Shown in pieces: positions 1 to 64,000 of a DNA stretch of 64,000 bases. The DNA is taken from the NCBI RefSeq assembly GCF_963667775.1, contig NZ_OY764015.1:688501-752500 (forward strand). Reading direction: 5' to 3'. Both the position numbers and the translations under genes were made by a program. The notes beneath the pieces were generated by a model. That model was not told the origin of the DNA and searched no databases. It was given only the letters and a program-made list of their open reading frames with translations. Position 1 is the stretch's first letter, and every line of letters begins with the position of its first letter. This DNA comes from an uncultured Trichococcus sp. Its GTDB lineage: Bacteria; Bacillota; Bacilli; Lactobacillales; Aerococcaceae.

Positions 1-608
1 ACGGGAACCACAATATCTATCTTAAAAGCCAATGGTTTGTGAAACAAAATTATTACCGCAACTACGATGAGTATACCGAGTTCTTCTATGATTTCCTTCC
101 TGGCATCCGACCGATCGAAGCGTTGGTATTGAAGGACCGGAATACGAAACAGGAAATATTCGTCGTCCACGGTATGCAGGGTGATCTCCCCAACGACCAA
201 CTATGGTACCCGACGATGCTTTCTTTAAAGTACTTTTGGCGGTTCCTGCACGCTTTCGGCGTCAAAAGTCCGACAAGTCCCGTCAAAAATATGAACAAAC
301 GGCATAAAATCGAAAAAAACTACGTGAAGTGGATCCAGAAGCATGAAAAAATGCTTATCTGCGGCCATACGCACCGTTTCAAATACCCAAAGACAAAAGA
401 TTTGCCTTACTTTAATTCGGGCTGTTGCATCTATCCGACCAGCATCACTGCCATCGAGATCACCGGTGGGCAGATCCAATTGGTCAGATGGAAAACGCGG
501 GTGAATGAGGATGGCTTGCTTCAAATCAAACGCGAAGTCATGCGCGGGCCTGACCCAATCGGGAAGTTCGATATCCGATCGGACCTAACAACTGACCTTG
601 AAGCTTAG
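1..608 (+). CDS. Calcineurin-like metallophosphoesterase (5' end outside window)
   Basis: The reading frame is open to the left edge, so the start lies upstream. The first visible residues are Gly-Asn-His-Asn (nt 3-14), the metal-binding GNH(D/E) signature of calcineurin-like phosphoesterases. It is followed by VVHGMQGD and, near nt 360, CGHTHR, the C-terminal metal-binding GHTH motif. A GTG at nt 39 is not a sensible start because it would remove the GNH motif. The family hydrolyses phosphomono- or diesters with two metal ions; the substrate cannot be read from the sequence. A hairpin followed by a T run lies just downstream. Confidence 0.85.
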   Translation, partial: GNHNIYLKSQWFVKQNYYRNYDEYTEFFYDFLPGIRPIEALVLKDRNTKQEIFVVHGMQGDLPNDQLWYPTMLSLKYFWRFLHAFGVKSPTSPVKNMNKRHKIEKNYVKWIQKHEKMLICGHTHRFKYPKTKDLPYFNSGCCIYPTSITAIEITGGQIQLVRWKTRVNEDGLLQIKREVMRGPDPIGKFDIRSDLTTDLEA

Positions 609-620
609 TAACCTTTCCCA

Positions 621-653
621 TAAGATTCTTCTTGAAATAGAGAAGAGTCTTTT
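621..653 (+). terminator. Rho-independent terminator after the metallophosphoesterase
   Basis: Arms AGATTCTTCT and AGAAGAGTCT (one G:U-type mismatch) surround a short loop and are followed by a T run. Confidence 0.65.
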
Positions 654-826
654 TGTATTCAAGAAATAAGACTGTAAAAACAGGAAGACATTTGCTCGAC
701 AAATTTACCGAGATTGGTTTGCACTCCCAATCGTTGACTGATAAAATGAAGAAATGCTAGCAACGGGTTATATCAATTTACCCAGTATAGAGCAATTTTA
801 TTAGTTTTTGACAGTGAGGGATAAAA

Positions 827-1525
827 ATGGCAAAAAGAAAGACTTCAGCCAAGCACCAACTATTGCGGCTGCTGTTATTGCTTACATGGTTTGGTATCCT
901 TACCTGGATCGAAATGCATGAAGGAGTCGATCCGACTTCAAATCAGGGCGGCTCGACAAGCACTTCAGTTGTCCTGTCCGCCGATGATGTGCCTCAATAT
1001 ACAGGTGCGGATACCATCGGAATTAACGGGGGAAGAAGCACTTTTTCCCCTTCAGAATTGCACTTTGAAGGGGAAGGTTGGATCATTTACGGCGATCTGG
1101 ATGAATTGAACCGTGTCACGACAATGGATGCCATGATTACGCCGGAAATGTACCGGACGGGCACCGATGCAAACAGCAGCATCTTGCCGACAGGATGGTC
1201 AAAAAGCAATCAGAATGAATCGAATCCCAAACAGCTGAACCGCGGACATCTGCTGGCCGATGTACTGGGAGGAAGCGGTGAGGATTGGCGAAATCTCGTG
1301 ACCTTATACCGTAATGCGAACTATCCGGCCATGTACTTTGCTGCGGAGTTCATTGTCAGTGAAGCAATCCAAGCAGGCACTACAGTCCGTTATCGGGTAA
1401 CGCCAATTTTTAAAGGTGATGCGTTGATTTGCGAAGGGCTGCATATCATGGCGAAGAGTGTCGACGATGATTCAGTCGATCTGAACGTCTATGTCTTCAA
1501 CGAGCCCAAAGACGCCGTCAATTAG
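827..1525 (+). CDS. Membrane-anchored DNA/RNA non-specific endonuclease (NucA/EndA-like)
   Basis: This 232-residue protein has a basic N-terminus and one hydrophobic segment (about residues 12-26), predicting a membrane anchor with the rest outside. The C-terminal two thirds match the beta-beta-alpha-metal nuclease fold. The motif NRGHLLADVLGG (about residues 138-149) carries the catalytic His of the (D)RGH signature, and a downstream RNANYP supplies the metal-binding Asn. EndA of Streptococcus pneumoniae, which degrades the non-transforming strand during DNA uptake, has this layout. A role in uptake or nutrient scavenging is inferred. GAGGG precedes the ATG. Confidence 0.85.
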   Translation: MAKRKTSAKHQLLRLLLLLTWFGILTWIEMHEGVDPTSNQGGSTSTSVVLSADDVPQYTGADTIGINGGRSTFSPSELHFEGEGWIIYGDLDELNRVTTMDAMITPEMYRTGTDANSSILPTGWSKSNQNESNPKQLNRGHLLADVLGGSGEDWRNLVTLYRNANYPAMYFAAEFIVSEAIQAGTTVRYRVTPIFKGDALICEGLHIMAKSVDDDSVDLNVYVFNEPKDAVN

Positions 1526-1550
1526 CGCTGAGCTGCTGCATGCTCGCAAA

Positions 1551-1592
1551 AAATAAACAGGCATCCATCAAAAGACGGATACCTGTTTATTT
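1551..1592. terminator. Bidirectional terminator between nuclease and vanZ-like gene
   Basis: Arms AAATAAACAGGCATCC and GGATACCTGTTTATTT pair almost perfectly, with A and T runs on the two sides. It serves both convergent genes and overlaps the last codons of the minus-strand gene. Confidence 0.85.
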
Positions 1593-2045
1593 TTTGCAGT
1601 AAATCGGTTTTTGCCGCTCCAGCCTTCCCTGTTTCCATTCATACAGGATGATGCCGGTCAGTCCCCCTGCGGTATCAATCAGTACATCAGAGAAGGCGGG
1701 ACCTCTCCCCGGAACGAAAGACTGATGGAACTCGTCAGAGGAGGCGTAAAGGAACACAAAAAGCAAGGTATACAAAGCTGATTTCCCTGAAGTTCCTCGT
1801 TGCTTTTGATAACGCAAAAACAGAATAGCCAAAATCAAGTATTCAGTGAAGTGGCCTGCCTTGCGGATCAAATAACTGAGTGCACCCTGAACCGAACCGC
1901 CTGATCCGATGCCGATAAATTTCAGCACATCCAATAGGATACCGCTTGTTTCGGATGAATCTTGACCATTTTGGTGCGACAGGAGAAAAATGACGCACAT
2001 CCAGAGACATAAAACTATTAATTTGGTATTCAATGCATAACGCAT
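1587..2045 (-). CDS. VanZ family membrane protein
   Basis: A 152-residue protein with four hydrophobic segments. It shows the VanZ signatures: RKAGHFTEY in the middle, then DEFHQSFVPGRG and DVLIDTAGG. VanZ of the Enterococcus teicoplanin-resistance cluster is the founding member, but most homologues are housekeeping membrane proteins of unknown function. No van genes are nearby, so a glycopeptide-resistance role should not be inferred. GGAGGG precedes the ATG. Confidence 0.85.
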   Translation of the reverse strand: MRYALNTKLIVLCLWMCVIFLLSHQNGQDSSETSGILLDVLKFIGIGSGGSVQGALSYLIRKAGHFTEYLILAILFLRYQKQRGTSGKSALYTLLFVFLYASSDEFHQSFVPGRGPAFSDVLIDTAGGLTGIILYEWKQGRLERQKPIYCKK

Positions 2046-2284
2046 ACGTGCGGATCCCTCCTATTGCATCAGTATAGCGCAGCAATCGCTGCCTGAAAAG
2101 TGGCTAATGATCATTTTTTGGCGATAATAAACTGTATATTAATCAACTCAAAATAGAAAAAATTCCACATCTCATCAAAATTGTTATACAATAGAGTTGA
2201 AGAATGTCAGCGCTTACTTTAAGGTATCCGGAGATAACCATGACGGAACTAGCAGCGCAATCCAACAGTAAAGGGGTCCTTTGC

Positions 2285-4732
2285 ATGTCGCTTGAAGAGA
2301 AATACCGTATTCCGGTCGAGAAACTGCGCTGGAGTTATCTGCATACGGGTGAACTGAATTTTTGCGAGTCATCCAGGGATGTCCCTCCCTTGCAGGGCAT
2401 CATCGGTCAGGATCGGGCCGTTAAATCGATGGACTTCGGGCTGGGAATGACCGTGCCCGGCTACAATATTTTCGTTTCCGGTCCACCGGGAACCGGAAAG
2501 AGTACCTACGTCCAAACTGTAGTCTCCAGGTTGGCAGAAAAAGGCAATACTCCTGATGACTGGTGCTACATCTATAATTTTACCGATCGGGACAAACCCA
2601 TCGCAGTCTCTCTTCCTGCAGGGCAAGGTAAGATATTCCGCAATGACATGAACGAGTTCATAGAGGACATGCGCAGCCTCATCCCGAAAACGTTCGAGAG
2701 CAGTGATTATGATCAACAGAAAGGCACCATTATCCAAGTCGTACAGGAGAAGGTGGATGCTGTTTTCCGGAGCATCGAACAGGAAGCGCTCAAGGCTGGA
2801 TTCATCGTCAGACAAGCGCCTGGACGAGTGGCCTTGATTCCTATCCGTGACGGCAAGCAGCTTTCCCCGGAAGAATATAAAGCTCTTTCTGCGGAAGAAC
2901 GGAAAATCATTGATGAGAATACCCACAAGCTTGAAAAGAGGCTGGATGAAATTATCCGCGGTTCCCGTGCGCTCGAAAAGGAGGCCGACAAACAGCTCAA
3001 GGAGTTGGACAGGCAAATAACCCAGTTTGCGACGGAACCTGCCATCGCCAGATTAAAAGAAAAGTATGCTTATTCGGAAAAAATCCAGGATTATCTCGAC
3101 AAAGTGTTGGTGGACATCACTGAAAACAATCTCATTTTCCGGTTGGCTGATGCACCGCAGGCTCAAAATCCATTTCAGCTGCCGGAAAACGATGGTGATC
3201 CCTTCATAAAATACAAAGTCAATCTCTTTGTGAATAATGAAAACAATAAAGGGGCCCCGGCGATCATCGAACCATTTACGAATTATTACAACATCTTCGG
3301 AAAAATCGAATATAAAAATCAATTCATGTTCACTACGACTGACTTTACTATGGTAAAAGCCGGAGCCATCCATCAAGCAAACGGTGGGTATCTGGTGCTG
3401 CAGGCCAAAGATGTCCTGTTCGATCCATTCATGTGGGATGCCCTGAAAAAAGTGTTAAAGCACCAACAAGCCCTGATCGAAAATATCGGCGAGCAATACC
3501 GCTACGTGCCGACCTTGACGCTGAAACCAGAGACCATCCCACTGAACGTCAAAATCATTTTGATCGGTAGTCCGATATTCTACAAAGTACTGACCTATGA
3601 TGAGGATTTCAGGAAACTGTTCAAAGTAAAAGTCGATTTCGACATCAATATGGAACGGAATGAAGAGAATATCAGAAAGTATGTTTCGTTCATAAGCTCG
3701 ATCTGTGAAGAAACGGGAATCCTCCATTTTGACCGCACCGGCTTGGGAAAAGTCATCGAATACGGATCGCGCCTTGCCGGCAATCAGGCCAAATTGTCCA
3801 CTCAATTCAACGAAATCACTGAAATTGTCCATGAATCCGGCGCCATCGCCAAATACGAGGGGGCAACGATCGTTTCAGACGTGCACGTGCAAAAAGCCTT
3901 GGCTGAGAGGAAATACCGGGCCAACATGATCGAAGAAAAATTCCAGGAAATGTTATTGAAGAACAAGATCATGATCGATGTTCAGGATGCGGTCGTGGGC
4001 CAAGTGAACGGCCTTTCAGTCATCCAGACAGAAGAGTATGCTTTTGGACACCCGACACGGATAACCGCACGCACCTATATCGGTTCGAACGGTGTGACGA
4101 ACATTGAGCGTGAAACCAAAATGAGCGGCAGCAGCCACTCGAAAGGGGTATTGACGCTGGCAGGCTTTTTGGGATGGCAGTTTGCACAGGAAAAACCGTT
4201 GGCAGTGAGTGCCCAGTTGACTTTTGAACAGAATTACGGGGGTGTCGACGGAGACAGTGCTTCCAGCGCTGAACTGTATGCGCTCCTGTCCAGTCTTGCT
4301 GATGTGCCGTTGAAGCAGAATCTCGCTGTCACGGGTTCCATCAATCAGAAGGGTGAAATCCAGCCTATCGGCGGAGCCACAGAAAAAGTTGAAAGTTTTT
4401 TCGATCTTTGTGAGGCGAAAGGCTTGAGCGGAGAGCAAGGCGTCATCATTCCGGAACAGAATGTCGATGATCTCATGCTGAAAGAGGAGGTCATCGAGGC
4501 TGTGAAGGCTGCTAACTTCCATATCTATTCCGTCAAAACGGTTGCGGAAGGGATCGAGCTGCTGACCGGGCTGAATTGCGGAAAACGCGAAGCGGACGGG
4601 AATTTCACTGAAGGAAGCGTCTTCCATAAAGTCCAGCAAAAACTGGAAAAATACAACAAGAGCATCGAAGCAACTCAAAATGCGAATGATCCCTACAGCA
4701 AATACAGTAGTGGCGGCTACGACTTAGAATGA
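2285..4732 (+). CDS. ATP-dependent Lon-family protease (LonB/YcbZ type)
   Basis: The frame is open from nt 2204, but AAAGGGG eight bases before the ATG at 2285 marks the likely start, giving 815 residues. The N-terminal half is an AAA+ domain with Walker A GPPGTGKS (about residue 66) and an inserted coiled region. The C-terminal half is a Lon S16 protease domain: GVDGDSASSAE holds the nucleophile Ser (about 658) and GGATEKVE the Lys (about 701), spaced as in Lon. It lacks the LonA N-terminal substrate domain and matches the COG1067 group. It should degrade damaged or regulatory proteins in the cytoplasm. Confidence 0.88.
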   Translation: MSLEEKYRIPVEKLRWSYLHTGELNFCESSRDVPPLQGIIGQDRAVKSMDFGLGMTVPGYNIFVSGPPGTGKSTYVQTVVSRLAEKGNTPDDWCYIYNFTDRDKPIAVSLPAGQGKIFRNDMNEFIEDMRSLIPKTFESSDYDQQKGTIIQVVQEKVDAVFRSIEQEALKAGFIVRQAPGRVALIPIRDGKQLSPEEYKALSAEERKIIDENTHKLEKRLDEIIRGSRALEKEADKQLKELDRQITQFATEPAIARLKEKYAYSEKIQDYLDKVLVDITENNLIFRLADAPQAQNPFQLPENDGDPFIKYKVNLFVNNENNKGAPAIIEPFTNYYNIFGKIEYKNQFMFTTTDFTMVKAGAIHQANGGYLVLQAKDVLFDPFMWDALKKVLKHQQALIENIGEQYRYVPTLTLKPETIPLNVKIILIGSPIFYKVLTYDEDFRKLFKVKVDFDINMERNEENIRKYVSFISSICEETGILHFDRTGLGKVIEYGSRLAGNQAKLSTQFNEITEIVHESGAIAKYEGATIVSDVHVQKALAERKYRANMIEEKFQEMLLKNKIMIDVQDAVVGQVNGLSVIQTEEYAFGHPTRITARTYIGSNGVTNIERETKMSGSSHSKGVLTLAGFLGWQFAQEKPLAVSAQLTFEQNYGGVDGDSASSAELYALLSSLADVPLKQNLAVTGSINQKGEIQPIGGATEKVESFFDLCEAKGLSGEQGVIIPEQNVDDLMLKEEVIEAVKAANFHIYSVKTVAEGIELLTGLNCGKREADGNFTEGSVFHKVQQKLEKYNKSIEATQNANDPYSKYSSGGYDLE

Positions 4733-4774
4733 TGCAACCTTGCCAAAACATCCTCGTTTACCTTAGATGAAAGG

Positions 4775-4819
4775 AAGAGTTGAGCAGGGACCCGACCGGT
4801 TTCAGCTCGGCTCTTTTTT
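4775..4819 (+). terminator. Terminator after the Lon-like protease
   Basis: Arms AAGAGTTGAGC and GCTCGGCTCTT pair with two G:U pairs and are followed by TTTTTT. Confidence 0.75.
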
Positions 4820-4892
4820 GAATTTTACCGGTGCAACAAATGTGTTTGTCAGCTAACATCCCTTTAAAGACACAGGTAATAACTTATAAATA

Positions 4893-4920
4893 TTGAAGAT
4901 ATAAAATATATTGATATAAT
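4893..4920 (+). promoter_or_regulatory. Probable sigma-A promoter of the L,D-transpeptidase gene
   Basis: TTGAAG and TATAAT are separated by 16 bases in an AT-rich stretch, leaving a leader of about 95 bases. Confidence 0.6.
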
Positions 4921-5017
4921 AAAAGTATGAGGCGGATTTTCACAGCGCGTCAGCACAGTTTTTGCGTAATAATATCTGTAAGCCTTTACAAAATCGAATG
5001 GATTGGTGGGGTAAGTG

Positions 5018-7405
5018 ATGAAAAAATTGCGTAAAGTTAAATCTCAATGGTGTGTCCTTACGGTTTGCGGTCTGTCCGCAGCCTTGCTGATGGTAGCTCC
5101 GGCACCCTCAGTTTTTGCGGAAACTAGCGGAGCGAATGCTAGCAGCACCCTCGAAAGCAAGCCTTCCGAAACAGAGGGAACGGATATCATCGAGCAATTC
5201 TCCGCCCTTGATGAGGATATGGACAATGTTGTTGATGATGTTCTGACCGAAGAACCAACGAATGAATCAGCAGATGTTCCAAAAGAAGCGGCTTCGGACA
5301 TCTCATCGGAAGTCCCTACAGAAAGTGCTCCTGAAAGCAATGAAGGAATCCCCCCAGAGAACGCTGAGATTCCAGTTTCCAGCGAAGTTGTTCCTGAACC
5401 TAATGAAACTACTACGATTCAGTCTGCTCCCGCTGTTGCGGTATTACCCGAAGTGAAGGAAAGCTCTTCGGATTCAGTCGTTTCGTACACCGCCGTCATT
5501 GCCAAAGGTGATTTTACGCTTGATAGTCTGCCGTGGGGCTATCCTGGCTATGCTTTTCGCTACATGACGAACGATTTTACAGGGCAAAAAATCGAGGTGA
5601 TCAGAGAGTCGCAGAACGGTCTTTACGCCTTGGCAGTGCTGAATGGCGAAAAGTTGGGATGGGTCGATAAGCGAGCCTTGTCAGATATCGTCATCATCCC
5701 TAAAGTACAGGATCTTTCCTCAGCGATTGCCGTTAATTATACTGCACGCATCAGCGGGAAAGATTATTCTATCGATAGTCTGCCCTGGGGGTACGCCGGC
5801 TACATGTATATGGGAACGAGCACAGCTTATTTTGATCAGAAAATACAGGCTGAAAAAGAAACAGCCAATGGTCAATATGTCCTGATTTCATTAAACGGAG
5901 AGAAGTTGGGCTGGATCGACAAAAGGGCCCTGTCGGACATTTACAGTCCGCCTAAAGTGCAGGATGTTGCATCAGCGCTGACGGTCGACTATGCCGCCCG
6001 GATCGGGTCAGCCGGCTTTTCCATCGACAGTCTGCCATGGGGTTATGCCGGTTATGCCCAGATGGCAACGAGTGCGGACTTTTTGGATCAAGGTGTTCAA
6101 GCAGTCAAGGAGACCGCAAACGGCCTCTATGCGTTGATTATTTTGAACGGCAACAGACTGGGCTGGATCGATAAACGGGCATTGACGGATATTCAAATCG
6201 AGCTTAAAGTGCAGGAACTCGCAACAGCGATAACGGTCGATTACACAGCCACGATAGCTTCCGGCGGTTTTTCCATCGACAGCCTGCCCTGGGGCTACGC
6301 CGGATACGGGCAAATCGACACGACCAGTAACTTTATCGGGGAACGCATCCAGGCTACCCAAGAATCGCCGAACGGATTGTATGTTCTTATTTCTTCCAAC
6401 GGGACCCGTTTGGGATGGGTCGACAAGCGCGCTCTGACCGATGTCACGCTTCCGGCAAAAGTCCAGGATGTAGCTTCCGCAATTGTTGTTGCCTATACGG
6501 CTGCCGTCACCTCACCCGGCTATTCGATCGACAGCCTGCCGTGGGGTTACGCCGGCTATCAACAGATGGCCGCTTCAACGGACTTCCTCGGACAACGGTT
6601 TGAGGCAGTGAAAGAGACAGCCAACGGATTGTATGTGTTGCTTTCGCTGAACGGTAAAAAAATGGGATGGATCGACAAGAAAGCTTTGGGTGAATTCAGC
6701 TACCGGGCACAAGCACAGAATATTTCCGGTGGGATTGCCGTGAGCTACTCTCCAACGATCGCGAAGGGCGGTTTCTCCGTCGATACTTTACCGTGGGGCT
6801 ATCCGGGTTATCAATGGCGAACAAGCACGGACAGCTATGTAGGCCAACAAGTCGATGCGGTCAAGGAATCCGCGGACGGCCATTACGTCCTGATTTCGCT
6901 TAACGGCAGTTACATCGGTTGGGTTGACAAAGCGGCACTGTCGGGATTGCCTACCTATGCCAAAGGGCCGGACTGGACAGTGATCAACGGATATTTCCGC
7001 AGCAACTCGGGAGTCAATTACTACATCGGCAACAGCTATATCATCGTCAGTTTGAGTCATCAAAGCGTTTGGGCTTATAAAGGCGAAACGATGCTCGTTT
7101 CTGCTCCAGTCATCACCGGCAAACCATCTGCCAATAACGCCACTCCGAGAGGGTTGTTCTACATCCAACCCTTCAAACAGTCGCCATCCGTCCTGATCGG
7201 AGCGGATTATGCATCGCCCGTCAGCTTCTGGATACCGTTTGTGGGCAATATGATCGGTTTGCACGATTCGCCTTGGCAGACGCATGGCTATGGCGGCGAT
7301 GTTTACCTCTATTACGGCTCGCACGGTTGTGTGAACACGCCATATGAAGCGGTTCGGACACTTTATTACAGTTATCCGGTCGGTACACCAGTTGTGGTCT
7401 ATTAA
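5018..7405 (+). CDS. Secreted L,D-transpeptidase with six GW/SH3-like wall-binding repeats
   Basis: The first 35 residues form a signal peptide (KKLRK, hydrophobic core, VFAET cleavage region). An acidic Ser/Glu/Pro-rich linker follows to about residue 150. Six repeats of about 84 residues come next, each with DSLPWGY(A/P)GY near its start and LGW(I/V)DKRAL near its end. Such GW/SH3b-type modules usually bind cell-wall polymers. The C-terminal 140 residues are a YkuD transpeptidase domain with GLHDSPW and SHGCVNTP, whose Cys (about 771) is the nucleophile making 3-3 peptidoglycan cross-links. A GTG lies one codon upstream, but GGTGGGG is better spaced for the ATG at 5018. Confidence 0.9.
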   Translation: MKKLRKVKSQWCVLTVCGLSAALLMVAPAPSVFAETSGANASSTLESKPSETEGTDIIEQFSALDEDMDNVVDDVLTEEPTNESADVPKEAASDISSEVPTESAPESNEGIPPENAEIPVSSEVVPEPNETTTIQSAPAVAVLPEVKESSSDSVVSYTAVIAKGDFTLDSLPWGYPGYAFRYMTNDFTGQKIEVIRESQNGLYALAVLNGEKLGWVDKRALSDIVIIPKVQDLSSAIAVNYTARISGKDYSIDSLPWGYAGYMYMGTSTAYFDQKIQAEKETANGQYVLISLNGEKLGWIDKRALSDIYSPPKVQDVASALTVDYAARIGSAGFSIDSLPWGYAGYAQMATSADFLDQGVQAVKETANGLYALIILNGNRLGWIDKRALTDIQIELKVQELATAITVDYTATIASGGFSIDSLPWGYAGYGQIDTTSNFIGERIQATQESPNGLYVLISSNGTRLGWVDKRALTDVTLPAKVQDVASAIVVAYTAAVTSPGYSIDSLPWGYAGYQQMAASTDFLGQRFEAVKETANGLYVLLSLNGKKMGWIDKKALGEFSYRAQAQNISGGIAVSYSPTIAKGGFSVDTLPWGYPGYQWRTSTDSYVGQQVDAVKESADGHYVLISLNGSYIGWVDKAALSGLPTYAKGPDWTVINGYFRSNSGVNYYIGNSYIIVSLSHQSVWAYKGETMLVSAPVITGKPSANNATPRGLFYIQPFKQSPSVLIGADYASPVSFWIPFVGNMIGLHDSPWQTHGYGGDVYLYYGSHGCVNTPYEAVRTLYYSYPVGTPVVVY
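5479..6960 (+). repeat. Six tandem 252-bp coding repeats inside the L,D-transpeptidase gene
   Basis: The PWGY codons recur near 5533, 5785, 6037, 6289, 6541 and 6793, a constant period of about 252 bases (84 codons). Copies 2 to 5 are most alike (PWGYAGY). The first and last are more diverged (PWGYPGY), as expected when internal copies are exchanged or duplicated. Confidence 0.9.
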
Positions 7406-7412
7406 ATTTTCA

Positions 7413-7450
7413 AAAACAGAGACGAGCAAATCAGCCGTCTCTGTTTTTTA
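7413..7450 (+). terminator. Terminator after the L,D-transpeptidase gene
   Basis: Arms AAAACAGAGACG and CGTCTCTGTTTT are perfectly complementary, and the T run continues. Confidence 0.9.
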
Positions 7451-7506
7451 TGACACTGCATCAATGAAGCGTTATACAGTTGAAAACGAACAGGAGCGTG
7501 ATTGGG

Positions 7507-8283
7507 ATGAAAATAGCCTTGCTGCAGATGATGGTAACAGCGGATAAGGAAATGAACCTAAACCGAGCAAAGGAGTTAGTCCAAAAAGCAGCACGAGGTG
7601 GAGCGGATATGGCAGTGCTGCCGGAAATGTTCAACTGTCCTTATGATAACGCCTTTTTCCGAGAATACGCAGAACCGAAAGGCGGGGAAACCTACCGGAA
7701 ACTCTCGGAAATGGCGAAAGAACATGCCATTTATGTGGTCGGCGGATCGATTCCGCAAATCAGGGACAACAAAATATACAACACAAGCTATACATTCGAT
7801 CGTCAAGGCAACGAGATCCATGACTACAGCAAAACCCATTTATTCGATATCCAGGTCGACGGCGGGCAATCCTTTCGGGAATCAGATACGCTGACCCCCG
7901 GAAACGGAATGGGTGTGTTTCAGACCGAATTCGGTCTCTTTGGCTTGGGTATTTGCTTTGACGTCCGATTCCAAAACGACTGGCAGATGCTCCAAAAACA
8001 AGGAGCGCTCGTCTGCATTGTGCCCGGCGCATTCAATCTGACGACCGGACCGGCGCATTGGGAATTGCTGTTCCGGGCGCGTGCTGTCGACAACCAGCTG
8101 TTCATGGTGGGGGTCAGCCCCGCTCGTGATCTTGATTTCAGCTACCATGCTTATGGTCATTCGCTTGTAGTGGATCCATGGGGTTGTGTTTTGGCCCAAC
8201 TGGGGTTTGAGGAAGGAATTGCAATTGTAACGGTGGATCTCGAGCGGGTCCCATCCGTCAGAAGGCAAATCCCGATCCTTTGA
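7507..8283 (+). CDS. Carbon-nitrogen hydrolase, omega-amidase (Nit2)-like
   Basis: A nitrilase-superfamily protein with the full catalytic triad: Glu40 (LPEMFNCPY), Lys109 (YSKTHLFDI) and Cys150 (GLGICFDVRF). GAFNLTTGPAHWELL and RARAVDNQ are characteristic of the Nit2/omega-amidase branch, which hydrolyses 2-oxoglutaramate or 2-oxosuccinamate to the oxoacid and ammonia. The ATG at 7507 follows an AGGAG; an in-frame TTG at 7480 is less likely. The protein is 258 residues and ends in RRQIPIL, about 10-15 residues before family members usually stop, so a small C-terminal loss is possible. Confidence 0.85.
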   Translation: MKIALLQMMVTADKEMNLNRAKELVQKAARGGADMAVLPEMFNCPYDNAFFREYAEPKGGETYRKLSEMAKEHAIYVVGGSIPQIRDNKIYNTSYTFDRQGNEIHDYSKTHLFDIQVDGGQSFRESDTLTPGNGMGVFQTEFGLFGLGICFDVRFQNDWQMLQKQGALVCIVPGAFNLTTGPAHWELLFRARAVDNQLFMVGVSPARDLDFSYHAYGHSLVVDPWGCVLAQLGFEEGIAIVTVDLERVPSVRRQIPIL

Positions 8284-8352
8284 AAAAGAATCCTCAAAAT
8301 TGGGAATTCCGGAATAAAGGCCTGTCTTTGTGTACCGGAGCACTTACTTTTT

Positions 8353-8361
8353 TGCTATAAT
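8353..8361 (+). promoter_or_regulatory. Extended -10 promoter of the pyruvate:ferredoxin oxidoreductase gene
   Basis: TGCTATAAT forms an extended -10 box. No -35 box at normal distance is obvious. The leader is about 100 bases. Confidence 0.5.
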
Positions 8362-8470
8362 GAAAGCACACGAATGCACCAGTCCGTCATTTTCTGTGAC
8401 TTTTGGTCGAAATACAGCAGAAAGAACAGCGCTGTATGTGAACTATACGATTTGAGAGAAGGAATCCTTT

Positions 8471-11400
8471 ATGTCCAACGAAAAAATGTATATGACTGTC
8501 GATGGCAATACTGCCGCAGCCTATGCATCTTATGCTTTTACAGAACTTTCAGGGATCTATCCCATCACACCGTCTTCCCCGATGGCCGATGCTGTCGATC
8601 ATTGGGCGCAGGAGGGCCGCAAGAATATTTTTGGTCAAACCGTGAAAGTAACCCAGATGCAATCCGAGGCAGGAGCAGCAGGAACTGTGCACGGAGCGCT
8701 GCAAGCAGGCGCTTTGGCGTGTTCCTATACGTCCTCGCAAGGATTATTGCTGATGATGCCAGACCTGTATAAAATGGCCGGACAATTGTTGCCTTCCGTC
8801 ATCCATGTTGCCGCCCGGGCAGTGGGGGGGCATGCGCTTTCCATCTTCGGGGACCATTCGGATGTGATGGCCTGCAGGCAGACCGGCTATGCTATGTTGG
8901 CTTCTTCCAGCGTTCAGGAAACCACGGATTTGGCCGCGGTCGCCCATTTGGCGGCCATCAAAGGGCGCGTACCATTCCTGCATTTTTTTGACGGTTTCCG
9001 GACTTCGCATGAAATCCAAAAAATCGAGGTTCAAGCTTATGAGGACCTCGCGAAACTGCTCGATCAGGATGCTTTGAAAGCATTCCGTGACCGCAGCCTC
9101 AGCCCGAACCATCCGACATTGCGGGGAACGGCCCAGAATCCCGACGTCTTTTTCCAAACTAAGGAAGCGGCAAACAGATATCACGATGCTGTTCCGGAAA
9201 TTGTCGAAGGTTATATGGAAAAAATGAACCAGTTGACCGGCAGGGACTACCGTCTCTTCAATTATCATGGTGCCGTGGATGCCGAACGGGTCATCATCTG
9301 CATGGGCTCCGTGTATGAAACAGCCTGCGAGACGGCGGATTACCTGAATCGTATAGGCGAAAAAGTCGGTGTTCTCAATGTGCACCTTTACCGTCCATTC
9401 AGCGTCGAGCACTTTTTGAAGGCATTACCGAACTCCGTAAAACGGATCGCAGTGCTAGACCGCACGAAAGAAGCCGGATCCATCGGCGAACCGCTCTTTC
9501 TGGATGTTGTGGCGGCCTTCAACAATCGAATTGACCGTCCGATGATCATCGGCGGACGTTATGGCTTGGGATCGAAGGACACGACACCGGAGCAAATTTT
9601 CGCGGTCTTCAAAAATCTGAAAAAAGAGCAACCGCAGCATCCCTTCACGATCGGCATAAATGATGACGTCACCCACCTGTCGCTTGCAATCGCTGAACAG
9701 ATCGATGTCCATCAGGAGGGCACGTTCGAAGCGCAGTTCTGGGGCTTCGGTTCGGACGGGACTGTCGGAGCCAACAAAAATTCGATCAAAATCATTGGGG
9801 ATCATACCGATATGCATGTCCAAGCCTATTTTTCCTACGATTCAAAAAAATCGGGCGGTGTAACCATTTCTGACCTGCGCTTCGGCAAAGAGCCGATCCA
9901 TGAGCCGTACCTGATCGAAAGGGCTGATTTCGTGGCTTGCCACAACCACGCCTATGTAAAAAAATACGACATGCTGAAGAATCTGAAACCGGGCGGCGCT
10001 TTCCTGCTGAACACCAATTGGCGACCCGAGGATCTCGAAACCCGTTTGCCCGCCAAAATGAAAAGGTACATCGCCCATAACAAGATTGACTTCTATACGA
10101 TCGACGCCATCAATCTAGCCAAGGAAATTGGTCTGGGGGGACGGATCAACACCATCTGTCAAGCAGCGTTCTTCAAAATACTGCCGATCATCCCGCTGGA
10201 AGAAGCAATCCACCACATGAAGGAAGCGGCACGCAAATCATACGGGCATAAAGGTGAAGCAATTGTATCAATGAACGAGAGAGCGATCGACGCCGGTATC
10301 GAAGGCGTCCAAAAAATCAGCATTCCGGACAGCTGGAAGGATGCGCAGGATGAGCCGGAAGTGTTGAAAGGCGAACCGGATTTTATCCGCAACATCGCCA
10401 GCATGATGGAGCGGATGGAAGGCAACCAATTGCCTGTCAGCGCCTTTCTGGACCGGGCTGACGGGACTTTCCCGCAGGGGACGACGCAATACGAAAAACG
10501 CGAAATTGCCGTCCAGATACCGATCTGGAACCCTGAGGAATGCATCCAGTGCAATCAATGCTCCTTTGTTTGTCCGCATGCCGCTATCCGACCGTTCCTG
10601 GCTACTGAAGACGAGGCAGCCAATGCCCCTGAAGGTGTGGAATTCCTGGATGGGATGCGTCCTTACAAAGACTACAAATACCGGATCCAAGTGTCCGCTG
10701 CCGACTGCACGGGCTGCGGCATCTGCGTCCTGACCTGTCCAGCCCGCAAAAAAGCGATCGAGATGAAAAACCGTGAGGATCATCTGGAGGAAAACAATAA
10801 CTGGGATTACATGATCCGTCTGCCGCACAAGGAAAATCCTGTCGGCATCAATACGGTGAAAGGCAGCCAGTTCGAACAACCGTTGTTCGAATTTTCCGGT
10901 GCCTGCGCTGGTTGCGGCGAAACGCCATACATCAAATTGGTCACCCAAGTGGTGGGCGATCGCATGCAGATTGCGAACGCGACTGGCTGCTCATCAATCT
11001 ATGGGGGCTCTGCTCCTTCCACGCCGTATACGACAAATGAAGCGGGCTGCGGACCGTCATGGGCAAATTCTTTGTTGGAGGACAATGCGGAATTCGGCTT
11101 AGGCATGCACCATGCCACAAAACAGCTGCGCCTGCGCACACTGGAATTGACCGGGGAACTCTTGAATCTTAAGATCGACGATGCGCTCAGGTCGGCTGCA
11201 ACTGCTTGGACTGAGGGATTCAACGACAAAAATGGTGCCCGCAAATTAGCCGAAGCCTACATAAAGGCTTTGGAAACTACGGACACAACGGATCCAGAAA
11301 TCCTCCAACTGGTCAATGAACTGACGGACTATAAGGATTATCTGATGAAGCGTTCCACTTGGATGATCGGCGGCGATGGATGGGCCTATGATATCGGTTT

Positions 11401-12010
11401 TGGCGGTATCGACCATGTTCTCGCCAGCGGGGAAGATGTGAACATACTCGTGTTGGATACGGAAGTCTATTCCAACACAGGCGGACAGGTTTCGAAATCA
11501 TCCAACTTGGGTGCCATCGCTGAGTTCGCTTCCGGCGGTAAACCGGTCCGCAAGAAAGACTTGGGGATGATGATGATGAATTACGGGTACGTCTATGTCG
11601 CCCAGATCGCGATGGGCGCGAATCCGCGGCATACCCTAAAAGTCATCTCCGAGGCGGAGGCCTATGATGGGCCTTCCATCGTCATCGCTTATTCCCCATG
11701 CATCAGCCACGGCATCAAGTGCGGTTTGACCGTATCGCAGGAGCACGAAAAAGATGCTGTGGATGTCGGTTATTGGCATCTTTACCGTTTCCAGCCGGAA
11801 AACAAACTGAAAGGGAAAAACCCGTTCAAGCTGGATTCCAAGGAACCGCAATTTGAACGTTTCCAGGATTTCCTGATGGAAGAGGTCCGCTACTCTTCGT
11901 TGTACAACCAGTATGATGCCGAGCATGTACAGGCGATCTTTGACGAAAGCCTCCTGGCGGCAAAAGACCGTTATCAGTCCTACGCACGCTTGGAATCCTA
12001 CACGGACTAG
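8471..12010 (+). CDS. nifJ: Pyruvate:ferredoxin (flavodoxin) oxidoreductase, single chain
   Basis: This 1179-residue protein carries all domains of homodimeric PFOR in one chain. The order is an N-terminal pyrimidine-binding domain (YPITPSSPMAD), a CoA-binding transketolase-C-like region, the gamma domain, and two [4Fe-4S] motifs CIQCNQCSFVCPH (about residue 691) and CTGCGICVLTCPA (about 746). The TPP domain follows with GACAGCGE (about 812), the proximal-cluster cysteines, and GGDGWAYDIGFGG (about 968). It converts pyruvate and CoA to acetyl-CoA and CO2, reducing ferredoxin or flavodoxin. It is transcribed alone, between its own promoter and terminator. The enzyme is oxygen-sensitive in most hosts, so it points to anaerobic growth. 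Confidence 0.95.
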   Translation: MSNEKMYMTVDGNTAAAYASYAFTELSGIYPITPSSPMADAVDHWAQEGRKNIFGQTVKVTQMQSEAGAAGTVHGALQAGALACSYTSSQGLLLMMPDLYKMAGQLLPSVIHVAARAVGGHALSIFGDHSDVMACRQTGYAMLASSSVQETTDLAAVAHLAAIKGRVPFLHFFDGFRTSHEIQKIEVQAYEDLAKLLDQDALKAFRDRSLSPNHPTLRGTAQNPDVFFQTKEAANRYHDAVPEIVEGYMEKMNQLTGRDYRLFNYHGAVDAERVIICMGSVYETACETADYLNRIGEKVGVLNVHLYRPFSVEHFLKALPNSVKRIAVLDRTKEAGSIGEPLFLDVVAAFNNRIDRPMIIGGRYGLGSKDTTPEQIFAVFKNLKKEQPQHPFTIGINDDVTHLSLAIAEQIDVHQEGTFEAQFWGFGSDGTVGANKNSIKIIGDHTDMHVQAYFSYDSKKSGGVTISDLRFGKEPIHEPYLIERADFVACHNHAYVKKYDMLKNLKPGGAFLLNTNWRPEDLETRLPAKMKRYIAHNKIDFYTIDAINLAKEIGLGGRINTICQAAFFKILPIIPLEEAIHHMKEAARKSYGHKGEAIVSMNERAIDAGIEGVQKISIPDSWKDAQDEPEVLKGEPDFIRNIASMMERMEGNQLPVSAFLDRADGTFPQGTTQYEKREIAVQIPIWNPEECIQCNQCSFVCPHAAIRPFLATEDEAANAPEGVEFLDGMRPYKDYKYRIQVSAADCTGCGICVLTCPARKKAIEMKNREDHLEENNNWDYMIRLPHKENPVGINTVKGSQFEQPLFEFSGACAGCGETPYIKLVTQVVGDRMQIANATGCSSIYGGSAPSTPYTTNEAGCGPSWANSLLEDNAEFGLGMHHATKQLRLRTLELTGELLNLKIDDALRSAATAWTEGFNDKNGARKLAEAYIKALETTDTTDPEILQLVNELTDYKDYLMKRSTWMIGGDGWAYDIGFGGIDHVLASGEDVNILVLDTEVYSNTGGQVSKSSNLGAIAEFASGGKPVRKKDLGMMMMNYGYVYVAQIAMGANPRHTLKVISEAEAYDGPSIVIAYSPCISHGIKCGLTVSQEHEKDAVDVGYWHLYRFQPENKLKGKNPFKLDSKEPQFERFQDFLMEEVRYSSLYNQYDAEHVQAIFDESLLAAKDRYQSYARLESYTD

Positions 12011-12021
12011 CTTCAATCCGA

Positions 12022-12058
12022 ACCAGTCGCCGCCTAATTGTGGCGACTGGTCTTTTTT
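12022..12058 (+). terminator. Terminator after nifJ
   Basis: Arms ACCAGTCGCC and GGCGACTGGT are perfectly complementary, followed by CTTTTTT. Confidence 0.9.
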
Positions 12059-12093
12059 GTCGGATCAGCAAGCAGTATGGCATCGCGAATGTT

Positions 12094-12122
12094 TTGAGAA
12101 AAGGTCCAGGGAAGTCTATAAT
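12094..12122 (+). promoter_or_regulatory. Strong sigma-A promoter before the proteasome-like gene
   Basis: TTGAGA, a 17-base spacer and a perfect TATAAT lie about 55 bases before the start codon. Confidence 0.75.
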
Positions 12123-12177
12123 GGAGATAAGGAAGCGCTTTTTAAAAATAGGTTTCTAAAGAAAGCGAGGAAGCGTC

Positions 12178-13434
12178 ATGACGGCAGAAGTAGGGATATT
12201 GAACGCTAACGGATTGGTCCTGGCGGCTGATTCGGCTTTGACGATGGGAAACAGCGAGCAAATGAAAATTTTTAATTCCGGCAATAAGATTTTTTCTCTC
12301 GGACCGACCCACTCGATCGGCATCATGATGTTCGGGAACGTTCAATTTATGGGTATCCCTTGGGAAATCATCGTAAAAGGCTTCCACCAGAAAATAGGTG
12401 CCCGCCCGTTGGATTCAGTCAGGGATTACTGCACGGAATTTTTCAATTATCTTGAGAGCGTGGATGAAATCTACTCTTCAATTTTTACTGAAGTGCTCGT
12501 CATCGGTTACGCAGAGAATGTCTGCAATATTTTGGAGAATACGACTTACACACCTTCCCCTGGGGCATTTACTTTAGCTGATTATCAAAAAGCTGTCGAA
12601 GAAAAGATTCCGGCGTTGCTGAAAGAAAGTGAAAAAATGAAGAGCATCACCAAAAAAGCCCCCATCAAAGTTTTTTCTGAACGATTTGGGGAAAAGATGG
12701 ACGATGTTTTTAAGGATCTTTTCGATACCGTATTCCTCGGCTTGAATCTCTACGATAAATTCAAGCCGGATCTTCATAAGCTTGTGCGAAATTACCTGTA
12801 CAGCGACAGCTACTATCCCGACACCTATACCGGTCTTGTGATTGCAGGATTTGGCTACGATGAGCTTTTCCCCAGTATCTATCAATACGACATTTCTGGC
12901 GTCATCGATAGAGTGATCAAGAAAAGACTGAACGTTCGTCAGATTGTGATGAATGATTTCATCGAAGACAGATGCTCCTCGGCCATTGTGCCATTTGCAC
13001 AGCAGGACATGGTCCATACGGTAATAAACGGCATATCGCCGGATTTGGAGGCCGACCTCGGGGAACTGCTCCGGGCAACCTTGGAAAAGTTCGTTTCGGA
13101 ACTGACGGAGAAAAAGCTCTTGAAGGAAAGCGACGCTGCGGAAATCAACAAACTGAAGTCTATGTTGGTCGAATCGGGACTGGATGCCTTCGACAATATG
13201 AAGCAGGAACGGCATTTGACCCCCGTTTTGATGACGATCGATTCGATGCCGAAGGAGGAACTCGCTCTGATTGCAGAAACGCTGGTCAACATCACTTCCT
13301 TCAAAGGGAAAATATCCTTTTCCATGGAAACGGTCGGTGGTCCGATCGATGTGCTCCTGATCACGAAAGGGGACGGCCCGGTCTGGATCAAGCGGAAGAA
13401 CTACTTCAATCCCGATATCAACCTCCTGCGCTAA
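12178..13434 (+). CDS. Proteasome-beta/HslV-like Ntn-hydrolase candidate with long C-terminal extension
   Basis: The N-terminus begins Met-Thr and continues AEVGILNANGLVLAADSA, which resembles the first strands of proteasome beta subunits and HslV. If Met is removed, Thr1 would be the nucleophile and Asp falls exactly at position 17, as in the proteasome. NKIFSL, with Lys36, resembles the KI strand that carries proteasomal Lys33, followed by a GIMMFGN turn. The protein is 418 residues, about twice a beta subunit; residues after about 230 resemble no family I recognise. No signal peptide or membrane segment is seen. Peptidase activity is inferred only from this N-terminal pattern. A small HTH gene follows 77 bases downstream on the same strand. 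Confidence 0.6.
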   Translation: MTAEVGILNANGLVLAADSALTMGNSEQMKIFNSGNKIFSLGPTHSIGIMMFGNVQFMGIPWEIIVKGFHQKIGARPLDSVRDYCTEFFNYLESVDEIYSSIFTEVLVIGYAENVCNILENTTYTPSPGAFTLADYQKAVEEKIPALLKESEKMKSITKKAPIKVFSERFGEKMDDVFKDLFDTVFLGLNLYDKFKPDLHKLVRNYLYSDSYYPDTYTGLVIAGFGYDELFPSIYQYDISGVIDRVIKKRLNVRQIVMNDFIEDRCSSAIVPFAQQDMVHTVINGISPDLEADLGELLRATLEKFVSELTEKKLLKESDAAEINKLKSMLVESGLDAFDNMKQERHLTPVLMTIDSMPKEELALIAETLVNITSFKGKISFSMETVGGPIDVLLITKGDGPVWIKRKNYFNPDINLLR

Positions 13435-13511
13435 GAAGACAGAAAAAATCCCCCCAAAATTGCTGAACTTAGTGTAAACTTAACGAAACGAGCTTCGTGG
13501 AAGGTGTTATT

Positions 13512-13742
13512 ATGTATTTGAATATTCAAGAAACGGCCGATTATCTGGAAGTGCCGATCAGCGAAATCCAGCGTTTGATCCGCGAGCGCCAAATCCGCAC
13601 AATTTGCGTGGATGATGACATACTCCTGAACCGCAATCAGTTCAATCTTTTCATCGAACAAAGGGAAAAGTATAAGCAAGAACTGGAGACGTACCTGAAC
13701 ACCCCCTTGCCGGAGGATCCCGACATCAAGGATGAGGACTAA
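13512..13742 (+). CDS. Small excisionase-type helix-turn-helix protein
   Basis: This 76-residue protein begins YLNIQETADYLEVPISEIQRLIRERQI, the winged-helix pattern of excisionase/MerR-like DNA-binding domains (helix-turn-helix at residues 4-27). An acidic tail ends in PDIKDED. GGAAGG eight bases upstream selects the ATG at 13512 over an in-frame GTG at 13497. It follows the proteasome-like gene with a 77-base gap and no terminator between, so the two may be co-transcribed. No integrase is adjacent, so true excisionase activity is unlikely; a regulator is more plausible. Confidence 0.7.
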   Translation: MYLNIQETADYLEVPISEIQRLIRERQIRTICVDDDILLNRNQFNLFIEQREKYKQELETYLNTPLPEDPDIKDED

Positions 13743-13785
13743 AAAAGCAGCGCGCTCTCAAATGCTGAGAGGCCGCTGCTTTTTG
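13742..13785. terminator. Bidirectional terminator
   Basis: AAAAAGCAGCGC...CTCTCA pairs with TGAGAG...GCCGCTGCTTTTT, with A and T runs on both sides, between convergent genes. Confidence 0.88.
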
Positions 13786-13810
13786 CTGTTTTGGCAACGA
13801 GTTGCCGAGG

Positions 13811-14779
13811 TTACCTATTTTGTTTACGTCTGTATTCAGACCGTGAGAGAATGTTTGCTTCCGCATTTTCGACAACGGGCTGTTCCGCTGTGAAGACAGG
13901 TTTCGTTCGTTTGGAAGATTTTGCAGCAGAACGCTTCTTGCCTTTGAATTTGCTGGATTTGAGGAAATCCAGCGTCAGGAAGACTGCGGATGCGATAAAG
14001 AGTCCAAGCGAGAGGGTGCCAACCCAACCGGAAACCCCCAACAGGTCATCCAAAGTTGTCCGAAGATGGATGAATCTCAATAATCCGCCCAAGCCTGCAC
14101 ACAGGATCGCTCGTTTGGTGTTGCCGCTGGCCAGTTTCAAGCGCTTGTTGCCCTCCATAAGCATACTGAAGACGGCAATCGCGTAACTGACGAGTGCGGC
14201 ATACAGGAGCAGGCTGTTCACTCCCGTGATGTTCACCAATAAGTCGCCGGCAATCGTTTTCGTATCGAGGAAAAGGAAAACTGTGCCATAAAGCGCACCG
14301 AGCACGCCGTTTCTGAAATGAGTGCCTTGCTTCTTGAGCAGCTTATTCAAATTTGCCGAAAAGGACAGGAACGCCAGTGCGTAGCAACCGATAGCCAAAT
14401 AGAGTATCAAATCGGAAATGCCTGTTCTGGCAGCTATGAGTTGATCGCTGGCTGTTTGGGTGTGCAGATAGAGAAAAACGGTCCCCAGGATCAAGCCGGA
14501 TACGCCGCTGCGGAATCGGGCATTCGCTTCGCGTTTCTGCTTGCTTTTTCCAACCAGAACCTTGAGAGTTGCTAGGCCTAAAAATGCGAGTGAAAGGTAA
14601 AGGCCTAGGTCCGGAATACCGGTGATGCTGCCGATAGCAGTAGCCTGCTGCAGGTATCCGAACAGCACGCCGAGAAATACTGATGTGAATGGAAAGCTGG
14701 ATTCCTTGCCATTGCGTTTGTTACTGATATGGATGAATGTCAGGATAAGAATAAAAATGATGATGATTGGGTAGGTCAT
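13811..14779 (-). CDS. Integral membrane protein built from four internal repeats, function unknown
   Basis: AAGGGGG seven bases upstream selects the ATG at 14779, giving 322 residues. After a first membrane segment the chain contains four related units of roughly 75-80 residues. Each has a glycine-rich helix (SGLILGTVFLYL, LGALYGTVFLFL and similar), a T-x-T stretch, and TG(I/V)xxLLLYxAL with a second helix. This gives about nine membrane segments. The C-terminus is basic and cytosolic (KGKKRSAAKSSKR), then an acidic tail. I do not recognise the family. It is convergent with the HTH gene and shares its terminator. Confidence 0.7.
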   Translation of the reverse strand: MTYPIIIIFILILTFIHISNKRNGKESSFPFTSVFLGVLFGYLQQATAIGSITGIPDLGLYLSLAFLGLATLKVLVGKSKQKREANARFRSGVSGLILGTVFLYLHTQTASDQLIAARTGISDLILYLAIGCYALAFLSFSANLNKLLKKQGTHFRNGVLGALYGTVFLFLDTKTIAGDLLVNITGVNSLLLYAALVSYAIAVFSMLMEGNKRLKLASGNTKRAILCAGLGGLLRFIHLRTTLDDLLGVSGWVGTLSLGLFIASAVFLTLDFLKSSKFKGKKRSAAKSSKRTKPVFTAEQPVVENAEANILSRSEYRRKQNR

Positions 14780-14994
14780 GCCTAATCCCCCTTGTGTGTC
14801 TATTTGCTCTGAACAGCTTGTGGAACGAGACCGTTTTTGTAGTTCTGGAGCATGCAAATGCATCATAACACAGTTTTATGATGCATTTGTTTCGGAATGA
14901 CGATTATTGTGTTAAGAAAGTATGTACTGTTCTGCAACATGAAAAATAATGTTAACCAAAGTAACCGATAGTGAGGGGGCTTTGCCAGGATCCA

Positions 14995-15031
14995 TCAAAA
15001 AAGCATACCCTTGCTAAATCAGTGGTATGCT
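14995..15031 (-). terminator. Terminator of the pRiA4b ORF-3-like gene
   Basis: On the minus strand AGCATACC and GGTATGCT form the stem, followed by TTTTTT. Confidence 0.75.
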
Positions 15032-15050
15032 CAGTAATTTAAAGGATGAA

Positions 15051-15770
15051 TCAGAAATCTGGCGGAGAATCTTCTCTCTCATCAAGCGGCACATCATCCC
15101 AGCTAGTATCGATCGCGTATTCTGATCCAAAATCTTCATATTCCGTGTCGAAAATGTCCGAGTCGCCCAACTGTGATAATGCGAAGTTGATCAAACGGAT
15201 CAACTCTTGTGTGTCCGTCAGCTTCAATTTATCCCTATTCTGCAGAATCGTGGTACGGTCTTCCATTTCATCGGGACTGGCATTTTCAGCGGCCACACAA
15301 ACCGGATAGCTGCAATCTTCTCGAGGCGCGGCCATCTCCGTGAGTTGGATATCCACTTCCAAGACGGCATCCGTGAAATAGATGTAGGTCGCAGCATCAT
15401 CGATGTCAGTAAAAAATTTCTGCAGCTGCTGGTCCTCATTTTCCGCGCTGTCGTTTTGATCGTAATAGTCGTAATCATTTTCTTCGATTTCATTCACATC
15501 TTCACGTTCTTCATCGGAATATCCCCTAAAATCGCTGTTGTCCGTGTAATCTTCGAGAGTATCCAATGGTGTCTCTTCGATGATGATGGGAAGGAGGTCT
15601 GTACCTCCGGAGCGCGTGATCTCAAAGCGGTGTTCGAAAAAACCGCTCCAACTGAATGCCGCTTGGATAATGCTGTTGAAATCGTAGAAAGTCTCTTCGC
15701 TGTTCACCTGGATATCCCGCCAAATAGGCACGCCGATGTCGCGGACAGCAATCCTGAATTCATAAATCAT
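15051..15770 (-). CDS. Plasmid pRiA4b ORF-3 family protein
   Basis: The N-terminus IYEFRIAVRDIGVPIWRDIQV, followed by a region ending FFEHRFEI, matches the pRiA4b_Orf3 fold (IYxxKVxLxDIxPPIWRRIQV). This family is common in mobile elements and chromosomes and its function is unknown. The rest is very acidic, with Glu/Asp/Tyr-rich stretches (residues about 85-125). AGGAG eight bases before the ATG at 15770 selects it over the GTG at 15779. 240 residues, monocistronic. Confidence 0.78.
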   Translation of the reverse strand: MIYEFRIAVRDIGVPIWRDIQVNSEETFYDFNSIIQAAFSWSGFFEHRFEITRSGGTDLLPIIIEETPLDTLEDYTDNSDFRGYSDEEREDVNEIEENDYDYYDQNDSAENEDQQLQKFFTDIDDAATYIYFTDAVLEVDIQLTEMAAPREDCSYPVCVAAENASPDEMEDRTTILQNRDKLKLTDTQELIRLINFALSQLGDSDIFDTEYEDFGSEYAIDTSWDDVPLDEREDSPPDF

Positions 15771-15986
15771 CTTGACCACTCCTGTTCTCTACTTTACTCA
15801 AGTATAGCGCTTAAATAAGGTTGAGAGCAAAGAATAAAGCGTAGATCACTTGAAAGTCCATGGCCTGCAATCAGTACACCTTCTCCAACTGTGTATGGTA
15901 CACTGATACTGTTGCTTGAATCAGCCGTTTATCACTAAAGCAGGCTGCGTAACATTAATTTTACTTTCAGAAACGGAGAGGATCAG

Positions 15987-16925
15987 TTGGAGAATTTTTC
16001 GATTGCGTTGAACGCAGTAATGCCTTTATTGTTGTACATGTTGATCGGACAGGTATTATTGAGGGCCCGTCTGTTGGACGGTACGACCTATCAAAAATTG
16101 AATAACGCCATTTTCCGGTTCTTTTTGCCGGTCAATCTCCTGATGAACGTTTACGAAGCCGATGTCAGAAGCACCTTCAGAGTGGATGTGCTCCTGTTCG
16201 CTGTCGGCCTCACCTTGAGCGTCTTCTGCTTTTTTGCATTGGTCATTCCGCGGATTGAAAAGGACAATGCCAAGCGCGGAGTGATGCTGCAAGGGACATT
16301 CCGCTCCAACTTCGTGCTCTTCGGGTTGCCGATCGCTACTTCGCTGCTGTCGGAAAGCCAATTGGGGATGACATCTATACTGATTGCGGTCATCGTTCCT
16401 CTGAACAATGTTCTGTCGGTTGTGGCGCTTTCCATCTATTCGGACCATAAAATCCAACCCGGTCGGATCATCCTGGGTATCCTTAAGAATCCGATGTTCA
16501 TCGGTACACTTGCAGGGATCTTGATCAGCCTTTCCGAATTGAGATTCCCTCTATTTCTCGACGATACGTTGACCGGCATCAAAGGGCTGGTCACACCTTT
16601 AGCATTGATTGTCATGGGCGGTACTTTCAGTTTTGACGCATTGAAGAATGCCCGCATCCAACTGGCACTGACGGTATTCTTCAAGTTGGTTTTGATTCCG
16701 ATTTTCGGTCTGACGCTGGCTGTCCTCTACGGATTGACCGGAGAAAATTTGGTGCCGATGCTGACGATGCTGGGTGGTCCAACAGCCGTATCCAGCTACA
16801 CGATGGCGCAACAGATGGGCGGGGATCCGGACTTGGCGAGCCAAATCGTCGTATTCACCACCATCTTTTCGATGTTCAGTCTGGTCGTGTTCATAACGGT
16901 CCTGAAATCATTGTTATTGATTTGA
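15987..16925 (+). CDS. AEC-family (auxin efflux carrier) transporter
   Basis: A 312-residue protein with about ten hydrophobic segments arranged as two five-helix halves, as in AEC/MleP-type permeases. The NxxxFRFFLPVNLLMN region at the N-terminus and GGPTAVSSYTMAQQMGGDPDLA near the C-terminus are family hallmarks. Bacterial members export or import organic anions such as malate; the substrate cannot be told here. The start is TTG, chosen because GGAGAGGA is correctly spaced and no ATG fits. Confidence 0.85.
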   Translation: MENFSIALNAVMPLLLYMLIGQVLLRARLLDGTTYQKLNNAIFRFFLPVNLLMNVYEADVRSTFRVDVLLFAVGLTLSVFCFFALVIPRIEKDNAKRGVMLQGTFRSNFVLFGLPIATSLLSESQLGMTSILIAVIVPLNNVLSVVALSIYSDHKIQPGRIILGILKNPMFIGTLAGILISLSELRFPLFLDDTLTGIKGLVTPLALIVMGGTFSFDALKNARIQLALTVFFKLVLIPIFGLTLAVLYGLTGENLVPMLTMLGGPTAVSSYTMAQQMGGDPDLASQIVVFTTIFSMFSLVVFITVLKSLLLI

Positions 16926-16934
16926 AACCAATTT

Positions 16935-16979
16935 AAGGAAACGGGGTCTGCTCAGATGCAGATTCTTGTTTCCTTTTTT
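16935..16979 (+). terminator. Terminator after the AEC transporter gene
   Basis: AAGGAAAC plus GGTCTGC pair with GCAGATT plus GTTTCCTT, followed by TTTTTTT. Confidence 0.85.
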
Positions 16980-17067
16980 GTCCGCTCTGGTTCGCCTATA
17001 ACCCCGCGAAAGCTTATAATGGATGTAGAAGTGGCAAAACAATCCGTTATGATAGGGGACGATAAAG

Positions 17068-17685
17068 ATGATCATCATCGGGATTACCGGAGGGTCGGGA
17101 GCCGGCAAAACGACCGTAGCAAAAACAATCGCAAAAAGACTGGGCAAGGGCAATGTCGTCTATGTATCGCAGGATTGGTACTACAAAGATCAGACGCATC
17201 TGAGTGCAGAAGAGCGCGAAAAACTGAATCTCGATCACCCAAATGCCTTCGATAACGAACTCCTGATAGCCGATTTGGAGACACTCCGCTCCGGACAAGA
17301 CATCGAGGCGCCGATCTACGATTTCGGTGTGCAAGCGCGGTCGAAAAAGACGACTACGATCGCATCGAAACCGGTCGTCATCCTGGAAGGGATCCTGATT
17401 TTAGCCATACCCAAATTGGTAACGATGATCGATATCAAAATATTTGTCGATGCTGAACCGGATATCCGCTTGATCAGGAGGATCGATCGGGATATCCGGG
17501 AACGTAACAGTACCTACGAGAGTACGATCGCCCGCTATCTGACGACCGTCAAACCGATGCATGATGCCTTCATTGAGCCGTCGAAAGTTCAAGCCGACAT
17601 CATTGTGCCGCGAGGGGGCCAGAACGACATCGCCACCGACATGCTGGGAGACTTGGTGGAACACTATAGCCATCACCATGTTTAA
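17068..17685 (+). CDS. udk: Uridine kinase
   Basis: A 205-residue P-loop kinase with Walker A GGSGAGKTT at residues 8-16, SQDWYYKD (the D in the nucleoside-binding loop), a DHPNAFD motif and RRIDRDIRER in the lid. These are hallmarks of uridine/cytidine kinase, which phosphorylates uridine and cytidine with ATP or GTP in pyrimidine salvage. It stands alone, and no PyrR loop was found upstream, unlike the pyr operons in this window. Confidence 0.92.
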   Translation: MIIIGITGGSGAGKTTVAKTIAKRLGKGNVVYVSQDWYYKDQTHLSAEEREKLNLDHPNAFDNELLIADLETLRSGQDIEAPIYDFGVQARSKKTTTIASKPVVILEGILILAIPKLVTMIDIKIFVDAEPDIRLIRRIDRDIRERNSTYESTIARYLTTVKPMHDAFIEPSKVQADIIVPRGGQNDIATDMLGDLVEHYSHHHV

Positions 17686-17744
17686 AACAGTGTACATTTC
17701 AAGTAGATAGACAAAAAAACATTACATGAAAAAAGCATTAGAAA

Positions 17745-17773
17745 TAGACAAGAAAACGGAAATGGTATATAGT
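17745..17773 (+). promoter_or_regulatory. Promoter and possible operator of the trmB-type gene
   Basis: TAGACA and TATAGT are spaced by 17 bases. Just downstream, GTGTTC and GAACAC flank an inner CAGTA/TACTG dyad (nt 17770-17812), a plausible site for the adjacent regulator. Confidence 0.5.
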
Positions 17774-17838
17774 GTTCCTATGCAGTAATACTACTGACAA
17801 AAAAGCAGAACACGCATTGAAACGAGAGGATTTATTCA

Positions 17839-18543
17839 GTGGATAACACAGAATTGTTGACGCGATTTAATTTGACCAGACACGAAGCAACCATCTACCT
17901 GACTTTGCTTGCGGACGGGGATCTGAACGGCTATGAAGTATCGAAGATAACCGGTATTTCGCGTTCGAACGCCTACGCATCATTGGCTTCGTTGGTTGAA
18001 AAAGGAGCGGCCTTCATCATCGAAGGGGAGACGACCCGTTATACGCCGGTACCTGTGGAGGAATTCTGCGGGAACAAAATCCGTTCCCTTCAGGAATCCA
18101 AGCAGGAATTGATCAAGAACATCCCGCAAAGAAGAGAAGATGCGGAGGGGTACATAACCATCACAGGCGAGCACCGCATAATGGACAAAATGCGCAATAT
18201 GATTTCAGAATCGAAATCCCGCGTCTACTTGTCCGTGTCCGGAAATATCCTGCCGGAACTTTTGTCGGAAATGCAGGCTGCGCATCAGCGCGGCATTAAA
18301 ATGGTCGTCATAACCGATACGCCTTTCCCGCAGGAAGGCATGACTGTTCATGTTTTGGAGAAACCGAAGAAGCAAGTGCGGATCATCGTGGATTCCACGA
18401 CCGTTCTGACCGGTGATATCGATGAGGGTGAGTTTTCCACTTGTCTGTACTCCGGGAAGAAAAATGTAGTTGATTTATTGAAAGAATCGTTGCAGAACGA
18501 AATCAAAGTAGTCGAAATGATGAGAGGATTTGAAGCGAAATGA
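17839..18543 (+). CDS. TrmB-family transcriptional regulator
   Basis: The N-terminus LLTRFNLTRHEATIYLTLLADGDLNGYEVSKITGISRSNAYASLASLVEKG is the TrmB winged helix (residues 3-55). A short coiled coil follows, then a phospholipase-D-like effector domain (SKSRVYLSVSGNILPEL, IDSTTVLTGD-like strand). TrmB proteins usually sense sugars. Here the gene overlaps the next gene, a diaminopimelate decarboxylase, by four bases, so the effector may be linked to lysine or cell-wall metabolism; that is inference. The start is GTG after GAGAGGA. Confidence 0.85.
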   Translation: MDNTELLTRFNLTRHEATIYLTLLADGDLNGYEVSKITGISRSNAYASLASLVEKGAAFIIEGETTRYTPVPVEEFCGNKIRSLQESKQELIKNIPQRREDAEGYITITGEHRIMDKMRNMISESKSRVYLSVSGNILPELLSEMQAAHQRGIKMVVITDTPFPQEGMTVHVLEKPKKQVRIIVDSTTVLTGDIDEGEFSTCLYSGKKNVVDLLKESLQNEIKVVEMMRGFEAK

Positions 18544-19805
18544 CAAAAAAAGTATTTGTTGAAAAAGAGCAATTGGAAGAAATCGTAAAACAGTATCCGA
18601 CCCCCTTCCATTTATATGATGAAAAAGGCATTCGGGAGAATGCGCGTAAACTGAATGAGGCCTTCTCTTGGAACAAAGGATTCAAGGAATACTTCGCCGT
18701 TAAGGCAACCCCGACACCGGCCATTCTGCAGATTCTCAAGGAGGAAGGCTGTGGCGTTGACTGTTCGACCTATACAGAGTTGATCATGGCCGATGCGCTA
18801 GGCTTCAAAGCCGACGAAATCATGTTTTCATCAAACGTGACGCCTAAGGAAGATTTTCAACTTGCCCGCAAACTGAATGCGACCATCAATTTGGATGACT
18901 TTACCCACATCGATTTTCTGGAAGAAGCAGCCGGACTGCCGGAAACGGTCAGCTGCAGATTCAATCCTGGTGGCGAGTTTACGATCAATAATGAAATCAT
19001 GGACAAACCCGAAGATGCAAAATATGGCTTCACACGTCCGCAATTGACTGAAGGCTTCAAAAAGTTGATGGCAAAAGGAGTGAAACATTTCGGTCTGCAC
19101 TCGTTCTTGGCCAGCAATAACGTAGCGGATGAGTATTATCCGATCTTGGCAGGCATCCTGTTCCAGACGGCCGTCGAACTGAAGGAAGAAACCGGCGCGG
19201 ATATCACTTTCATCAACCTTTCAGGCGGAATCGGCATCCCTTACCTTCCGGAGCAAAAAGCTGCGGACGTGGCGAAAATCGGTGAAGGGGTCCGCAAGGC
19301 GTTCGAAGAGATTTTGGTACCTGCCGGCCTTGGAGATGTCGCAATCTATACAGAGCTGGGCAGATACATGCTCGGGCCATACGGTTGTTTGGTGGCAACG
19401 GCCATCCACGAAAAGCACATCTACAAAGATTACATCGGTCTGGATGCCAGTGCAGTCAATTTATTGCGTCCGGCGATGTATGGGGCTTATCACCACATCA
19501 CCGTGATGGGTAAAGAAGATCAGCCAGCGGATCACCTGTATGATGTGACCGGAGGATTGTGCGAAAACAACGACAAATTCGCCATCAACCGGATGCTGCC
19601 TAAAATTGACATTGGTGACTTGGTCGTGATCCATGACACAGGAGCGCACGGCTTCTCGATGGGCTACAACTACAACGGGAAATTGCGCTCAGCCGAAATC
19701 CTGTTGAAGGAAGACGGCGGCACAGAAATGATCCGTCGCCCGGAAACACCAGCGGATTACTTTGCAACGTTCGATTTCACGGGCTTGTTCAAAGACGTAA
19801 AATAA
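18540..19805 (+). CDS. lysA: Diaminopimelate decarboxylase
   Basis: This 421-residue PLP enzyme is of the alanine-racemase-fold decarboxylase family. The PLP lysine is Lys55 in YFAVKATPTP, the glycine-rich phosphate loop is NLSGGIGIPY, and the cross-subunit Cys lies in GGLCENNDKFA. HSFLASN replaces the more usual HxGS(Q) loop, as in the clostridial-type branch. It converts meso-diaminopimelate to L-lysine and CO2. The ATGA overlap with the TrmB gene implies translational coupling. No other lysine genes are nearby, and a related amino-acid substrate cannot be excluded. Confidence 0.85.
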   Translation: MTKKVFVEKEQLEEIVKQYPTPFHLYDEKGIRENARKLNEAFSWNKGFKEYFAVKATPTPAILQILKEEGCGVDCSTYTELIMADALGFKADEIMFSSNVTPKEDFQLARKLNATINLDDFTHIDFLEEAAGLPETVSCRFNPGGEFTINNEIMDKPEDAKYGFTRPQLTEGFKKLMAKGVKHFGLHSFLASNNVADEYYPILAGILFQTAVELKEETGADITFINLSGGIGIPYLPEQKAADVAKIGEGVRKAFEEILVPAGLGDVAIYTELGRYMLGPYGCLVATAIHEKHIYKDYIGLDASAVNLLRPAMYGAYHHITVMGKEDQPADHLYDVTGGLCENNDKFAINRMLPKIDIGDLVVIHDTGAHGFSMGYNYNGKLRSAEILLKEDGGTEMIRRPETPADYFATFDFTGLFKDVK

Positions 19806-19821
19806 AAATAGAATAATTTTT

Positions 19822-19868
19822 AGACGGACCCTCGAGCGGTGTAACTGTTCGAGAGTCCGTCTTTTTTG
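19822..19868 (+). terminator. Terminator after lysA
   Basis: AGACGGACCCTCGA pairs with TCGAGAGTCCGTCT and is followed by TTTTTT. Confidence 0.92.
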
Positions 19869-19898
19869 GCATCACTCCAAGAATTTGATCCGGCTTCA

Positions 19899-19907
19899 TG
19901 CTATAAT
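19899..19907 (+). promoter_or_regulatory. Extended -10 promoter
   Basis: TGCTATAAT lies about 35 bases before the next start codon. Confidence 0.5.
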
Positions 19908-19940
19908 GTTTTCTGAATGAACAAACGAGGGGTGAAGGAC

Positions 19941-20321
19941 ATGTTCCAAAAAGAAACAATCAAAGAGAGCGTATCAGCGCTTCCGTTGAAGCCGAAAGAC
20001 TATTGTGTCATCACCGGAACGGCACTGGTTATGCATGGCATAAAAGAGGAAACAAAAGATATCGACATCAGCTGCACCAAGGAAGCTTTCCGAGCTTTAG
20101 AGGCTCAAGGATATCCGATCAAACAAGGCGCCTTTACCCGCAAAGTGATCTACAGCGATGATGTGGAAATATTTGAAGATTGGCACAAAGGGGATATCAC
20201 GATGATCGAGGGGGTTCCGGTCGCGAGTCTGGAATCAGTCATCGTTATGAAGAAACAGCTGGGTCGGGAAAAAGATCTGTCAGACATCGCCAAAATTGAA
20301 GCGCATCTGGCCCAACGATAA
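19941..20321 (+). CDS. Small nucleotidyltransferase-fold protein
   Basis: This 126-residue protein carries ITGTALVMHGIKEETKDIDI, the G-(T/S)...D-x-D pattern of the polymerase-beta nucleotidyltransferase fold. Further on, MKKQLGREKDLSDI resembles the R-x-KD-x-xDI ending of AbiEii/MNT-like proteins. No partner toxin or HEPN gene is adjacent. GAGGGG before the ATG at 19941 selects it over an in-frame ATG at 19917. Its substrate is unknown. Confidence 0.65.
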   Translation: MFQKETIKESVSALPLKPKDYCVITGTALVMHGIKEETKDIDISCTKEAFRALEAQGYPIKQGAFTRKVIYSDDVEIFEDWHKGDITMIEGVPVASLESVIVMKKQLGREKDLSDIAKIEAHLAQR

Positions 20322-20328
20322 AACCAGC

Positions 20329-20375
20329 AAAAAAGCTGAAGAATGCCATTATAGAGGCGTTTCTTCAGCTTTTTG
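20329..20375. terminator. Bidirectional terminator
   Basis: AAAAAGCTGAAGAA pairs with TTCTTCAGCTTTTT between convergent genes. Confidence 0.9.
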
Positions 20376-20386
20376 GATTGTCTGAT

Positions 20387-21103
20387 TTAAACCAATAGTA
20401 ATTGCAGCCAATAGGGGGCGAAATACGCCCCGATCATGGCAAGGAGAAAGAGGCCTTTCCAGATGATAGTAGGGATATATGTTTTAGTCGCCAAAGCTGT
20501 TCCGTCCCAATGACTGTCATTTTTCAAAAGCAAAACAATGAAAAATTGATGGGCCAAGCCAAGCATATACCAGACGACGAAACTGATTGTGATGATCTCA
20601 ACTGACTGATAAATCCTAATCAGAATGCTGGAGTCGTTCCGATAGATCAAAATAGAAATACCAATCACAATCAGGATGATCATATTCTGCCAAAAACTCT
20701 TTTCCCGAGCCAACAAATTCGTTAGCAAATAGATGCCCAAAAAAAGCGGAATGATCCAAAGCAACAGTCCCTGTAAATAGAGATAGGACATGACCACAAA
20801 GAACAATGCCTGCGAAACATAGCCGCCCAAAAGGCTAAAGAACATCCCCAATCCGCTGCGGTTTCCGATTTCGGCCAATCCGAGGATGCCGCTATTTTTG
20901 ACGATTGCGGGCAGGACATTGAATTTTATCGACTGGATGCTTCCGCCCCATAAGCGCGCCGTCAGAGCATGGCCACACTCATGGATGATGACGTTGGGGA
21001 GGTCCAGATAAATGCCGAACGTATACGCAAACCTGCCACGGCTGGAATAGGTGAAGTAAGCTATCGCAACAAAGAGAACAATCAATACGGGAAGGTCCAT
21101 CAT
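20387..21103 (-). CDS. M50-like (site-2-protease type) membrane metalloprotease
   Basis: A 238-residue protein with about six hydrophobic segments. LPNVIIHECGHALTARLWGG in the second segment contains the zinc-binding HExxH motif inside the membrane, and LGGYVSQALFF follows as in M50B-type peptidases. The usual C-terminal N-P-x-D motif is not obvious, so activity is uncertain. Members cleave membrane-bound substrates; none can be named here. AAGGAGG is eight bases before the ATG. Confidence 0.75.
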   Translation of the reverse strand: MMDLPVLIVLFVAIAYFTYSSRGRFAYTFGIYLDLPNVIIHECGHALTARLWGGSIQSIKFNVLPAIVKNSGILGLAEIGNRSGLGMFFSLLGGYVSQALFFVVMSYLYLQGLLLWIIPLFLGIYLLTNLLAREKSFWQNMIILIVIGISILIYRNDSSILIRIYQSVEIITISFVVWYMLGLAHQFFIVLLLKNDSHWDGTALATKTYIPTIIWKGLFLLAMIGAYFAPYWLQLLLV

Positions 21104-21223
21104 ACGAGTATCCTCCTTTCGATAAATGCATCAGTACTCATTCAAGAGGATTGCATGCAAATTTTATTTTTATGAAGATGATAGGGAATTATCATGATTA
21201 AATCAAAACGAATCACTAAATAG

Positions 21224-21267
21224 CAAGAAGCCTTCCTTTCGACGTATACAGAAAGGGAGGCTTCTTC
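21224..21267 (-). terminator. Terminator after the DUF1002 gene
   Basis: GAAGCCTCCCTTTC and GAAAGGAAGGCTTC (minus strand) form a 14-bp stem; the T run is weak. Confidence 0.7.
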
Positions 21268-21291
21268 ATAATCCAGTTGTTGAAGCTTGGG

Positions 21292-22260
21292 TTATTCGGT
21301 TTCGCTTGTAGTGCTGTCATTCCCGCCGAAAAGGTTCGTAAAGAATTGGACGATGGATTCCCAGATGCCCATGCCGTCTTCCTTCAGTTGTTGCTGATCG
21401 ACTTTGCTCCAGGCTGTTTTTGCCTGCTCGAACAATTCTCCGCCCGTTGCCTGCAGTTCTTCGCCGAAAGCGGCGATCTGTTCTTTTTGCTCGGTAGTCA
21501 GATTGATGTCGCCGAAATTGATCATCAAGTTCTGGATGTTCGTGATGTTGTCCGCGGACAGGATGGTGTCAAGGTTGTAATTTTTCAGCACATCCTCGAC
21601 TATCTGACGGATTTCATCTGCGCTGAGGCTACCGTTGTTTGCATCCTTCGCTTCTTGGATTTCCTGTTTCATTTCGACGATAGCCGCGTTCATCAATTCA
21701 TCCGAATAGCCGCTGTTGGATTCGTTTTCCTCGGTCACTGCAGAAGTGACAGCCAATTCTTCTTGGGCTACCCCTACGGCTTCAGAGTCCAATGTATTCC
21801 CTGAATCAGCAAAAGCTTTGTAGACACCGGCCAATGCACCGGACCCGTCAACGGTGACGGCGGATGCTACCTTGATGTCCACATCCACTGCGCCCGCAGT
21901 GATGGCTGCATTCTTGTATTGAGCCTCTGTAATGGCGGTGATTGTTTCGGGAGTCAGGATTTCCACCGAAACAGCACCATCGCTGTCGGCAGGCGTGATG
22001 TACGTGCTCGAATAGACTTGGCTATAAGGATAATCATCCTGCAGCAAGCCGTTCAGTTCATTGACGGCCACAACTAACTCATTCGTCCCATCGGCCACTC
22101 CCAGTGTTTCTCTGGTTTCCTCCAGTTGGGCGGCATTCAGACTTTCGCCGTAAGTGAAGATCGGTTCGATTGCAACTTTATCGGCAAACGCTGCCGGAGC
22201 GGTAATTCCCAACAAAGCCAATGAAGCCAGACTTGTTGTCATAAATTTTTTCAGTTTCAT
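21292..22260 (-). CDS. Secreted DUF1002 protein
   Basis: 322 residues with a signal peptide (MKLKKF, hydrophobic core, APAAFADK). The body fits DUF1002: YPYSQVYSSTYITPADSDGAVSVEILTPETIT, then an ITAGAVDVDIKVASAVTVDGSGALAGVYKAF stretch. The C-terminal part is helical with a GIWESIVQFFTNLFGG amphipathic segment and a Ser/Thr/Glu tail. DUF1002 proteins occur widely in Firmicutes and have no established function. It is probably exported and released or loosely envelope-bound. Confidence 0.82.
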   Translation of the reverse strand: MKLKKFMTTSLASLALLGITAPAAFADKVAIEPIFTYGESLNAAQLEETRETLGVADGTNELVVAVNELNGLLQDDYPYSQVYSSTYITPADSDGAVSVEILTPETITAITEAQYKNAAITAGAVDVDIKVASAVTVDGSGALAGVYKAFADSGNTLDSEAVGVAQEELAVTSAVTEENESNSGYSDELMNAAIVEMKQEIQEAKDANNGSLSADEIRQIVEDVLKNYNLDTILSADNITNIQNLMINFGDINLTTEQKEQIAAFGEELQATGGELFEQAKTAWSKVDQQQLKEDGMGIWESIVQFFTNLFGGNDSTTSETE

Positions 22261-22427
22261 GTTTAAACCTTCTTTCTTTCGTAGCTTGCAAAAATTGTAT
22301 CAAAGATATCCTACGAAATGTATTATGAATTCTTTAAGTAATTATGAAGCTTCTGCGACGAGAAGTCAAAGCATTCCCCGAAAAGAGCCTGCTGTGCAGT
22401 TTCGTGCACAGTCGGTCGCATTCAAGT

Positions 22428-22456
22428 TCGAAATCGTCTCAAAAGGCGTTTCTGCA
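22428..22456. repeat. Left 29-bp direct repeat flanking the recombinase gene
   Basis: It matches 23461-23489 at 25 of 29 positions, in the same orientation (mismatches at repeat positions 2, 10, 18 and 26). The core is GAAATCG-CTCAAAA-GCGTTTC. The two copies bracket the tyrosine recombinase gene. Confidence 0.75.
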
Positions 22457-22489
22457 GTCGGTCAAAATATGGATTTTGGCACCGAAAGG

Positions 22490-22515
22490 GGGAACACATG
22501 TATAATTGTGTTCCC
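22490..22515. promoter_or_regulatory. Palindromic operator overlapping the recombinase promoter
   Basis: GGGAACACA and TGTGTTCCC are perfect 9-bp arms separated by eight bases that contain a TATAAT -10 box (22501-22506). TTGGCA about 19 bases upstream could be the -35 box. A protein bound to the dyad would block the promoter. Confidence 0.6.
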
Positions 22516-22626
22516 TGCGAAATGTTGATTTATCAATGCCAAAATGGTATGCTTTTTTTATCGAAATCAACCGAAAAACCCCGGATATCGGAGGGGATAA
22601 AATAGAGGAAACAAGAGGACATTTCA

Positions 22627-23178
22627 GTGAATACCACTCATGCAATCAAAGACATCAGCCAAATTCAAACATTGATGGACGTTTATCCGCCTCATTCGAA
22701 AAATCGCCTGTTGCTGGAGTATGCCATCCGTACTGGGTTGCGCATCAGCGACATCCTGAACGTGAAGGTAGGGCAAGTGCTTGGGAAAGAGTCGTATCAG
22801 ATCGTCGAGATGAAAACGGGCAAGAAGAAGGAGCTGGCCATCCATGACCGCTTGAAGCAATCCATCACGGATTACGTGGAACGGGAAGGGCTGACTGCTG
22901 CTGACTATTTGTTCTATTCCAATGCCGACAAGAGCAGCCACATCAAGCGAACGCAGGCACACCGCATCATCGCACATGCCGGGGATATGATCGGCATCAC
23001 CTTGAGTGCCCACTCGCTGCGGAAGAGCTTCGGCTACCATTCCTACAAGCAGGGCGTCGATATTTCCTTGCTCCAGACAATCTTTCAGCACTCTTCGCAG
23101 GCGGTCACGCTCCGCTATATCGACATCACCCAGGAGAACATCAACAACGTATACAAACGGGTCGATTTCGGATTTTAA
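22627..23178 (+). CDS. Solo tyrosine recombinase (XerC/D-type catalytic domain only)
   Basis: A 183-residue protein starting at GTG after GAGGAC. All catalytic landmarks are visible: Arg in TGLRISD, Lys in the MKTGKKKE hairpin, HSLRKSFG, then HSSQAVTLRYIDI with the second His and the Tyr nucleophile. The N-terminal core-binding domain of normal integrases is absent, so it may need a partner or bind short sites. Direct repeats about 170 bp upstream and 280 bp downstream, and an operator-like dyad over its promoter, suggest it acts locally. Not a prophage integrase by context. Confidence 0.85.
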   Translation: MNTTHAIKDISQIQTLMDVYPPHSKNRLLLEYAIRTGLRISDILNVKVGQVLGKESYQIVEMKTGKKKELAIHDRLKQSITDYVEREGLTAADYLFYSNADKSSHIKRTQAHRIIAHAGDMIGITLSAHSLRKSFGYHSYKQGVDISLLQTIFQHSSQAVTLRYIDITQENINNVYKRVDFGF

Positions 23179-23192
23179 CTCATAAAAGCGGA

Positions 23193-23360
23193 ACGGGTTC
23201 GTTCAGCCCTGAAAGAAATTTAGGAAATCTGGCTTCGCAACGTTCCCTACGGTCACCTTATACTAGGACTCTAAGGGATAAATCCCTAAGAGTCCCATGC
23301 AAATGAGCATCGTAGAGCGCAATGGGTCAGATTTATCTAATTTCCGAAGGGCTAACCCGT
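23193..23360. repeat. 168-bp imperfect inverted-repeat element
   Basis: The outer arms, 23193-23231 and 23328-23360, pair imperfectly (ACGGGTT...AGCCCT...AAATCTG with CAGATTT...AGGGCT...AACCCGT). An inner hairpin at 23266-23295 has 13-bp arms GGACTCTAAGGGA/TCCCTAAGAGTCC. It carries no coding frame and looks like a small repeat element (MITE- or REP-like) or a structured transcript. Confidence 0.6.
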
Positions 23361-23415
23361 GAAGCTAGCCAACTTGTATAACACTTAGGGTGATGCGTTT
23401 TATTATTCTAAAAAT

Positions 23416-23489
23416 AACGCGTTTTGAGAGAGTTTCGTGATGATGGGTACACGTTCCCGATTGAAATCGCCTCAAAATGCGTTTCCGCA
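23416..23489. repeat. Right recombinase-flanking repeat with an inverted partner
   Basis: The right direct repeat is 23461-23489. Just before it, 23416-23437 carries the same motif inverted (AACGCGTTTTGAG...TTTCG), about 17 of 22 matching, so the right end forms a stem-loop while the left copy stands alone. Confidence 0.6.
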
Positions 23490-23495
23490 AAAACA

Positions 23496-23538
23496 GTAAA
23501 AAGTGCACCTTGCCAAAACGGCAGGGTGCACTTTTTGT
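23496..23538. terminator. Terminator after pspA
   Basis: AAAAAGTGCACCTTGCC and GGCAGGGTGCACTTTTT pair with one mismatch, with A/T runs on both sides. Confidence 0.88.
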
Positions 23539-23553
23539 AAGTATCTAACAATT

Positions 23554-24231
23554 TTACAAGCCCATATCTTTTTTCAGTTGCTCGAGTTCATCTTCTACAG
23601 ATGCCGAACCTTGGCTGGCATATTTTTTCTCCAGCGCTTTCGCTTCGTCGATCGGCGTCATGTTCAGCTCGGACATCGCATTTGCTTCATCCAACATTTT
23701 GTCGGCTTTTTCTTCCATGCGTTCGAAGGAGCTCATGGCACCTTTTGTGCTGGCGATGGAATCCGTCGCTTTGTTCAGGGTCTCCTGGGTTTTGGCGACC
23801 GCCATCTTGGATTTGATCATTTCGCGGCGGGATTTGAGCGTTTCAATGTCGGTTGCCAGTTTATCGTGCATCTGGCGCATCTTGACGGCATTTTCATGAG
23901 CCGAGGCGTATGAAGTCGCCAATCCTGCACCTACATTTTCCAAATCCTGTTTTTTGGTCAGGAAGATGCGGGCGTCGTTCTCGTTGCCGGCTTCCAGAGC
24001 TTTTTTGGCATAATCGGTGTATTTGATGACTTCCGCCTGATTTTCATCGACCAAACGCTTGGACCGGGTCTCTTCCGCCATAACACCAGCTGTGCTTCTT
24101 TTGACTTCAGCCAAATCTTCCATCATGTCGCGCAGGTATTGGTCGATCATTTTTGCCGGATTTTCCATTTTGTCGATCAAAGCATTGATGTTCGCACTGA
24201 TGATATCCGAGAATCTTTCCAGTATTGCCAT
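23554..24231 (-). CDS. pspA: PspA/IM30 family membrane-stress protein
   Basis: 225 residues beginning MAILERFSDIISANINALIDKMENPAKMIDQYLRDM, the amphipathic helix and coiled start typical of PspA/LiaH/Vipp1. It stays helical and charged throughout, ending EDELEQLKKDMGL. These proteins assemble on stressed membranes and stabilise them. AAGGAGG selects the start at 24231. It lies directly after a TPM-domain membrane protein gene, 13 bases downstream of its stop, so the two form one operon. Confidence 0.88.
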   Translation of the reverse strand: MAILERFSDIISANINALIDKMENPAKMIDQYLRDMMEDLAEVKRSTAGVMAEETRSKRLVDENQAEVIKYTDYAKKALEAGNENDARIFLTKKQDLENVGAGLATSYASAHENAVKMRQMHDKLATDIETLKSRREMIKSKMAVAKTQETLNKATDSIASTKGAMSSFERMEEKADKMLDEANAMSELNMTPIDEAKALEKKYASQGSASVEDELEQLKKDMGL

Positions 24232-24244
24232 TTCCGTTTCCTCC

Positions 24245-25393
24245 TTATGGGTTCGTGTCTTCCTGCTTTTCGTCTTCTGTCTGCGGGATAGGGCTGGTAC
24301 CGACTTGCTGCGAAACAGCGGCATCATATTTTTTCGTGAGTTCTTCCGCCTCAGTATTGCCGAACGTATCCAACGGCGTCTTCAGAATATCTTCCGTTTG
24401 CTGGGCTTCCAGGTTCTTTTGTTTTTTGGCATGCCGCCACCATAAGAACAGGAGGGCGAGCAGGATGATGACGCCGAATATGGTCAGAACAGCGATCCAT
24501 GGGGAACGCGTCACTTCCATGATGCGGTCTGCGGAATCCCGGAATGCATCGCTGAAAAACTCTTCGTCCGTTCTGTTGTCATCATAATAGTAGGAATCGA
24601 TGTAATCAAGCAGAACATCACCGGCCTCGGTATCGATGACAGTGGCCGCCTGAGTGCCTACCACATAATAATCCATGTACATACTGGACTGATATTCGAA
24701 GAATACCAACAACAGATGGGCCTCGTCGGTAAAAAGGTCATCATATTTTTCGTTCGCGAAGTTTTCCAAATCCTCCATCGAGGGATTTGTCGAACCGTTG
24801 ATGTCATCCGTCAAGTACAGATAGGGTTGTACGCCGGTTTTTTCGTAGAAATGTTTCATTCCCGAAATCAATTCAGAACGGTTTCCGATCCAACCGATTG
24901 TATCTGTGTAATAATCCGTTTCCGTGACCGAACCATCCGGAAGGGGGGCCCGTTCCACTGTAGAAAGGGTGATTTCGTTATTCCCGCCCGAACCGGAAAG
25001 AGAAGATCCCGTATTGAAGGAGAAAACCAAACCGAAAACAATAGCCAGAATGATCACAACCAGTGCGATCGTACCGCAGCCTAAACCGCAGCCCGGAGCA
25101 CCTCTAGGGCTACCACCAGAATAATTGGGACCGCCGGAAGATGGGCCTCTGATAATGGGGCCACTCCGAAAAATCGGACCGCTTGATCCGGAAGAACGGG
25201 GAATATTAAACCCGCCGCCCCCAAAAGATCCGCTACTTCCTTTGCTTCCACCACCACGACCACTTTTGCTGCTGCCGAAGGATCCTCCGCCGAAGGAACT
25301 GCCGCGACCGCCGCTACTACGTCCTCCGCCACCACGGCTGCCGCCGAAAGAACCACCACCTCCCCGTGATCCACCACCGCCACCTCTTGCCAT
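24245..25393 (-). CDS. TPM-domain membrane protein with Gly/Arg/Ser-rich N-terminus
   Basis: The start at 25393 follows AAGGAGG. Residues 1 to about 100 are low complexity (Gly, Ser, Arg, later Pro). A membrane helix follows (GCGTIALVVIILAIVFGLVF), then a TPM-type extracellular domain (about residues 165-305, with SGMKHFYEKTGVQPYLYLTDD and YYVVGTQAATVIDTEAGDVLLDYID), a second helix (VLTIFGVIILLALLFLWW) and a cytosolic tail. TPM domains are structural or phosphatase-like, often in envelope repair. The downstream partner is pspA. The arginine-glycine tract resembles RNA- or phase-separating segments, but that is only resemblance. Confidence 0.8.
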   Translation of the reverse strand: MARGGGGGSRGGGGSFGGSRGGGGRSSGGRGSSFGGGSFGSSKSGRGGGSKGSSGSFGGGGFNIPRSSGSSGPIFRSGPIIRGPSSGGPNYSGGSPRGAPGCGLGCGTIALVVIILAIVFGLVFSFNTGSSLSGSGGNNEITLSTVERAPLPDGSVTETDYYTDTIGWIGNRSELISGMKHFYEKTGVQPYLYLTDDINGSTNPSMEDLENFANEKYDDLFTDEAHLLLVFFEYQSSMYMDYYVVGTQAATVIDTEAGDVLLDYIDSYYYDDNRTDEEFFSDAFRDSADRIMEVTRSPWIAVLTIFGVIILLALLFLWWRHAKKQKNLEAQQTEDILKTPLDTFGNTEAEELTKKYDAAVSQQVGTSPIPQTEDEKQEDTNP

Positions 25394-25670
25394 ATATACA
25401 CCTCCTTGAGTACTTGTTTTCCTCATCAAAGTCAATCTATCACAACCTGCAAACGCTGTCAATTTATAGCGATTGAACAAATATGACAACATTTACAACC
25501 ATCAGAAAATTTTATGTCACTTTTTCTGACGAATAATGTAACAATATCATCGACAAAATCAGGAAGAAACGGTAAGATATGCTTACATGAATTCAATAAA
25601 TTGATTTAATTGAACGGAAAACTGTATCAGAATCATAATGTTGCGGCAAAATGCGGAAGGGGTGGGCCAA

Positions 25671-26222
25671 GTGAAGTTGATTGAAGGAACAGAAATAGAC
25701 GATTTTTTATTTTTGAAGAATGGAAATTCCGAAAGTTTCCGATCTCAGCTGAAGCGCGATTTCACAGCGGTGATTTTCCTAAGACATCTGGGGTGCGGCA
25801 TGAGCCAACTGGATATGCTGAAATACCGTGACGCCTATCAATTCCTTAAAGAACAAGGGCTTGAAATCATGATGGTGATACAGGGGACAGAAGCCGCTGT
25901 TTCCGAAAGAACGGCGAAAATGAACATCCCATTTACCGTCATAGCGGATGCTGAGCAAACGTTGTATCAGCATTTTGATATCCCTTCATCGGATTCGATG
26001 CGTAATCTCGTTTACGGTGTTTCCGAAGAGAAACTGCTGGAATTCGAATACTATGGGATTGAATGTCAACGTTTTGAGGGGAATGAACTGCAACTGCAGG
26101 CGACAATCGTCGTGGACAGAAACGGGCAGGTTGTTTTGAGCCATTACTCCGAAAATATCAGCGATGTACCATCTCCATCAGAATTGTACCAAATGCTGCA
26201 GGCTGTGCCTGTAAGAAGCTGA
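25671..26222 (+). CDS. Peroxiredoxin-like (AhpC/TSA superfamily) protein
   Basis: About 183 residues with a thioredoxin fold. DFTAVIFLRHLGCGMSQLDM places one Cys at the peroxidatic position; the usual CPxC second Cys is replaced, so it would be a one-Cys enzyme if active. Later LQATIVVDRNGQVVLSHYSENISDVPS matches the family's C-terminal strands. GGAAGGGG favours the GTG at 25671; an ATG at 25638 has no ribosome-binding site. It is divergent from the TPM-pspA operon, which fits an envelope or oxidative stress theme. Confidence 0.7.
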   Translation: MKLIEGTEIDDFLFLKNGNSESFRSQLKRDFTAVIFLRHLGCGMSQLDMLKYRDAYQFLKEQGLEIMMVIQGTEAAVSERTAKMNIPFTVIADAEQTLYQHFDIPSSDSMRNLVYGVSEEKLLEFEYYGIECQRFEGNELQLQATIVVDRNGQVVLSHYSENISDVPSPSELYQMLQAVPVRS

Positions 26223-26238
26223 AAATAGAAAAAAGTAG

Positions 26239-26287
26239 CGGATACGGCCATTTCCCTAGAGAAGGAAAGGGCGCATCCGTTTTTTTG
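26239..26287 (+). terminator. Terminator after the peroxiredoxin-like gene
   Basis: CGGATACGGCC pairs with GGGCGCATCCG with mismatches; an inner TTTCCCT/AAGGAAA extends it, then TTTTTTT. Confidence 0.75.
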
Positions 26288-26393
26288 TTGCCTATCCACA
26301 AATGGTATCATTCGTCCAATCAGCTCCTAAGGTGGTAATATATAAGTGTAAACGACACTGGTAGCCTGTCTGGAGCGAGGAGTGAATGGTACT

Positions 26394-26777
26394 ATGAAAA
26401 ACGTAACAGTCAACAGATTGAAATTGGAGCAGTTTTTGCTGGTTCTGAAAGAAAGGGTGGCTCCGGAATACAAGAGTCAAACGGAAAAAGATATCCTTAC
26501 CTTCATGGAAGAAATCGTGACAGAGCAAAGAAAAAACGTGAATTATGATGATTTGATCAGGAAGGTTCAGTCCTGTTCAGGTTGCAATCGTGCCTATCTG
26601 GAAGCTGGGCTCGACATCCGTATGAACAAATTTTCCCATGGCTCTTTAGCCGAACTGGTCCTCAACAGCGTGGATACGGATGATTATCTCACATTGCTGG
26701 AAATCGAAAATCCTACTGCTTCAGATTTGGAATTTCTTGAGGAAGTCAAAGAGAAGCTTTTTGCGTATTTCGACTGA
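26394..26777 (+). CDS. Hypothetical protein
   Basis: 127 residues, mostly charged helix with a CSGCNRAYLEAGLDIRMNKF centre holding two cysteines. I do not recognise a family. The ATG at 26394 follows GCGAGGAG at about ten bases; the in-frame GTG at 26382 overlaps that site. There is no signal peptide. It stands alone between the peroxiredoxin-like gene and a gene-free stretch. Confidence 0.6.
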   Translation: MKNVTVNRLKLEQFLLVLKERVAPEYKSQTEKDILTFMEEIVTEQRKNVNYDDLIRKVQSCSGCNRAYLEAGLDIRMNKFSHGSLAELVLNSVDTDDYLTLLEIENPTASDLEFLEEVKEKLFAYFD

Positions 26778-26799
26778 CAATTATACTATAAAGTGTGCT

Positions 26800-26862
26800 T
26801 AGGCTTATCTGTGATTCGATCAGGATTTAATCCCGTCCATGCAGCTCAGATAAGCCTATTTA
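26800..26862 (+). terminator. Hairpin downstream of the hypothetical gene
   Basis: TAGGCTTATCTG and CAGATAAGCCTA are perfect 12-bp arms around a 39-base loop; no strong T run follows (TTTATAT). Confidence 0.55.
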
Positions 26863-27339
26863 TATGAAAAATTTCGTCAGTCGCGTCAAATGACCCAAAT
26901 ACCAATGCAAACCTGCCTGTACCTTAAGATTCCTTAGATTCCTTCAATCGCGGTTCAATAACCTTAATCAGCGGCCCTTCAACAATAATTATCTGCAGCG
27001 ATCTGACTATGTCCATCCAATCATTAATGCTTGCAATGGCTGACCGTCCAGCTAATTATTTTGTTGGACTGCCAGCATTTATAATTTGATTAACGCTAAA
27101 GCAACGAATCCAATGGATGAACATAAAAAATGATGCTTTTGATGCCAATAATTATCAATAGATATCCTGAGGCGATTCTGGACCTGCAAATACGTGAAAA
27201 ACGGGGGATTATGACCACATCAAATCCTATCCAGAAAAATTTTATATTCTAGTTTACATAATATATATTATACCAAGTTAAATATAAAAGTGATAAGAAA
27301 CAGCAATATTCAAATTCATCCTGACCGCACCACATAAAA
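26863..27339. other. AT-rich stretch without a recognisable gene
   Basis: No credible coding frame, RNA gene or repeat is visible on either strand. The end nearest coaBC is especially AT-rich (27240-27300). Confidence 0.6.
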
Positions 27340-27383
27340 ATAGCAAAATTGCGAAATAATAAACTTTATCGCAATTTTGCTAT
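27340..27383 (-). terminator. Terminator after coaBC
   Basis: ATAGCAAAATTGCGA and TCGCAATTTTGCTAT are perfect 15-bp arms, followed on the minus strand by TTTTT. Confidence 0.8.
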
Positions 27384-27425
27384 ATTATGTTAGTTATTCG
27401 TCATTTTAACTTATTCCGCGCCAAC

Positions 27426-28631
27426 TTAATTATGCATCGAATCAATCGCTGCATACAAGATTTCTTCAGCAATCAAATCTTTCGACCGCACCGAAATTTG
27501 GATCGGTTCTTTGTCGGCCTGGTAAATGGTCACTTCGTTTGTATCTTTGTTGAATCCTGCATATTCTTTTGAAACGTCATTTGCTACGATCATGTCCGCG
27601 TTTTTGCGTTTCAGCTTTTCTAACGCATAATGTTCGACTTCATTTGTTTCAGCAGCAAAGCCGATTAAAAATTGGCTTGTTTTTCTTTTTCCCAGTTCAG
27701 CCAAGATATCCGTTGTTTTCTCCAAAATCAAGCTCATATCTTCGTTTGTTTTCTTGATTTTGACTGTCGCTTGCGTTTTCGGCCTGTAGTCAGATACCGC
27801 AGCTGCCATGATGACCATGTCAATTTTGTGAAATTTATCTAAAACTTCCATTTCCATCTCTTTGGACGATTGAACGTATATTGGTTCGACCCCAAAAGGA
27901 ATCGGCAACAGATTCGTTGCGCTAACCAACGTCACTTCAGCGCCTAAATCACGGGCGGCTTTCGCCAAACTGTAGCCCATTTTGCCGGAAGAATCATTGG
28001 TTATGAATCTCACCGGGTCGATGCGCTCTTTTGTTCCGCCAGCAGTGATGAGCACCTTTTTGCCTTTCAAAGGCAGTTCTTTGGCATTATTCAAAACGAC
28101 CAGCTGCGATGCCTCTACAATTTTTTCCGGTTCAGGCATGCGCCCTTTGCCTTCATACCCTTCAGCCAGAAATCCCGTATCAGGTTCCATGATCTCATAG
28201 CCGTAACTTTTCAGCGTTTCCATATTCCGGACTGTCGCCGGATTCTCCAACATGTGCTGGTTCATGGCAGGCACAATCAGCCGTGGAGCCGTTGTCGCCA
28301 AGAGTGTTGTCGACACAAAATCATCGGCAATACCGTTTGCCATTTTGGCGATAATGTTGGCTGTTGCCGGTGCTACGACAGCAAGTTCTGTCCAGTCTGC
28401 CAAGTGGATATGGCTGACGAACTGTGCATCCTTTTCGTCGAAGGTGTCGGTATAGACATCGTGCTTGCTCAATACCTGAAATGTCAACGGCGTGACGAAT
28501 TCCTGAGCGGACGCGGTCATCGCCACTTTAACTTCGGCGCCCGCTTTGATGAATTTTCTGACGAGATCGGCTGCTTTATAGACTGCGATGCCGCCGGTTA
28601 CATAAATGGTTACTTTTTTGTTTGTTAACAA
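27426..28631 (-). CDS. coaBC: Bifunctional phosphopantothenoylcysteine decarboxylase/phosphopantothenate-cysteine ligase
   Basis: 401 residues. The N-terminal CoaC flavoprotein part shows GGIAVYKAADLVRKF, the His-bearing SHIHLADWTELAVVAPATANIIAKMANGIADD and PAMNQHMLENPAT. The C-terminal CoaB part shows VLITAGGTKERIDPVRFITNDSSGKMGYSLA and AAAVSDYRP. Together they turn 4'-phosphopantothenate and cysteine into 4'-phosphopantetheine in CoA synthesis. The start codon is TTG at 28631 with a GCGGGG-like site; no ATG fits. Confidence 0.93.
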   Translation of the reverse strand: MLTNKKVTIYVTGGIAVYKAADLVRKFIKAGAEVKVAMTASAQEFVTPLTFQVLSKHDVYTDTFDEKDAQFVSHIHLADWTELAVVAPATANIIAKMANGIADDFVSTTLLATTAPRLIVPAMNQHMLENPATVRNMETLKSYGYEIMEPDTGFLAEGYEGKGRMPEPEKIVEASQLVVLNNAKELPLKGKKVLITAGGTKERIDPVRFITNDSSGKMGYSLAKAARDLGAEVTLVSATNLLPIPFGVEPIYVQSSKEMEMEVLDKFHKIDMVIMAAAVSDYRPKTQATVKIKKTNEDMSLILEKTTDILAELGKRKTSQFLIGFAAETNEVEHYALEKLKRKNADMIVANDVSKEYAGFNKDTNEVTIYQADKEPIQISVRSKDLIAEEILYAAIDSMHN

Positions 28632-28655
28632 ATTATACGCCCCGCTTACATTCGA

Positions 28656-30134
28656 CTATTTTCCTTGCTCCTTGCCCTCATGGCTATCGATGAAGGCTCT
28701 CGCCCGGCTAATGAATTCCTTCAATACTTTTATCCGGGCATATTCTTTTTGGTTTCCTTCGACAATGACCCACGGAGCATCTTTCGTGTCCGTTCGGGCG
28801 ACCATTTCGTTCATTGCCTCTTCGTATTGCTCAAATTTTTCGTGGTTTCGCCAATCTTCGTCGGTCAGCTTGTGGTTCTTCTCCGGGTCGTTTTCCCGGT
28901 CTTTGAAGCGTCGTTTTTGCTCGTCTTTGTCTATCACGATCAGGAATTTGATGATCAACAAGCCATCGTGCACCAAATTATGTTCCATTTCATTGATTTC
29001 TTCGTAGGCGGCAGCCCAACGGTGCTCAGGAGTGAATCCTTCCACCCGCTCCACCAATACGCGGCCGTACCAGCTTCTGTCATAGATGGTCATTTTCCCT
29101 TTGATCGGGAAAGTCTGATAGAAGCGCCAAAGATAGTTATACCGGCTCTCATTTTCTGTGGGTGCTGCCGTCGTGGCCACGTCATAGCTGCGGGGATCAA
29201 TCAACCTTGTCAATCGGCTGATTGCACCACCCTTGCCTGCTGCATCCGTCCCTTCGAACACAAGTACACACGGAATCTTTTTCAGCCACATTTCGTAGAC
29301 CAACTGACCCGCATCTTGCTGCAGCTTCTCTAACTGTGTTTCATATTCTTCTTCCGTTATGGCAGCTTTCAGGTCGACTTTGCCCAAGGGCTTTTCCTTC
29401 AGGCCGGAACGGATCGGCACCGGTGGTTGTTGTGCATATTGCTCGAGCTGGGTCTTTAAAGTGTTGTTCGCGATGTTCAGCGCTTTCCGGGAAGCATCCT
29501 TCAGGTCCTCCGAAGAAATCACGTGCCATGGTGACGCCTCGAAATTTGTCATTTCCAATATTTTGTCGAAATGCTTCAAATATTTAGGGTATTTTTTTAG
29601 TTGTTTTTCATCGTCTTTCGTAATCAGGAACTCTCTGTACGGATCGTCTTTCAGTTTTTCGATCCGTTTTTCCATTGTTTTTTCCGAGTGATGAAGAAAT
29701 AGTTTAAGCACGATGGTGTTGTCGGCTACCAGCATGCGCTCCAAGAAGCTGATGTAATCGAGATGATGTTCCAAACGTTCATCCTTGATTTTCAGATCAT
29801 TCATCAATTCAGAATAGAAACTGCGGTCAAAAAAAGCGATCCTGCCCTTGCCCGGCAAATCCCTCGCAAAGCGCCACAAAAATGGATGTTCATCATTGTT
29901 GTCCAAGGCATCATCAAAGACACTTACTTCAAAATAGCGCGGATCCAATTCCCTTGTCAGGTCCTTCAATACATGCCCTTTTCCTGAGGATTCCCATCCA
30001 TCGACAATGATCAGCATGGAGGAGTCGCTGGTAAACAGTTTTCTTTGCAAAGCGGCCAATTCACTGCCGAGTTCAGATCTTTTTATACTGGATAACGTCG
30101 TGTCCTTTTTGTCAAAATCGAATTCTGTTAACAT
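28656..30134 (-). CDS. Two-domain polyphosphate kinase 2 / polyphosphate:AMP phosphotransferase
   Basis: 492 residues with two PPK2 domains in tandem. Domain 1 has DGWESSGKGHVLKDL and FDRSFYSE; domain 2 has FEGTDAAGKGGAISRLTRLIDPRSY, YNYLWRFYQTFPIKGKMTIYDRSWYGRV and RFKDRENDPEKNHKLTDEDWRNHEKFEQY. Fused class II PPK2 enzymes (PAP type) use polyphosphate to make ADP from AMP. The second domain has the cleaner Walker A and lid motifs, so it is probably the catalytic one. It lies 24 bases upstream of coaBC on the same strand and may be co-transcribed with it. Confidence 0.88.
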   Translation of the reverse strand: MLTEFDFDKKDTTLSSIKRSELGSELAALQRKLFTSDSSMLIIVDGWESSGKGHVLKDLTRELDPRYFEVSVFDDALDNNDEHPFLWRFARDLPGKGRIAFFDRSFYSELMNDLKIKDERLEHHLDYISFLERMLVADNTIVLKLFLHHSEKTMEKRIEKLKDDPYREFLITKDDEKQLKKYPKYLKHFDKILEMTNFEASPWHVISSEDLKDASRKALNIANNTLKTQLEQYAQQPPVPIRSGLKEKPLGKVDLKAAITEEEYETQLEKLQQDAGQLVYEMWLKKIPCVLVFEGTDAAGKGGAISRLTRLIDPRSYDVATTAAPTENESRYNYLWRFYQTFPIKGKMTIYDRSWYGRVLVERVEGFTPEHRWAAAYEEINEMEHNLVHDGLLIIKFLIVIDKDEQKRRFKDRENDPEKNHKLTDEDWRNHEKFEQYEEAMNEMVARTDTKDAPWVIVEGNQKEYARIKVLKEFISRARAFIDSHEGKEQGK

Positions 30135-30236
30135 ATGCTACGCCACCTTTTCTGCTGTTGACTATTTTATCATAAAAATATTATTAGAAAAGTTATACGG
30201 ATTAGCGGTTAATTGAAGCAACTGATTTTCTCGGTG

Positions 30237-30653
30237 TTATTCGGTATAAGGAACAACTTCCAACGTGACATGATTATAGTCGCCGATGATTTTTGAAACA
30301 GGACAGCGCTTGTGGGCTGATTGCGCAAGTTTCTCTACATCCGAGGACTCCATGCCTTCGACTGAAATAAAGGCCTTCAAATCGAAATAAAAGCCTTTTC
30401 CGTCCTCTTCTCTGCAGAAATCGACATGTACTTCCACCTTGCTCCGTGCCTGGGCTCCTCTCGCCTTCAGTAGCGCTTCGATTGTCGCGTTCAGACAAGT
30501 AGACCATGAGAGACCGAATAATTGCTCCGGATTGAACCCGGGCAAATCCTTCAGCGGATCTGACGTCCGTAAAGAAGTCCCATCAGAAACAGTGGCTATT
30601 CCGTTCAAACCCTCACCATTGATGATCTCTGTGTGATATAATGATTTTTTCAT
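30237..30653 (-). CDS. Organic hydroperoxide resistance protein (Ohr/OsmC family)
   Basis: 138 residues. The two redox cysteines are visible: one in GLSWSTCLNATIEAL and one in AHKRCPVSKIIGDYN, the Ohr/OsmC pattern. The protein reduces organic hydroperoxides, usually with lipoyl or thiol donors. AAAGGGGA selects the ATG at 30653 rather than an upstream ATG at 30680. A NrdH-type glutaredoxin lies upstream on the same strand behind a terminator. Confidence 0.85.
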   Translation of the reverse strand: MKKSLYHTEIINGEGLNGIATVSDGTSLRTSDPLKDLPGFNPEQLFGLSWSTCLNATIEALLKARGAQARSKVEVHVDFCREEDGKGFYFDLKAFISVEGMESSDVEKLAQSAHKRCPVSKIIGDYNHVTLEVVPYTE

Positions 30654-30726
30654 AAAATTGATTCCCCTTTCTTTGCACATCGTTGTTTCTTTCTTCTATC
30701 TTAACATGATTTACCACAATTAGCAG

Positions 30727-30773
30727 AAAAAAACAGCACCGGATGTTCCCCTGAAGGGAAATCTGGTGCTGTT
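30727..30773 (-). terminator. Terminator after the nrdH-type gene
   Basis: On the minus strand AACAGCACCAGAT and ATCCGGTGCTGTT form the stem around an inner TTCCC/GGGAA hairpin, followed by TTTTTTT. Confidence 0.88.
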
Positions 30774-30786
30774 CGGATAACTGCGA

Positions 30787-31026
30787 CTATGCCGTGATCA
30801 ATTGTTCAAGCAAATCAGGCCGGAACCCGAAAAAAGGCTCAACGCCGTCAAAAACGACTACCGGCAAAGATTGGAAGCCCAATTCTTTGACTTCAGCCAA
30901 GGCAACTTCGGACTCTTGGATATCCTTGATTTCGTAACGGATGCTGTTATCATCCAAAAATTTCTTTGTGAAATTGCACTGCATGCAATTTGGTTTCGTG
31001 TATACTGTGACATTTTTGTTCGACAT
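30787..31026 (-). CDS. nrdH: NrdH-type glutaredoxin-like protein
   Basis: 79 residues with CMQC at residues 14-17 in VTVYTKPNCMQCNFTKKFLDD, then QSLPVVVFDG holding the cis-proline. The C-terminus FFGFRPDLLEQL matches NrdH, the electron donor of class Ib ribonucleotide reductase. nrdE/nrdF are not in the window, so this is an orphan copy. The start at 31026 follows GGAGGGAA. Confidence 0.85.
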   Translation of the reverse strand: MSNKNVTVYTKPNCMQCNFTKKFLDDNSIRYEIKDIQESEVALAEVKELGFQSLPVVVFDGVEPFFGFRPDLLEQLITA

Positions 31027-31146
31027 GGTGGTTCCCTCCATTGATTATCCGATCATAATTTCCTTCTTGGATAAAGCTTATGGATACATCATACAGTATT
31101 ATCCGATAAAAAACAAAGCATATATAGTGTTTTACTACGAACTGAA

Positions 31147-31800
31147 TCAGTCAAGATCGAGGGAAAGTTCCTGTATAGCGGATGAATCCTTGATTTTTTC
31201 GTAGACGAAATTCATGCTTGGAGGGAATAAGAGCATACTGATGATGGTCCCTTCGCGCACGGTAATGGGTGTACCAGTTGAAAAAGCAAGCAACAACGCA
31301 GCTGCGATCAAAAGCACATCGACTATTTGGCGAACTTTTCCGAAGTTGAAACCGAAACGGTTACTGAAGGCCATACAAGCACCCTCCAACGGCATACTGA
31401 TGTAATTTAAAGCCATCATTGATCCGACACCGAAAGCGGCAATGATGCCGCCTAAAATGACCATGGCGATCTTCATCCAATAAGGGGCAATCGTTACTCC
31501 GGAAAATACCGTATAGAGCATCAGGTTCATCACTTGTCCGATTATCAAAGTGACCGGAATCTGAAACAGTTGTCTAAGCGAAAAATCCTTTTTCATCAAA
31601 AGCCATTGGATGCCTACACATGTGATGTTCAATATGATCGTGATCGTACCGATTTTGATGCCGGAAAGTTGGTTGATGTTCATGTTAAAGGCTTCATACG
31701 CGCCCACGCCGACGTTGGCTTTCACCGTAATGCTGGCTCCGATAGCGGTAATGATAACCGATATGATGACAAGTAGCATGTTTTTTAAATGTTTTGACAT
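31147..31800 (-). CDS. YczE/YyaS-like integral membrane protein
   Basis: 217 residues with five hydrophobic segments. AIGASITVKANVGVGAYEAFNMNINQLSGIKIGTITIILN and the later GVGSMMALNYISMPLEGAC stretch are typical of the YczE family (COG2364), which has no firm biochemical role. AGGTGAAAA before the ATG at 31800 sets the start. The pyrC terminator separates it from the pyr genes. Confidence 0.75.
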   Translation of the reverse strand: MSKHLKNMLLVIISVIITAIGASITVKANVGVGAYEAFNMNINQLSGIKIGTITIILNITCVGIQWLLMKKDFSLRQLFQIPVTLIIGQVMNLMLYTVFSGVTIAPYWMKIAMVILGGIIAAFGVGSMMALNYISMPLEGACMAFSNRFGFNFGKVRQIVDVLLIAAALLLAFSTGTPITVREGTIISMLLFPPSMNFVYEKIKDSSAIQELSLDLD

Positions 31801-31847
31801 TTTTTCACCTATCCATTCATTATTCTGCTTTGTCATTATAAAGAAAT

Positions 31848-31873
31848 AAGCAACGAATTGCAATTCGTTGCTT
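31848..31873 (-). terminator. Terminator after pyrC
   Basis: A perfect 26-bp palindrome (AAGCAACGAATTG and its complement) precedes ATTTCTTT on the minus strand. Confidence 0.75.
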
Positions 31874-31889
31874 ACTCCGGGTCTTGTGT

Positions 31890-33164
31890 TTACTTAGCGT
31901 AGACGACTTTTCCGTCCACTAGTGTATAAAGCGTTTCGCCTTTGACTTTCCAACCGGTGAATGGCGTATTTGTCGCTTTCGAAAGGAAGTCTTCGCTGCG
32001 GATTTCGTATTCGGTATCCAGATCGAAGATGGCGATGTCCGCTTGGGAACCGATATCCAGTGTTCCTACCTCCATGCCGAACAGTGCCGCAGGCTTGATG
32101 GTCATCCAATCGACCAGTTGTTTCAAGCTGAAGACGCCGCCCAAGACAAAGTTTGAATACATCAGTTGGAAAGCAGTTTCGATACCGACAATGCCGAACG
32201 GAGCACCGACCATGCCGCCTTGCTTTTCTTCTTCGCCGTGTGGAGCATGATCGGTTGCGATGCAGTCGATCGTGCCATCCAACAAACCTTCGATCAGAGC
32301 TGCACGGTCTTCAGCGCCGCGCAGTGGTGGGTTCATTTTGTAGATAGCAGTATCGGTTGGGATGGAACCATCTATCAGAATCAAGTGATGCGGAGCGACT
32401 TCGGCAGTGACATGGATACCAGCTCGTTTGGCATCGCGGATGACGCGTACGCTCTCTTTCGTTGAAACATGGCAAACATGGTAATGACAGCCAGTCGCTT
32501 CTGCCAGAAGGACGTCGCGGGCGATTTGCGTAGATTCCGTCACGCTCAAGATACCCGGCAGATCCAATTCATCGGAACGTGTGCCTTTATGCATAACGCC
32601 TCCGAACAACAGTGAATCGTCCTCTGTATGCGCAACGAGCGCGGCATTGTTCTTTGCAGCTTCCTGCATCGCCAAATACATCGTTCCGGCAGTTTGGACA
32701 CCGACACCGTCGTTGGTGAATGCGAAAGCTCCGGCTTGCAACAATTGCTTCTGATCGGTCAGGACGTCACTGCGCAAGTTCTCGGTGATGGGCGCGTACT
32801 GTTTGACTTTGATGATTGCGGTATCTTTGATCAGTTGTTGGATTGCAGCGAATTTATCCGCCGTATCGGGAACGGGATTCACGTTTGGCATTGCACAGAC
32901 CGTAGTGAATCCTCCGCGAGCAGCTGCCTGTGTTCCCGTTTCGATGGTCTCTTTATACGTGAAACCTGGTTCGCGCAAGTGCACGTGCACGTCTACGAGT
33001 CCTGGAGTGACCAGACCACCTTTTGCATCGATGACTGTTGCGTCAGCATCCACCTGCAAATCCTGGCCGATTGCGGCAATTTTATCGTCTTTCACATATA
33101 TTTCTACAGGAATAAGTTCCTCTTTCTGACCCAACATTTTCGCGTTTTTTATCCAAACTGACAT
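31890..33164 (-). CDS. pyrC: Dihydroorotase
   Basis: 424 residues, class I dihydroorotase. DVHVHLREPGFTYKETIETGTQAAARGGFTTVCAMPN holds the metal-binding HxH and the carbamate-lysine region is typical. AEVAPHHL and CIATDHAPHGEEEK supply the other His and Asp ligands. It cyclises carbamoyl-aspartate to dihydroorotate in UMP synthesis. GGAGGGAT before the ATG at 33164 fixes the start. It follows pyrB with a 29-base gap and shares its leader. Confidence 0.94.
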   Translation of the reverse strand: MSVWIKNAKMLGQKEELIPVEIYVKDDKIAAIGQDLQVDADATVIDAKGGLVTPGLVDVHVHLREPGFTYKETIETGTQAAARGGFTTVCAMPNVNPVPDTADKFAAIQQLIKDTAIIKVKQYAPITENLRSDVLTDQKQLLQAGAFAFTNDGVGVQTAGTMYLAMQEAAKNNAALVAHTEDDSLLFGGVMHKGTRSDELDLPGILSVTESTQIARDVLLAEATGCHYHVCHVSTKESVRVIRDAKRAGIHVTAEVAPHHLILIDGSIPTDTAIYKMNPPLRGAEDRAALIEGLLDGTIDCIATDHAPHGEEEKQGGMVGAPFGIVGIETAFQLMYSNFVLGGVFSLKQLVDWMTIKPAALFGMEVGTLDIGSQADIAIFDLDTEYEIRSEDFLSKATNTPFTGWKVKGETLYTLVDGKVVYAK

Positions 33165-33193
33165 GTTATCCCTCCACTGGTGAATTGTTATGG

Positions 33194-34135
33194 TTATATG
33201 TTTGTCGTTCTTCCGTTTATGATGGCTTCCAAAATGGCCATTCTCGCAAAGACGCCATTTTTCATTTGCGTCACGATCCGTGAGCGTTGGCATTCCACTA
33301 GACTATCCGCCAATTCCACGTCGCGGTTGACGGGGGCGGGATGCATGATGATGGCTGTCTCCTTCATGCGGGCTTCCCGAGCGACAGTCAGTCCGAATTG
33401 ATCCAAGTACTCTGCTTTTGTGTAGCGCATGGCTTTACCACCATGACGTTCCGTCTGGACGCGGAGCAGCATCATGACATCGACTTCTCCGATGATATCA
33501 TCAATCTCCTTGTGCGTACCGTATTGATTGAAACCAGAGTCATACCACTCTTCAGGGCCCGTGAAATACAGAGTAGCTCCTAGGCGCTGCAGCATCTGCA
33601 TGTTTGTTTTGGCAACGCGCGAGTGCGATAAGTCACCGCAGATGGCCACTTTGACTCCGCTGAAAGAATGGAACTCCTCGTAGATCGTCAATAGGTCAAG
33701 CAAGCACTGGCTCGGATGCTGGCCGGCGCCGTCTCCGCCATTCACGATGGATGCGGTAATGCCCGGGCTTTCGATCAACTCTTTGTAGTAGGCTTCTGCG
33801 CTGTGGCGGACAACGACCACATCCACGCCGATCGCCGATAAGGTAAGGACCGTGTCATAAAGCGTTTCGCCTTTGCTGACACTACTGGTCGAAGTGTCAA
33901 AACTGATGACGTTCATCCCCAACTTGTGTTCCGCCATTTCGAAACTTTTGTGTGTGCGTGTACTGTTCTCGAAAAACAAATTCGAAGCGTAAATCCCCTC
34001 AGTCAATTGTTTGTCAGGTTTGACACCGCTTTTGAATTCGGAAGCCCTCAGGATCAGGGACATGATTTCCAGATTCGTGAGTTCCTCGACACTTACAAAG
34101 TTTTTTAATGCGATTTGATTTGTTGTCTGCATCAT
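33194..34135 (-). CDS. pyrB: Aspartate carbamoyltransferase catalytic subunit
   Basis: 313 residues. [20 protein letters not shown] is the carbamoyl-phosphate site (S-T-R-T), and [12 protein letters not shown], the [11 protein letters not shown] loop and [11 protein letters not shown] complete the family signature. It makes carbamoyl-aspartate, the first committed step of pyrimidine synthesis. There is no regulatory pyrI. GGAGG eight bases upstream selects the ATG at 34135. Expression is likely under the tandem PyrR attenuators just upstream. Confidence 0.95.
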
Positions 34136-34173
34136 TTTAAAGCCCTCCAATTAGTTTTTTTGTGAATGGAGGC

Positions 34174-34280
34174 AAAAAGAACCCGAAGAATTTGTAAGCT
34201 CTTCAGGTTCTAGGCCAGACGCCCCCGCATTTGGATACAGGGCGACCATCTAGTGACCTTGCGGGCCTCACAGGACCCCC
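34174..34280 (-). promoter_or_regulatory. pyrB-proximal PyrR attenuator (loop 2 plus terminator)
   Basis: The minus-strand GGTCCTGTGAGGCCC (34277-34263) fits the PyrR RNA consensus ARUCCNGNGAGGYU. About 50 bases later AGAACCTGAAG and CTTCGGGTTCT form a terminator stem (34211-34178) ending in TTTTT, just before pyrB. Confidence 0.85.
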
Positions 34281-34329
34281 TTAAAGTCTCACATTCGCTA
34301 TTAAGTTGTGCGCTAGGATAAATCTCCAG

Positions 34330-34420
34330 AAAAAAAGCCCATGGTCAAAGAGACAATGGGCATAAAGTCATGATGAAGGCGCAGTACGCCTGATATGCTC
34401 CTTAGTAGTCTCTCTGGACT
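34330..34420 (-). promoter_or_regulatory. Distal PyrR attenuator (loop 1 plus terminator)
   Basis: AGTCCAGAGAGACT (34420-34407) is a second PyrR loop. Its own terminator, GCCCATTGTCT/...ATGGGC followed by TTTTTTT, lies at 34361-34330, with no gene between the two attenuators. Confidence 0.85.
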
Positions 34421-34535
34421 CTCGTTAAAGGAAATTCATTCTGTTGCTAAAATAATAACGCGCATGAGTACTTTTGTCAATGCTGAGAAAGCCGATGCTA
34501 TGTTTTTTATCCTTCAAGCCAGATAAAACCCTTTT

Positions 34536-35390
34536 TTAACCGATGCGCATCGGTTTGGAACGGTCATCATGTCCGATGAAGGCCGTTTCCCATAGCGGGA
34601 ACCCGTACCGTGAAGCGTAGTTGCGGCACACTGCCAGAAAAGCGGCTCTTTTTCCGTCCAACTCGATTTGCGTGAATTGCCCGATCAGCATGCCGTTGAT
34701 CTTTTCGAACGCGCCCAATTGTTCCAGTTGTGCCAGACCGCTGCACATTGCTTCGTATCTGCCGCCTGCCGATTCGAGGGCCAACACTTTGCTTTCTAAT
34801 TCCGGCCAATATGGGGTCCCTGCCAGCTTCAGCAAGCAGCGCATGTTCCCGCCTGCAAAAACTGCCGAAGATTGCTCAGAGGCGCTGTCACCGGCTATTG
34901 CGAACGTGCTGGTCCAGTCTGCATCGTTTCGGGTAAACAAATCATGGATGGCGTGAGTCTGGGAGGCTTCCTCCCGGCTCACGAGCACCTTTGGATTATA
35001 GAGGATATTCTGGATGCCGGTTTTGGCCTGGATGGCATTCACGATCACGGTATTGTCGCTGTAGCCAAAATAGGGCTTGGGATTGCTTTTGATGATCCCG
35101 AAATCGAGATAAGGCAATATTTCGTTGGCCAAATCCCCGCCGGACAAATCAAATATCGCTTTTACGCTCGCGTCGGAGTAAAGGGACAACAAAGCCCCCG
35201 CACGGGATGCAGGGGCCTCGCTTTGCTGTGTCTCTTTATCCAGAAAAAGGACGTCACTCAGTACGGTCTCAAGGCCAAAATCATTCTTGATTTTCCGGCT
35301 GAGTGACGAAACCATTTCCAACGAGCGATCATTATTCGTCAATCCGTTCGAGCAGCTGATGAAGCCGATCGCATCTCCCGGATGCCACAT
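34536..35390 (-). CDS. S66 family LD-carboxypeptidase (MccF-like)
   Basis: 284 residues. The Ser nucleophile lies in GYSDNT, Glu in LALESAG and His in FIGHDD, the S66 catalytic triad; DLSGGDLANEILPYLD marks the N-terminal half. S66 enzymes trim tetrapeptides in peptidoglycan recycling or, as MccF, detoxify microcin C-like compounds. It begins about 20 bases after the stop of the TrpZ-like ATPase gene, so it may be the last gene of that operon. The ATG at 35390 follows AGAAAGG. Confidence 0.82.
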   Translation of the reverse strand: MWHPGDAIGFISCSNGLTNNDRSLEMVSSLSRKIKNDFGLETVLSDVLFLDKETQQSEAPASRAGALLSLYSDASVKAIFDLSGGDLANEILPYLDFGIIKSNPKPYFGYSDNTVIVNAIQAKTGIQNILYNPKVLVSREEASQTHAIHDLFTRNDADWTSTFAIAGDSASEQSSAVFAGGNMRCLLKLAGTPYWPELESKVLALESAGGRYEAMCSGLAQLEQLGAFEKINGMLIGQFTQIELDGKRAAFLAVCRNYASRYGFPLWETAFIGHDDRSKPMRIG

Positions 35391-35409
35391 AAAGATCACT
35401 ACCTTTCTG

Positions 35410-36204
35410 TCAGACCAAAGTGTCCTGTATGGATAATTCCTGAAGTTCAGCAAATATTTTTTCGGGCGTCAATGATTTTTTCATCTCCGCGTCATAATCC
35501 TTCATGATTTGACCGTGGTGCAGCACCAACATGCGATTCCCGAAATGCAGGGCGTCCTGCAGGTTATGGGTGATCATGATGCTGGTCAGATTGTTGTCGA
35601 TGACTTGTTGATTCGTCAATTCCAGAACCAATTTTGCCGTTTTCGGATCCAGCGCTGCGGTATGTTCGTCCAGCAGCAGGATATCCGGACGTTTCATCGT
35701 TGCCATCAGCAAAGCGATGGCTTGTCTTTGACCGCCCGACAACAGTCCGATTTCTGAGCCCATCCGGTTTTCCAGGCCTAAGCCTAATTTTTTCAATTCC
35801 TCTTTGAAGAATGCTTTTTCTTCGTGCGAAGTCCCGAAACGCAACGTCCGTTTTTGGCCTCTGCGGTATGCCAAGGATAAATTTTCCTGCACCGTCATCC
35901 GTGGGGCTGTGCCCATTTTCGGATCTTGGAAGACTCGGCTGATGTAAGGCGCGCGTTTATCTTCTTTAAGGAACGTAACATTTTGTCCGTTTACGATGAT
36001 ATCGCCTGTATCAGGCAGGAAGTTTCCGGAAATGGCATTCAACAAAGTTGATTTGCCGGCTCCGTTGCCTCCGACCAAAGTGATGAAATCACCTTGCCTG
36101 ACTGTCAGATTGACATCCTGCAGGGCGTTCACCTGATTGGGTGAACCAGGGTAGAACGTTTTGGAGACATGTGACATCGTCAACATCGCTTCCTGATTAG
36201 TCAT
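35410..36204 (-). CDS. ABC transporter ATP-binding protein (TrpZ type)
   Basis: 264 residues with Walker A GGNGAGKST, ABC signature LSGGQRQAIALLMA, Walker B DILLLDEHTAALD and an H-loop MITHNL. LVGGNGAGKSTLLNAISGNFLPD is standard. The gene overlaps the permease gene by eight bases and is followed by the S66 carboxypeptidase. With the next two genes it makes a COG1101/COG4120/COG2984 system, implicated in aromatic amino acid (tryptophan) uptake in streptococci; the substrate here is inferred. Confidence 0.88.
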   Translation of the reverse strand: MTNQEAMLTMSHVSKTFYPGSPNQVNALQDVNLTVRQGDFITLVGGNGAGKSTLLNAISGNFLPDTGDIIVNGQNVTFLKEDKRAPYISRVFQDPKMGTAPRMTVQENLSLAYRRGQKRTLRFGTSHEEKAFFKEELKKLGLGLENRMGSEIGLLSGGQRQAIALLMATMKRPDILLLDEHTAALDPKTAKLVLELTNQQVIDNNLTSIMITHNLQDALHFGNRMLVLHHGQIMKDYDAEMKKSLTPEKIFAELQELSIQDTLV

Positions 36205-37093
36205 TTCTCTTCACCTTCTTCCGCAATGAGTACATGTAGTAAGTTTCCTTGATTTTCGGCAATGCCAAGAAGAACGTCAACAATACAGCTGAAATCAACT
36301 TGAAGTCATTCGGATTCATGCCCGCTTCCAATACCATCACCATGATCAGGCGGTATAGGACCGAACCTAACATCAGGCAAACCAGACGCATTTTGAAAGA
36401 GACATTCGTGAACAGTACTTCGCCGATGATAATGGAAGCAAGACCGATGACGATCGTTCCGATACCCATGCTGATGTCGGCATAGCCATTGTCCTGTGCG
36501 ATGATGGATCCAGCCAATGCGACGATACCGTTCGAAATCATCAAGCCGACGATTTTCATCGTGTTTGTGGAAATGCCCAATGAACGGGCCATCGCTTCGT
36601 TGTCACCTGTTGCAATGATGGCTTGACCGAATTCCGTTTTGAAAAAGATGACGTAGAGACCAATGATCAGGACGACTACAACCAATCCCAACGTGATTGT
36701 GTCGAAATGTCTGGGAAGATCCATGTTTTTGAAAACTGTGAAAATCGTATCTTTGCCCAACAGGCTGATGTTCGCTCTTCCCATCACGCGCAGGTTGATG
36801 GAATAGAGACCGGTCATCGTCAAAATACCTGCCAAAAGGCTGGGAATCTGCAGTTTTGTGATCAAAAATCCAGTGATCAGGCCAGCTGAACTGCCGGCAA
36901 TGATGGCAAATATAATCGCGATATAAGGATTTGCCCCTAAAGTGATAGCTTGGACAGCCACAGCCGCACCGAGGGGAAACGCACCCTCGGTAGTCATGTC
37001 GGCCAAATCCAGAATACGGAAACTTACAAATAAACCCAGTGCCAGAATACTCCAAAGCAACCCCTGGGAGACGGCGGAAATAATCATATTCAT
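36197..37093 (-). CDS. ABC transporter permease (TrpY type)
   Basis: 298 residues with about eight to nine hydrophobic segments. SFRILDLADMTTEGAFPLGAAVAVQAI and the FFKTEFGQAIIATGDNEAMARSLGISTNTMKIVGLMISNG region match the branched-chain/TrpY permease family. GGAGAG precedes the ATG at 37093. The 3' end overlaps the ATPase gene, showing tight coupling. Confidence 0.86.
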   Translation of the reverse strand: MNMIISAVSQGLLWSILALGLFVSFRILDLADMTTEGAFPLGAAVAVQAITLGANPYIAIIFAIIAGSSAGLITGFLITKLQIPSLLAGILTMTGLYSINLRVMGRANISLLGKDTIFTVFKNMDLPRHFDTITLGLVVVVLIIGLYVIFFKTEFGQAIIATGDNEAMARSLGISTNTMKIVGLMISNGIVALAGSIIAQDNGYADISMGIGTIVIGLASIIIGEVLFTNVSFKMRLVCLMLGSVLYRLIMVMVLEAGMNPNDFKLISAVLLTFFLALPKIKETYYMYSLRKKVKRND

Positions 37094-37098
37094 TCAGT

Positions 37099-38142
37099 CT
37101 ACTCTCCTTCTCCTACAAAAATGGCATTCTGCGCGATATCATCGGGAATCGTGATGCCCAATTGATCGGCTTTTGCTTGATTGATGACCAGTTGGATCCC
37201 GGTCGCGTATTGCACAGGATAAGTGGAGGGATCGGCTCCGGCCAAAATGTCCGCTGCCACAGCGCCGGTTTGCGTACCCAAGGCGTATTGATTCAACCCG
37301 ATTGTCGCCAAACCGCCTTCTTCTACCATAGTGTCCACAGCAGGGAACACCGGAATATTGTAGGCATCCGCTACCGGGATAAGTGTTGCTAAACCACTTG
37401 CGATAGTGTTGTCTGTCGGCACATAGATGGCATCCACTTCGGAAGCAAGGCTTTCAGCAACCTGCGCGATATCGTTCGTGGAAGTGACTGTTTTTGTAAT
37501 TGTCTTCAGCCCTAATGAAGCGGCGATTTCCTCAGCCTCTTCAGCGGAGCTGATTGAATTGTCCTCAGCCGACGAATAAAGGATTCCGATCGTTTTAGCT
37601 TCAGGGAGCAATTGTTGGATCAAAACAAATTGGTCGCGAGCCGGCGTCTTATCGCTGACACCGGTGATGTTGCCGCCTGGTTCTTCCAGTGAAGCGACAA
37701 GGCTGGCAGCTACCGGATCCGTGATGGCCCCCAAAATGATCGGAATATCGCTGGAAGCATTCGCCAAAGCTTGTGCTGCAGGGGTAGCGATGCCGATCAT
37801 GATATCCGCATCATTAGAAACGAACCGCTCTGCTATCGATTGCATATTGGACTGATCGCCCTGTGCATTCTGGAAATCGATCGTTGCTGTTTCGCCATCC
37901 ACATACCCGGCTTCTTCCAATTGGTCGATGATGCCTTCCCCGATCTGATCGAGTGCCGGGTGGGTCGTCAATTGCATGATGCCGATGTAAGGCAAAGCTG
38001 GATTGATGCTGTCGGTGGAGCTTGCCGCGGAACCGTCCGAAGAGGTGTCCGAATTATTGGCATCCGAATTGCCGCATGCCATCAATACTGTCGCTACCAT
38101 TAGGGTCAAGATGCTTGCGCGTGCTCTGAATAATTTTTTCAT
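37099..38142 (-). CDS. ABC transporter substrate-binding lipoprotein (TrpX type)
   Basis: 347 residues. A lipobox VLMACGNS (Cys about 23) follows a short hydrophobic signal, so the protein is a membrane lipoprotein. A Ser/Asp linker leads into a COG2984 binding domain (IGIMQLTTHPALDQIGEGIIDQLEEAGYVDG, IATPAAQALAN, ILGAITDPVAASLV). The start at 38142 follows TTGGAGGAA. It is the first gene of the operon, behind a long leader with a peptide-coding frame. Confidence 0.88.
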   Translation of the reverse strand: MKKLFRARASILTLMVATVLMACGNSDANNSDTSSDGSAASSTDSINPALPYIGIMQLTTHPALDQIGEGIIDQLEEAGYVDGETATIDFQNAQGDQSNMQSIAERFVSNDADIMIGIATPAAQALANASSDIPIILGAITDPVAASLVASLEEPGGNITGVSDKTPARDQFVLIQQLLPEAKTIGILYSSAEDNSISSAEEAEEIAASLGLKTITKTVTSTNDIAQVAESLASEVDAIYVPTDNTIASGLATLIPVADAYNIPVFPAVDTMVEEGGLATIGLNQYALGTQTGAVAADILAGADPSTYPVQYATGIQLVINQAKADQLGITIPDDIAQNAIFVGEGE

Positions 38143-38189
38143 TTCTGATTCCTCCAATTTTTCTGCTTCTTATTCTGTAAAAAGGTGAT

Positions 38190-38223
38190 AAAAAAAACCG
38201 CCATTTGAACCAAGTATGGCGGC
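38190..38223 (-). terminator. Attenuator terminator before the TrpX-type gene
   Basis: AGCCGCCAT and ATGGCGGTT form the stem, followed by TTTTTTT, 50 bases before the lipoprotein start. Confidence 0.8.
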
Positions 38224-38236
38224 TGAATACAGAAAA

Positions 38237-38333
38237 CGCCACACAGACCGATATTGTCTATGTGGCGGCTTAAATATCTTTAGTAATCCACATAGATACT
38301 GTTCAGATGTTTCATCTGAGGCTGTATCTATGG
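38237..38333 (-). promoter_or_regulatory. Mutually exclusive leader hairpins
   Basis: Hairpin A (38333-38288) pairs CCATAGATAC with GTATCTATGTGG around an inner CAGATG/CATCTG stem. Hairpin B (38267-38237) pairs CGCCACATAGAC with GTCTGTGTGGCG. The 3' arm of A (CTATGTGG) is also complementary to the 5' arm of B (CCACATAG), and the 3' arm of B can pair with the 5' arm of the terminator, giving alternative folds. Confidence 0.65.
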
Positions 38334-38359
38334 ACAATCAATACGTCACAAAGAACAAC

Positions 38360-38422
38360 CTACTCCACGTGGCTTTGCCAATCAAAAAAATTCATTTCGG
38401 AAACGCGAGTATATGCTGACAT
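38360..38422 (-). CDS. Leader peptide of the TrpXYZ-type operon (20 residues)
   Basis: A 20-codon frame starts at ATG 38422, eight bases after AAAGGAG, and ends in TAG. It contains Tyr4, then Phe12-Phe13-Asp-Trp15, and ends His-Val-Glu. It lies between a good promoter and a ladder of hairpins ending in a terminator, the layout of a leader-peptide attenuator for aromatic amino acids. The stop is about 27 bases before hairpin A, farther than in the classical trp attenuator, so the sensing step may differ. Confidence 0.65.
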   Translation of the reverse strand: MSAYTRVSEMNFFDWQSHVE

Positions 38423-38453
38423 GCTTGATTGCTCCTTTATGATTGATAATTCA

Positions 38454-38482
38454 ATAGTAACCAATGCGAAAAACAAAGTCAA
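38454..38482 (-). promoter_or_regulatory. Sigma-A promoter of the TrpXYZ-type operon
   Basis: On the minus strand TTGACT, a 17-base spacer and TACTAT lie about 32 bases before the leader peptide start. Confidence 0.75.
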
Positions 38483-38544
38483 GCTTAGGATTAGAAAAAG
38501 ATGAGGTTTTCTAATGAAACCTTCCGGATGCTTCGGGTCAAAAG

Positions 38545-38583
38545 AAAAAATCAAGCCAGCAGGAGGATTCCTGTAGCTTGATT
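38545..38583 (-). terminator. Terminator-like hairpin with no gene upstream of it
   Basis: On the minus strand AATCAAGC and GGCTTGATT enclose a 17-base loop with further pairing (CAGGA/TCCTG), followed by TTTTTTC. No minus-strand gene precedes it for 900 bases. Confidence 0.65.
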
Positions 38584-38819
38584 TGTCATCTTCCCCTAAA
38601 TATCCGATATTTTTCTGGAGTAAAAAATGGATGTCGGATTTTAAAATAATTTCCTATACTGCGGCAAGAGGCGGTAATCGGCGTGCAGAAAAAAAGATGG
38701 ATATCCATTGGATAATGGCAGTAGAATTTGGCACATGCAGTTTACGATAAACTGAGCAAATCACCCTGCATCGGTTTGAATTGATTCATCCATTACGTAC
38801 TCCATCCCCCCAAGGTTAT

Positions 38820-38849
38820 CTCTCGTCATCCTAGCGATGAGAGTTTTTA
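38820..38849 (+). terminator. Terminator-like hairpin, plus strand
   Basis: CTCTCGTC and GATGAGAG pair with one G:U, followed by TTTTTA. No plus-strand gene is recognised upstream. Confidence 0.5.
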
Positions 38850-39581
38850 TAAGCGAGCAGTCCCCAAGTTAGCTGTCGCGATGGATTCGGTTCGGAAATC
38901 ACATTCCTTCTTTCCTGCAACACGGCATGACAAGCAATCGGTTGGGCTTTGCTCAAGATCACGAAGGAACAATTTGCGCTCCATAATGGGAGGGGGGAAA
39001 CCCACCAACTCGAAGCCGGGTTCAGACGAATCAAACGGAAAGCGCTACCAAATGTTTTCATGTTTCGATTACTTTTACAGTATAATGCATCCACATGATA
39101 AAAGCAACTTTATTTTAAATAAAGTTCTAAAATTTATTCCGGATCGAAAAACCGACCGTCTATCAGCCCGGAAAATAATTTTCTGAACCGCGATCAGGAA
39201 AATTAAAACACCCCAACCAGATCTCCTCAGACTCCATCAGAATCAACATTTATACTTATTCATAAGCATTTAACCATACTATACTTACATTCCATCCATG
39301 AGAAGTATCCTGTTTCCGCAAGAGATAACGGACACTATTTGCAATGGTGTTTATTAAAATGCGGAAAACCCTTAAAAATAAATATAGTATCATCATATTG
39401 ATTTAACCTGTGCGGAACTGATAAGCATTTTGTTTCACACCCGCCCTTTCCTCTTTTGGATAACCAGAAATCCAATGACCACTCCTTATCCGTTGGGAAA
39501 TCGGAACGCCAGTTTTTTTGGATCGGGTATTTGTGGTATAATGTTAAGGCATATTCAGACATGCCTATAGGAGGTGCATCT

Positions 39582-41282
39582 ATGTCTTTTGATGGTGTTT
39601 TTACACGTGCGATGGTAAATGAACTCAACCGGGAGTTGGAAAATGGAAGAATCGGAAAAGTTCATCAACCTTTTCAGCACGAAATTATTTTAACGGTGCG
39701 TGCCAACAGAAAAAATAAACGCGTGCTGCTTTCCGCGCATCCTTCGTATGCGCGACTGCAAGTCATAGAGGATTCTTTATCCAATCCGGACTCAGCTCCG
39801 AACTTCTGCATGGTGCTCCGGAAGAAACTGGAAGGAGCCATCATTGAAGAGATTCGCCAACTAGGCAATGACCGGATCGTCATTTTCTCTTTCCGGAACT
39901 TCGATGAACTTGGCGACCAGCAGCAATTGGAGCTCATTATCGAACTGATGGGTCGTCACAGCAACATCTTTTTGATCGATAAGGAATCCAGAGTCATCAT
40001 CGATTGCTTGAAGCACGTGCCTTTTTACCAGAACAGCTTCAGGCCCTTGCATCCAGGGGTAACTTATCAGCTGCCTCCGCATCAGGACCGGTCGGATCTG
40101 TTTGCGTTGGAACCACAAGAGATCGAAAACCTCGTTGCGCAGTTCGATCCTGAAGTGCCTTTGCGGAACTCCCTGCAAAAAACATTCCAAGGTCTCGGGA
40201 GCGATTCAGCGCAGGAAATCGCGCATTATGCCACCAAAGAGCATGCCGTATCAACTGGCATCCAACTCTTCAAGGAACGGCTGGGAGCGGTGGCGCCGAC
40301 CTTGACGAACGAAAGCGAAAGGAAGCAGCATTTCACCCCCTTCCCCTTCGAAACTCTGCCCGGCGAAAAGCAATCTTTTGCCAGCCTAAGCCAACTGCTG
40401 GACGCTTATTATGCTGAAAAGGCAACACGCGACCGCATCCACCAAGTCGCTTCCGACTTGCTGCAGATCGTCAGTACCGAACGGAAGAAAAATCAACTGA
40501 AGCTGCAGAAACTCGATCAAACGTTGCTGGAAACCGAAAAGGCGGATGTTTACCGGATCAAGGGCGAGATTTTGACCGCCTATCTGCATCAGTTCGAAAA
40601 AGGCCAAAACGAAGTGGTGCTGAACAATTTTTACGACGACGAGCAACCGATAGCCATCACGCTGAACCCTTCGCTTACGCCTTCACAGAATGCACAGAAG
40701 TACTTTTCGAAGTATCAGAAACTGACGACCGCCGTCAACCATGTGAATGAACAGATCCGACAGACACATGCGGAAAACGAATACCTTGAAACGATCGAAA
40801 CGCAGATTCAATTATCCGATCCCCAAGATTTGGAGGAGATAAAGGATGAGTTGAGCGAATCAGGTTACCTGAAGCGCAAGCAATCGCTGAAGCACAAGAA
40901 GAAAAAAGCCAGCAAACCCCATCGTTTCAGATCCACCGACGGCACAAGCATCCTAGTCGGCAAAAACAATCTCCAAAATGATCAATTGACATTGAAAACC
41001 GCCAAAAAGTCGGATATATGGCTGCACGCCAAAAATATCCCCGGATCTCATGTCATCATCGAGAGCAACAACCCAAGTGAGGGAACGCTACTGGAGGCTG
41101 CAAAAATCGCCGCTTATTATTCCAAATTCCAGAACTCTGCTAATGTCCCTGTCGATTACGTCGCAGTCAAACAGATCAGGAAGCCGAACGGCGCGAAACC
41201 AGGCTTCGTCATCTACGAGGGTCAGAGGACGGTCTACGTGACACCCGACAAAGATTTGATCAGATCTTTGAAAGCTGATTGA
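39582..41282 (+). CDS. rqcH: RqcH-type ribosome quality control factor (fibronectin-binding/NFACT family)
   Basis: 566 residues. The N-terminus SFDGVFTRAMVNELNRELENGRIGKVHQPFQHEIILTVRANRKNKRVLLSAHPSYAR is NFACT-N; a coiled coil spans about residues 270-440; the C-terminal NFACT-R shows FRSTDGTSILVGKNNLQNDQLTLKTAKKSDIWLHAKNIPGSHVII. RqcH recruits tRNA-Ala to stalled 50S-peptidyl-tRNA complexes and adds alanine tails that tag the nascent chain for degradation. The older name is fibronectin-binding protein A. AGGAGGTG sets the ATG at 39582; a TATAAT lies 40 bases upstream. Confidence 0.93.
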   Translation: MSFDGVFTRAMVNELNRELENGRIGKVHQPFQHEIILTVRANRKNKRVLLSAHPSYARLQVIEDSLSNPDSAPNFCMVLRKKLEGAIIEEIRQLGNDRIVIFSFRNFDELGDQQQLELIIELMGRHSNIFLIDKESRVIIDCLKHVPFYQNSFRPLHPGVTYQLPPHQDRSDLFALEPQEIENLVAQFDPEVPLRNSLQKTFQGLGSDSAQEIAHYATKEHAVSTGIQLFKERLGAVAPTLTNESERKQHFTPFPFETLPGEKQSFASLSQLLDAYYAEKATRDRIHQVASDLLQIVSTERKKNQLKLQKLDQTLLETEKADVYRIKGEILTAYLHQFEKGQNEVVLNNFYDDEQPIAITLNPSLTPSQNAQKYFSKYQKLTTAVNHVNEQIRQTHAENEYLETIETQIQLSDPQDLEEIKDELSESGYLKRKQSLKHKKKKASKPHRFRSTDGTSILVGKNNLQNDQLTLKTAKKSDIWLHAKNIPGSHVIIESNNPSEGTLLEAAKIAAYYSKFQNSANVPVDYVAVKQIRKPNGAKPGFVIYEGQRTVYVTPDKDLIRSLKAD

Positions 41283-41300
41283 TTTTTTCTTAAATACGTA

Positions 41301-41340
41301 AAAAAATGCTGCCGGGAAAAATTCCGGCAGCATTTTTTTA
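41301..41340. terminator. Bidirectional terminator between rqcH and pyrE
   Basis: AAAATGCTGCCGG and CCGGCAGCATTTT are perfect arms with A/T runs on both sides. Confidence 0.9.
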
Positions 41341-41428
41341 TTTTGTCTTGAGTTTGTCCGATAAACGAAACAAATGGGCCACCTCATCTACAGGAAGCCC
41401 GTTTGCCTATTCTGAACAAGTTAACTTT

Positions 41429-42061
41429 TTACCCCTTGAACCAGTTTTCAGGGTCTTTGCTCCAGTCCTTCAACAAATCCAATTCAGCTTCGGAGATGTA
41501 GTTTGTTTCATGGGCAACTTCCAGCAAAGTGCTGTAGTTGGACAATGTGTTGATCGCAAGACCGGCATCAGCGAAGTTTTTCGTTCCTTTAGCCAGTTCG
41601 TAAGTGAAGATGGCGACGCAACCCAATACATTTGCGCCTTCTAATTCAGCAGCTTTGGAGGCTTCGATGACGCTTCCTCCTGTGGAGATCAAGTCTTCGA
41701 CTACGACCATTTTTTGGCCTTCGGTGATTTTACCTTCGATTTTTCGTCCTGTTCCGTGGTCTTTCGCTTTGCTGCGGATGTAGACCATCGGCAAGTCCAA
41801 AATGTCGGCGATCCAGGCTGCGTGCGGGATGCCTGCAGTCGCTGTTCCGGCGATCACTTCCGCATCCGGGTATTTTTCTTTGATCAGGTCAGCCAAACCT
41901 TGCGCAATCTGTTTACGCACAGCCGGGAAACTCATGGTGACACGATTGTCGCAATAGATCGGGCTTCTGAGACCTGATGCCCAAGTATATGGGTCCTGCG
42001 GGCTTAAGCTCACTGCTTTAATGTCCAATAATGATTTTGCTACTTCTTTTGCTATCGTCAT
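41429..42061 (-). CDS. pyrE: Orotate phosphoribosyltransferase
   Basis: 210 residues. The PRPP-binding motif is VVVEDLISTGGSVIEASKAAE, and IAGTATAGIPHAAWIAD and YIRSKAKDHGTGRKIEG are family signatures. It joins orotate and PRPP to orotidine monophosphate. The ATG at 42061 starts one base after the pyrF stop, following TGGAG. Last gene of the pyr cluster. Confidence 0.95.
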   Translation of the reverse strand: MTIAKEVAKSLLDIKAVSLSPQDPYTWASGLRSPIYCDNRVTMSFPAVRKQIAQGLADLIKEKYPDAEVIAGTATAGIPHAAWIADILDLPMVYIRSKAKDHGTGRKIEGKITEGQKMVVVEDLISTGGSVIEASKAAELEGANVLGCVAIFTYELAKGTKNFADAGLAINTLSNYSTLLEVAHETNYISEAELDLLKDWSKDPENWFKG

Positions 42062-42062
42062 T

Positions 42063-44468
<2,406 letters not shown>

Positions 44469-44544
44469 AATTATTTTCCTCCTTAGTTTTGACAAAATAA
44501 GGTGATCTCAAAAAATGCGATGGAGCAAGCTTCAAAGCAAATTC

Positions 44545-44575
44545 TTCTGTGTCTCTCTGGACGCAGTTAAAGAAT
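44545..44575 (-). promoter_or_regulatory. PyrR-binding loop between pyrR and pyrK
   Basis: GTCCAGAGAGACA (44562-44550, minus strand) matches the PyrR consensus core, inside a stem (TGATTCTTTAACTGC...). No strong terminator follows: only a TTTTTT after a weak stem near 44508. Confidence 0.7.
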
Positions 44576-44590
44576 CACCGACCTATTTAT

Positions 44591-45244
<654 letters not shown>

Positions 45245-45302
45245 ATTTTAAAGGTTCCTTCAATATTACTGTAATGATAACGAATAGAGCGGCTGCTGTC
45301 AA

Positions 45303-46208
45303 TCAATTTTTGCGCAGTTCAGCCAATTTTCCGCTGTAGAAATCGGGCAAAGGGGCTTCGAAGTGCATTTTCTCACCCGTCGTCGGATGGATAAAGCCCA
45401 ATGTGGCCGCATGCAAATATTGGCCGTGGCCGCTGAGCGTCTCAGCCGGTCCGTACATAGGGTCTCCAGCTACCGGATGACCGATATACTTCATGTGGAC
45501 ACGGATTTGATGTGTCCGGCCGGTTTCAAGGCGCAATTTCAGCAAGGTGAAATCGCGGAAACGCTCGATGACTTCAAAATGCGTCACCGCCTTTTTACCG
45601 CCGTCAGCCACTGTGCGTTTCTTGCGGTCGACCATCATCCTGGCGATCGGCGCATCGATGGTGCCGTCTTCATGTGGGATGACGCCATGGACCAATGCAA
45701 GATAGGCCCGTTCCATCGTATGGTTCTCCAGCTGCTCGGCCAATTTCTGGTGTGCTTCGTTCGTCTTCGCGACGACCAATAAGCCGGAAGTATCCATATC
45801 GATACGGTGCACGATCCCAGGACGGATATTGGCTGTACCGTCGGATAGCGCGTTCACGTGGAACAACAGTCCGTTGACCAAGGTGCCGGAAAGGTGCCCT
45901 TTGGATGGATGGACAACCATACCGGATGGCTTATTGACGACCAACAGCGCATCGTCTTCGTAGATGACATCCAATGCAATGTCTTCTGGCGTTACGTTGA
46001 TTTGTTCCGGTTCCGGAATCGTCAATTCCAATAGATCTCCTTCTTGGACCTTATAGTTCGATTTGACGGCTTTGTCATTCACCATCAGGTTGCCGTCTTT
46101 GATCCATGTCTGAATCTGCGAGCGGCTCGTACCGGTCATGAAATCTGCCAAAATCTTATCGATCCTGCCGGTTTGACCATCAATGTTAAAAACAATTTTT
46201 TCTGTCAT
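45303..46208 (-). CDS. rluD: RluD-family 23S rRNA pseudouridine synthase
   Basis: 301 residues. An N-terminal S4-like domain (GRIDKILADFMTGTSRSQIQTWIKDGNLMVNDK) precedes the catalytic domain with GIVHRIDMDTSGLLVVAK (catalytic Asp) and GRTHQIRVHMKYIGHPVAGDPMYG. It isomerises uridines in 23S rRNA helix 69. The order lspA-rluD-pyrR is conserved in Firmicutes. Confidence 0.93.
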   Translation of the reverse strand: MTEKIVFNIDGQTGRIDKILADFMTGTSRSQIQTWIKDGNLMVNDKAVKSNYKVQEGDLLELTIPEPEQINVTPEDIALDVIYEDDALLVVNKPSGMVVHPSKGHLSGTLVNGLLFHVNALSDGTANIRPGIVHRIDMDTSGLLVVAKTNEAHQKLAEQLENHTMERAYLALVHGVIPHEDGTIDAPIARMMVDRKKRTVADGGKKAVTHFEVIERFRDFTLLKLRLETGRTHQIRVHMKYIGHPVAGDPMYGPAETLSGHGQYLHAATLGFIHPTTGEKMHFEAPLPDFYSGKLAELRKN

Positions 46209-46220
46209 TTGAATCCCACT

Positions 46221-46700
46221 TTACTTTAGCTTATTTTTTGAACTTATTTTTTGCTCTTCCTCTTCCATGAAAAGGATATAGATCGTCATCAGGACGACGC
46301 CTATCGTCAAACAGACATCCGCCACATTAAAAATCGGGAAATCGATAAAGTCCAACCGGAACATATCGACAACATAACCCAAACGCATCCGGTCGATGAA
46401 ATTTCCGATGGCACCGCTCAAAAGAAAAGCGTAACTGATGCCCACAATTTTTTTGTCGAACCCTTGCTTATGTGCATTATAGACCATCGCACCCACGACA
46501 ACTACTGTGATGATGAAGAAAAAGAACATTCTTCCTTCAAAAATCCCCCAAGCAGCACCCTTGTTCTGGATATAGAACAGAGACAAGATACCTGGTAACA
46601 CTTCCTTCACCTCATGCAATGCAAAATTATTTACGATGGCAAGTTTGCTCCACTGATCCAGGACCAACAGCAAGACGGCCAATATATAATAGATAATCAT
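46221..46700 (-). CDS. lspA: Lipoprotein signal peptidase
   Basis: 159 residues with four membrane helices. The catalytic aspartates are in GAIGNFIDRMRLGYVVD and FNVADVCLTIGV. LDQWSKLAIVNNF near the start and NKGAAWGIFEG are family motifs. It cleaves prolipoproteins after lipidation; candidates in the window include the TrpX-type protein and the deacetylase. It begins 12 bases upstream of rluD. Confidence 0.94.
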   Translation of the reverse strand: MIIYYILAVLLLVLDQWSKLAIVNNFALHEVKEVLPGILSLFYIQNKGAAWGIFEGRMFFFFIITVVVVGAMVYNAHKQGFDKKIVGISYAFLLSGAIGNFIDRMRLGYVVDMFRLDFIDFPIFNVADVCLTIGVVLMTIYILFMEEEEQKISSKNKLK

Positions 46701-46879
46701 CCGATAGCCTCACTTATTCTGAAATTAACCTCATTAGGTACCTTTTGCCTCTATCTATTGTAAACTAATTTTTCAAATTGTATAGTCATTCCGCTCAGTT
46801 ATCATGCGTAGCAATCAGAACTATTTCATAATCCTTTTAATGAAAATGTAATAATTATTTGCAGAATCTGCAAACTACC

Positions 46880-46909
46880 TTGATTAAGAATCGCCATTTT
46901 CGGTATAAT
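46880..46909 (+). promoter_or_regulatory. Sigma-A promoter of the deacetylase operon
   Basis: TTGATT and TATAAT are spaced by 18 bases, about 45 bases before the ATG. Confidence 0.65.
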
Positions 46910-46952
46910 GAAGGTTGTATTGTTACATATCACGTAATAAAGGAGCTTGTTT

Positions 46953-48332
46953 ATGTTGAGAGGTAAGAAGATTGCAATAGTTTTTGCCGGTGCTCTGGTA
47001 TTGTCAGCCTGCACAGACCAAGTGAAGGAAGCGTCAGAGACAATCACCCAGATAAAAACCGAGGAAACCGAAATTGTTTCCCAAATGAATGAGCTGCAAC
47101 AATTGGAGACTGCGTTACAGGAAACATTCGATGCATCGTTGGCCAGCGATGAAGAGCTAACAACTTTCAAAGACGGCTCGGCAGCTGTGTTCACCAACGT
47201 TGAAGAACGCCGTACTCTAGCCGATTCGATTGAAAGCGCTTTGGAAGGCTTGTCCGAGACAAAAGCCGACTTCGTTGCATTGGACGAAGAAACCTTGCCA
47301 CTGGACCAGATGCAGGCCATCGGTGAAACGTTGGATCTGTTCAACGAAAATTCATTGTTCTACCTTGCTGCTTATCGAGACACCCTGGATAAGGAAGAAG
47401 AAATCTTGGCTGGGTTTGGAGCGGATGATGCCACTTTTGAAACATTTTTTGCGGGCATCGAAGCGATCAATCTGAACGCTGAAACGAACCAAGCCAACCT
47501 CTCCCCTGTCGCTGAGAATTTGACGACTCTGGATGCGCAATTGGTTGAATTGGAAGCAGCCATCGCTGCAATCGGCACGGAAGGCAGCACGGAAGCCGAT
47601 TCTTCTGCCGGTGCTGCGGAATCATCCGAAACAGCCGCTGTTGAAAAGCCAGCTAAAAAAGCTGAGCCCGTCAACTACGAATACCGCATCAATCCACAGA
47701 TTTCCACTGTCCAACCGATCGCCGACGACGGCAACAAGCAAGTCGCTTTGCTGACTTTCGATGACGCGCCGCAACAACCGAACAGCTACACAGTGAAAAT
47801 CGCAGAAACTGTCAAATCAAAGGATGCCAACGCCATTTTCTTCGTGATGGGACAATTCCTTACCGTAGAGCAAGCTCGCGAAGACATCAAGACCGTATAT
47901 GACATGGGCTTCGAAATCGGTAACCATTCCTATTCGCATCCCGATTTCCAATCTCTGACCTACGATGAGCAACTGGAAGAGATCAAAACAACGAACGACC
48001 TGATTGAAGAGATCACCGGCGAACGTCCGCGCTTCCTGCGCGCGCCATACGGACAGTATAATGAGGACACAATCGCAATCGCCGAAGCGGAAGGCATGAC
48101 GATCATGAACTGGACCTATGGCTACGACTGGGTGGAAGAATTCATGGAAGGCACTGCTTTGGCGGACGTCATGGTTAACTCGAAGTACTTGGGTGACGGC
48201 GCAAACTTGCTGATGCATGACCGCCCATGGACAAACGATGCGATCGGTGCCATCATCGATGGCCTGCGCGCGAAAGGCATCGCAATCGTAGATCCAAACG
48301 TGATCGAATCGCCTGAACGGGAGGAAATGTAA
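46953..48332 (+). CDS. Polysaccharide deacetylase lipoprotein
   Basis: 459 residues. The lipobox LVLSACTD marks a lipoprotein. A helical segment to about residue 220 precedes a Ser/Ala/Glu linker. The NodB domain (about residues 255-455) has TFDDAPQQPNS (Asp-Asp), NHSYSHPDFQS (His-x3-His), RAPYGQYN and LMHDRP. It removes acetyl groups from peptidoglycan or another polymer. AAAGGAG before ATG 46953 is better spaced than for the TTG at 46947. Its stop overlaps the start of the next gene (TAATG). Confidence 0.88.
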   Translation: MLRGKKIAIVFAGALVLSACTDQVKEASETITQIKTEETEIVSQMNELQQLETALQETFDASLASDEELTTFKDGSAAVFTNVEERRTLADSIESALEGLSETKADFVALDEETLPLDQMQAIGETLDLFNENSLFYLAAYRDTLDKEEEILAGFGADDATFETFFAGIEAINLNAETNQANLSPVAENLTTLDAQLVELEAAIAAIGTEGSTEADSSAGAAESSETAAVEKPAKKAEPVNYEYRINPQISTVQPIADDGNKQVALLTFDDAPQQPNSYTVKIAETVKSKDANAIFFVMGQFLTVEQAREDIKTVYDMGFEIGNHSYSHPDFQSLTYDEQLEEIKTTNDLIEEITGERPRFLRAPYGQYNEDTIAIAEAEGMTIMNWTYGYDWVEEFMEGTALADVMVNSKYLGDGANLLMHDRPWTNDAIGAIIDGLRAKGIAIVDPNVIESPEREEM

Positions 48333-49579
48333 TGATGACATATTTTAAACAGACACTCGCTGTATCCAGCCTATTGTTTTTTCTGTCAGGTACGACAGTG
48401 GCATCGGCCAGCGAAACCGAAAGCCCTACTGCCAGCGATAGCGCTGTAGTGATTTCAACGCAGGAATCAGCAGCAAGCGCGTTGATGCTGCGTCAAGGCG
48501 CCCTTTTGAAGACCCCCACCGCCAAGGAACTGCCGAAGAAATTCTTCTACGACAGCGGCGTCGAAATTGCCTATCCGGCTGACGGCGTCAAAGGGATCTA
48601 CGTGACGGCCTACTCGGTCGGCTATGAAGAAAAATTCAACAAACTGGTTGACTACGTCGATTCGAATGATTTGAACGCGATGGTTATCGATATCAAGGAT
48701 GATATGGGCGTCGTGACAGCAGATTTCGACTCCGCCGATTCGCACATCCAAGAAAATACGGAAGAATACATTCCCGATATCAAGGAATTGATGGACGTGA
48801 TGGAAGAAAAACAGATCTATCCGATTGCCCGTATCGTGACCTTCAAGGACACTTTGTTGGCTAACGAACAGCCGGAAATGTCCTTCACGAACAGCAACGG
48901 CACCGTCTGGAAAGCTTCAAATGGCGAATCATTCATCAATCCATTCCTGAAGCAGACTTGGGATTATGCTGTCAACGTCGGTATCGAAGCCGCCAAAGCA
49001 GGATTCAAGGAAGTTCAGTTCGACTATGTCCGTTTCCCGGAAGGCTTTGAAGTCTGGGGCGACAAGTTGAATTATGACATGGGCGAATATGCAGACCTGG
49101 ATATGGACGATACCGCAAAACGTGTGAAAGCCATCACCGACTTCACTGCTTATGCGAAGGAAAAATTGATGCCTTACGGTGTTGAGGTATCAGTAGATAT
49201 TTTCGGTTATACCGCATCGGTCATCGAAGCTCCCGGAATCGGGCAGAACTTCCCGCAAATTTCCGAAAATGTGGATGTCATCTCATCCATGATCTATCCT
49301 AGCCACTGGGGCATTTCCTACTTCGGTATTTACCAACCGGATCTTTATCCATATGAATTGGTAACCGAATATATCAAAGTCGAAAACGAGTTGTTGGCTA
49401 CTTTAGAAACACCGCCCACTAGTCGGCCTTGGTTGCAGGACTTTACAGCATCTTATCTAGGATCAGGCAACTATATGACCTATGGCAAGGCGGAAGTCGA
49501 CGCACAAGTACGCGCTTTAAAAGAGGCAGGCATCAACGAGTTTCTGTTGTGGAACGCTCTGAATAACTATACTTACTAA
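48332..49579 (+). CDS. Secreted putative glycoside hydrolase (DUF4015-type TIM barrel)
   Basis: 415 residues with a signal peptide (LLFFLSGTTVASASE) and a Ser/Ala-rich linker. The barrel starts GVKGIYVTAYSVGYEEKFNKLVDYVDSNDLNAMVIDIKDD; EVQFDYVRFPEG and YPSHWGISYFGIYQPDLYPY are DUF4015 motifs, with Asp in QFDYVRFP a likely catalytic residue. Translational coupling to the deacetylase upstream suggests both act on the same wall polymer, which is inferred. It is followed by a strong terminator. Confidence 0.82.
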   Translation: MMTYFKQTLAVSSLLFFLSGTTVASASETESPTASDSAVVISTQESAASALMLRQGALLKTPTAKELPKKFFYDSGVEIAYPADGVKGIYVTAYSVGYEEKFNKLVDYVDSNDLNAMVIDIKDDMGVVTADFDSADSHIQENTEEYIPDIKELMDVMEEKQIYPIARIVTFKDTLLANEQPEMSFTNSNGTVWKASNGESFINPFLKQTWDYAVNVGIEAAKAGFKEVQFDYVRFPEGFEVWGDKLNYDMGEYADLDMDDTAKRVKAITDFTAYAKEKLMPYGVEVSVDIFGYTASVIEAPGIGQNFPQISENVDVISSMIYPSHWGISYFGIYQPDLYPYELVTEYIKVENELLATLETPPTSRPWLQDFTASYLGSGNYMTYGKAEVDAQVRALKEAGINEFLLWNALNNYTY

Positions 49580-49591
49580 GAAAAGCATAAT

Positions 49592-49630
49592 GAAAAGCTC
49601 GGCCAGGAAAATCTCCCGGTCGAGCTTTTT
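49592..49630. terminator. Terminator between the hydrolase gene and cutC
   Basis: AAAAGCTCGGCC pairs with GGTCGAGCTTTT, with A/T runs on both sides. Confidence 0.88.
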
Positions 49631-49691
49631 GTCGCCAATATAGCCTATTCTGGTGAAATAACCATAGAAATCCATTCAGTAATATTTACTT

Positions 49692-50324
49692 CTACACAAT
49701 TCGTGTCCCGTGCACTTCGGTTAATCCCAAAATTTTTTCAAGGTCTGCGAGATTGTCTTTCGTAATGCCGCCACCCGGCATGATCGTCATGGATTGACTG
49801 ATTTTCGCAAGTTCGGCAATATGCGCTGCGTTATCGAAAATTGTTTTTTCGGTCGGACCGCCATGCGTCAAAATCCGTGAAAAGCCAATTTCTCTCAACC
49901 ATAATAAAGCCTCTCTTTGCTTCTCTTCCGGAATTTCATCAAATGCCATATGGAAAGCAAGTTCGATTCCATTAGCGACAGCCAACTTGGCGATTTCTTC
50001 CAAAAAGGGTTTATCCAACTCGTTAGTTGCGGTTAGAGCTCCTACCGCTATACCATTGGAATGCAAGGAAATAATTTCTTCTAAATCCCGCATCATGATC
50101 GCTTTTTCCAGAATGGAATAAACAAAATCTCCACCTCGTGGCCGCAGTATCACGATAACGGATACCTCTTTGGCCGAACAATACTCCGTTGCAACTTTGA
50201 TGACACCACTGCTTGGTGTTGTTCCCCCTACGGCTAAGTTATCGCACAATTCGATCCGTTTAGCTCCGCGCTCGATGACCTCTGGCACGTTCGTAAAATT
50301 TTCTACACATGCTTCTTTCAGCAT
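49692..50324 (-). CDS. cutC: CutC family protein
   Basis: 210 residues forming a TIM barrel: KEACVENFTNVPEVIERGAKRIELCDNLAVGGTTPSSGVI, VIVILRPRGGDFVYS, AFHMAFDEI, ILTHGGP and MPGGGI. The family was named for copper tolerance but the mechanism is disputed. Here it follows the mannose PTS accessory genes on the same strand, 52 bases behind an extra EIIB gene. GAGGTGAT sets the ATG. Confidence 0.88.
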   Translation of the reverse strand: MLKEACVENFTNVPEVIERGAKRIELCDNLAVGGTTPSSGVIKVATEYCSAKEVSVIVILRPRGGDFVYSILEKAIMMRDLEEIISLHSNGIAVGALTATNELDKPFLEEIAKLAVANGIELAFHMAFDEIPEEKQREALLWLREIGFSRILTHGGPTEKTIFDNAAHIAELAKISQSMTIMPGGGITKDNLADLEKILGLTEVHGTRIV

Positions 50325-50376
50325 TCTATCACCTCATCGCATTATCCTTGCTGAGAATCAGCTGATTATTCAGCGC

Positions 50377-50874
50377 CTAAACTAATCCTTCTTTTTTCAG
50401 CACTTGCATGAGATTCAGTTTATTGTCAGCGACGACTTTCCGAATATCCAAGTGGATGCCCTTATAGTTCAAGTACTCAAAGGCCTGTATATCACGTTTA
50501 TCGACCGCTACTGCGTTTGTGACCATCTTTTTACCATCCGAATAACTCATGCTGCCGATATTGACGAAATCAATCTGAACGCCCTTTTGCACAATACGTG
50601 CTACATCGGTAGGATTCGTGAACAAGAGCATCGCCCGGAATTGGTTGTGCGCATCATCAAAGTAGATTTCCACAAACTTATCTACCGGAATCACATTGAC
50701 CTTCACACCCGGTGGAGCGACCTGACGCAAGAGCGTCTTTCGCAGGTGATCCTGCGCCACCTCATCACTGACGACAAGGATTCGCTCTGCTTTGCTGAGC
50801 TTTGTCCACACGGTCGCCACCTGTCCATGAATCAAACGATCATCGATCCGGACTAATCGAATATCCATTACCAC
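50377..50874 (-). CDS. Stand-alone mannose-family PTS EIIB
   Basis: 165 residues. The phosphorylated His is in RIDDRLIHGQVATVWTKL, and LLRQVAPPGVKVNVIPVDKFVEIY is typical. It is a second EIIB besides the domain in the EIIAB protein; whether it carries phosphate to the same EIIC/EIID is unknown. The GTG at 50874 is best spaced (seven bases) after AAGGAGG; an in-frame ATG at 50868 is too far. Confidence 0.88.
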   Translation of the reverse strand: MVMDIRLVRIDDRLIHGQVATVWTKLSKAERILVVSDEVAQDHLRKTLLRQVAPPGVKVNVIPVDKFVEIYFDDAHNQFRAMLLFTNPTDVARIVQKGVQIDFVNIGSMSYSDGKKMVTNAVAVDKRDIQAFEYLNYKGIHLDIRKVVADNKLNLMQVLKKEGLV

Positions 50875-50935
50875 ATCAGAACCTCCTTAAATCGCTCAAC
50901 CGCCAATCGTATGCATCTTAATTTCCCTCCGCAAT

Positions 50936-51316
50936 TCAGGATGCTTTCTTATTGAACATATGCTTGAAGGCATTCTTCAAAACATCGAAGAAACCCAATG
51001 ATTGAACCATATGATCTGGTTGCACATAGATGCGGATCGCACGTAAAACGTCCTTGGGGTTTTTTGCTGAAAAAGTATATGTACCGTCCTTCTTTGTCTG
51101 AAGCGCAAAACGTGGAATCCATTTCCCTTTGAACATCACCGATGCAAGGACATAATCGACCTCTTCCCAAGGAATTTGAATGAACTTTCGCGGATCACGA
51201 TGATGATAAAATTCAAATGCTTGATCTCCAATCATGATTTTGCCATAGTCGGTCAGCCCCATATATGAAGTACCATCCACTACCATATCAACCTTTGCAT
51301 TCAGGGATTCAACCAT
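50936..51316 (-). CDS. manO: ManO-type DUF956 protein
   Basis: 126 residues matching DUF956: VDGTSYMGLTDYGKIMIGDQAFEFYHHRDPRKFIQIPWEEVDYVLASV and TYTFSAKNPKDVLRAIRIYV. It is regularly encoded beside mannose PTS genes and in some species regulates them. It follows the EIID gene behind a terminator-like hairpin. SD GAGAGGGG. Confidence 0.85.
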   Translation of the reverse strand: MVESLNAKVDMVVDGTSYMGLTDYGKIMIGDQAFEFYHHRDPRKFIQIPWEEVDYVLASVMFKGKWIPRFALQTKKDGTYTFSAKNPKDVLRAIRIYVQPDHMVQSLGFFDVLKNAFKHMFNKKAS

Positions 51317-51387
51317 TGCATATGCCCCTCTCTCTTTTCGTCTGATTTGAGTATAATATACACTCTTTGCTTTTTACAAGAAAAACA

Positions 51388-51413
51388 AGGCTCAGGCTGG
51401 TTTGCCTGAGCCT
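51388..51413 (-). terminator. Internal hairpin between the EIID gene and manO
   Basis: AGGCTCAGGC and GCCTGAGCCT are perfect 10-bp arms, followed on the minus strand by TGTTTTT. It probably limits read-through into manO, the extra EIIB and cutC. Confidence 0.8.
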
Positions 51414-51443
51414 CATAATCATTATTTTTGATGCACCCGAATA

Positions 51444-52370
51444 TTACAGCAATCCAATCAAGCGTCCGCCGATACCGACGACGAACAAGCCAAGAATGAT
51501 CACGATTGGGGAGACTTTCTTCTTCAACAACCACATGCAAAGCAATGTCAACAGCAAAGCTGCCAATCCAGGGATCAATTGATCCAAGTTGTTTTGCAAG
51601 GTCGTAACTTTTGTATCAGTCAGTGACAAGCCTGAAGTGTACTGCATCAGAGCTTGCTGGATGCCGGCAGTGCCACTTGGCAGGTTTTCCCAATCGATAA
51701 ATGCGCCTTCTTGCAATTTCACTGAAGAAACGGTTGGAGCAAACGAGATGGATACCCAACGTTGCACTAAGGCAGCCAATACAAACATCCCAAGAATGGA
51801 AGCACCTTTTGTCAAATCCTGCAGTATCCCGCCGGACAAATCCTCAGTGATTTTTGATCCAGCCTTGTAACCGAATTCTTGGGTATACCACATGAATCCC
51901 CAACGGATAGCGTTCCATGCAACGAAGAACAGGATGGGTCCTAAGATGTTTCCTGTTAAGGCCAAGGATGCACCTAAAGCCCCCAGAATCGGACGGACCG
52001 TAAACCAGAATACAGGGTCACCGACACCGGCAAGAGGGCCCATCATTCCGACCTTCACACCTTGAATCGTAACATCATCCACTGGAGCTCCGTTTGCGCG
52101 TTCCTCTTCCAGAGCCAGCGTTACGCCTAATACTGGAGATGCCACATATGGATGTGTATTGAAAAATTCCAAATGACGTTTCAATGCCAGGACGCGATCT
52201 TCTTTTGCTGGATAAAGCTTTTTGATTGCTGGAATCATTGCGAAAGCCCAGCCACCATTTTGCATCCGTTCGTAGTTCCATGATCCTTGAATGAAGGTGG
52301 AACGCCAAGCAACAGCTAGTCTATCTTTTTTAGTTAATACGAACTTTTTATCTACCGTATTTTGTGCCAT
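51444..52370 (-). CDS. manZ: Mannose-family PTS EIID
   Basis: 308 residues. QGSWNYERMQNGGWAFAMIPAIKKLY near the N-terminus, FNTHPYVASPVLGVTLALEEERANG and KVGMMGPLAGVGDPVFWFTVRPILGALGASLA are EIID motifs; the C-terminal part has membrane segments. It forms the sugar channel with EIIC. SD AAAGGAGA. Gene symbols follow E. coli manXYZ. Confidence 0.92.
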   Translation of the reverse strand: MAQNTVDKKFVLTKKDRLAVAWRSTFIQGSWNYERMQNGGWAFAMIPAIKKLYPAKEDRVLALKRHLEFFNTHPYVASPVLGVTLALEEERANGAPVDDVTIQGVKVGMMGPLAGVGDPVFWFTVRPILGALGASLALTGNILGPILFFVAWNAIRWGFMWYTQEFGYKAGSKITEDLSGGILQDLTKGASILGMFVLAALVQRWVSISFAPTVSSVKLQEGAFIDWENLPSGTAGIQQALMQYTSGLSLTDTKVTTLQNNLDQLIPGLAALLLTLLCMWLLKKKVSPIVIILGLFVVGIGGRLIGLL

Positions 52371-52387
52371 GTTTGCAGTCTCCTTTC

Positions 52388-53188
52388 CTAATAGTCGTTG
52401 AGTATCGAATCAAGTGGATCGCCAGTATTGCTGGAACCGCCATTGCCGGAACCGCCCATTTTAGAAAGGTTCAAGTAAATCAAGGCCATTGCAACACCTA
52501 GGGCTCCTAATGCGATCAACGTCAATTGAGATACAGCAGCAACAACGAAACCGATGACGAAGAATGGCCATACTTCTTTAGTGGCCATCATATTGATTAC
52601 CATAGCATAACCAACAGCTACTACCATACCGCCACCAATTGCCATTCCATCAGTCAGCCAGCCCGGCATTGCTTCCAATCCGGAACGGACTGCGTCTGCA
52701 GGGATGAACAGAAGCAATGCTGCAGGAATTGCAATCCGCAACCCTTGCATGGCAATCGCTCCAATTTGAAGCCATTCGATTTTGCGATAATCGCCTTGTT
52801 CTGCAGCTGCGTCCATCATATGAACCACAGGAACTGCTAGTGTACGAACGAACATCGTCAAGACCAATCCAGCTACAGCCAGAGGGATCGCAATGGCGAT
52901 AGCGGAAGATACACCATCTACGCCTTGACCACCTAAAACCAAAATAATTGCAGATGCGACAGAAGCTAGTGCTGCGTCAGGTGCTACAGCGGCTCCGATG
53001 TTTGCCCAACCCAATGCGATCATCTGTAATGATCCGCCAAGAATAATACCAGCTTCAAGATTTCCTGTGACCAGACCGATCAATGTACATGCAACGAGTG
53101 GTTGATGGAATTGGAACTCATCCAAAATACCTTCCATCCCGGCAAAGAATGCCACGATGATAACCAGAATAATAGAAACGACTGACAT
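52388..53188 (-). CDS. manY: Mannose-family PTS EIIC
   Basis: 266 residues with about six to eight hydrophobic segments. GLVTGNLEAGIILGGSLQMIALGWANIGAAVAPDAALASVASAIILV is the EIIC signature. A Gly/Ser-rich tail ends GDPLDSILNDY. It is 17 bases upstream of the EIID gene and follows AGAGGAGG. Confidence 0.92.
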   Translation of the reverse strand: MSVVSIILVIIVAFFAGMEGILDEFQFHQPLVACTLIGLVTGNLEAGIILGGSLQMIALGWANIGAAVAPDAALASVASAIILVLGGQGVDGVSSAIAIAIPLAVAGLVLTMFVRTLAVPVVHMMDAAAEQGDYRKIEWLQIGAIAMQGLRIAIPAALLLFIPADAVRSGLEAMPGWLTDGMAIGGGMVVAVGYAMVINMMATKEVWPFFVIGFVVAAVSQLTLIALGALGVAMALIYLNLSKMGGSGNGGSSNTGDPLDSILNDY

Positions 53189-53209
53189 AATATACCTCCT
53201 CTTTTCTTG

Positions 53210-54196
53210 TTATGCCTTAGCTAATTCTTCTTTAGCTTTTTTCAGCAACGTATCCATTTTTTCCGATGAATCATTCGGAACTTTCCGGACATCAAATTTA
53301 ACGCCTTTTTCTTTCAATGTTTCAAACGCTTTCACATCTTCAGGCCCCATTGACAAGACCTTATTCACGACAACCTTGCCGACTGAGTGAGCCATTGACC
53401 CAACATTCAATTCCTCAATCTTGACGCCGCCATCAATTACCCGAACGACATCTTGCACATTTTCAAAAAGCAAGAGAGCATGGGTATTTCCGAAACGAGG
53501 ATCCTTGGCGATTTCAATCATTTTTTTGATTGGAATCACATTGGCTTTGACTCCTGGAGGTGCAGCTTGCACGATCAGGTTTTTCCGCAATTCATCCCTT
53601 GAGACATCATCCGAAACTACAATGATCCGATTTGTTCCAGCTGATTTCGCCCACGTTGTTGCTACTTGCCCGTGAAGCAATCGTGAATCCAATCGAACTA
53701 AAGCTAACTTGATCTTTCCATCCCCAACGACTGTCCCTACAGGAAGGTTGCCTTTAGGTTGTTGCACTGTAGAAGCCGCTTCCACTTTCTTCGGCTCTAA
53801 AGTTTCTGGCTTAGCTCTCACACCGTCCTTCGCTGCTGGAAGAATTTGTGCAGCAATTTTTTGCGCTGAGTCCATGCTCAGACGTGCAGCATACGCTTCG
53901 ATGACCATCGGAAGGTTCATTCCGGCGATTATCGCCCATGTGTCTTTATGTGCTTCGAAAAGACTGTTGGCTTGGTTGAACGGCGTGCCGCCCCATAAAT
54001 CGACTAAGAACAGTACTTCATCTTGGTTGTCAAAGGATGCAATAGCCTCTTGCATCTTTGCTTTGACATCGTCCGGTCCTTCACTAGGCGCCAGTGTCAC
54101 TGCTTTGACATTTTCTTGTTCGCCGAAAATCATCGAAGCCGATTGCAGAATACCTTCAGCGAAATTCCCGTGACTTGCTAGGATAATTCCTACCAT
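53210..54196 (-). CDS. manX: Mannose-family PTS EIIAB fusion
   Basis: 328 residues. EIIA domain first, with the phospho-His in [11 protein letters not shown] and [12 protein letters not shown]; a Pro/Lys/Thr linker (about residues 130-160); then EIIB with [17 protein letters not shown]. It passes phosphate from HPr to the incoming sugar, probably mannose or glucose. The ATG at 54196 follows GGGAGGT. It is the first gene after the sigma-54 promoter. Confidence 0.93.
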
Positions 54197-54276
54197 TTGT
54201 ATACCTCCCATTGAATATATTTTGCGACTGTTTGGATAAAAAGCTTGGCAGGCGATTTACCAGTCATTATACTACT

Positions 54277-54293
54277 AGCAAAAAGCGTGCCAA
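54277..54293 (-). promoter_or_regulatory. Sigma-54 promoter of the mannose PTS operon
   Basis: On the minus strand TTGGCACGCTTTTTGCT matches the -24/-12 consensus (TGGCACG-N4-TTGC), about 80 bases before the EIIAB start. It fits LevR, the sigma-54-dependent activator encoded just upstream. Confidence 0.92.
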
Positions 54294-54295
54294 CT

Positions 54296-54394
54296 TAGTG
54301 TATGGCTTAATCATAAGGAATTGAGAAACAAAAAAATACACTAAAACAATTAGTGTTTTAGTGTATCGATCGCACTGAAAGCTAGTGTATGGTT
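54296..54394 (-). promoter_or_regulatory. Repeated TAGTGTAT(GG) motifs upstream of the sigma-54 promoter
   Basis: TAGTGTATGG occurs at 54296-54305 and 54385-54394, and TAGTGTAT again in the hairpin between. They are candidate upstream activator sites for LevR. Confidence 0.4.
54330..54366 (-). terminator. Terminator after levR
   Basis: ATACACTAAAACA and TGTTTTAGTGTAT are perfect 13-bp arms with a five-base loop, followed on the minus strand by TTTTTT. Confidence 0.88.
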
Positions 54395-54404
54395 TACTGT
54401 ATCG

Positions 54405-57281
54405 TCACTCTTGATAGGTCAACAACTGCTGCAGATAGTATACTTCATCTTTCGGCATTTCAATTTGGAAAGTGCCGCTCAGGAGATTTAAGGACTGTTC
54501 CAACTGCTGGAACCTCTCTGTCTGTTCAGTCAATTCCAGTTCTTCTTGCGGTGCAATCAATGTATCCTGGCGTAAGGCCCGCTCAAACATTCCCGCCAGG
54601 TGCATCAGAATATTGATTAATTGGGAATAATTTTCTTCCTTCTTTAATATGGAACTGCTGTACTTCCATAAAGGTTCGATCAGCTTTTGCGGATTCAAGA
54701 AAGTAAAGCTTTGCGTCATGTATTCCACGCATATCTGTTTTGCCTTCTCCGATGTCAACTCACTATCATCAAAGGATTCGGATTCTTCTATTAAATAGTC
54801 CAATACTTTTTCGGCATCCCCATTGAAAAAATGTTCCATTGGAATGTAAACGGCATCGATTTTTGGTTTGACGATTCCTGTTGTCGCCAGGATGTCATAT
54901 TTCTGTTGCAAGGTTACGAGCTGCTTGTCCATATCGATCACCGAAATCGGCAGCACCTCGATGTCCACATCAAAATACTTCTCCAGATGTTTGTCGAGCA
55001 TCTCTTTCATCTTTTGCGCGGTCCCTTCGCCCGAAGCGCAGATAGCAACGATTGCCTTTTTGAGCTTTAATGATTGACCGTTCTCTTCCCTAGTGGTCAC
55101 GTGGGTGCCTGCATAACCACGAAAAGATTGAAGCGATCGATAAATTTCATCAAGTGTCGTTTCTACAAGGTCCGTCTTCCGCACTGTCTCCAAAACGATC
55201 GGGGTCGTGACCATGTCGATGGTTTTGACCTCAATTCCTGTTTTCTCAGTGATTTTTTCCGAAAATGTCGTCAGCGAACCCATATCCACCAACAAAATCA
55301 CGCCACTCCCTCGATCTATTTCTTGGACACAATGAATAATTTTTTCGAGGGCTACTTGGGGCTTCATCTCAAGCGGCATATCCACAGCTCGGATATTGTC
55401 GACCCCCAATAATGTCGTCACAACCTCCGCCATGCTCGTTGCTGTGCTCCTGCCATGGGCTGCAATCACAACACCCACGCGGCCTGTAACATTGTCTTGC
55501 TTTAGTGAGACCAACAACAACGTCAGGTAATAGGTCTCCACTTCAGGGATGTTGATGTTGTATTCTTTTTGTAGCTCTTGTTTCATCCATTTAGCAACCG
55601 AAAACTCTTTGGGGTAATCTTCCACCATATTTTTGATGCTTGCATGGAGCGTGCGGTTGCTTTCTCCCAATTGAATCCGTTTTAAAAACGAACTGATATG
55701 CAGACTCATCGCATAGACGAAATTCCGCTGGAAGTGATAATCCAGATGTTTTTGTGCATACTCAAACATATTTTTTGCAAAGCCAATGATCCGCTGATCA
55801 ATGATTTCAGAAAGCTTCTTCTCTGTATCGAAGGTCAAACCCGTATCACGATAAAAAGATTTCAGGTGGACATTGATGTCGGTCATAATGAAGTGGTTGA
55901 TGGATTCCTGGTCAAGCCCCTCCTCCCGCAGCAACGCGGCCTTATTCCCGATTATCTCATACAGGTTATAAGGAAGATCGTAGGAATCCCTTATCATTGG
56001 GCTTTCCGTTCCTTCATTCGGTACCAAGGTCAGCACGGGCTCCAGTATCCGAGTGAGTTCATTCAAGCGCTCACGATGATTATTCGCCAGATTCATCAGA
56101 CCATTTTGGATTTCTGGTGTCAGCTCATCCAACGTAATCGATATGTCACTGGAATTCATGTAGTTCAAAAAAGCCCGCGCACAGACAAGCTGCACATTCG
56201 ATTTCAGCTGACCGACATTTCCATAGGTGACGCTGCCTATCAAAGCCTTCACTGCATCCTGTTTCACATGGATACTTCTTTGGATGCGATTGGCTTCGAT
56301 CGCAACCATCCGTTTCAGCAAGTCCACCTGTTCTGCAATCGGCCGCTCCGAAAATTGCGGCAACTTGATGACGATCGGGATACGTCGCACAAAAGTCTGC
56401 AGCAAACTGGAAGCGGGATCTTCCGTCGTTGCACAAACAAGACGGACATTGACTTTATTGGCTTTATCGGTTTCGCCCAAGCGATTGTAAGTGCCGTGAT
56501 CCATCAGATAAAATATCATTTCTTGTCCTTCCGGCGGCAGGCGGTGCACTTCATCCATAAAGAGCATGCCTCCGTCTGCCCGTTGGATCAAGCCGTCCGT
56601 CGTTTCCGTCGCTCCTGTAAAGGCACCCTTGCGATAGCCGAATAAATGAGCCATCAATAATTCGGGATTGTGCGCATAGTCGGCACAGTTGAACACAACC
56701 AGCTCCTTATCAGCTGCAAAAACTTGATTTGCTTGCGCGAACCGAAACATCGCATGAACAAAAAAAGTTTTCCCGCTTCCTGTCGGTCCAGTTATCAAGC
56801 AACTCAAACCCTTAGGAGGATAGAGGATTGCTGCTTTAGCCTGATCAACTTGAGTCCGCATGCTGTCATTCGACCCTACTACATTTGCAAATCCTTCGTT
56901 ATTTGTTTCGCGGTTGCCCGCATTACTTCCTTCTCGGATTGAGGATATGCCAGAAATTTTAGAAGCAGTTACGCCCGCTTGTTTTTTTGGCCTTGCTGTA
57001 GGCTTGTGTTGGTCCTCTATATATGAGTGCATCTTTTTTTGTGGTTGTTTCTGGATTTGCAAAGAGTGGTCCGCATATCTGACCGGCCGTCCAGAGGATT
57101 TGATCAGTTTTCCCTGACGAACGAGCTCGTTCAAGTCGCTGCTTGCATTGGGCCGTTTGATGTCGAGTTCCATCACGACTTCCTGAGTCGTCACGCCTTC
57201 GTTCGCTTGTTCAAAAGCAGCTTCTGTCCACTCCTGTGAGCGGATTCTGATATACTCATAGATTCTGTCAATTCGTTTCAC
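54405..57281 (-). CDS. levR: LevR/ManR-type sigma-54-dependent activator with PTS regulation domains
   Basis: 958 residues. Order: N-terminal HTH (GVTTQEVVMELDIKRPNASSDLNELVRQGKL); sigma-54 AAA+ domain with GPTGSGKTFFVHAMF, GYRKGAFTGATE (the GAFTGA sigma-54 contact) and DEVHRLPPEGQ; PRD1; an EIIA-Man-like domain (VVIAAHGRSTATSMAEV); an EIIB-Gat-like part; and PRD2. It senses PTS phosphorylation and activates the adjacent operon. The GTG at 57281 follows AAGAGGAGG; an upstream ATG at 57371 lacks a site. Confidence 0.93.
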   Translation of the reverse strand: MKRIDRIYEYIRIRSQEWTEAAFEQANEGVTTQEVVMELDIKRPNASSDLNELVRQGKLIKSSGRPVRYADHSLQIQKQPQKKMHSYIEDQHKPTARPKKQAGVTASKISGISSIREGSNAGNRETNNEGFANVVGSNDSMRTQVDQAKAAILYPPKGLSCLITGPTGSGKTFFVHAMFRFAQANQVFAADKELVVFNCADYAHNPELLMAHLFGYRKGAFTGATETTDGLIQRADGGMLFMDEVHRLPPEGQEMIFYLMDHGTYNRLGETDKANKVNVRLVCATTEDPASSLLQTFVRRIPIVIKLPQFSERPIAEQVDLLKRMVAIEANRIQRSIHVKQDAVKALIGSVTYGNVGQLKSNVQLVCARAFLNYMNSSDISITLDELTPEIQNGLMNLANNHRERLNELTRILEPVLTLVPNEGTESPMIRDSYDLPYNLYEIIGNKAALLREEGLDQESINHFIMTDINVHLKSFYRDTGLTFDTEKKLSEIIDQRIIGFAKNMFEYAQKHLDYHFQRNFVYAMSLHISSFLKRIQLGESNRTLHASIKNMVEDYPKEFSVAKWMKQELQKEYNINIPEVETYYLTLLLVSLKQDNVTGRVGVVIAAHGRSTATSMAEVVTTLLGVDNIRAVDMPLEMKPQVALEKIIHCVQEIDRGSGVILLVDMGSLTTFSEKITEKTGIEVKTIDMVTTPIVLETVRKTDLVETTLDEIYRSLQSFRGYAGTHVTTREENGQSLKLKKAIVAICASGEGTAQKMKEMLDKHLEKYFDVDIEVLPISVIDMDKQLVTLQQKYDILATTGIVKPKIDAVYIPMEHFFNGDAEKVLDYLIEESESFDDSELTSEKAKQICVEYMTQSFTFLNPQKLIEPLWKYSSSILKKEENYSQLINILMHLAGMFERALRQDTLIAPQEELELTEQTERFQQLEQSLNLLSGTFQIEMPKDEVYYLQQLLTYQE

Positions 57282-57421
57282 CCGGATTCCTCCTCTTACT
57301 TCATCACCATAAAAGTACCATAATCCCGAAAGAAACGAAAGTGGCAGCTTATGGAAGGTGCCGTTCCGCATTCTGCTTTTTCAATGCGTCAGAAATAACT
57401 CCAAATATGCTTTCAAAAAAT

Positions 57422-57450
57422 TTGAATAATAGCTAAACTTGTAATACAAT
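57422..57450 (+). promoter_or_regulatory. Promoter of the toxin-antitoxin pair
   Basis: TTGAAT and TACAAT are spaced by 17 bases, about 20 bases before the antitoxin start. Confidence 0.7.
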
Positions 57451-57473
57451 GTACATACAAAGGAGTGGTCATG

Positions 57474-57695
57474 ATGAGTACTATATCATTACGTATGGAT
57501 GAAGAAGAAGAAAAATTAATCAAAGAATATGCAAAAGCCAAAAACATTACGATTTCTGCTCTCTTTAGGAATGCAGTATTAGAAAAAATTGAAGATGAAA
57601 TTGACTTAGATCTTTACCATGTTGCCATGAAACAACACATTAAGAACCCTCAAGTTCTTTCTTTCGATGAAATGATGAAGGAATTAGATTTCTGA
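57474..57695 (+). CDS. RelB/DinJ-type antitoxin (ribbon-helix-helix)
   Basis: 73 residues. STISLRMDEEEEKLIKEYAKAKNITISALFRNAVLEKIEDE is a ribbon-helix-helix DNA-binding domain, and the acidic C-terminal part (DLDLYHVAMKQH...DEMMKELDF) would bind the toxin. AAGGAG eight bases before the ATG at 57474 fits best. The stop overlaps the toxin start by one base. Confidence 0.85.
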   Translation: MSTISLRMDEEEEKLIKEYAKAKNITISALFRNAVLEKIEDEIDLDLYHVAMKQHIKNPQVLSFDEMMKELDF

Positions 57696-57964
57696 TGGTG
57701 GCATTTAAAGTAGCCTTTGAAAGCAACGCTCAAAAGACACTGAAGAAAATGGATCGCTATCAAGCGCAAATCATTTTATCTTGGATTAAAAAGAATCTAG
57801 TGGATACGGAGAATCCCAGACAGCATGGAAAGGGACTTGTCGCGAACCATTCTGGTGAATGGCGTTATCGGATTGGTGATTACCGTCTGATTGCAGACAT
57901 CAATGATGATACAATCACTATATTAATTCTTGAAATCGGCCACCGGAAAGATATCTATAAATAG
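57695..57964 (+). CDS. RelE/ParE-family toxin
   Basis: 89 residues. FKVAFESNAQKTLKKMDRYQAQIILSWIKKNL, GEWRYRIGDYRLIADINDDTITILILEIGHRKDIYK carries the RelE fold with the conserved Arg-Tyr-Arg and C-terminal His-Arg. RelE toxins cleave mRNA at the ribosome; ParE-like members poison gyrase. The typical RelE ending H-R-x-x-x-Y is present. Confidence 0.88.
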   Translation: MVAFKVAFESNAQKTLKKMDRYQAQIILSWIKKNLVDTENPRQHGKGLVANHSGEWRYRIGDYRLIADINDDTITILILEIGHRKDIYK

Positions 57965-58113
57965 TAAGAGTCTTTCTCTAGTGTCACTTCCATATATAAT
58001 AGCCATATAATGAATTTCAAAATAATTAACTTAATTATGAAAATACTTCTTACACAGATTTTATTTTTGTGATACCATGGTTGACGTTGCACAAAAATAG
58101 AAGGAGTGTTTAT

Positions 58114-58575
58114 ATGCCCACAAACAAAAAAGAAGGAATTATTTTTACTACGATAATGTGCTCGATGATGGTGTTAGGAATGAGCATGTACAATCTGCTG
58201 CTGCATGACAATTTTGGTTTAGTGCCGCTTATGGCAGGATTAGTGCCAGGTTTCGTCGTTGCGTTTAGTTTGGACGTATTCGTTGTGGGAGTAATCGCAA
58301 AGAAGATTGCTTTTCAATTGCCGATCAATAAAAAAAGCAAGGTGCAGTTAATTTTGACGATTTCCAGTCTGATGGTCTTAGGCATGGTAACTTTCATGTC
58401 ATTATTCGGCGTTCTGATGGAAGGCGGCATCCCTGATAATTTATGGGCGGCGTATAGTGAAGCCTGGAGAATGAATGTTATTGTCGCTTTGCCGTTACAA
58501 TTGTTGATTGTCGGGCCTGTTTCCCGGACAATTCTTGGTAAAATCCAAGCCAATAGTCAACTTATTTTGGAATAA
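58114..58575 (+). CDS. DUF2798 membrane protein
   Basis: 153 residues with four hydrophobic segments in two similar halves. The TTIMCSMMVLGMSMYN and ISSLMVLGMVTFMSLFGVL repeats, and NVIVALPLQLLIVGPVSRTIL at the end, match DUF2798. GAAGGAGT before the ATG at 58114 sets the start. Function unknown. Confidence 0.8.
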   Translation: MPTNKKEGIIFTTIMCSMMVLGMSMYNLLLHDNFGLVPLMAGLVPGFVVAFSLDVFVVGVIAKKIAFQLPINKKSKVQLILTISSLMVLGMVTFMSLFGVLMEGGIPDNLWAAYSEAWRMNVIVALPLQLLIVGPVSRTILGKIQANSQLILE

Positions 58576-58694
58576 GCTTTAACGCATAGTTGGTGAAAAA
58601 ATATCAAAAGGTGGAGCATCCGGGATCAGATCCTTGCATGCCTGCCTTTTTTGTTGTTGGTAAAGCCCCCTGCCGGGTAGCAATAAGGCAGAAA

Positions 58695-58826
58695 TTGTCG
58701 AATGCAAGCGGGATATTCGACAGTTTGATTGCGAGGAACGGCGAAGTTGTCGAATGTTGGAAAACATCCGACAATCTGGCCCACCAGCAAGACCAACCTG
58801 TCGAATGTTGGAGGAACATCCGACAA
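58695..58826. repeat. Three tandem hairpin repeats at about 52-base spacing
   Basis: Dyads at 58695-58723, 58747-58774 and 58798-58826 share TGTCGAATG...CAT(C/T)CGACA. The loops differ and the first copy is the most diverged. The array lies in a gene-free stretch downstream of the DUF2798 gene and of addA. Confidence 0.75.
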
Positions 58827-58865
58827 ATCGCTCCCCCGCACCCCACCTCACACAGGATAGTATCG

Positions 58866-58911
58866 AAAAAGGTACAGCTCCCTTGGCGAAAACCGAGGAT
58901 GCTGCACCTTC
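58866..58911 (-). terminator. Terminator after addA
   Basis: On the minus strand AAGGTGCAGC and GCTGTACCTT form the stem, followed by TTTTC. Confidence 0.8.
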
Positions 58912-58941
58912 TATTTGTCGTTCAGTAACATACCGCAGGGA

Positions 58942-61900
58942 TCAGATGATCGCATTCGTATGGTTCGAAAGCAGCGCGATGTATGCCGCGCTGACGGGTT
59001 TCTGCCGGATGGTCTCGAGGCCCTTTTTGTACAGGTTCATCTGGCCGCGGTACTTGTCGACGATATTCTCGGGCAATACCGGCACGCGGTCACCCACGAA
59101 GTCGGTCTTGAAGTCGTAGAGTACGATGTGATCGTCGTACTCGATGAAGCCGTCGATGATACCGTGGATCAGCAGATTGTCGGTTGAGTCTTCCGGTACC
59201 TCAGTGAAGATCCTACTGGCCGGAATCAGCAATGAGAACGGCATTTCCCGTCTCACCCTGTCCGCGTTCGCCTGGATTTCCTGTCCCAACTCGGTTTCGA
59301 AGAATTTGGCGATCTGTTCCGCATCGAGCTTCTCCGCGACAGCCTGCTCCAGCAGCCCATCCCCTACCAATTCAAGCAACAGCTGCATCACATAGGCTGC
59401 GGTGATTTCCTTTTCCAGATCCACGGACTGCATCACGAAATGGGTCGCGGTACCGATTTCGGCGCTGTTCGGCATCACCGTCTCTTGCATGAAACGCGGA
59501 CGCGGGAACTCGGGCTCCACATAGCGGGAGACCCGTTTGGTGTCGGAAAGGTCCAGCTTCAGCATATGGCTTTCGTCCGGATCTTCGAACAGTCGCTTGA
59601 TTTCGGAAACGGACTGGTAGCTAGTGGTTATCGTTGCCGCTTCGTGGGGATACTGCGCCTCCATCAGGGCAACGGCTAGCTTCATCTCTTCCGCCAAAGA
59701 ATGCTCATGCGTTTCGACGTTGGCGGACGCCATCTGCTCGATTTCGTCTTTCCACTGCGATTCGTTGATTTCCTCCATGGCGACCGGGATGTAGGACAGC
59801 AGGTCTTCCTCACGGAAAGTCTGGATGCTGAAGTGTACCGGATAGTGCGTCAGTTCGCCCCGGTACTCCTTGTGGAAATGGTCATTCTCGGCATCCTCGT
59901 GCCGGTACAGGCACATGCCGAGCCATTTCATCATCGAACTGGCTTGCAGCCGCAAGTAATCCGGCAGCAGTTTCCCGCTTGTTCCGTCGGCCACTTGCCA
60001 ATCGGCCCAAAGTTTCTCTTCGGATTTGTAGGAACCGACTAGGAACAGTTTCTGTTCGGCGCGGGTCAGGGCCACATACAGTTTGCGCATCTCTTCCGCC
60101 AGCAATTTCTTTTTCTTTTCGATCGCCAACGCTTGGCGCGCCAAGGACGGATACTGAACCCGTTGCTGGACGTCGAAATAATCGGTTCCTAGCCCGTGCG
60201 TCTCCGAGAAGATGTATTTGCTTTGCGTATCGCTCAGGTTGAACCGTTTCGACAGATCCATCAGGAAGACGACCGGGAACTCGAGGCCTTTGCTGGCGTG
60301 GATGGTCATGACCCTTACGGCATCCTCATCGTCGCTGAAGGAAGTCGGCTCAGCCAAATCTTTGTCGCGCTGCTGGATCTTTTCGATGAAGCGGATGAAT
60401 TGGAACAGCCCTTTGTAGTTCGTTTCCTCGTACTTCTTTGCCCGCTCATAGAGGGCGTGCAGGTTGGCCGTCCGCTGTTTGCCGGCGACCATACCGCCGA
60501 CGTAGTCGAGGAAGTGGGTATCGTTGTAGATGGTCCAGATCAGCGTGACGAGGCTGCTCCGTCTGGCCGTGTTGCGCCATTCGTGCAAGCGTCCCATGAA
60601 CAGTGCCAGTTTGCTGTACGCATCCTTTATTTCCGCAGTCTGCTCGATTCCGGAAGCTTCGCATATTTTGATGAAATGCTGCACAGCTTCGTAGAAATCG
60701 CCGTTCTTCTGCTGGATGCGGATCAGCGCTAACTGCTTCTCGTTCAAACCGACAATCGGCGAACGCAGCACTGCCGCAAGCGGGATATCCTGACGCGGAT
60801 TATCGATCACCTTCAGCAAGGAGAGGATGATCGAAACTTCGGTGCGCTGGAAATAGCTTTCCGTGTCGTTCAGGATGACCGGAATCTGGAAATCCTTGAA
60901 GATCTCCAGGATGACGAGGTTGTTCTTCTTCGTCGGCGTCAACAGCACGATGTCCCGGTAGGATAGTGGCCGTTCTTCCTTGGTCTTCTTGTCGTAGATC
61001 AGGAACTTCTCGTCGATCAGCGCCTTGATTTTCTGCGCGACCATCGTGACCTCCCCGGCTGTCTTGTCGTCGATCGTCAGGTCGGCTTCAAGATCGTTCT
61101 CCGGCGTGAGGGCTTCTTCGTCGTTGTCGGCATTCTCCGACAGGTAGATCAGCAGCTCCGTCTGGTTGCGCTCGCTCTCAGGAAAGGATTTGTTGCCGGC
61201 CTGGAGCTTCGCGGCTTCGTCGTAGTCCATCTGGCCGACTTTTTCGTCCATCAATTGCTCAAAGATGAAATTCGTGAAATCGATGACCTCTGCGCGCGAC
61301 CGGAAGTTTTCCGCCAGAATGATCCGTTCTCCACCGTTTTTATCGGCAAAGGCCGCATATTTACGCAGGAACAGGCTCGGATCGGCCAAGCGGAAGGCGT
61401 AGATGGACTGTTTGACATCCCCAACCATGAACAAGTTCTCGGTTTCCGGCTGGTGCCGTGTCACCCAATAGAGGATGCTCTCCTGCAACTGGTTCACATC
61501 CTGGTATTCGTCGATCAGCACTTCTTCGAATTTGTTGCGGTAATAGGCGCTCGCATCGCTCATCTTGCGCTCCCCATCCTCGGCGATCGGCGCCAGAATC
61601 TGCAGCGTCAGGTGCTCCAGGTCATTGAAATCAAGCACATTGTCGTCTAATTTCCGCTCCCAATAGGCTTCGGAAAAGCGTTTCGTCACCCGGGCCATCT
61701 CTTCGGCATAGGGATGGATGCCCCGCAGCACTTCCTCCTGTTCCGTAAGCGGTCTATTGAGGTACTGCGCGCTCAAAGCGGCGAAATCCTTTTTGTATTT
61801 GTCGCGCAGGCCTTTCAGCAATGCTTTTTTATCCTTCACTTCATCCGGGTCGGCCTTCTTGCTGCTCGGCCAACGCGCAAACTGCACTTGTTCGTTCGCG

Positions 61901-62754
61901 ATCGTGTAGGCCAATTCGTAGTCATCCTGCCGGACAGCTTCCAACAGGCGGTCGGAATAGCCCTGTTCCGTTTCAAAAATTTCGCGCTGGGCAGCCGTCT
62001 CCACATCTTGCCCGGCCAGATGCCGCGCTTGTTCGATGTCGTAGCGGATGCCTTCGATCAGGCTCAGCAGCTGCGGCTTCAGCAATTCCTGATAAAGCAC
62101 GCTGTTCGTCAATCCGTCTTCGGTGTTGTACAAAGACGGTAAGGAATCCAGCCATCGGTAAGGGATCGGATTCGCGCGCGAAAAATCATAGAGCGAAAAG
62201 ATCAGCTTCATCAGATCGTCGTCGCTGCGGTCCTTCGAATAGGCCTTGGCCAGATTTTTGAAGTGCGTATCCGGCTCTCCGTAAAGCTCCTCCTTGACCT
62301 CCTCCCAGACGTCCTCCTTCAGCAGTTCGACTTCGATCGTGTCCGCCAACAAGCGGAAGACCGGATCCAGATCGATCAGATAGAAATAGCGCTGGATGAC
62401 CTTCAGGCAGAAGGCGTGGATCGTCGAGATGTTCGCCTGCGGCATCAGCGAAAGCTGCTTGATCAGGTGCAAGTATTGCTCCTGCGACTGCGCTTCGTTG
62501 ATGGCGGTCTGGATGGCTCCCGTCATCCGCTCCTTCATTTCCTTGGCGGCGGATTCGGTGAAGGTCACGACCAACAGCTCATCGACGTTTGTTCCGCCCT
62601 TCACTTTTTCGATGATCCGCTGAATCAGGACCGTCGTTTTGCCGGAGCCTGCCGAGGCGGAGACGAGGATGTTGTCCCCGGTCTGGTAGATTGATTGCCA
62701 TTGCGTTTCCGTGAATTTTTCATTGGGTGTGCGTGCCGGTATGCCCGTCATCAT
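58942..62754 (-). CDS. addA: AddA: ATP-dependent helicase/nuclease subunit A (RexA-like)
   Basis: 1270 residues. Helicase motifs run from ILVSASAGSGKTTVLIQRI (Walker A) through DEYQDVNQLQ (motif II) and VRVMTIHASKGLEFPVVFL to YVALTRAEQKLFLVG (motif VI). The C-terminal RecB-type nuclease shows IGTATHFVMQSVD, HGIIDGFIEYDDHIVLYDFKTDF. With AddB it processes double-strand breaks to a Chi site for RecA. The ATG overlaps the addB stop (ATGA), so they are translationally coupled. Confidence 0.95.
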   Translation of the reverse strand: MMTGIPARTPNEKFTETQWQSIYQTGDNILVSASAGSGKTTVLIQRIIEKVKGGTNVDELLVVTFTESAAKEMKERMTGAIQTAINEAQSQEQYLHLIKQLSLMPQANISTIHAFCLKVIQRYFYLIDLDPVFRLLADTIEVELLKEDVWEEVKEELYGEPDTHFKNLAKAYSKDRSDDDLMKLIFSLYDFSRANPIPYRWLDSLPSLYNTEDGLTNSVLYQELLKPQLLSLIEGIRYDIEQARHLAGQDVETAAQREIFETEQGYSDRLLEAVRQDDYELAYTIANEQVQFARWPSSKKADPDEVKDKKALLKGLRDKYKKDFAALSAQYLNRPLTEQEEVLRGIHPYAEEMARVTKRFSEAYWERKLDDNVLDFNDLEHLTLQILAPIAEDGERKMSDASAYYRNKFEEVLIDEYQDVNQLQESILYWVTRHQPETENLFMVGDVKQSIYAFRLADPSLFLRKYAAFADKNGGERIILAENFRSRAEVIDFTNFIFEQLMDEKVGQMDYDEAAKLQAGNKSFPESERNQTELLIYLSENADNDEEALTPENDLEADLTIDDKTAGEVTMVAQKIKALIDEKFLIYDKKTKEERPLSYRDIVLLTPTKKNNLVILEIFKDFQIPVILNDTESYFQRTEVSIILSLLKVIDNPRQDIPLAAVLRSPIVGLNEKQLALIRIQQKNGDFYEAVQHFIKICEASGIEQTAEIKDAYSKLALFMGRLHEWRNTARRSSLVTLIWTIYNDTHFLDYVGGMVAGKQRTANLHALYERAKKYEETNYKGLFQFIRFIEKIQQRDKDLAEPTSFSDDEDAVRVMTIHASKGLEFPVVFLMDLSKRFNLSDTQSKYIFSETHGLGTDYFDVQQRVQYPSLARQALAIEKKKKLLAEEMRKLYVALTRAEQKLFLVGSYKSEEKLWADWQVADGTSGKLLPDYLRLQASSMMKWLGMCLYRHEDAENDHFHKEYRGELTHYPVHFSIQTFREEDLLSYIPVAMEEINESQWKDEIEQMASANVETHEHSLAEEMKLAVALMEAQYPHEAATITTSYQSVSEIKRLFEDPDESHMLKLDLSDTKRVSRYVEPEFPRPRFMQETVMPNSAEIGTATHFVMQSVDLEKEITAAYVMQLLLELVGDGLLEQAVAEKLDAEQIAKFFETELGQEIQANADRVRREMPFSLLIPASRIFTEVPEDSTDNLLIHGIIDGFIEYDDHIVLYDFKTDFVGDRVPVLPENIVDKYRGQMNLYKKGLETIRQKPVSAAYIALLSNHTNAII

Positions 62755-64000
62755 TGCTCCTCCCCTTCCTCGTTGGATTCTTGATTATTCTCGTCGATTT
62801 CTTGCTTGATCTTCGAAAGGACATCTTCCTTGCTCAACTTGATGTATTTGCGGTAACGGTTCTCCGGCAATGTGTTGTCGAACTGCGAGATGGCGCGGTA
62901 AGGACCGCTGACTGTCGGCGTATACGGCCGTTCCTTGATCGGATCGAGCTTCAGGTCGCCGGACAGGATCTTCTCGCCGGCTTCCACCATGTTTGCCCGA
63001 TTCTTAGCGATCAAGTGGTTGAAATCATCCAGTGTGATCAAATCGTCATTTTTGCCCAGATTGCCGGCCTTGAGTTTTTTAAAGGTGAAGATTTCCGAAG
63101 CCTGGCCGCTTTCGACAGACGGATCGATCAGGTCCAAAACGGCCGTTTCGTTCAACAACAGCCCTTTCAGCTTGTAATCGGTGATGATCGTCTTCTGGTA
63201 ATCCTCGAGCGTCATGAAGCTGTTCTGCTTGATGAACGGATTCTTGACGTGCAAGTAGAAGGCCCCTGCCGGCAAGGTTTTCCCGGCCAGCAACTTGTCG
63301 GCGTTCAGCAAAGCCACATCCAGATAGGTGATCATCTGCATCGCCAAGCCGTAGTAGGCGTCGGAGAAATCGAAACTGTGCGCGCTCGATTTGTAGTCGA
63401 GGATGGTCAGGTAATTCGAGTCCCCGGCATTGACCAGATCGATCCGGTCGATCTTCCCGCGGATGTGCAGGGTGCCGCCGTTATTCAGCGGCATATCCAA
63501 CCCGTCCAGCATTTGTTCGCCGCCCATTTGGCCGAAGACCGCTTCGGTGCGGATGTTCTTCAGCGCTGTCCGTCGGCTGTGCTGGTTGAGGACCCAAGCC
63601 ATTTTTTGGATTGTTTCGCCCAATTGGTCCCGGATGAAATTCATCCGGTTGGAGGTCCTCAGAATTTCGAATTTTTTGCTCCCGTAGAGCTCATCTAGGA
63701 CGGCATCGGCAATCTGCTTGACCGTCTCCTCGCTCAGATCAGCGGTGTCGATGAGCCTGTTCTTCAGCTGGTTAACGATCTTTTCCAAGGCTTCATGGAA
63801 AAATTCGCCTGTGCCGGCAGCGGACAGCTCGTATTTCGCCCGTTCCTTGAGCTTCAGGCCGTATTGCAGGAAGTGACTGTACGGATCTTCGAAATAGCGC
63901 TCAAGCTGCGAGACCGACAGATACAGGTCTTTCCCGTAGAGCTGTTCGGCAACCGGCGCCGTCAGTTTGCTCGGGACATTCTTGTGCCAGAGGCTGGCGA
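62751..64000 (-). CDS. addB: AddB: helicase/nuclease subunit B, C-terminal part (RexB-like; 5' end outside window)
   Basis: The frame is open through the right edge (…YLSVSQLERYFEDPYSHFLQYGLKLKERAKYEL), so about 416 C-terminal residues are visible. The nuclease motifs are present: HIRGKIDRIDLV and LTILDYKSSAHSFDFSDAYYGLAMQMITYL. The C-terminal tail, where Bacillus AddB has the C-x2-C-x5-C part of its Fe-S cluster, reads PTVSGPYRAISQFD, with no cysteines. This is the RexB pattern of lactic acid bacteria. It makes the second nuclease of the complex. Confidence 0.92.
   Translation of the reverse strand, partial: ASLWHKNVPSKLTAPVAEQLYGKDLYLSVSQLERYFEDPYSHFLQYGLKLKERAKYELSAAGTGEFFHEALEKIVNQLKNRLIDTADLSEETVKQIADAVLDELYGSKKFEILRTSNRMNFIRDQLGETIQKMAWVLNQHSRRTALKNIRTEAVFGQMGGEQMLDGLDMPLNNGGTLHIRGKIDRIDLVNAGDSNYLTILDYKSSAHSFDFSDAYYGLAMQMITYLDVALLNADKLLAGKTLPAGAFYLHVKNPFIKQNSFMTLEDYQKTIITDYKLKGLLLNETAVLDLIDPSVESGQASEIFTFKKLKAGNLGKNDDLITLDDFNHLIAKNRANMVEAGEKILSGDLKLDPIKERPYTPTVSGPYRAISQFDNTLPENRYRKYIKLSKEDVLSKIKQEIDENNQESNEEGEEQ

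Follow-up and report, generated by a model that had tools for sequence, protein, structure and literature searches.

Organization of the leader locus and the downstream operon

The window, which is the whole stretch of 64,000 nucleotides of DNA analysed from an uncultured Trichococcus sp., carries on its minus strand (38482-38190) a leader locus comprising, in order of transcription, a predicted promoter, a Shine-Dalgarno (SD) sequence, an open reading frame (ORF) of 20 codons and the hairpins A (P1), B (P2) and C, followed by a four-gene operon (Table 1). The coordinates were confirmed letter by letter. The promoter, the SD sequence, the ORF with Tyr4 and Phe12-Phe13-Asp14-Trp15 and the hairpins, as listed in a preliminary description of this DNA, are all present at these minus-strand coordinates; the terminator placed there before the lipoprotein gene is present as well, but its T run counts eight residues and not seven. 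The ORF contains a single Trp codon and no run of regulatory codons such as is typical of attenuators, and its stop codon is overlapped by the tail, a short strand described below. A -35 and a -10 element similar to those of the window are also found in the leaders of genus relatives. The earlier assignment to a TrpXYZ-type operon is borne out by the lipoprotein, which scores above the NCBIfam ABC_SBP_TrpX cut-off.

Table 1. Features of the leader locus and of the operon, in order of transcription (window coordinates).
Feature	Coordinates	Strand	Basis
Predicted promoter TTGACT-N17-TACTAT (-35, 38482-38477; -10, 38459-38454)	38454..38482	-	sequence
SD sequence AAAGGAG of the leader ORF	38432..38438	-	sequence
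Leader ORF MSAYTRVSEMNFFDWQSHVE, 20 codons	38360..38422	-	sequence and conservation
Regulatory Trp15 codon	38378..38380	-	Trp here in 137/143 assigned leaders of RF04312 matches
S1, 3' part of the ORF, can pair with S3	38364..38372	-	duplex energies, covariation
Tail AGGUUGU, +19 from the Trp codon, can pair with S2	38355..38361	-	covariation
RF04312 trpB motif match (hairpins A and B)	38227..38334	-	44.8 bits, E 3.1e-5
Hairpin A	38333-38288	-	sequence
S2, hairpin A (P1) 5' arm	38319..38333	-	Rfam alignment
S3, hairpin A 3' arm and antiterminator strand	38288..38299	-	Rfam alignment, covariation
Hairpin B	38269-38237	-	sequence
S4, hairpin B (P2) 5' arm	38256..38269	-	Rfam alignment, covariation
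S5, hairpin B 3' arm, then UUUU	38237..38248	-	sequence
Hairpin C, predicted intrinsic terminator with T8	38190..38223 (stem 38222-38198)	-	sequence
C5, hairpin C 5' arm, can pair with S5	38223-38214	-	duplex folding
TrpX-type substrate-binding lipoprotein (ATG at 38142)	37099..38142	-	NF041285 421 bits (cut-off 390); PF04392
ABC permease (BPD_transp_2)	36197..37093	-	domain match
ABC ATPase	35410..36204	-	domain match
Peptidase S66 family protein, end of operon	34536..35453	-	domain match

In Streptococcus suis, trpX is reportedly preceded by a T-box leader, which would control the same gene by another device. The window is without a T-box, in agreement with the preliminary description: there was no RF00230 match, nor any other Rfam match, at the gathering threshold, while a T-box was detected in the relative L029. 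Just 5' of the promoter (window 38584-38545, minus strand), in the divergent intergenic region, lies a terminator-like hairpin AAATCAAGC...GCTTGATTT followed by T; judged by eye, several relatives have one of different sequence at about the same place.

The trpB motif and the leader ORFs preceding it

Hairpins A and B align over the full length (positions 1-107) of the Rfam model RF04312, with P1 and the terminator-like P2 in the modelled order. The score lies below the gathering cut-off of 59 bits, and the match is visible in a permissive search only, the whole-window Rfam scan at the gathering threshold being empty; the cut-off was passed by five of 18 related loci searched (L019, L021, L022, L023 and L027). 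The two hairpins had been described correctly beforehand, but their homology to a published orphan motif had been missed. This trpB motif (SRC-39-1; Narunsky et al. 2024, PMC11109978) was published as a "strong riboswitch candidate", of which more than 900 representatives are reported from Firmicutes and Fusobacteria, located mostly before an uncharacterised ABC transporter resembling amino-acid transporters; its authors add that a classic attenuator cannot be ruled out. The window and the motif share their gene context (an amino-acid-type ABC transporter, trpB). The Rfam model begins at hairpin A and omits the ORF, S1 and the tail.

Matches to RF04312 were found in 160 of 295 genomes of the order, in 15/299 of the class sample and in 5/299 of the phylum sample, 12 of these 15 and two of these five genomes belonging to the order itself; the sampling comprised order, class and phylum. 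The 148 matches examined with their surroundings are mostly the better-scoring part among the matches listed (three listed matches, G059:C1:168815, G192:C5:659 and G052:C1:1019598, the last identical with L073, were left out). A leader with an assignable regulatory codon lies 5' of the motif in 143 of them, namely in every one of the 53 examined that exceed the cut-off, out of 54 listed, and in 90 of the 95 that fall short of it. The five matches that have none (L071, L083, L084, L085 and L148) are all below the cut-off, and L083-L085 are phylum-level matches from outside the class; outside the order, two of six matches have a leader (L067, Tyr/Phe; L065, His). The 143 assigned leaders divide into 137 with Trp, five with Tyr/Phe and one with His as the regulatory codon; in the six Tyr/Phe and His leaders, and in L135, which lacks a recognisable start codon, this codon was assigned by hand. 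In all of nine named records retrieved with a motif pattern (Enterococcus pseudoavium and eight Streptococcus species), a W-Q-x-W leader was seen by eye before a TrpX-like gene. In L033, the Trp leader and the motif are followed, judged by eye, by an ORF resembling a group II intron reverse transcriptase and not by TrpX.

The window has the short ORF with SD sequence and start codon expected of an attenuator. In the 136 distinct leaders, the regulatory codon is read through from a start codon with SD in frame 0 in 133 cases (132 with ATG), in frame 1 in none and in frame 2 in one; in a control of shuffled upstream DNA, the ATG case arose in 7/715. Because such ORFs had helped to choose the regulatory codon, this frame test is partly circular; the codon-to-gene test below is free of this. 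The N-terminal part differs among the leaders both in sequence and in length, with a distance of 7 to 19 codons between the ATG and the regulatory codon. Many relatives have two Trp codons (W-x-x-W), the second following three codons after the regulatory Trp in 84/136, and Asn stands three codons before it in 75/136; the His leader has four His codons. Of the 136 distinct leaders, 108 have the Gln codon CAA directly after Trp and none has CAG, a conservation accounted for neither by S1:S3 pairing nor by the tail. A model R1, built from 59 of the leaders, matches 220 of the 295 genomes and 66 of the 74 genera of the order.

Conservation within the genus

The preliminary description had made its reading depend on conservation of the peptide frame and its Trp codon in relatives, and both are conserved in the genus: the ORF with its WQS[H/R]VE end is kept in all 12 genomes (the window included) for which the orthologous gene start was fetched, out of 13 searched, the thirteenth (G007) being matched by an orthologue fragment only. 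Phe13 and Trp15 are invariant within the genus, and beyond it Trp alone is retained. Tyr4 is replaced by F or H in genus relatives and Phe12 by R in L014; since both vary where Trp15 is constant, they were dropped as signal residues.

Two paralogous loci were found in the genome of the window. One operon (G000:C1:111852) has its own Trp leader, MQTITCVTAMNGKSWQSRIV. At the third TrpX-like paralog (L003, G000:C1:29948) the Tyr/Phe switch is lost, a short ORF MRTQIKLPQSHHQ running into a lone terminator, while L218 of a sister genome (G001:C25) retains the whole leader. In L018, a second short ORF with SD, MRQWTSQRWQSK, lies after the terminators and before the gene, 175 bases 5' of the matched lipoprotein stretch, and is perhaps a second control point.

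Alternative pairings supported by covariation

Counting the first base of the regulatory codon as +0, a short tail was sought at +10 to +29. Its first base is at +19 in 100 of the 143 leaders, and in all of them it begins between +13 and +21, taking the forms AGUUGU, AGGUUGU, GUUUGUAU and others. The position of the stop codon is scattered from +9 to +33, that is before, in or after the tail.

Covariation was evaluated in a set of 59 diverse leaders compared with 500 shuffles. For tail:S2, 92.6% of the cells are paired, with 35 double-change cells against 9.2 in the shuffled sets, and slid registers are at most 47% paired. The values are 76.2% and 52 against 18.1 for S1:S3, and 87.0% and 22 against 9.6 for S3:S4; for these three helices both measures were reached by none of the 500 shuffles. 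S1:S3 is the least complete helix, and its nine pairs with double changes were reached by 24/500 shuffles; its duplex energy is -14.8 kcal/mol with the true partners, -11.5 with swapped partners and -6.0 with shuffled S1. P1 and P2 together are paired in 97.6% of the cells in the 59 leaders, S2 and S3 are strongly conserved, and covariation was also found for S2:S3 and S4:S5. When the five Tyr/Phe leaders were submitted to RNAalifold with no structure given, S1:S3, tail:S2 and S4:S5 were returned.

The alternative pairing of the arms of hairpins A and B, proposed beforehand with a call for covariation analysis, is upheld by this result, as S3:S4 and S4:S5 both covary and would form a mutually exclusive antiterminator and terminator. 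The preliminary description had also held that a ribosome stalled at Trp would not mask hairpin A; the gap between the ORF and this hairpin is real, but it is bridged, as the covariation indicates, by pairing of the tail with the 5' arm.

Predicted folding under different ribosome positions

Folding was computed for the 137 distinct RNAs as far as the end of S4, and whatever lies before the ribosome's front edge was omitted or masked. The expected number of S3:S4 pairs is 7.70 with the ribosome at the regulatory codon and 1.50 at the stop codon; with no ribosome it is 3.77 when the RNA begins 12 bases 5' of the codon and 2.57 when it begins 45 bases 5' of it, and the codon state exceeds both other states in 126 of the 137. 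In a scan of the ribosome edge, S3:S4 amounts to 6.0 to 7.8 at +10 to +22 and to 1.5 to 4.0 elsewhere; in bacteria, the edge of a ribosome with the codon in its A or P site lies at about +12 to +16. With S1 and the tail shuffled, the tested states fall to 1.3-2.0 and the clear pattern in which the codon state is best drops from 67% to 5.7%. For the His leader L065, the S3:S4 effect was not found in the edge scan.

When only a 36-base footprint was hidden, the values became 3.05 (codon), 0.95 (stop) and 1.76 (no ribosome), the codon state being best in 106/137. Under this treatment the contrast is absent in the window (6.6 in each state) and in all seven genus orthologues folded, the window included (every state between 6.3 and 6.9; the eighth orthologue, L013, was left out). 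Judged by eye, the 5' UTR of the window genus (about 38450-38431) is able to base-pair with the linker that joins tail and S2 (38343-38333), and this pairing is apparently behind the lost contrast. S3:S4 of the window already amounts to 8.8 without any ribosome, so the part of the scheme in which absence of translation switches the operon off is unsupported in the window. The full-length window RNA gives the terminator at equilibrium in every ribosome state, and the switch must therefore be kinetic, decided during transcription.

Correspondence between the regulatory codon and the downstream gene

A model R2 was built from the five Tyr/Phe leaders and matches 198 of the 295 genomes of the order, the weaker matches being perhaps Trp types. 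All 47 places examined (the best 30 loci among the matches listed and 17 hand-picked ones) have Tyr/Phe-rich leaders, typically ...YYFSYFR, that of L230 being recognised by eye and having no clear SD; L219, fetched alongside these picks, is a Trp type from another list. Four of these 47 places were already in the RF04312 set, so that 48 Tyr/Phe leaders were counted (43 new and five).

The 137 Trp leaders precede TrpX in 129 cases, TrpB in five, none of the five test families in three, and AroE or DAHP synthase in no case, while the 48 Tyr/Phe leaders precede AroE (20), DAHP synthase (2), TrpX-like genes (25) or none of the families (1), and never TrpB; near relatives count as separate entries in this tally. 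The single His leader (L065, HHHH) precedes HisZ. For the enzyme genes only, and ignoring relatedness, the association between codon and gene has a Fisher p of 1.2e-5. Ten representatives were compared with NCBIfam models: TrpB (4), AroE and DAHP synthase scored over a cut-off, and HisZ and three TrpX-like proteins of the Tyr/Phe side below it. In a protein tree, one branch (100/99 support) parts 45 Trp-leader proteins, thinned from the 129, from 25 TrpX-like proteins with Tyr/Phe leaders, and the leader type changes once on the tree against 20.6 changes expected with shuffled labels.

The regulatory codon thus matches the regulated pathway. Such codon swaps tracking the genes are expected under codon-specific attenuation and not under a ligand-binding RNA. 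Sensing of aromatic amino acids, as earlier suggested for the window, holds for Trp but not for aromatics in general, the Tyr/Phe leaders preceding other genes. Some leaders fall beside this scheme: the Trp leaders of L036 and L062 (MIIATHTKTWQNWHR and MIVANHTKTWQNWQI) stand before none of the five test families, the similar L040 having trpB, and the Tyr/Phe leader of L224 stands before a substrate-binding-like protein outside these families.

A second terminator-like hairpin behind P2

A terminator-like hairpin scoring at least 10 under one rule was found behind P2 in all 36 anchored Tyr/Phe loci (shuffles, 4/108) and in 91 of 131 Trp loci (shuffles, 14/262); four of the 47 Tyr/Phe loci were not anchored, and the merging of near-identical rows gave the 36. 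In the Tyr/Phe set, S5:C5 pairing reaches -8.1 with the cognate arm, -6.4 with the arms of other loci and -3.6 after shuffling; in the Trp family the values are -7.06, -5.66 and -5.80, a modest edge over non-cognate pairs. When the Tyr/Phe rows were averaged by hand, S5:C5 came to about -10.3 in the 21 without TTTT directly after S5 and to about -5.0 in the 15 with TTTT, many of which are close relatives; the P2 hairpins least able to terminate by themselves hence go together with the best fit of S5 to the next terminator. By these duplex calculations a hairpin relay is probable for the Tyr/Phe family and may exist in the window, where RNAduplex gives -9.8 for S5 with C5.

Proposed mechanism and alternative explanations

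The locus is best read, with a probability of about 0.8, as a ribosome-mediated transcription attenuator that would sense charged tRNA-Trp and control the TrpXYZ-type operon, a reading drawn from sequence comparison. It is supported by a translated-looking ORF, a codon matched to the pathway, a near-fixed distance to the tail and the covariation of five pairings, and the leader-peptide attenuator of the preliminary description is strengthened by the conserved ORF, the codon-to-gene match and the covariation. Good support exists for attenuation through translation of the leader, less for the proposed folding logic, which in the case of the window depends on the treatment of the RNA behind the ribosome.

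When Trp is short, the ribosome would pause at Trp15 and cover S1, leaving the tail free to trap S2; the unpaired S3 would then pair with S4 as antiterminator, and S5, released by S3:S4, would disturb hairpin C and turn the operon on. When Trp is plentiful, the ribosome would reach the stop codon and cover the tail, S2:S3, S4:S5 and hairpin C would form, and transcription would stop. With no translation, or with a ribosome stuck further upstream, S1 would take S3 and the terminators would form. Only a ribosome at a single codon would hence trigger the device; one standing earlier or later would not. More tentatively, with slightly less than even odds, the trpB-motif RNAs and the parallel Tyr/Phe family may form one codon-exchangeable "positional" attenuator class in the Lactobacillales, with two keys, a frequent S3-S4-S5-C5 relay and a codon that labels the substrate of the TrpX-like protein. 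The two keys, S1 covered and tail free, would be jointly required, so that the gate opens only for a ribosome at the chosen codon, and in many members a second, more distant terminator would receive the signal through the relay from S3 to S4 to S5 to C5.

Among the other explanations, a true riboswitch, in which the trpB-motif RNA would itself be the receptor of tryptophan or of a related ligand, with the ORF incidental, is improbable: it has in its favour the strong conservation of S2 and S3 and the motif's description as a strong riboswitch candidate in PMC11109978, but a leader with a regulatory codon precedes 143 of the 148 examined matches, the codon swaps go with the pathway, and the conserved pairing partners S1 and tail sit within the ORF or at its border. 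We judge a TnaC-like arrest slightly less probable again; here the nascent peptide would respond to free tryptophan by halting its ribosome at the stop codon, with the tail covered and the operon off. Such an arrest, considered in the preliminary description, would suit the overlap of stop codon and tail in the window and many relatives and the conservation of Trp and mostly of the following Gln; it is not needed here, however, since conserved arrest residues are absent apart from Trp and the frequent Gln, and it is at odds with the variable N-terminal part and length before the regulatory codon, with stop codons before, in or after the tail, and with the Tyr/Phe and His versions.

Classical multi-codon attenuation, in which masking of the 5' arm of hairpin A alone would matter, would bring about the same outcome, a ribosome stalled by starvation allowing the antiterminator to form. 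With Trp15 in the A site, however, about 34 bases would still separate the ribosome's front edge from hairpin A (for the usual footprint size), and the window has a single Trp codon, which makes this layout very unlikely. That the locus is a plain promoter with terminators and an ORF of no regulatory role would fit the terminator given by the full window RNA in every equilibrium state; against the reading frame, the codon-to-gene match and the covariation, it is hardly credible. The evidence points instead to leader-peptide attenuation, with a layout other than the classical one.

Relation to known systems and significance

The leader attenuators of proteobacterial trp and his operons are alike in having a leader ORF with codons of the regulated amino acid and an exclusive antiterminator and terminator. 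They differ in that the systems described here often have one or two Trp codons and no run, are read out through a separate tail strand beyond the edge of the ribosome and in many members include a second hairpin relay. E. coli tnaC likewise encodes a short leader peptide containing Trp, but no comparable set of conserved arrest residues is found here, and versions with Tyr/Phe and His exist. In Firmicutes, His-leader attenuators with 3-5 His codons before his genes have been reported, and no link to the trpB motif is drawn in the part of that report considered here (PMC9413887); L065, with its HHHH leader before HisZ, may be one of them. Searching the open-licence PMC full text, "trpB motif" or "RF04312" was found in PMC11109978 only, and no paper combined trpX, tryptophan and leader peptide.

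The orphan trpB motif thereby receives a testable answer, being probably a leader-peptide attenuator rather than a ligand-binding RNA. The exchangeable design would link the control of Trp, Tyr/Phe and perhaps His genes in Gram-positive bacteria, and substrates are predicted from it for two clades of TrpX-like ABC importers, Trp for the one and Tyr/Phe for the other. One regulatory codon could suffice for such control if the strand that reads out the ribosome lies at a set distance beyond it.
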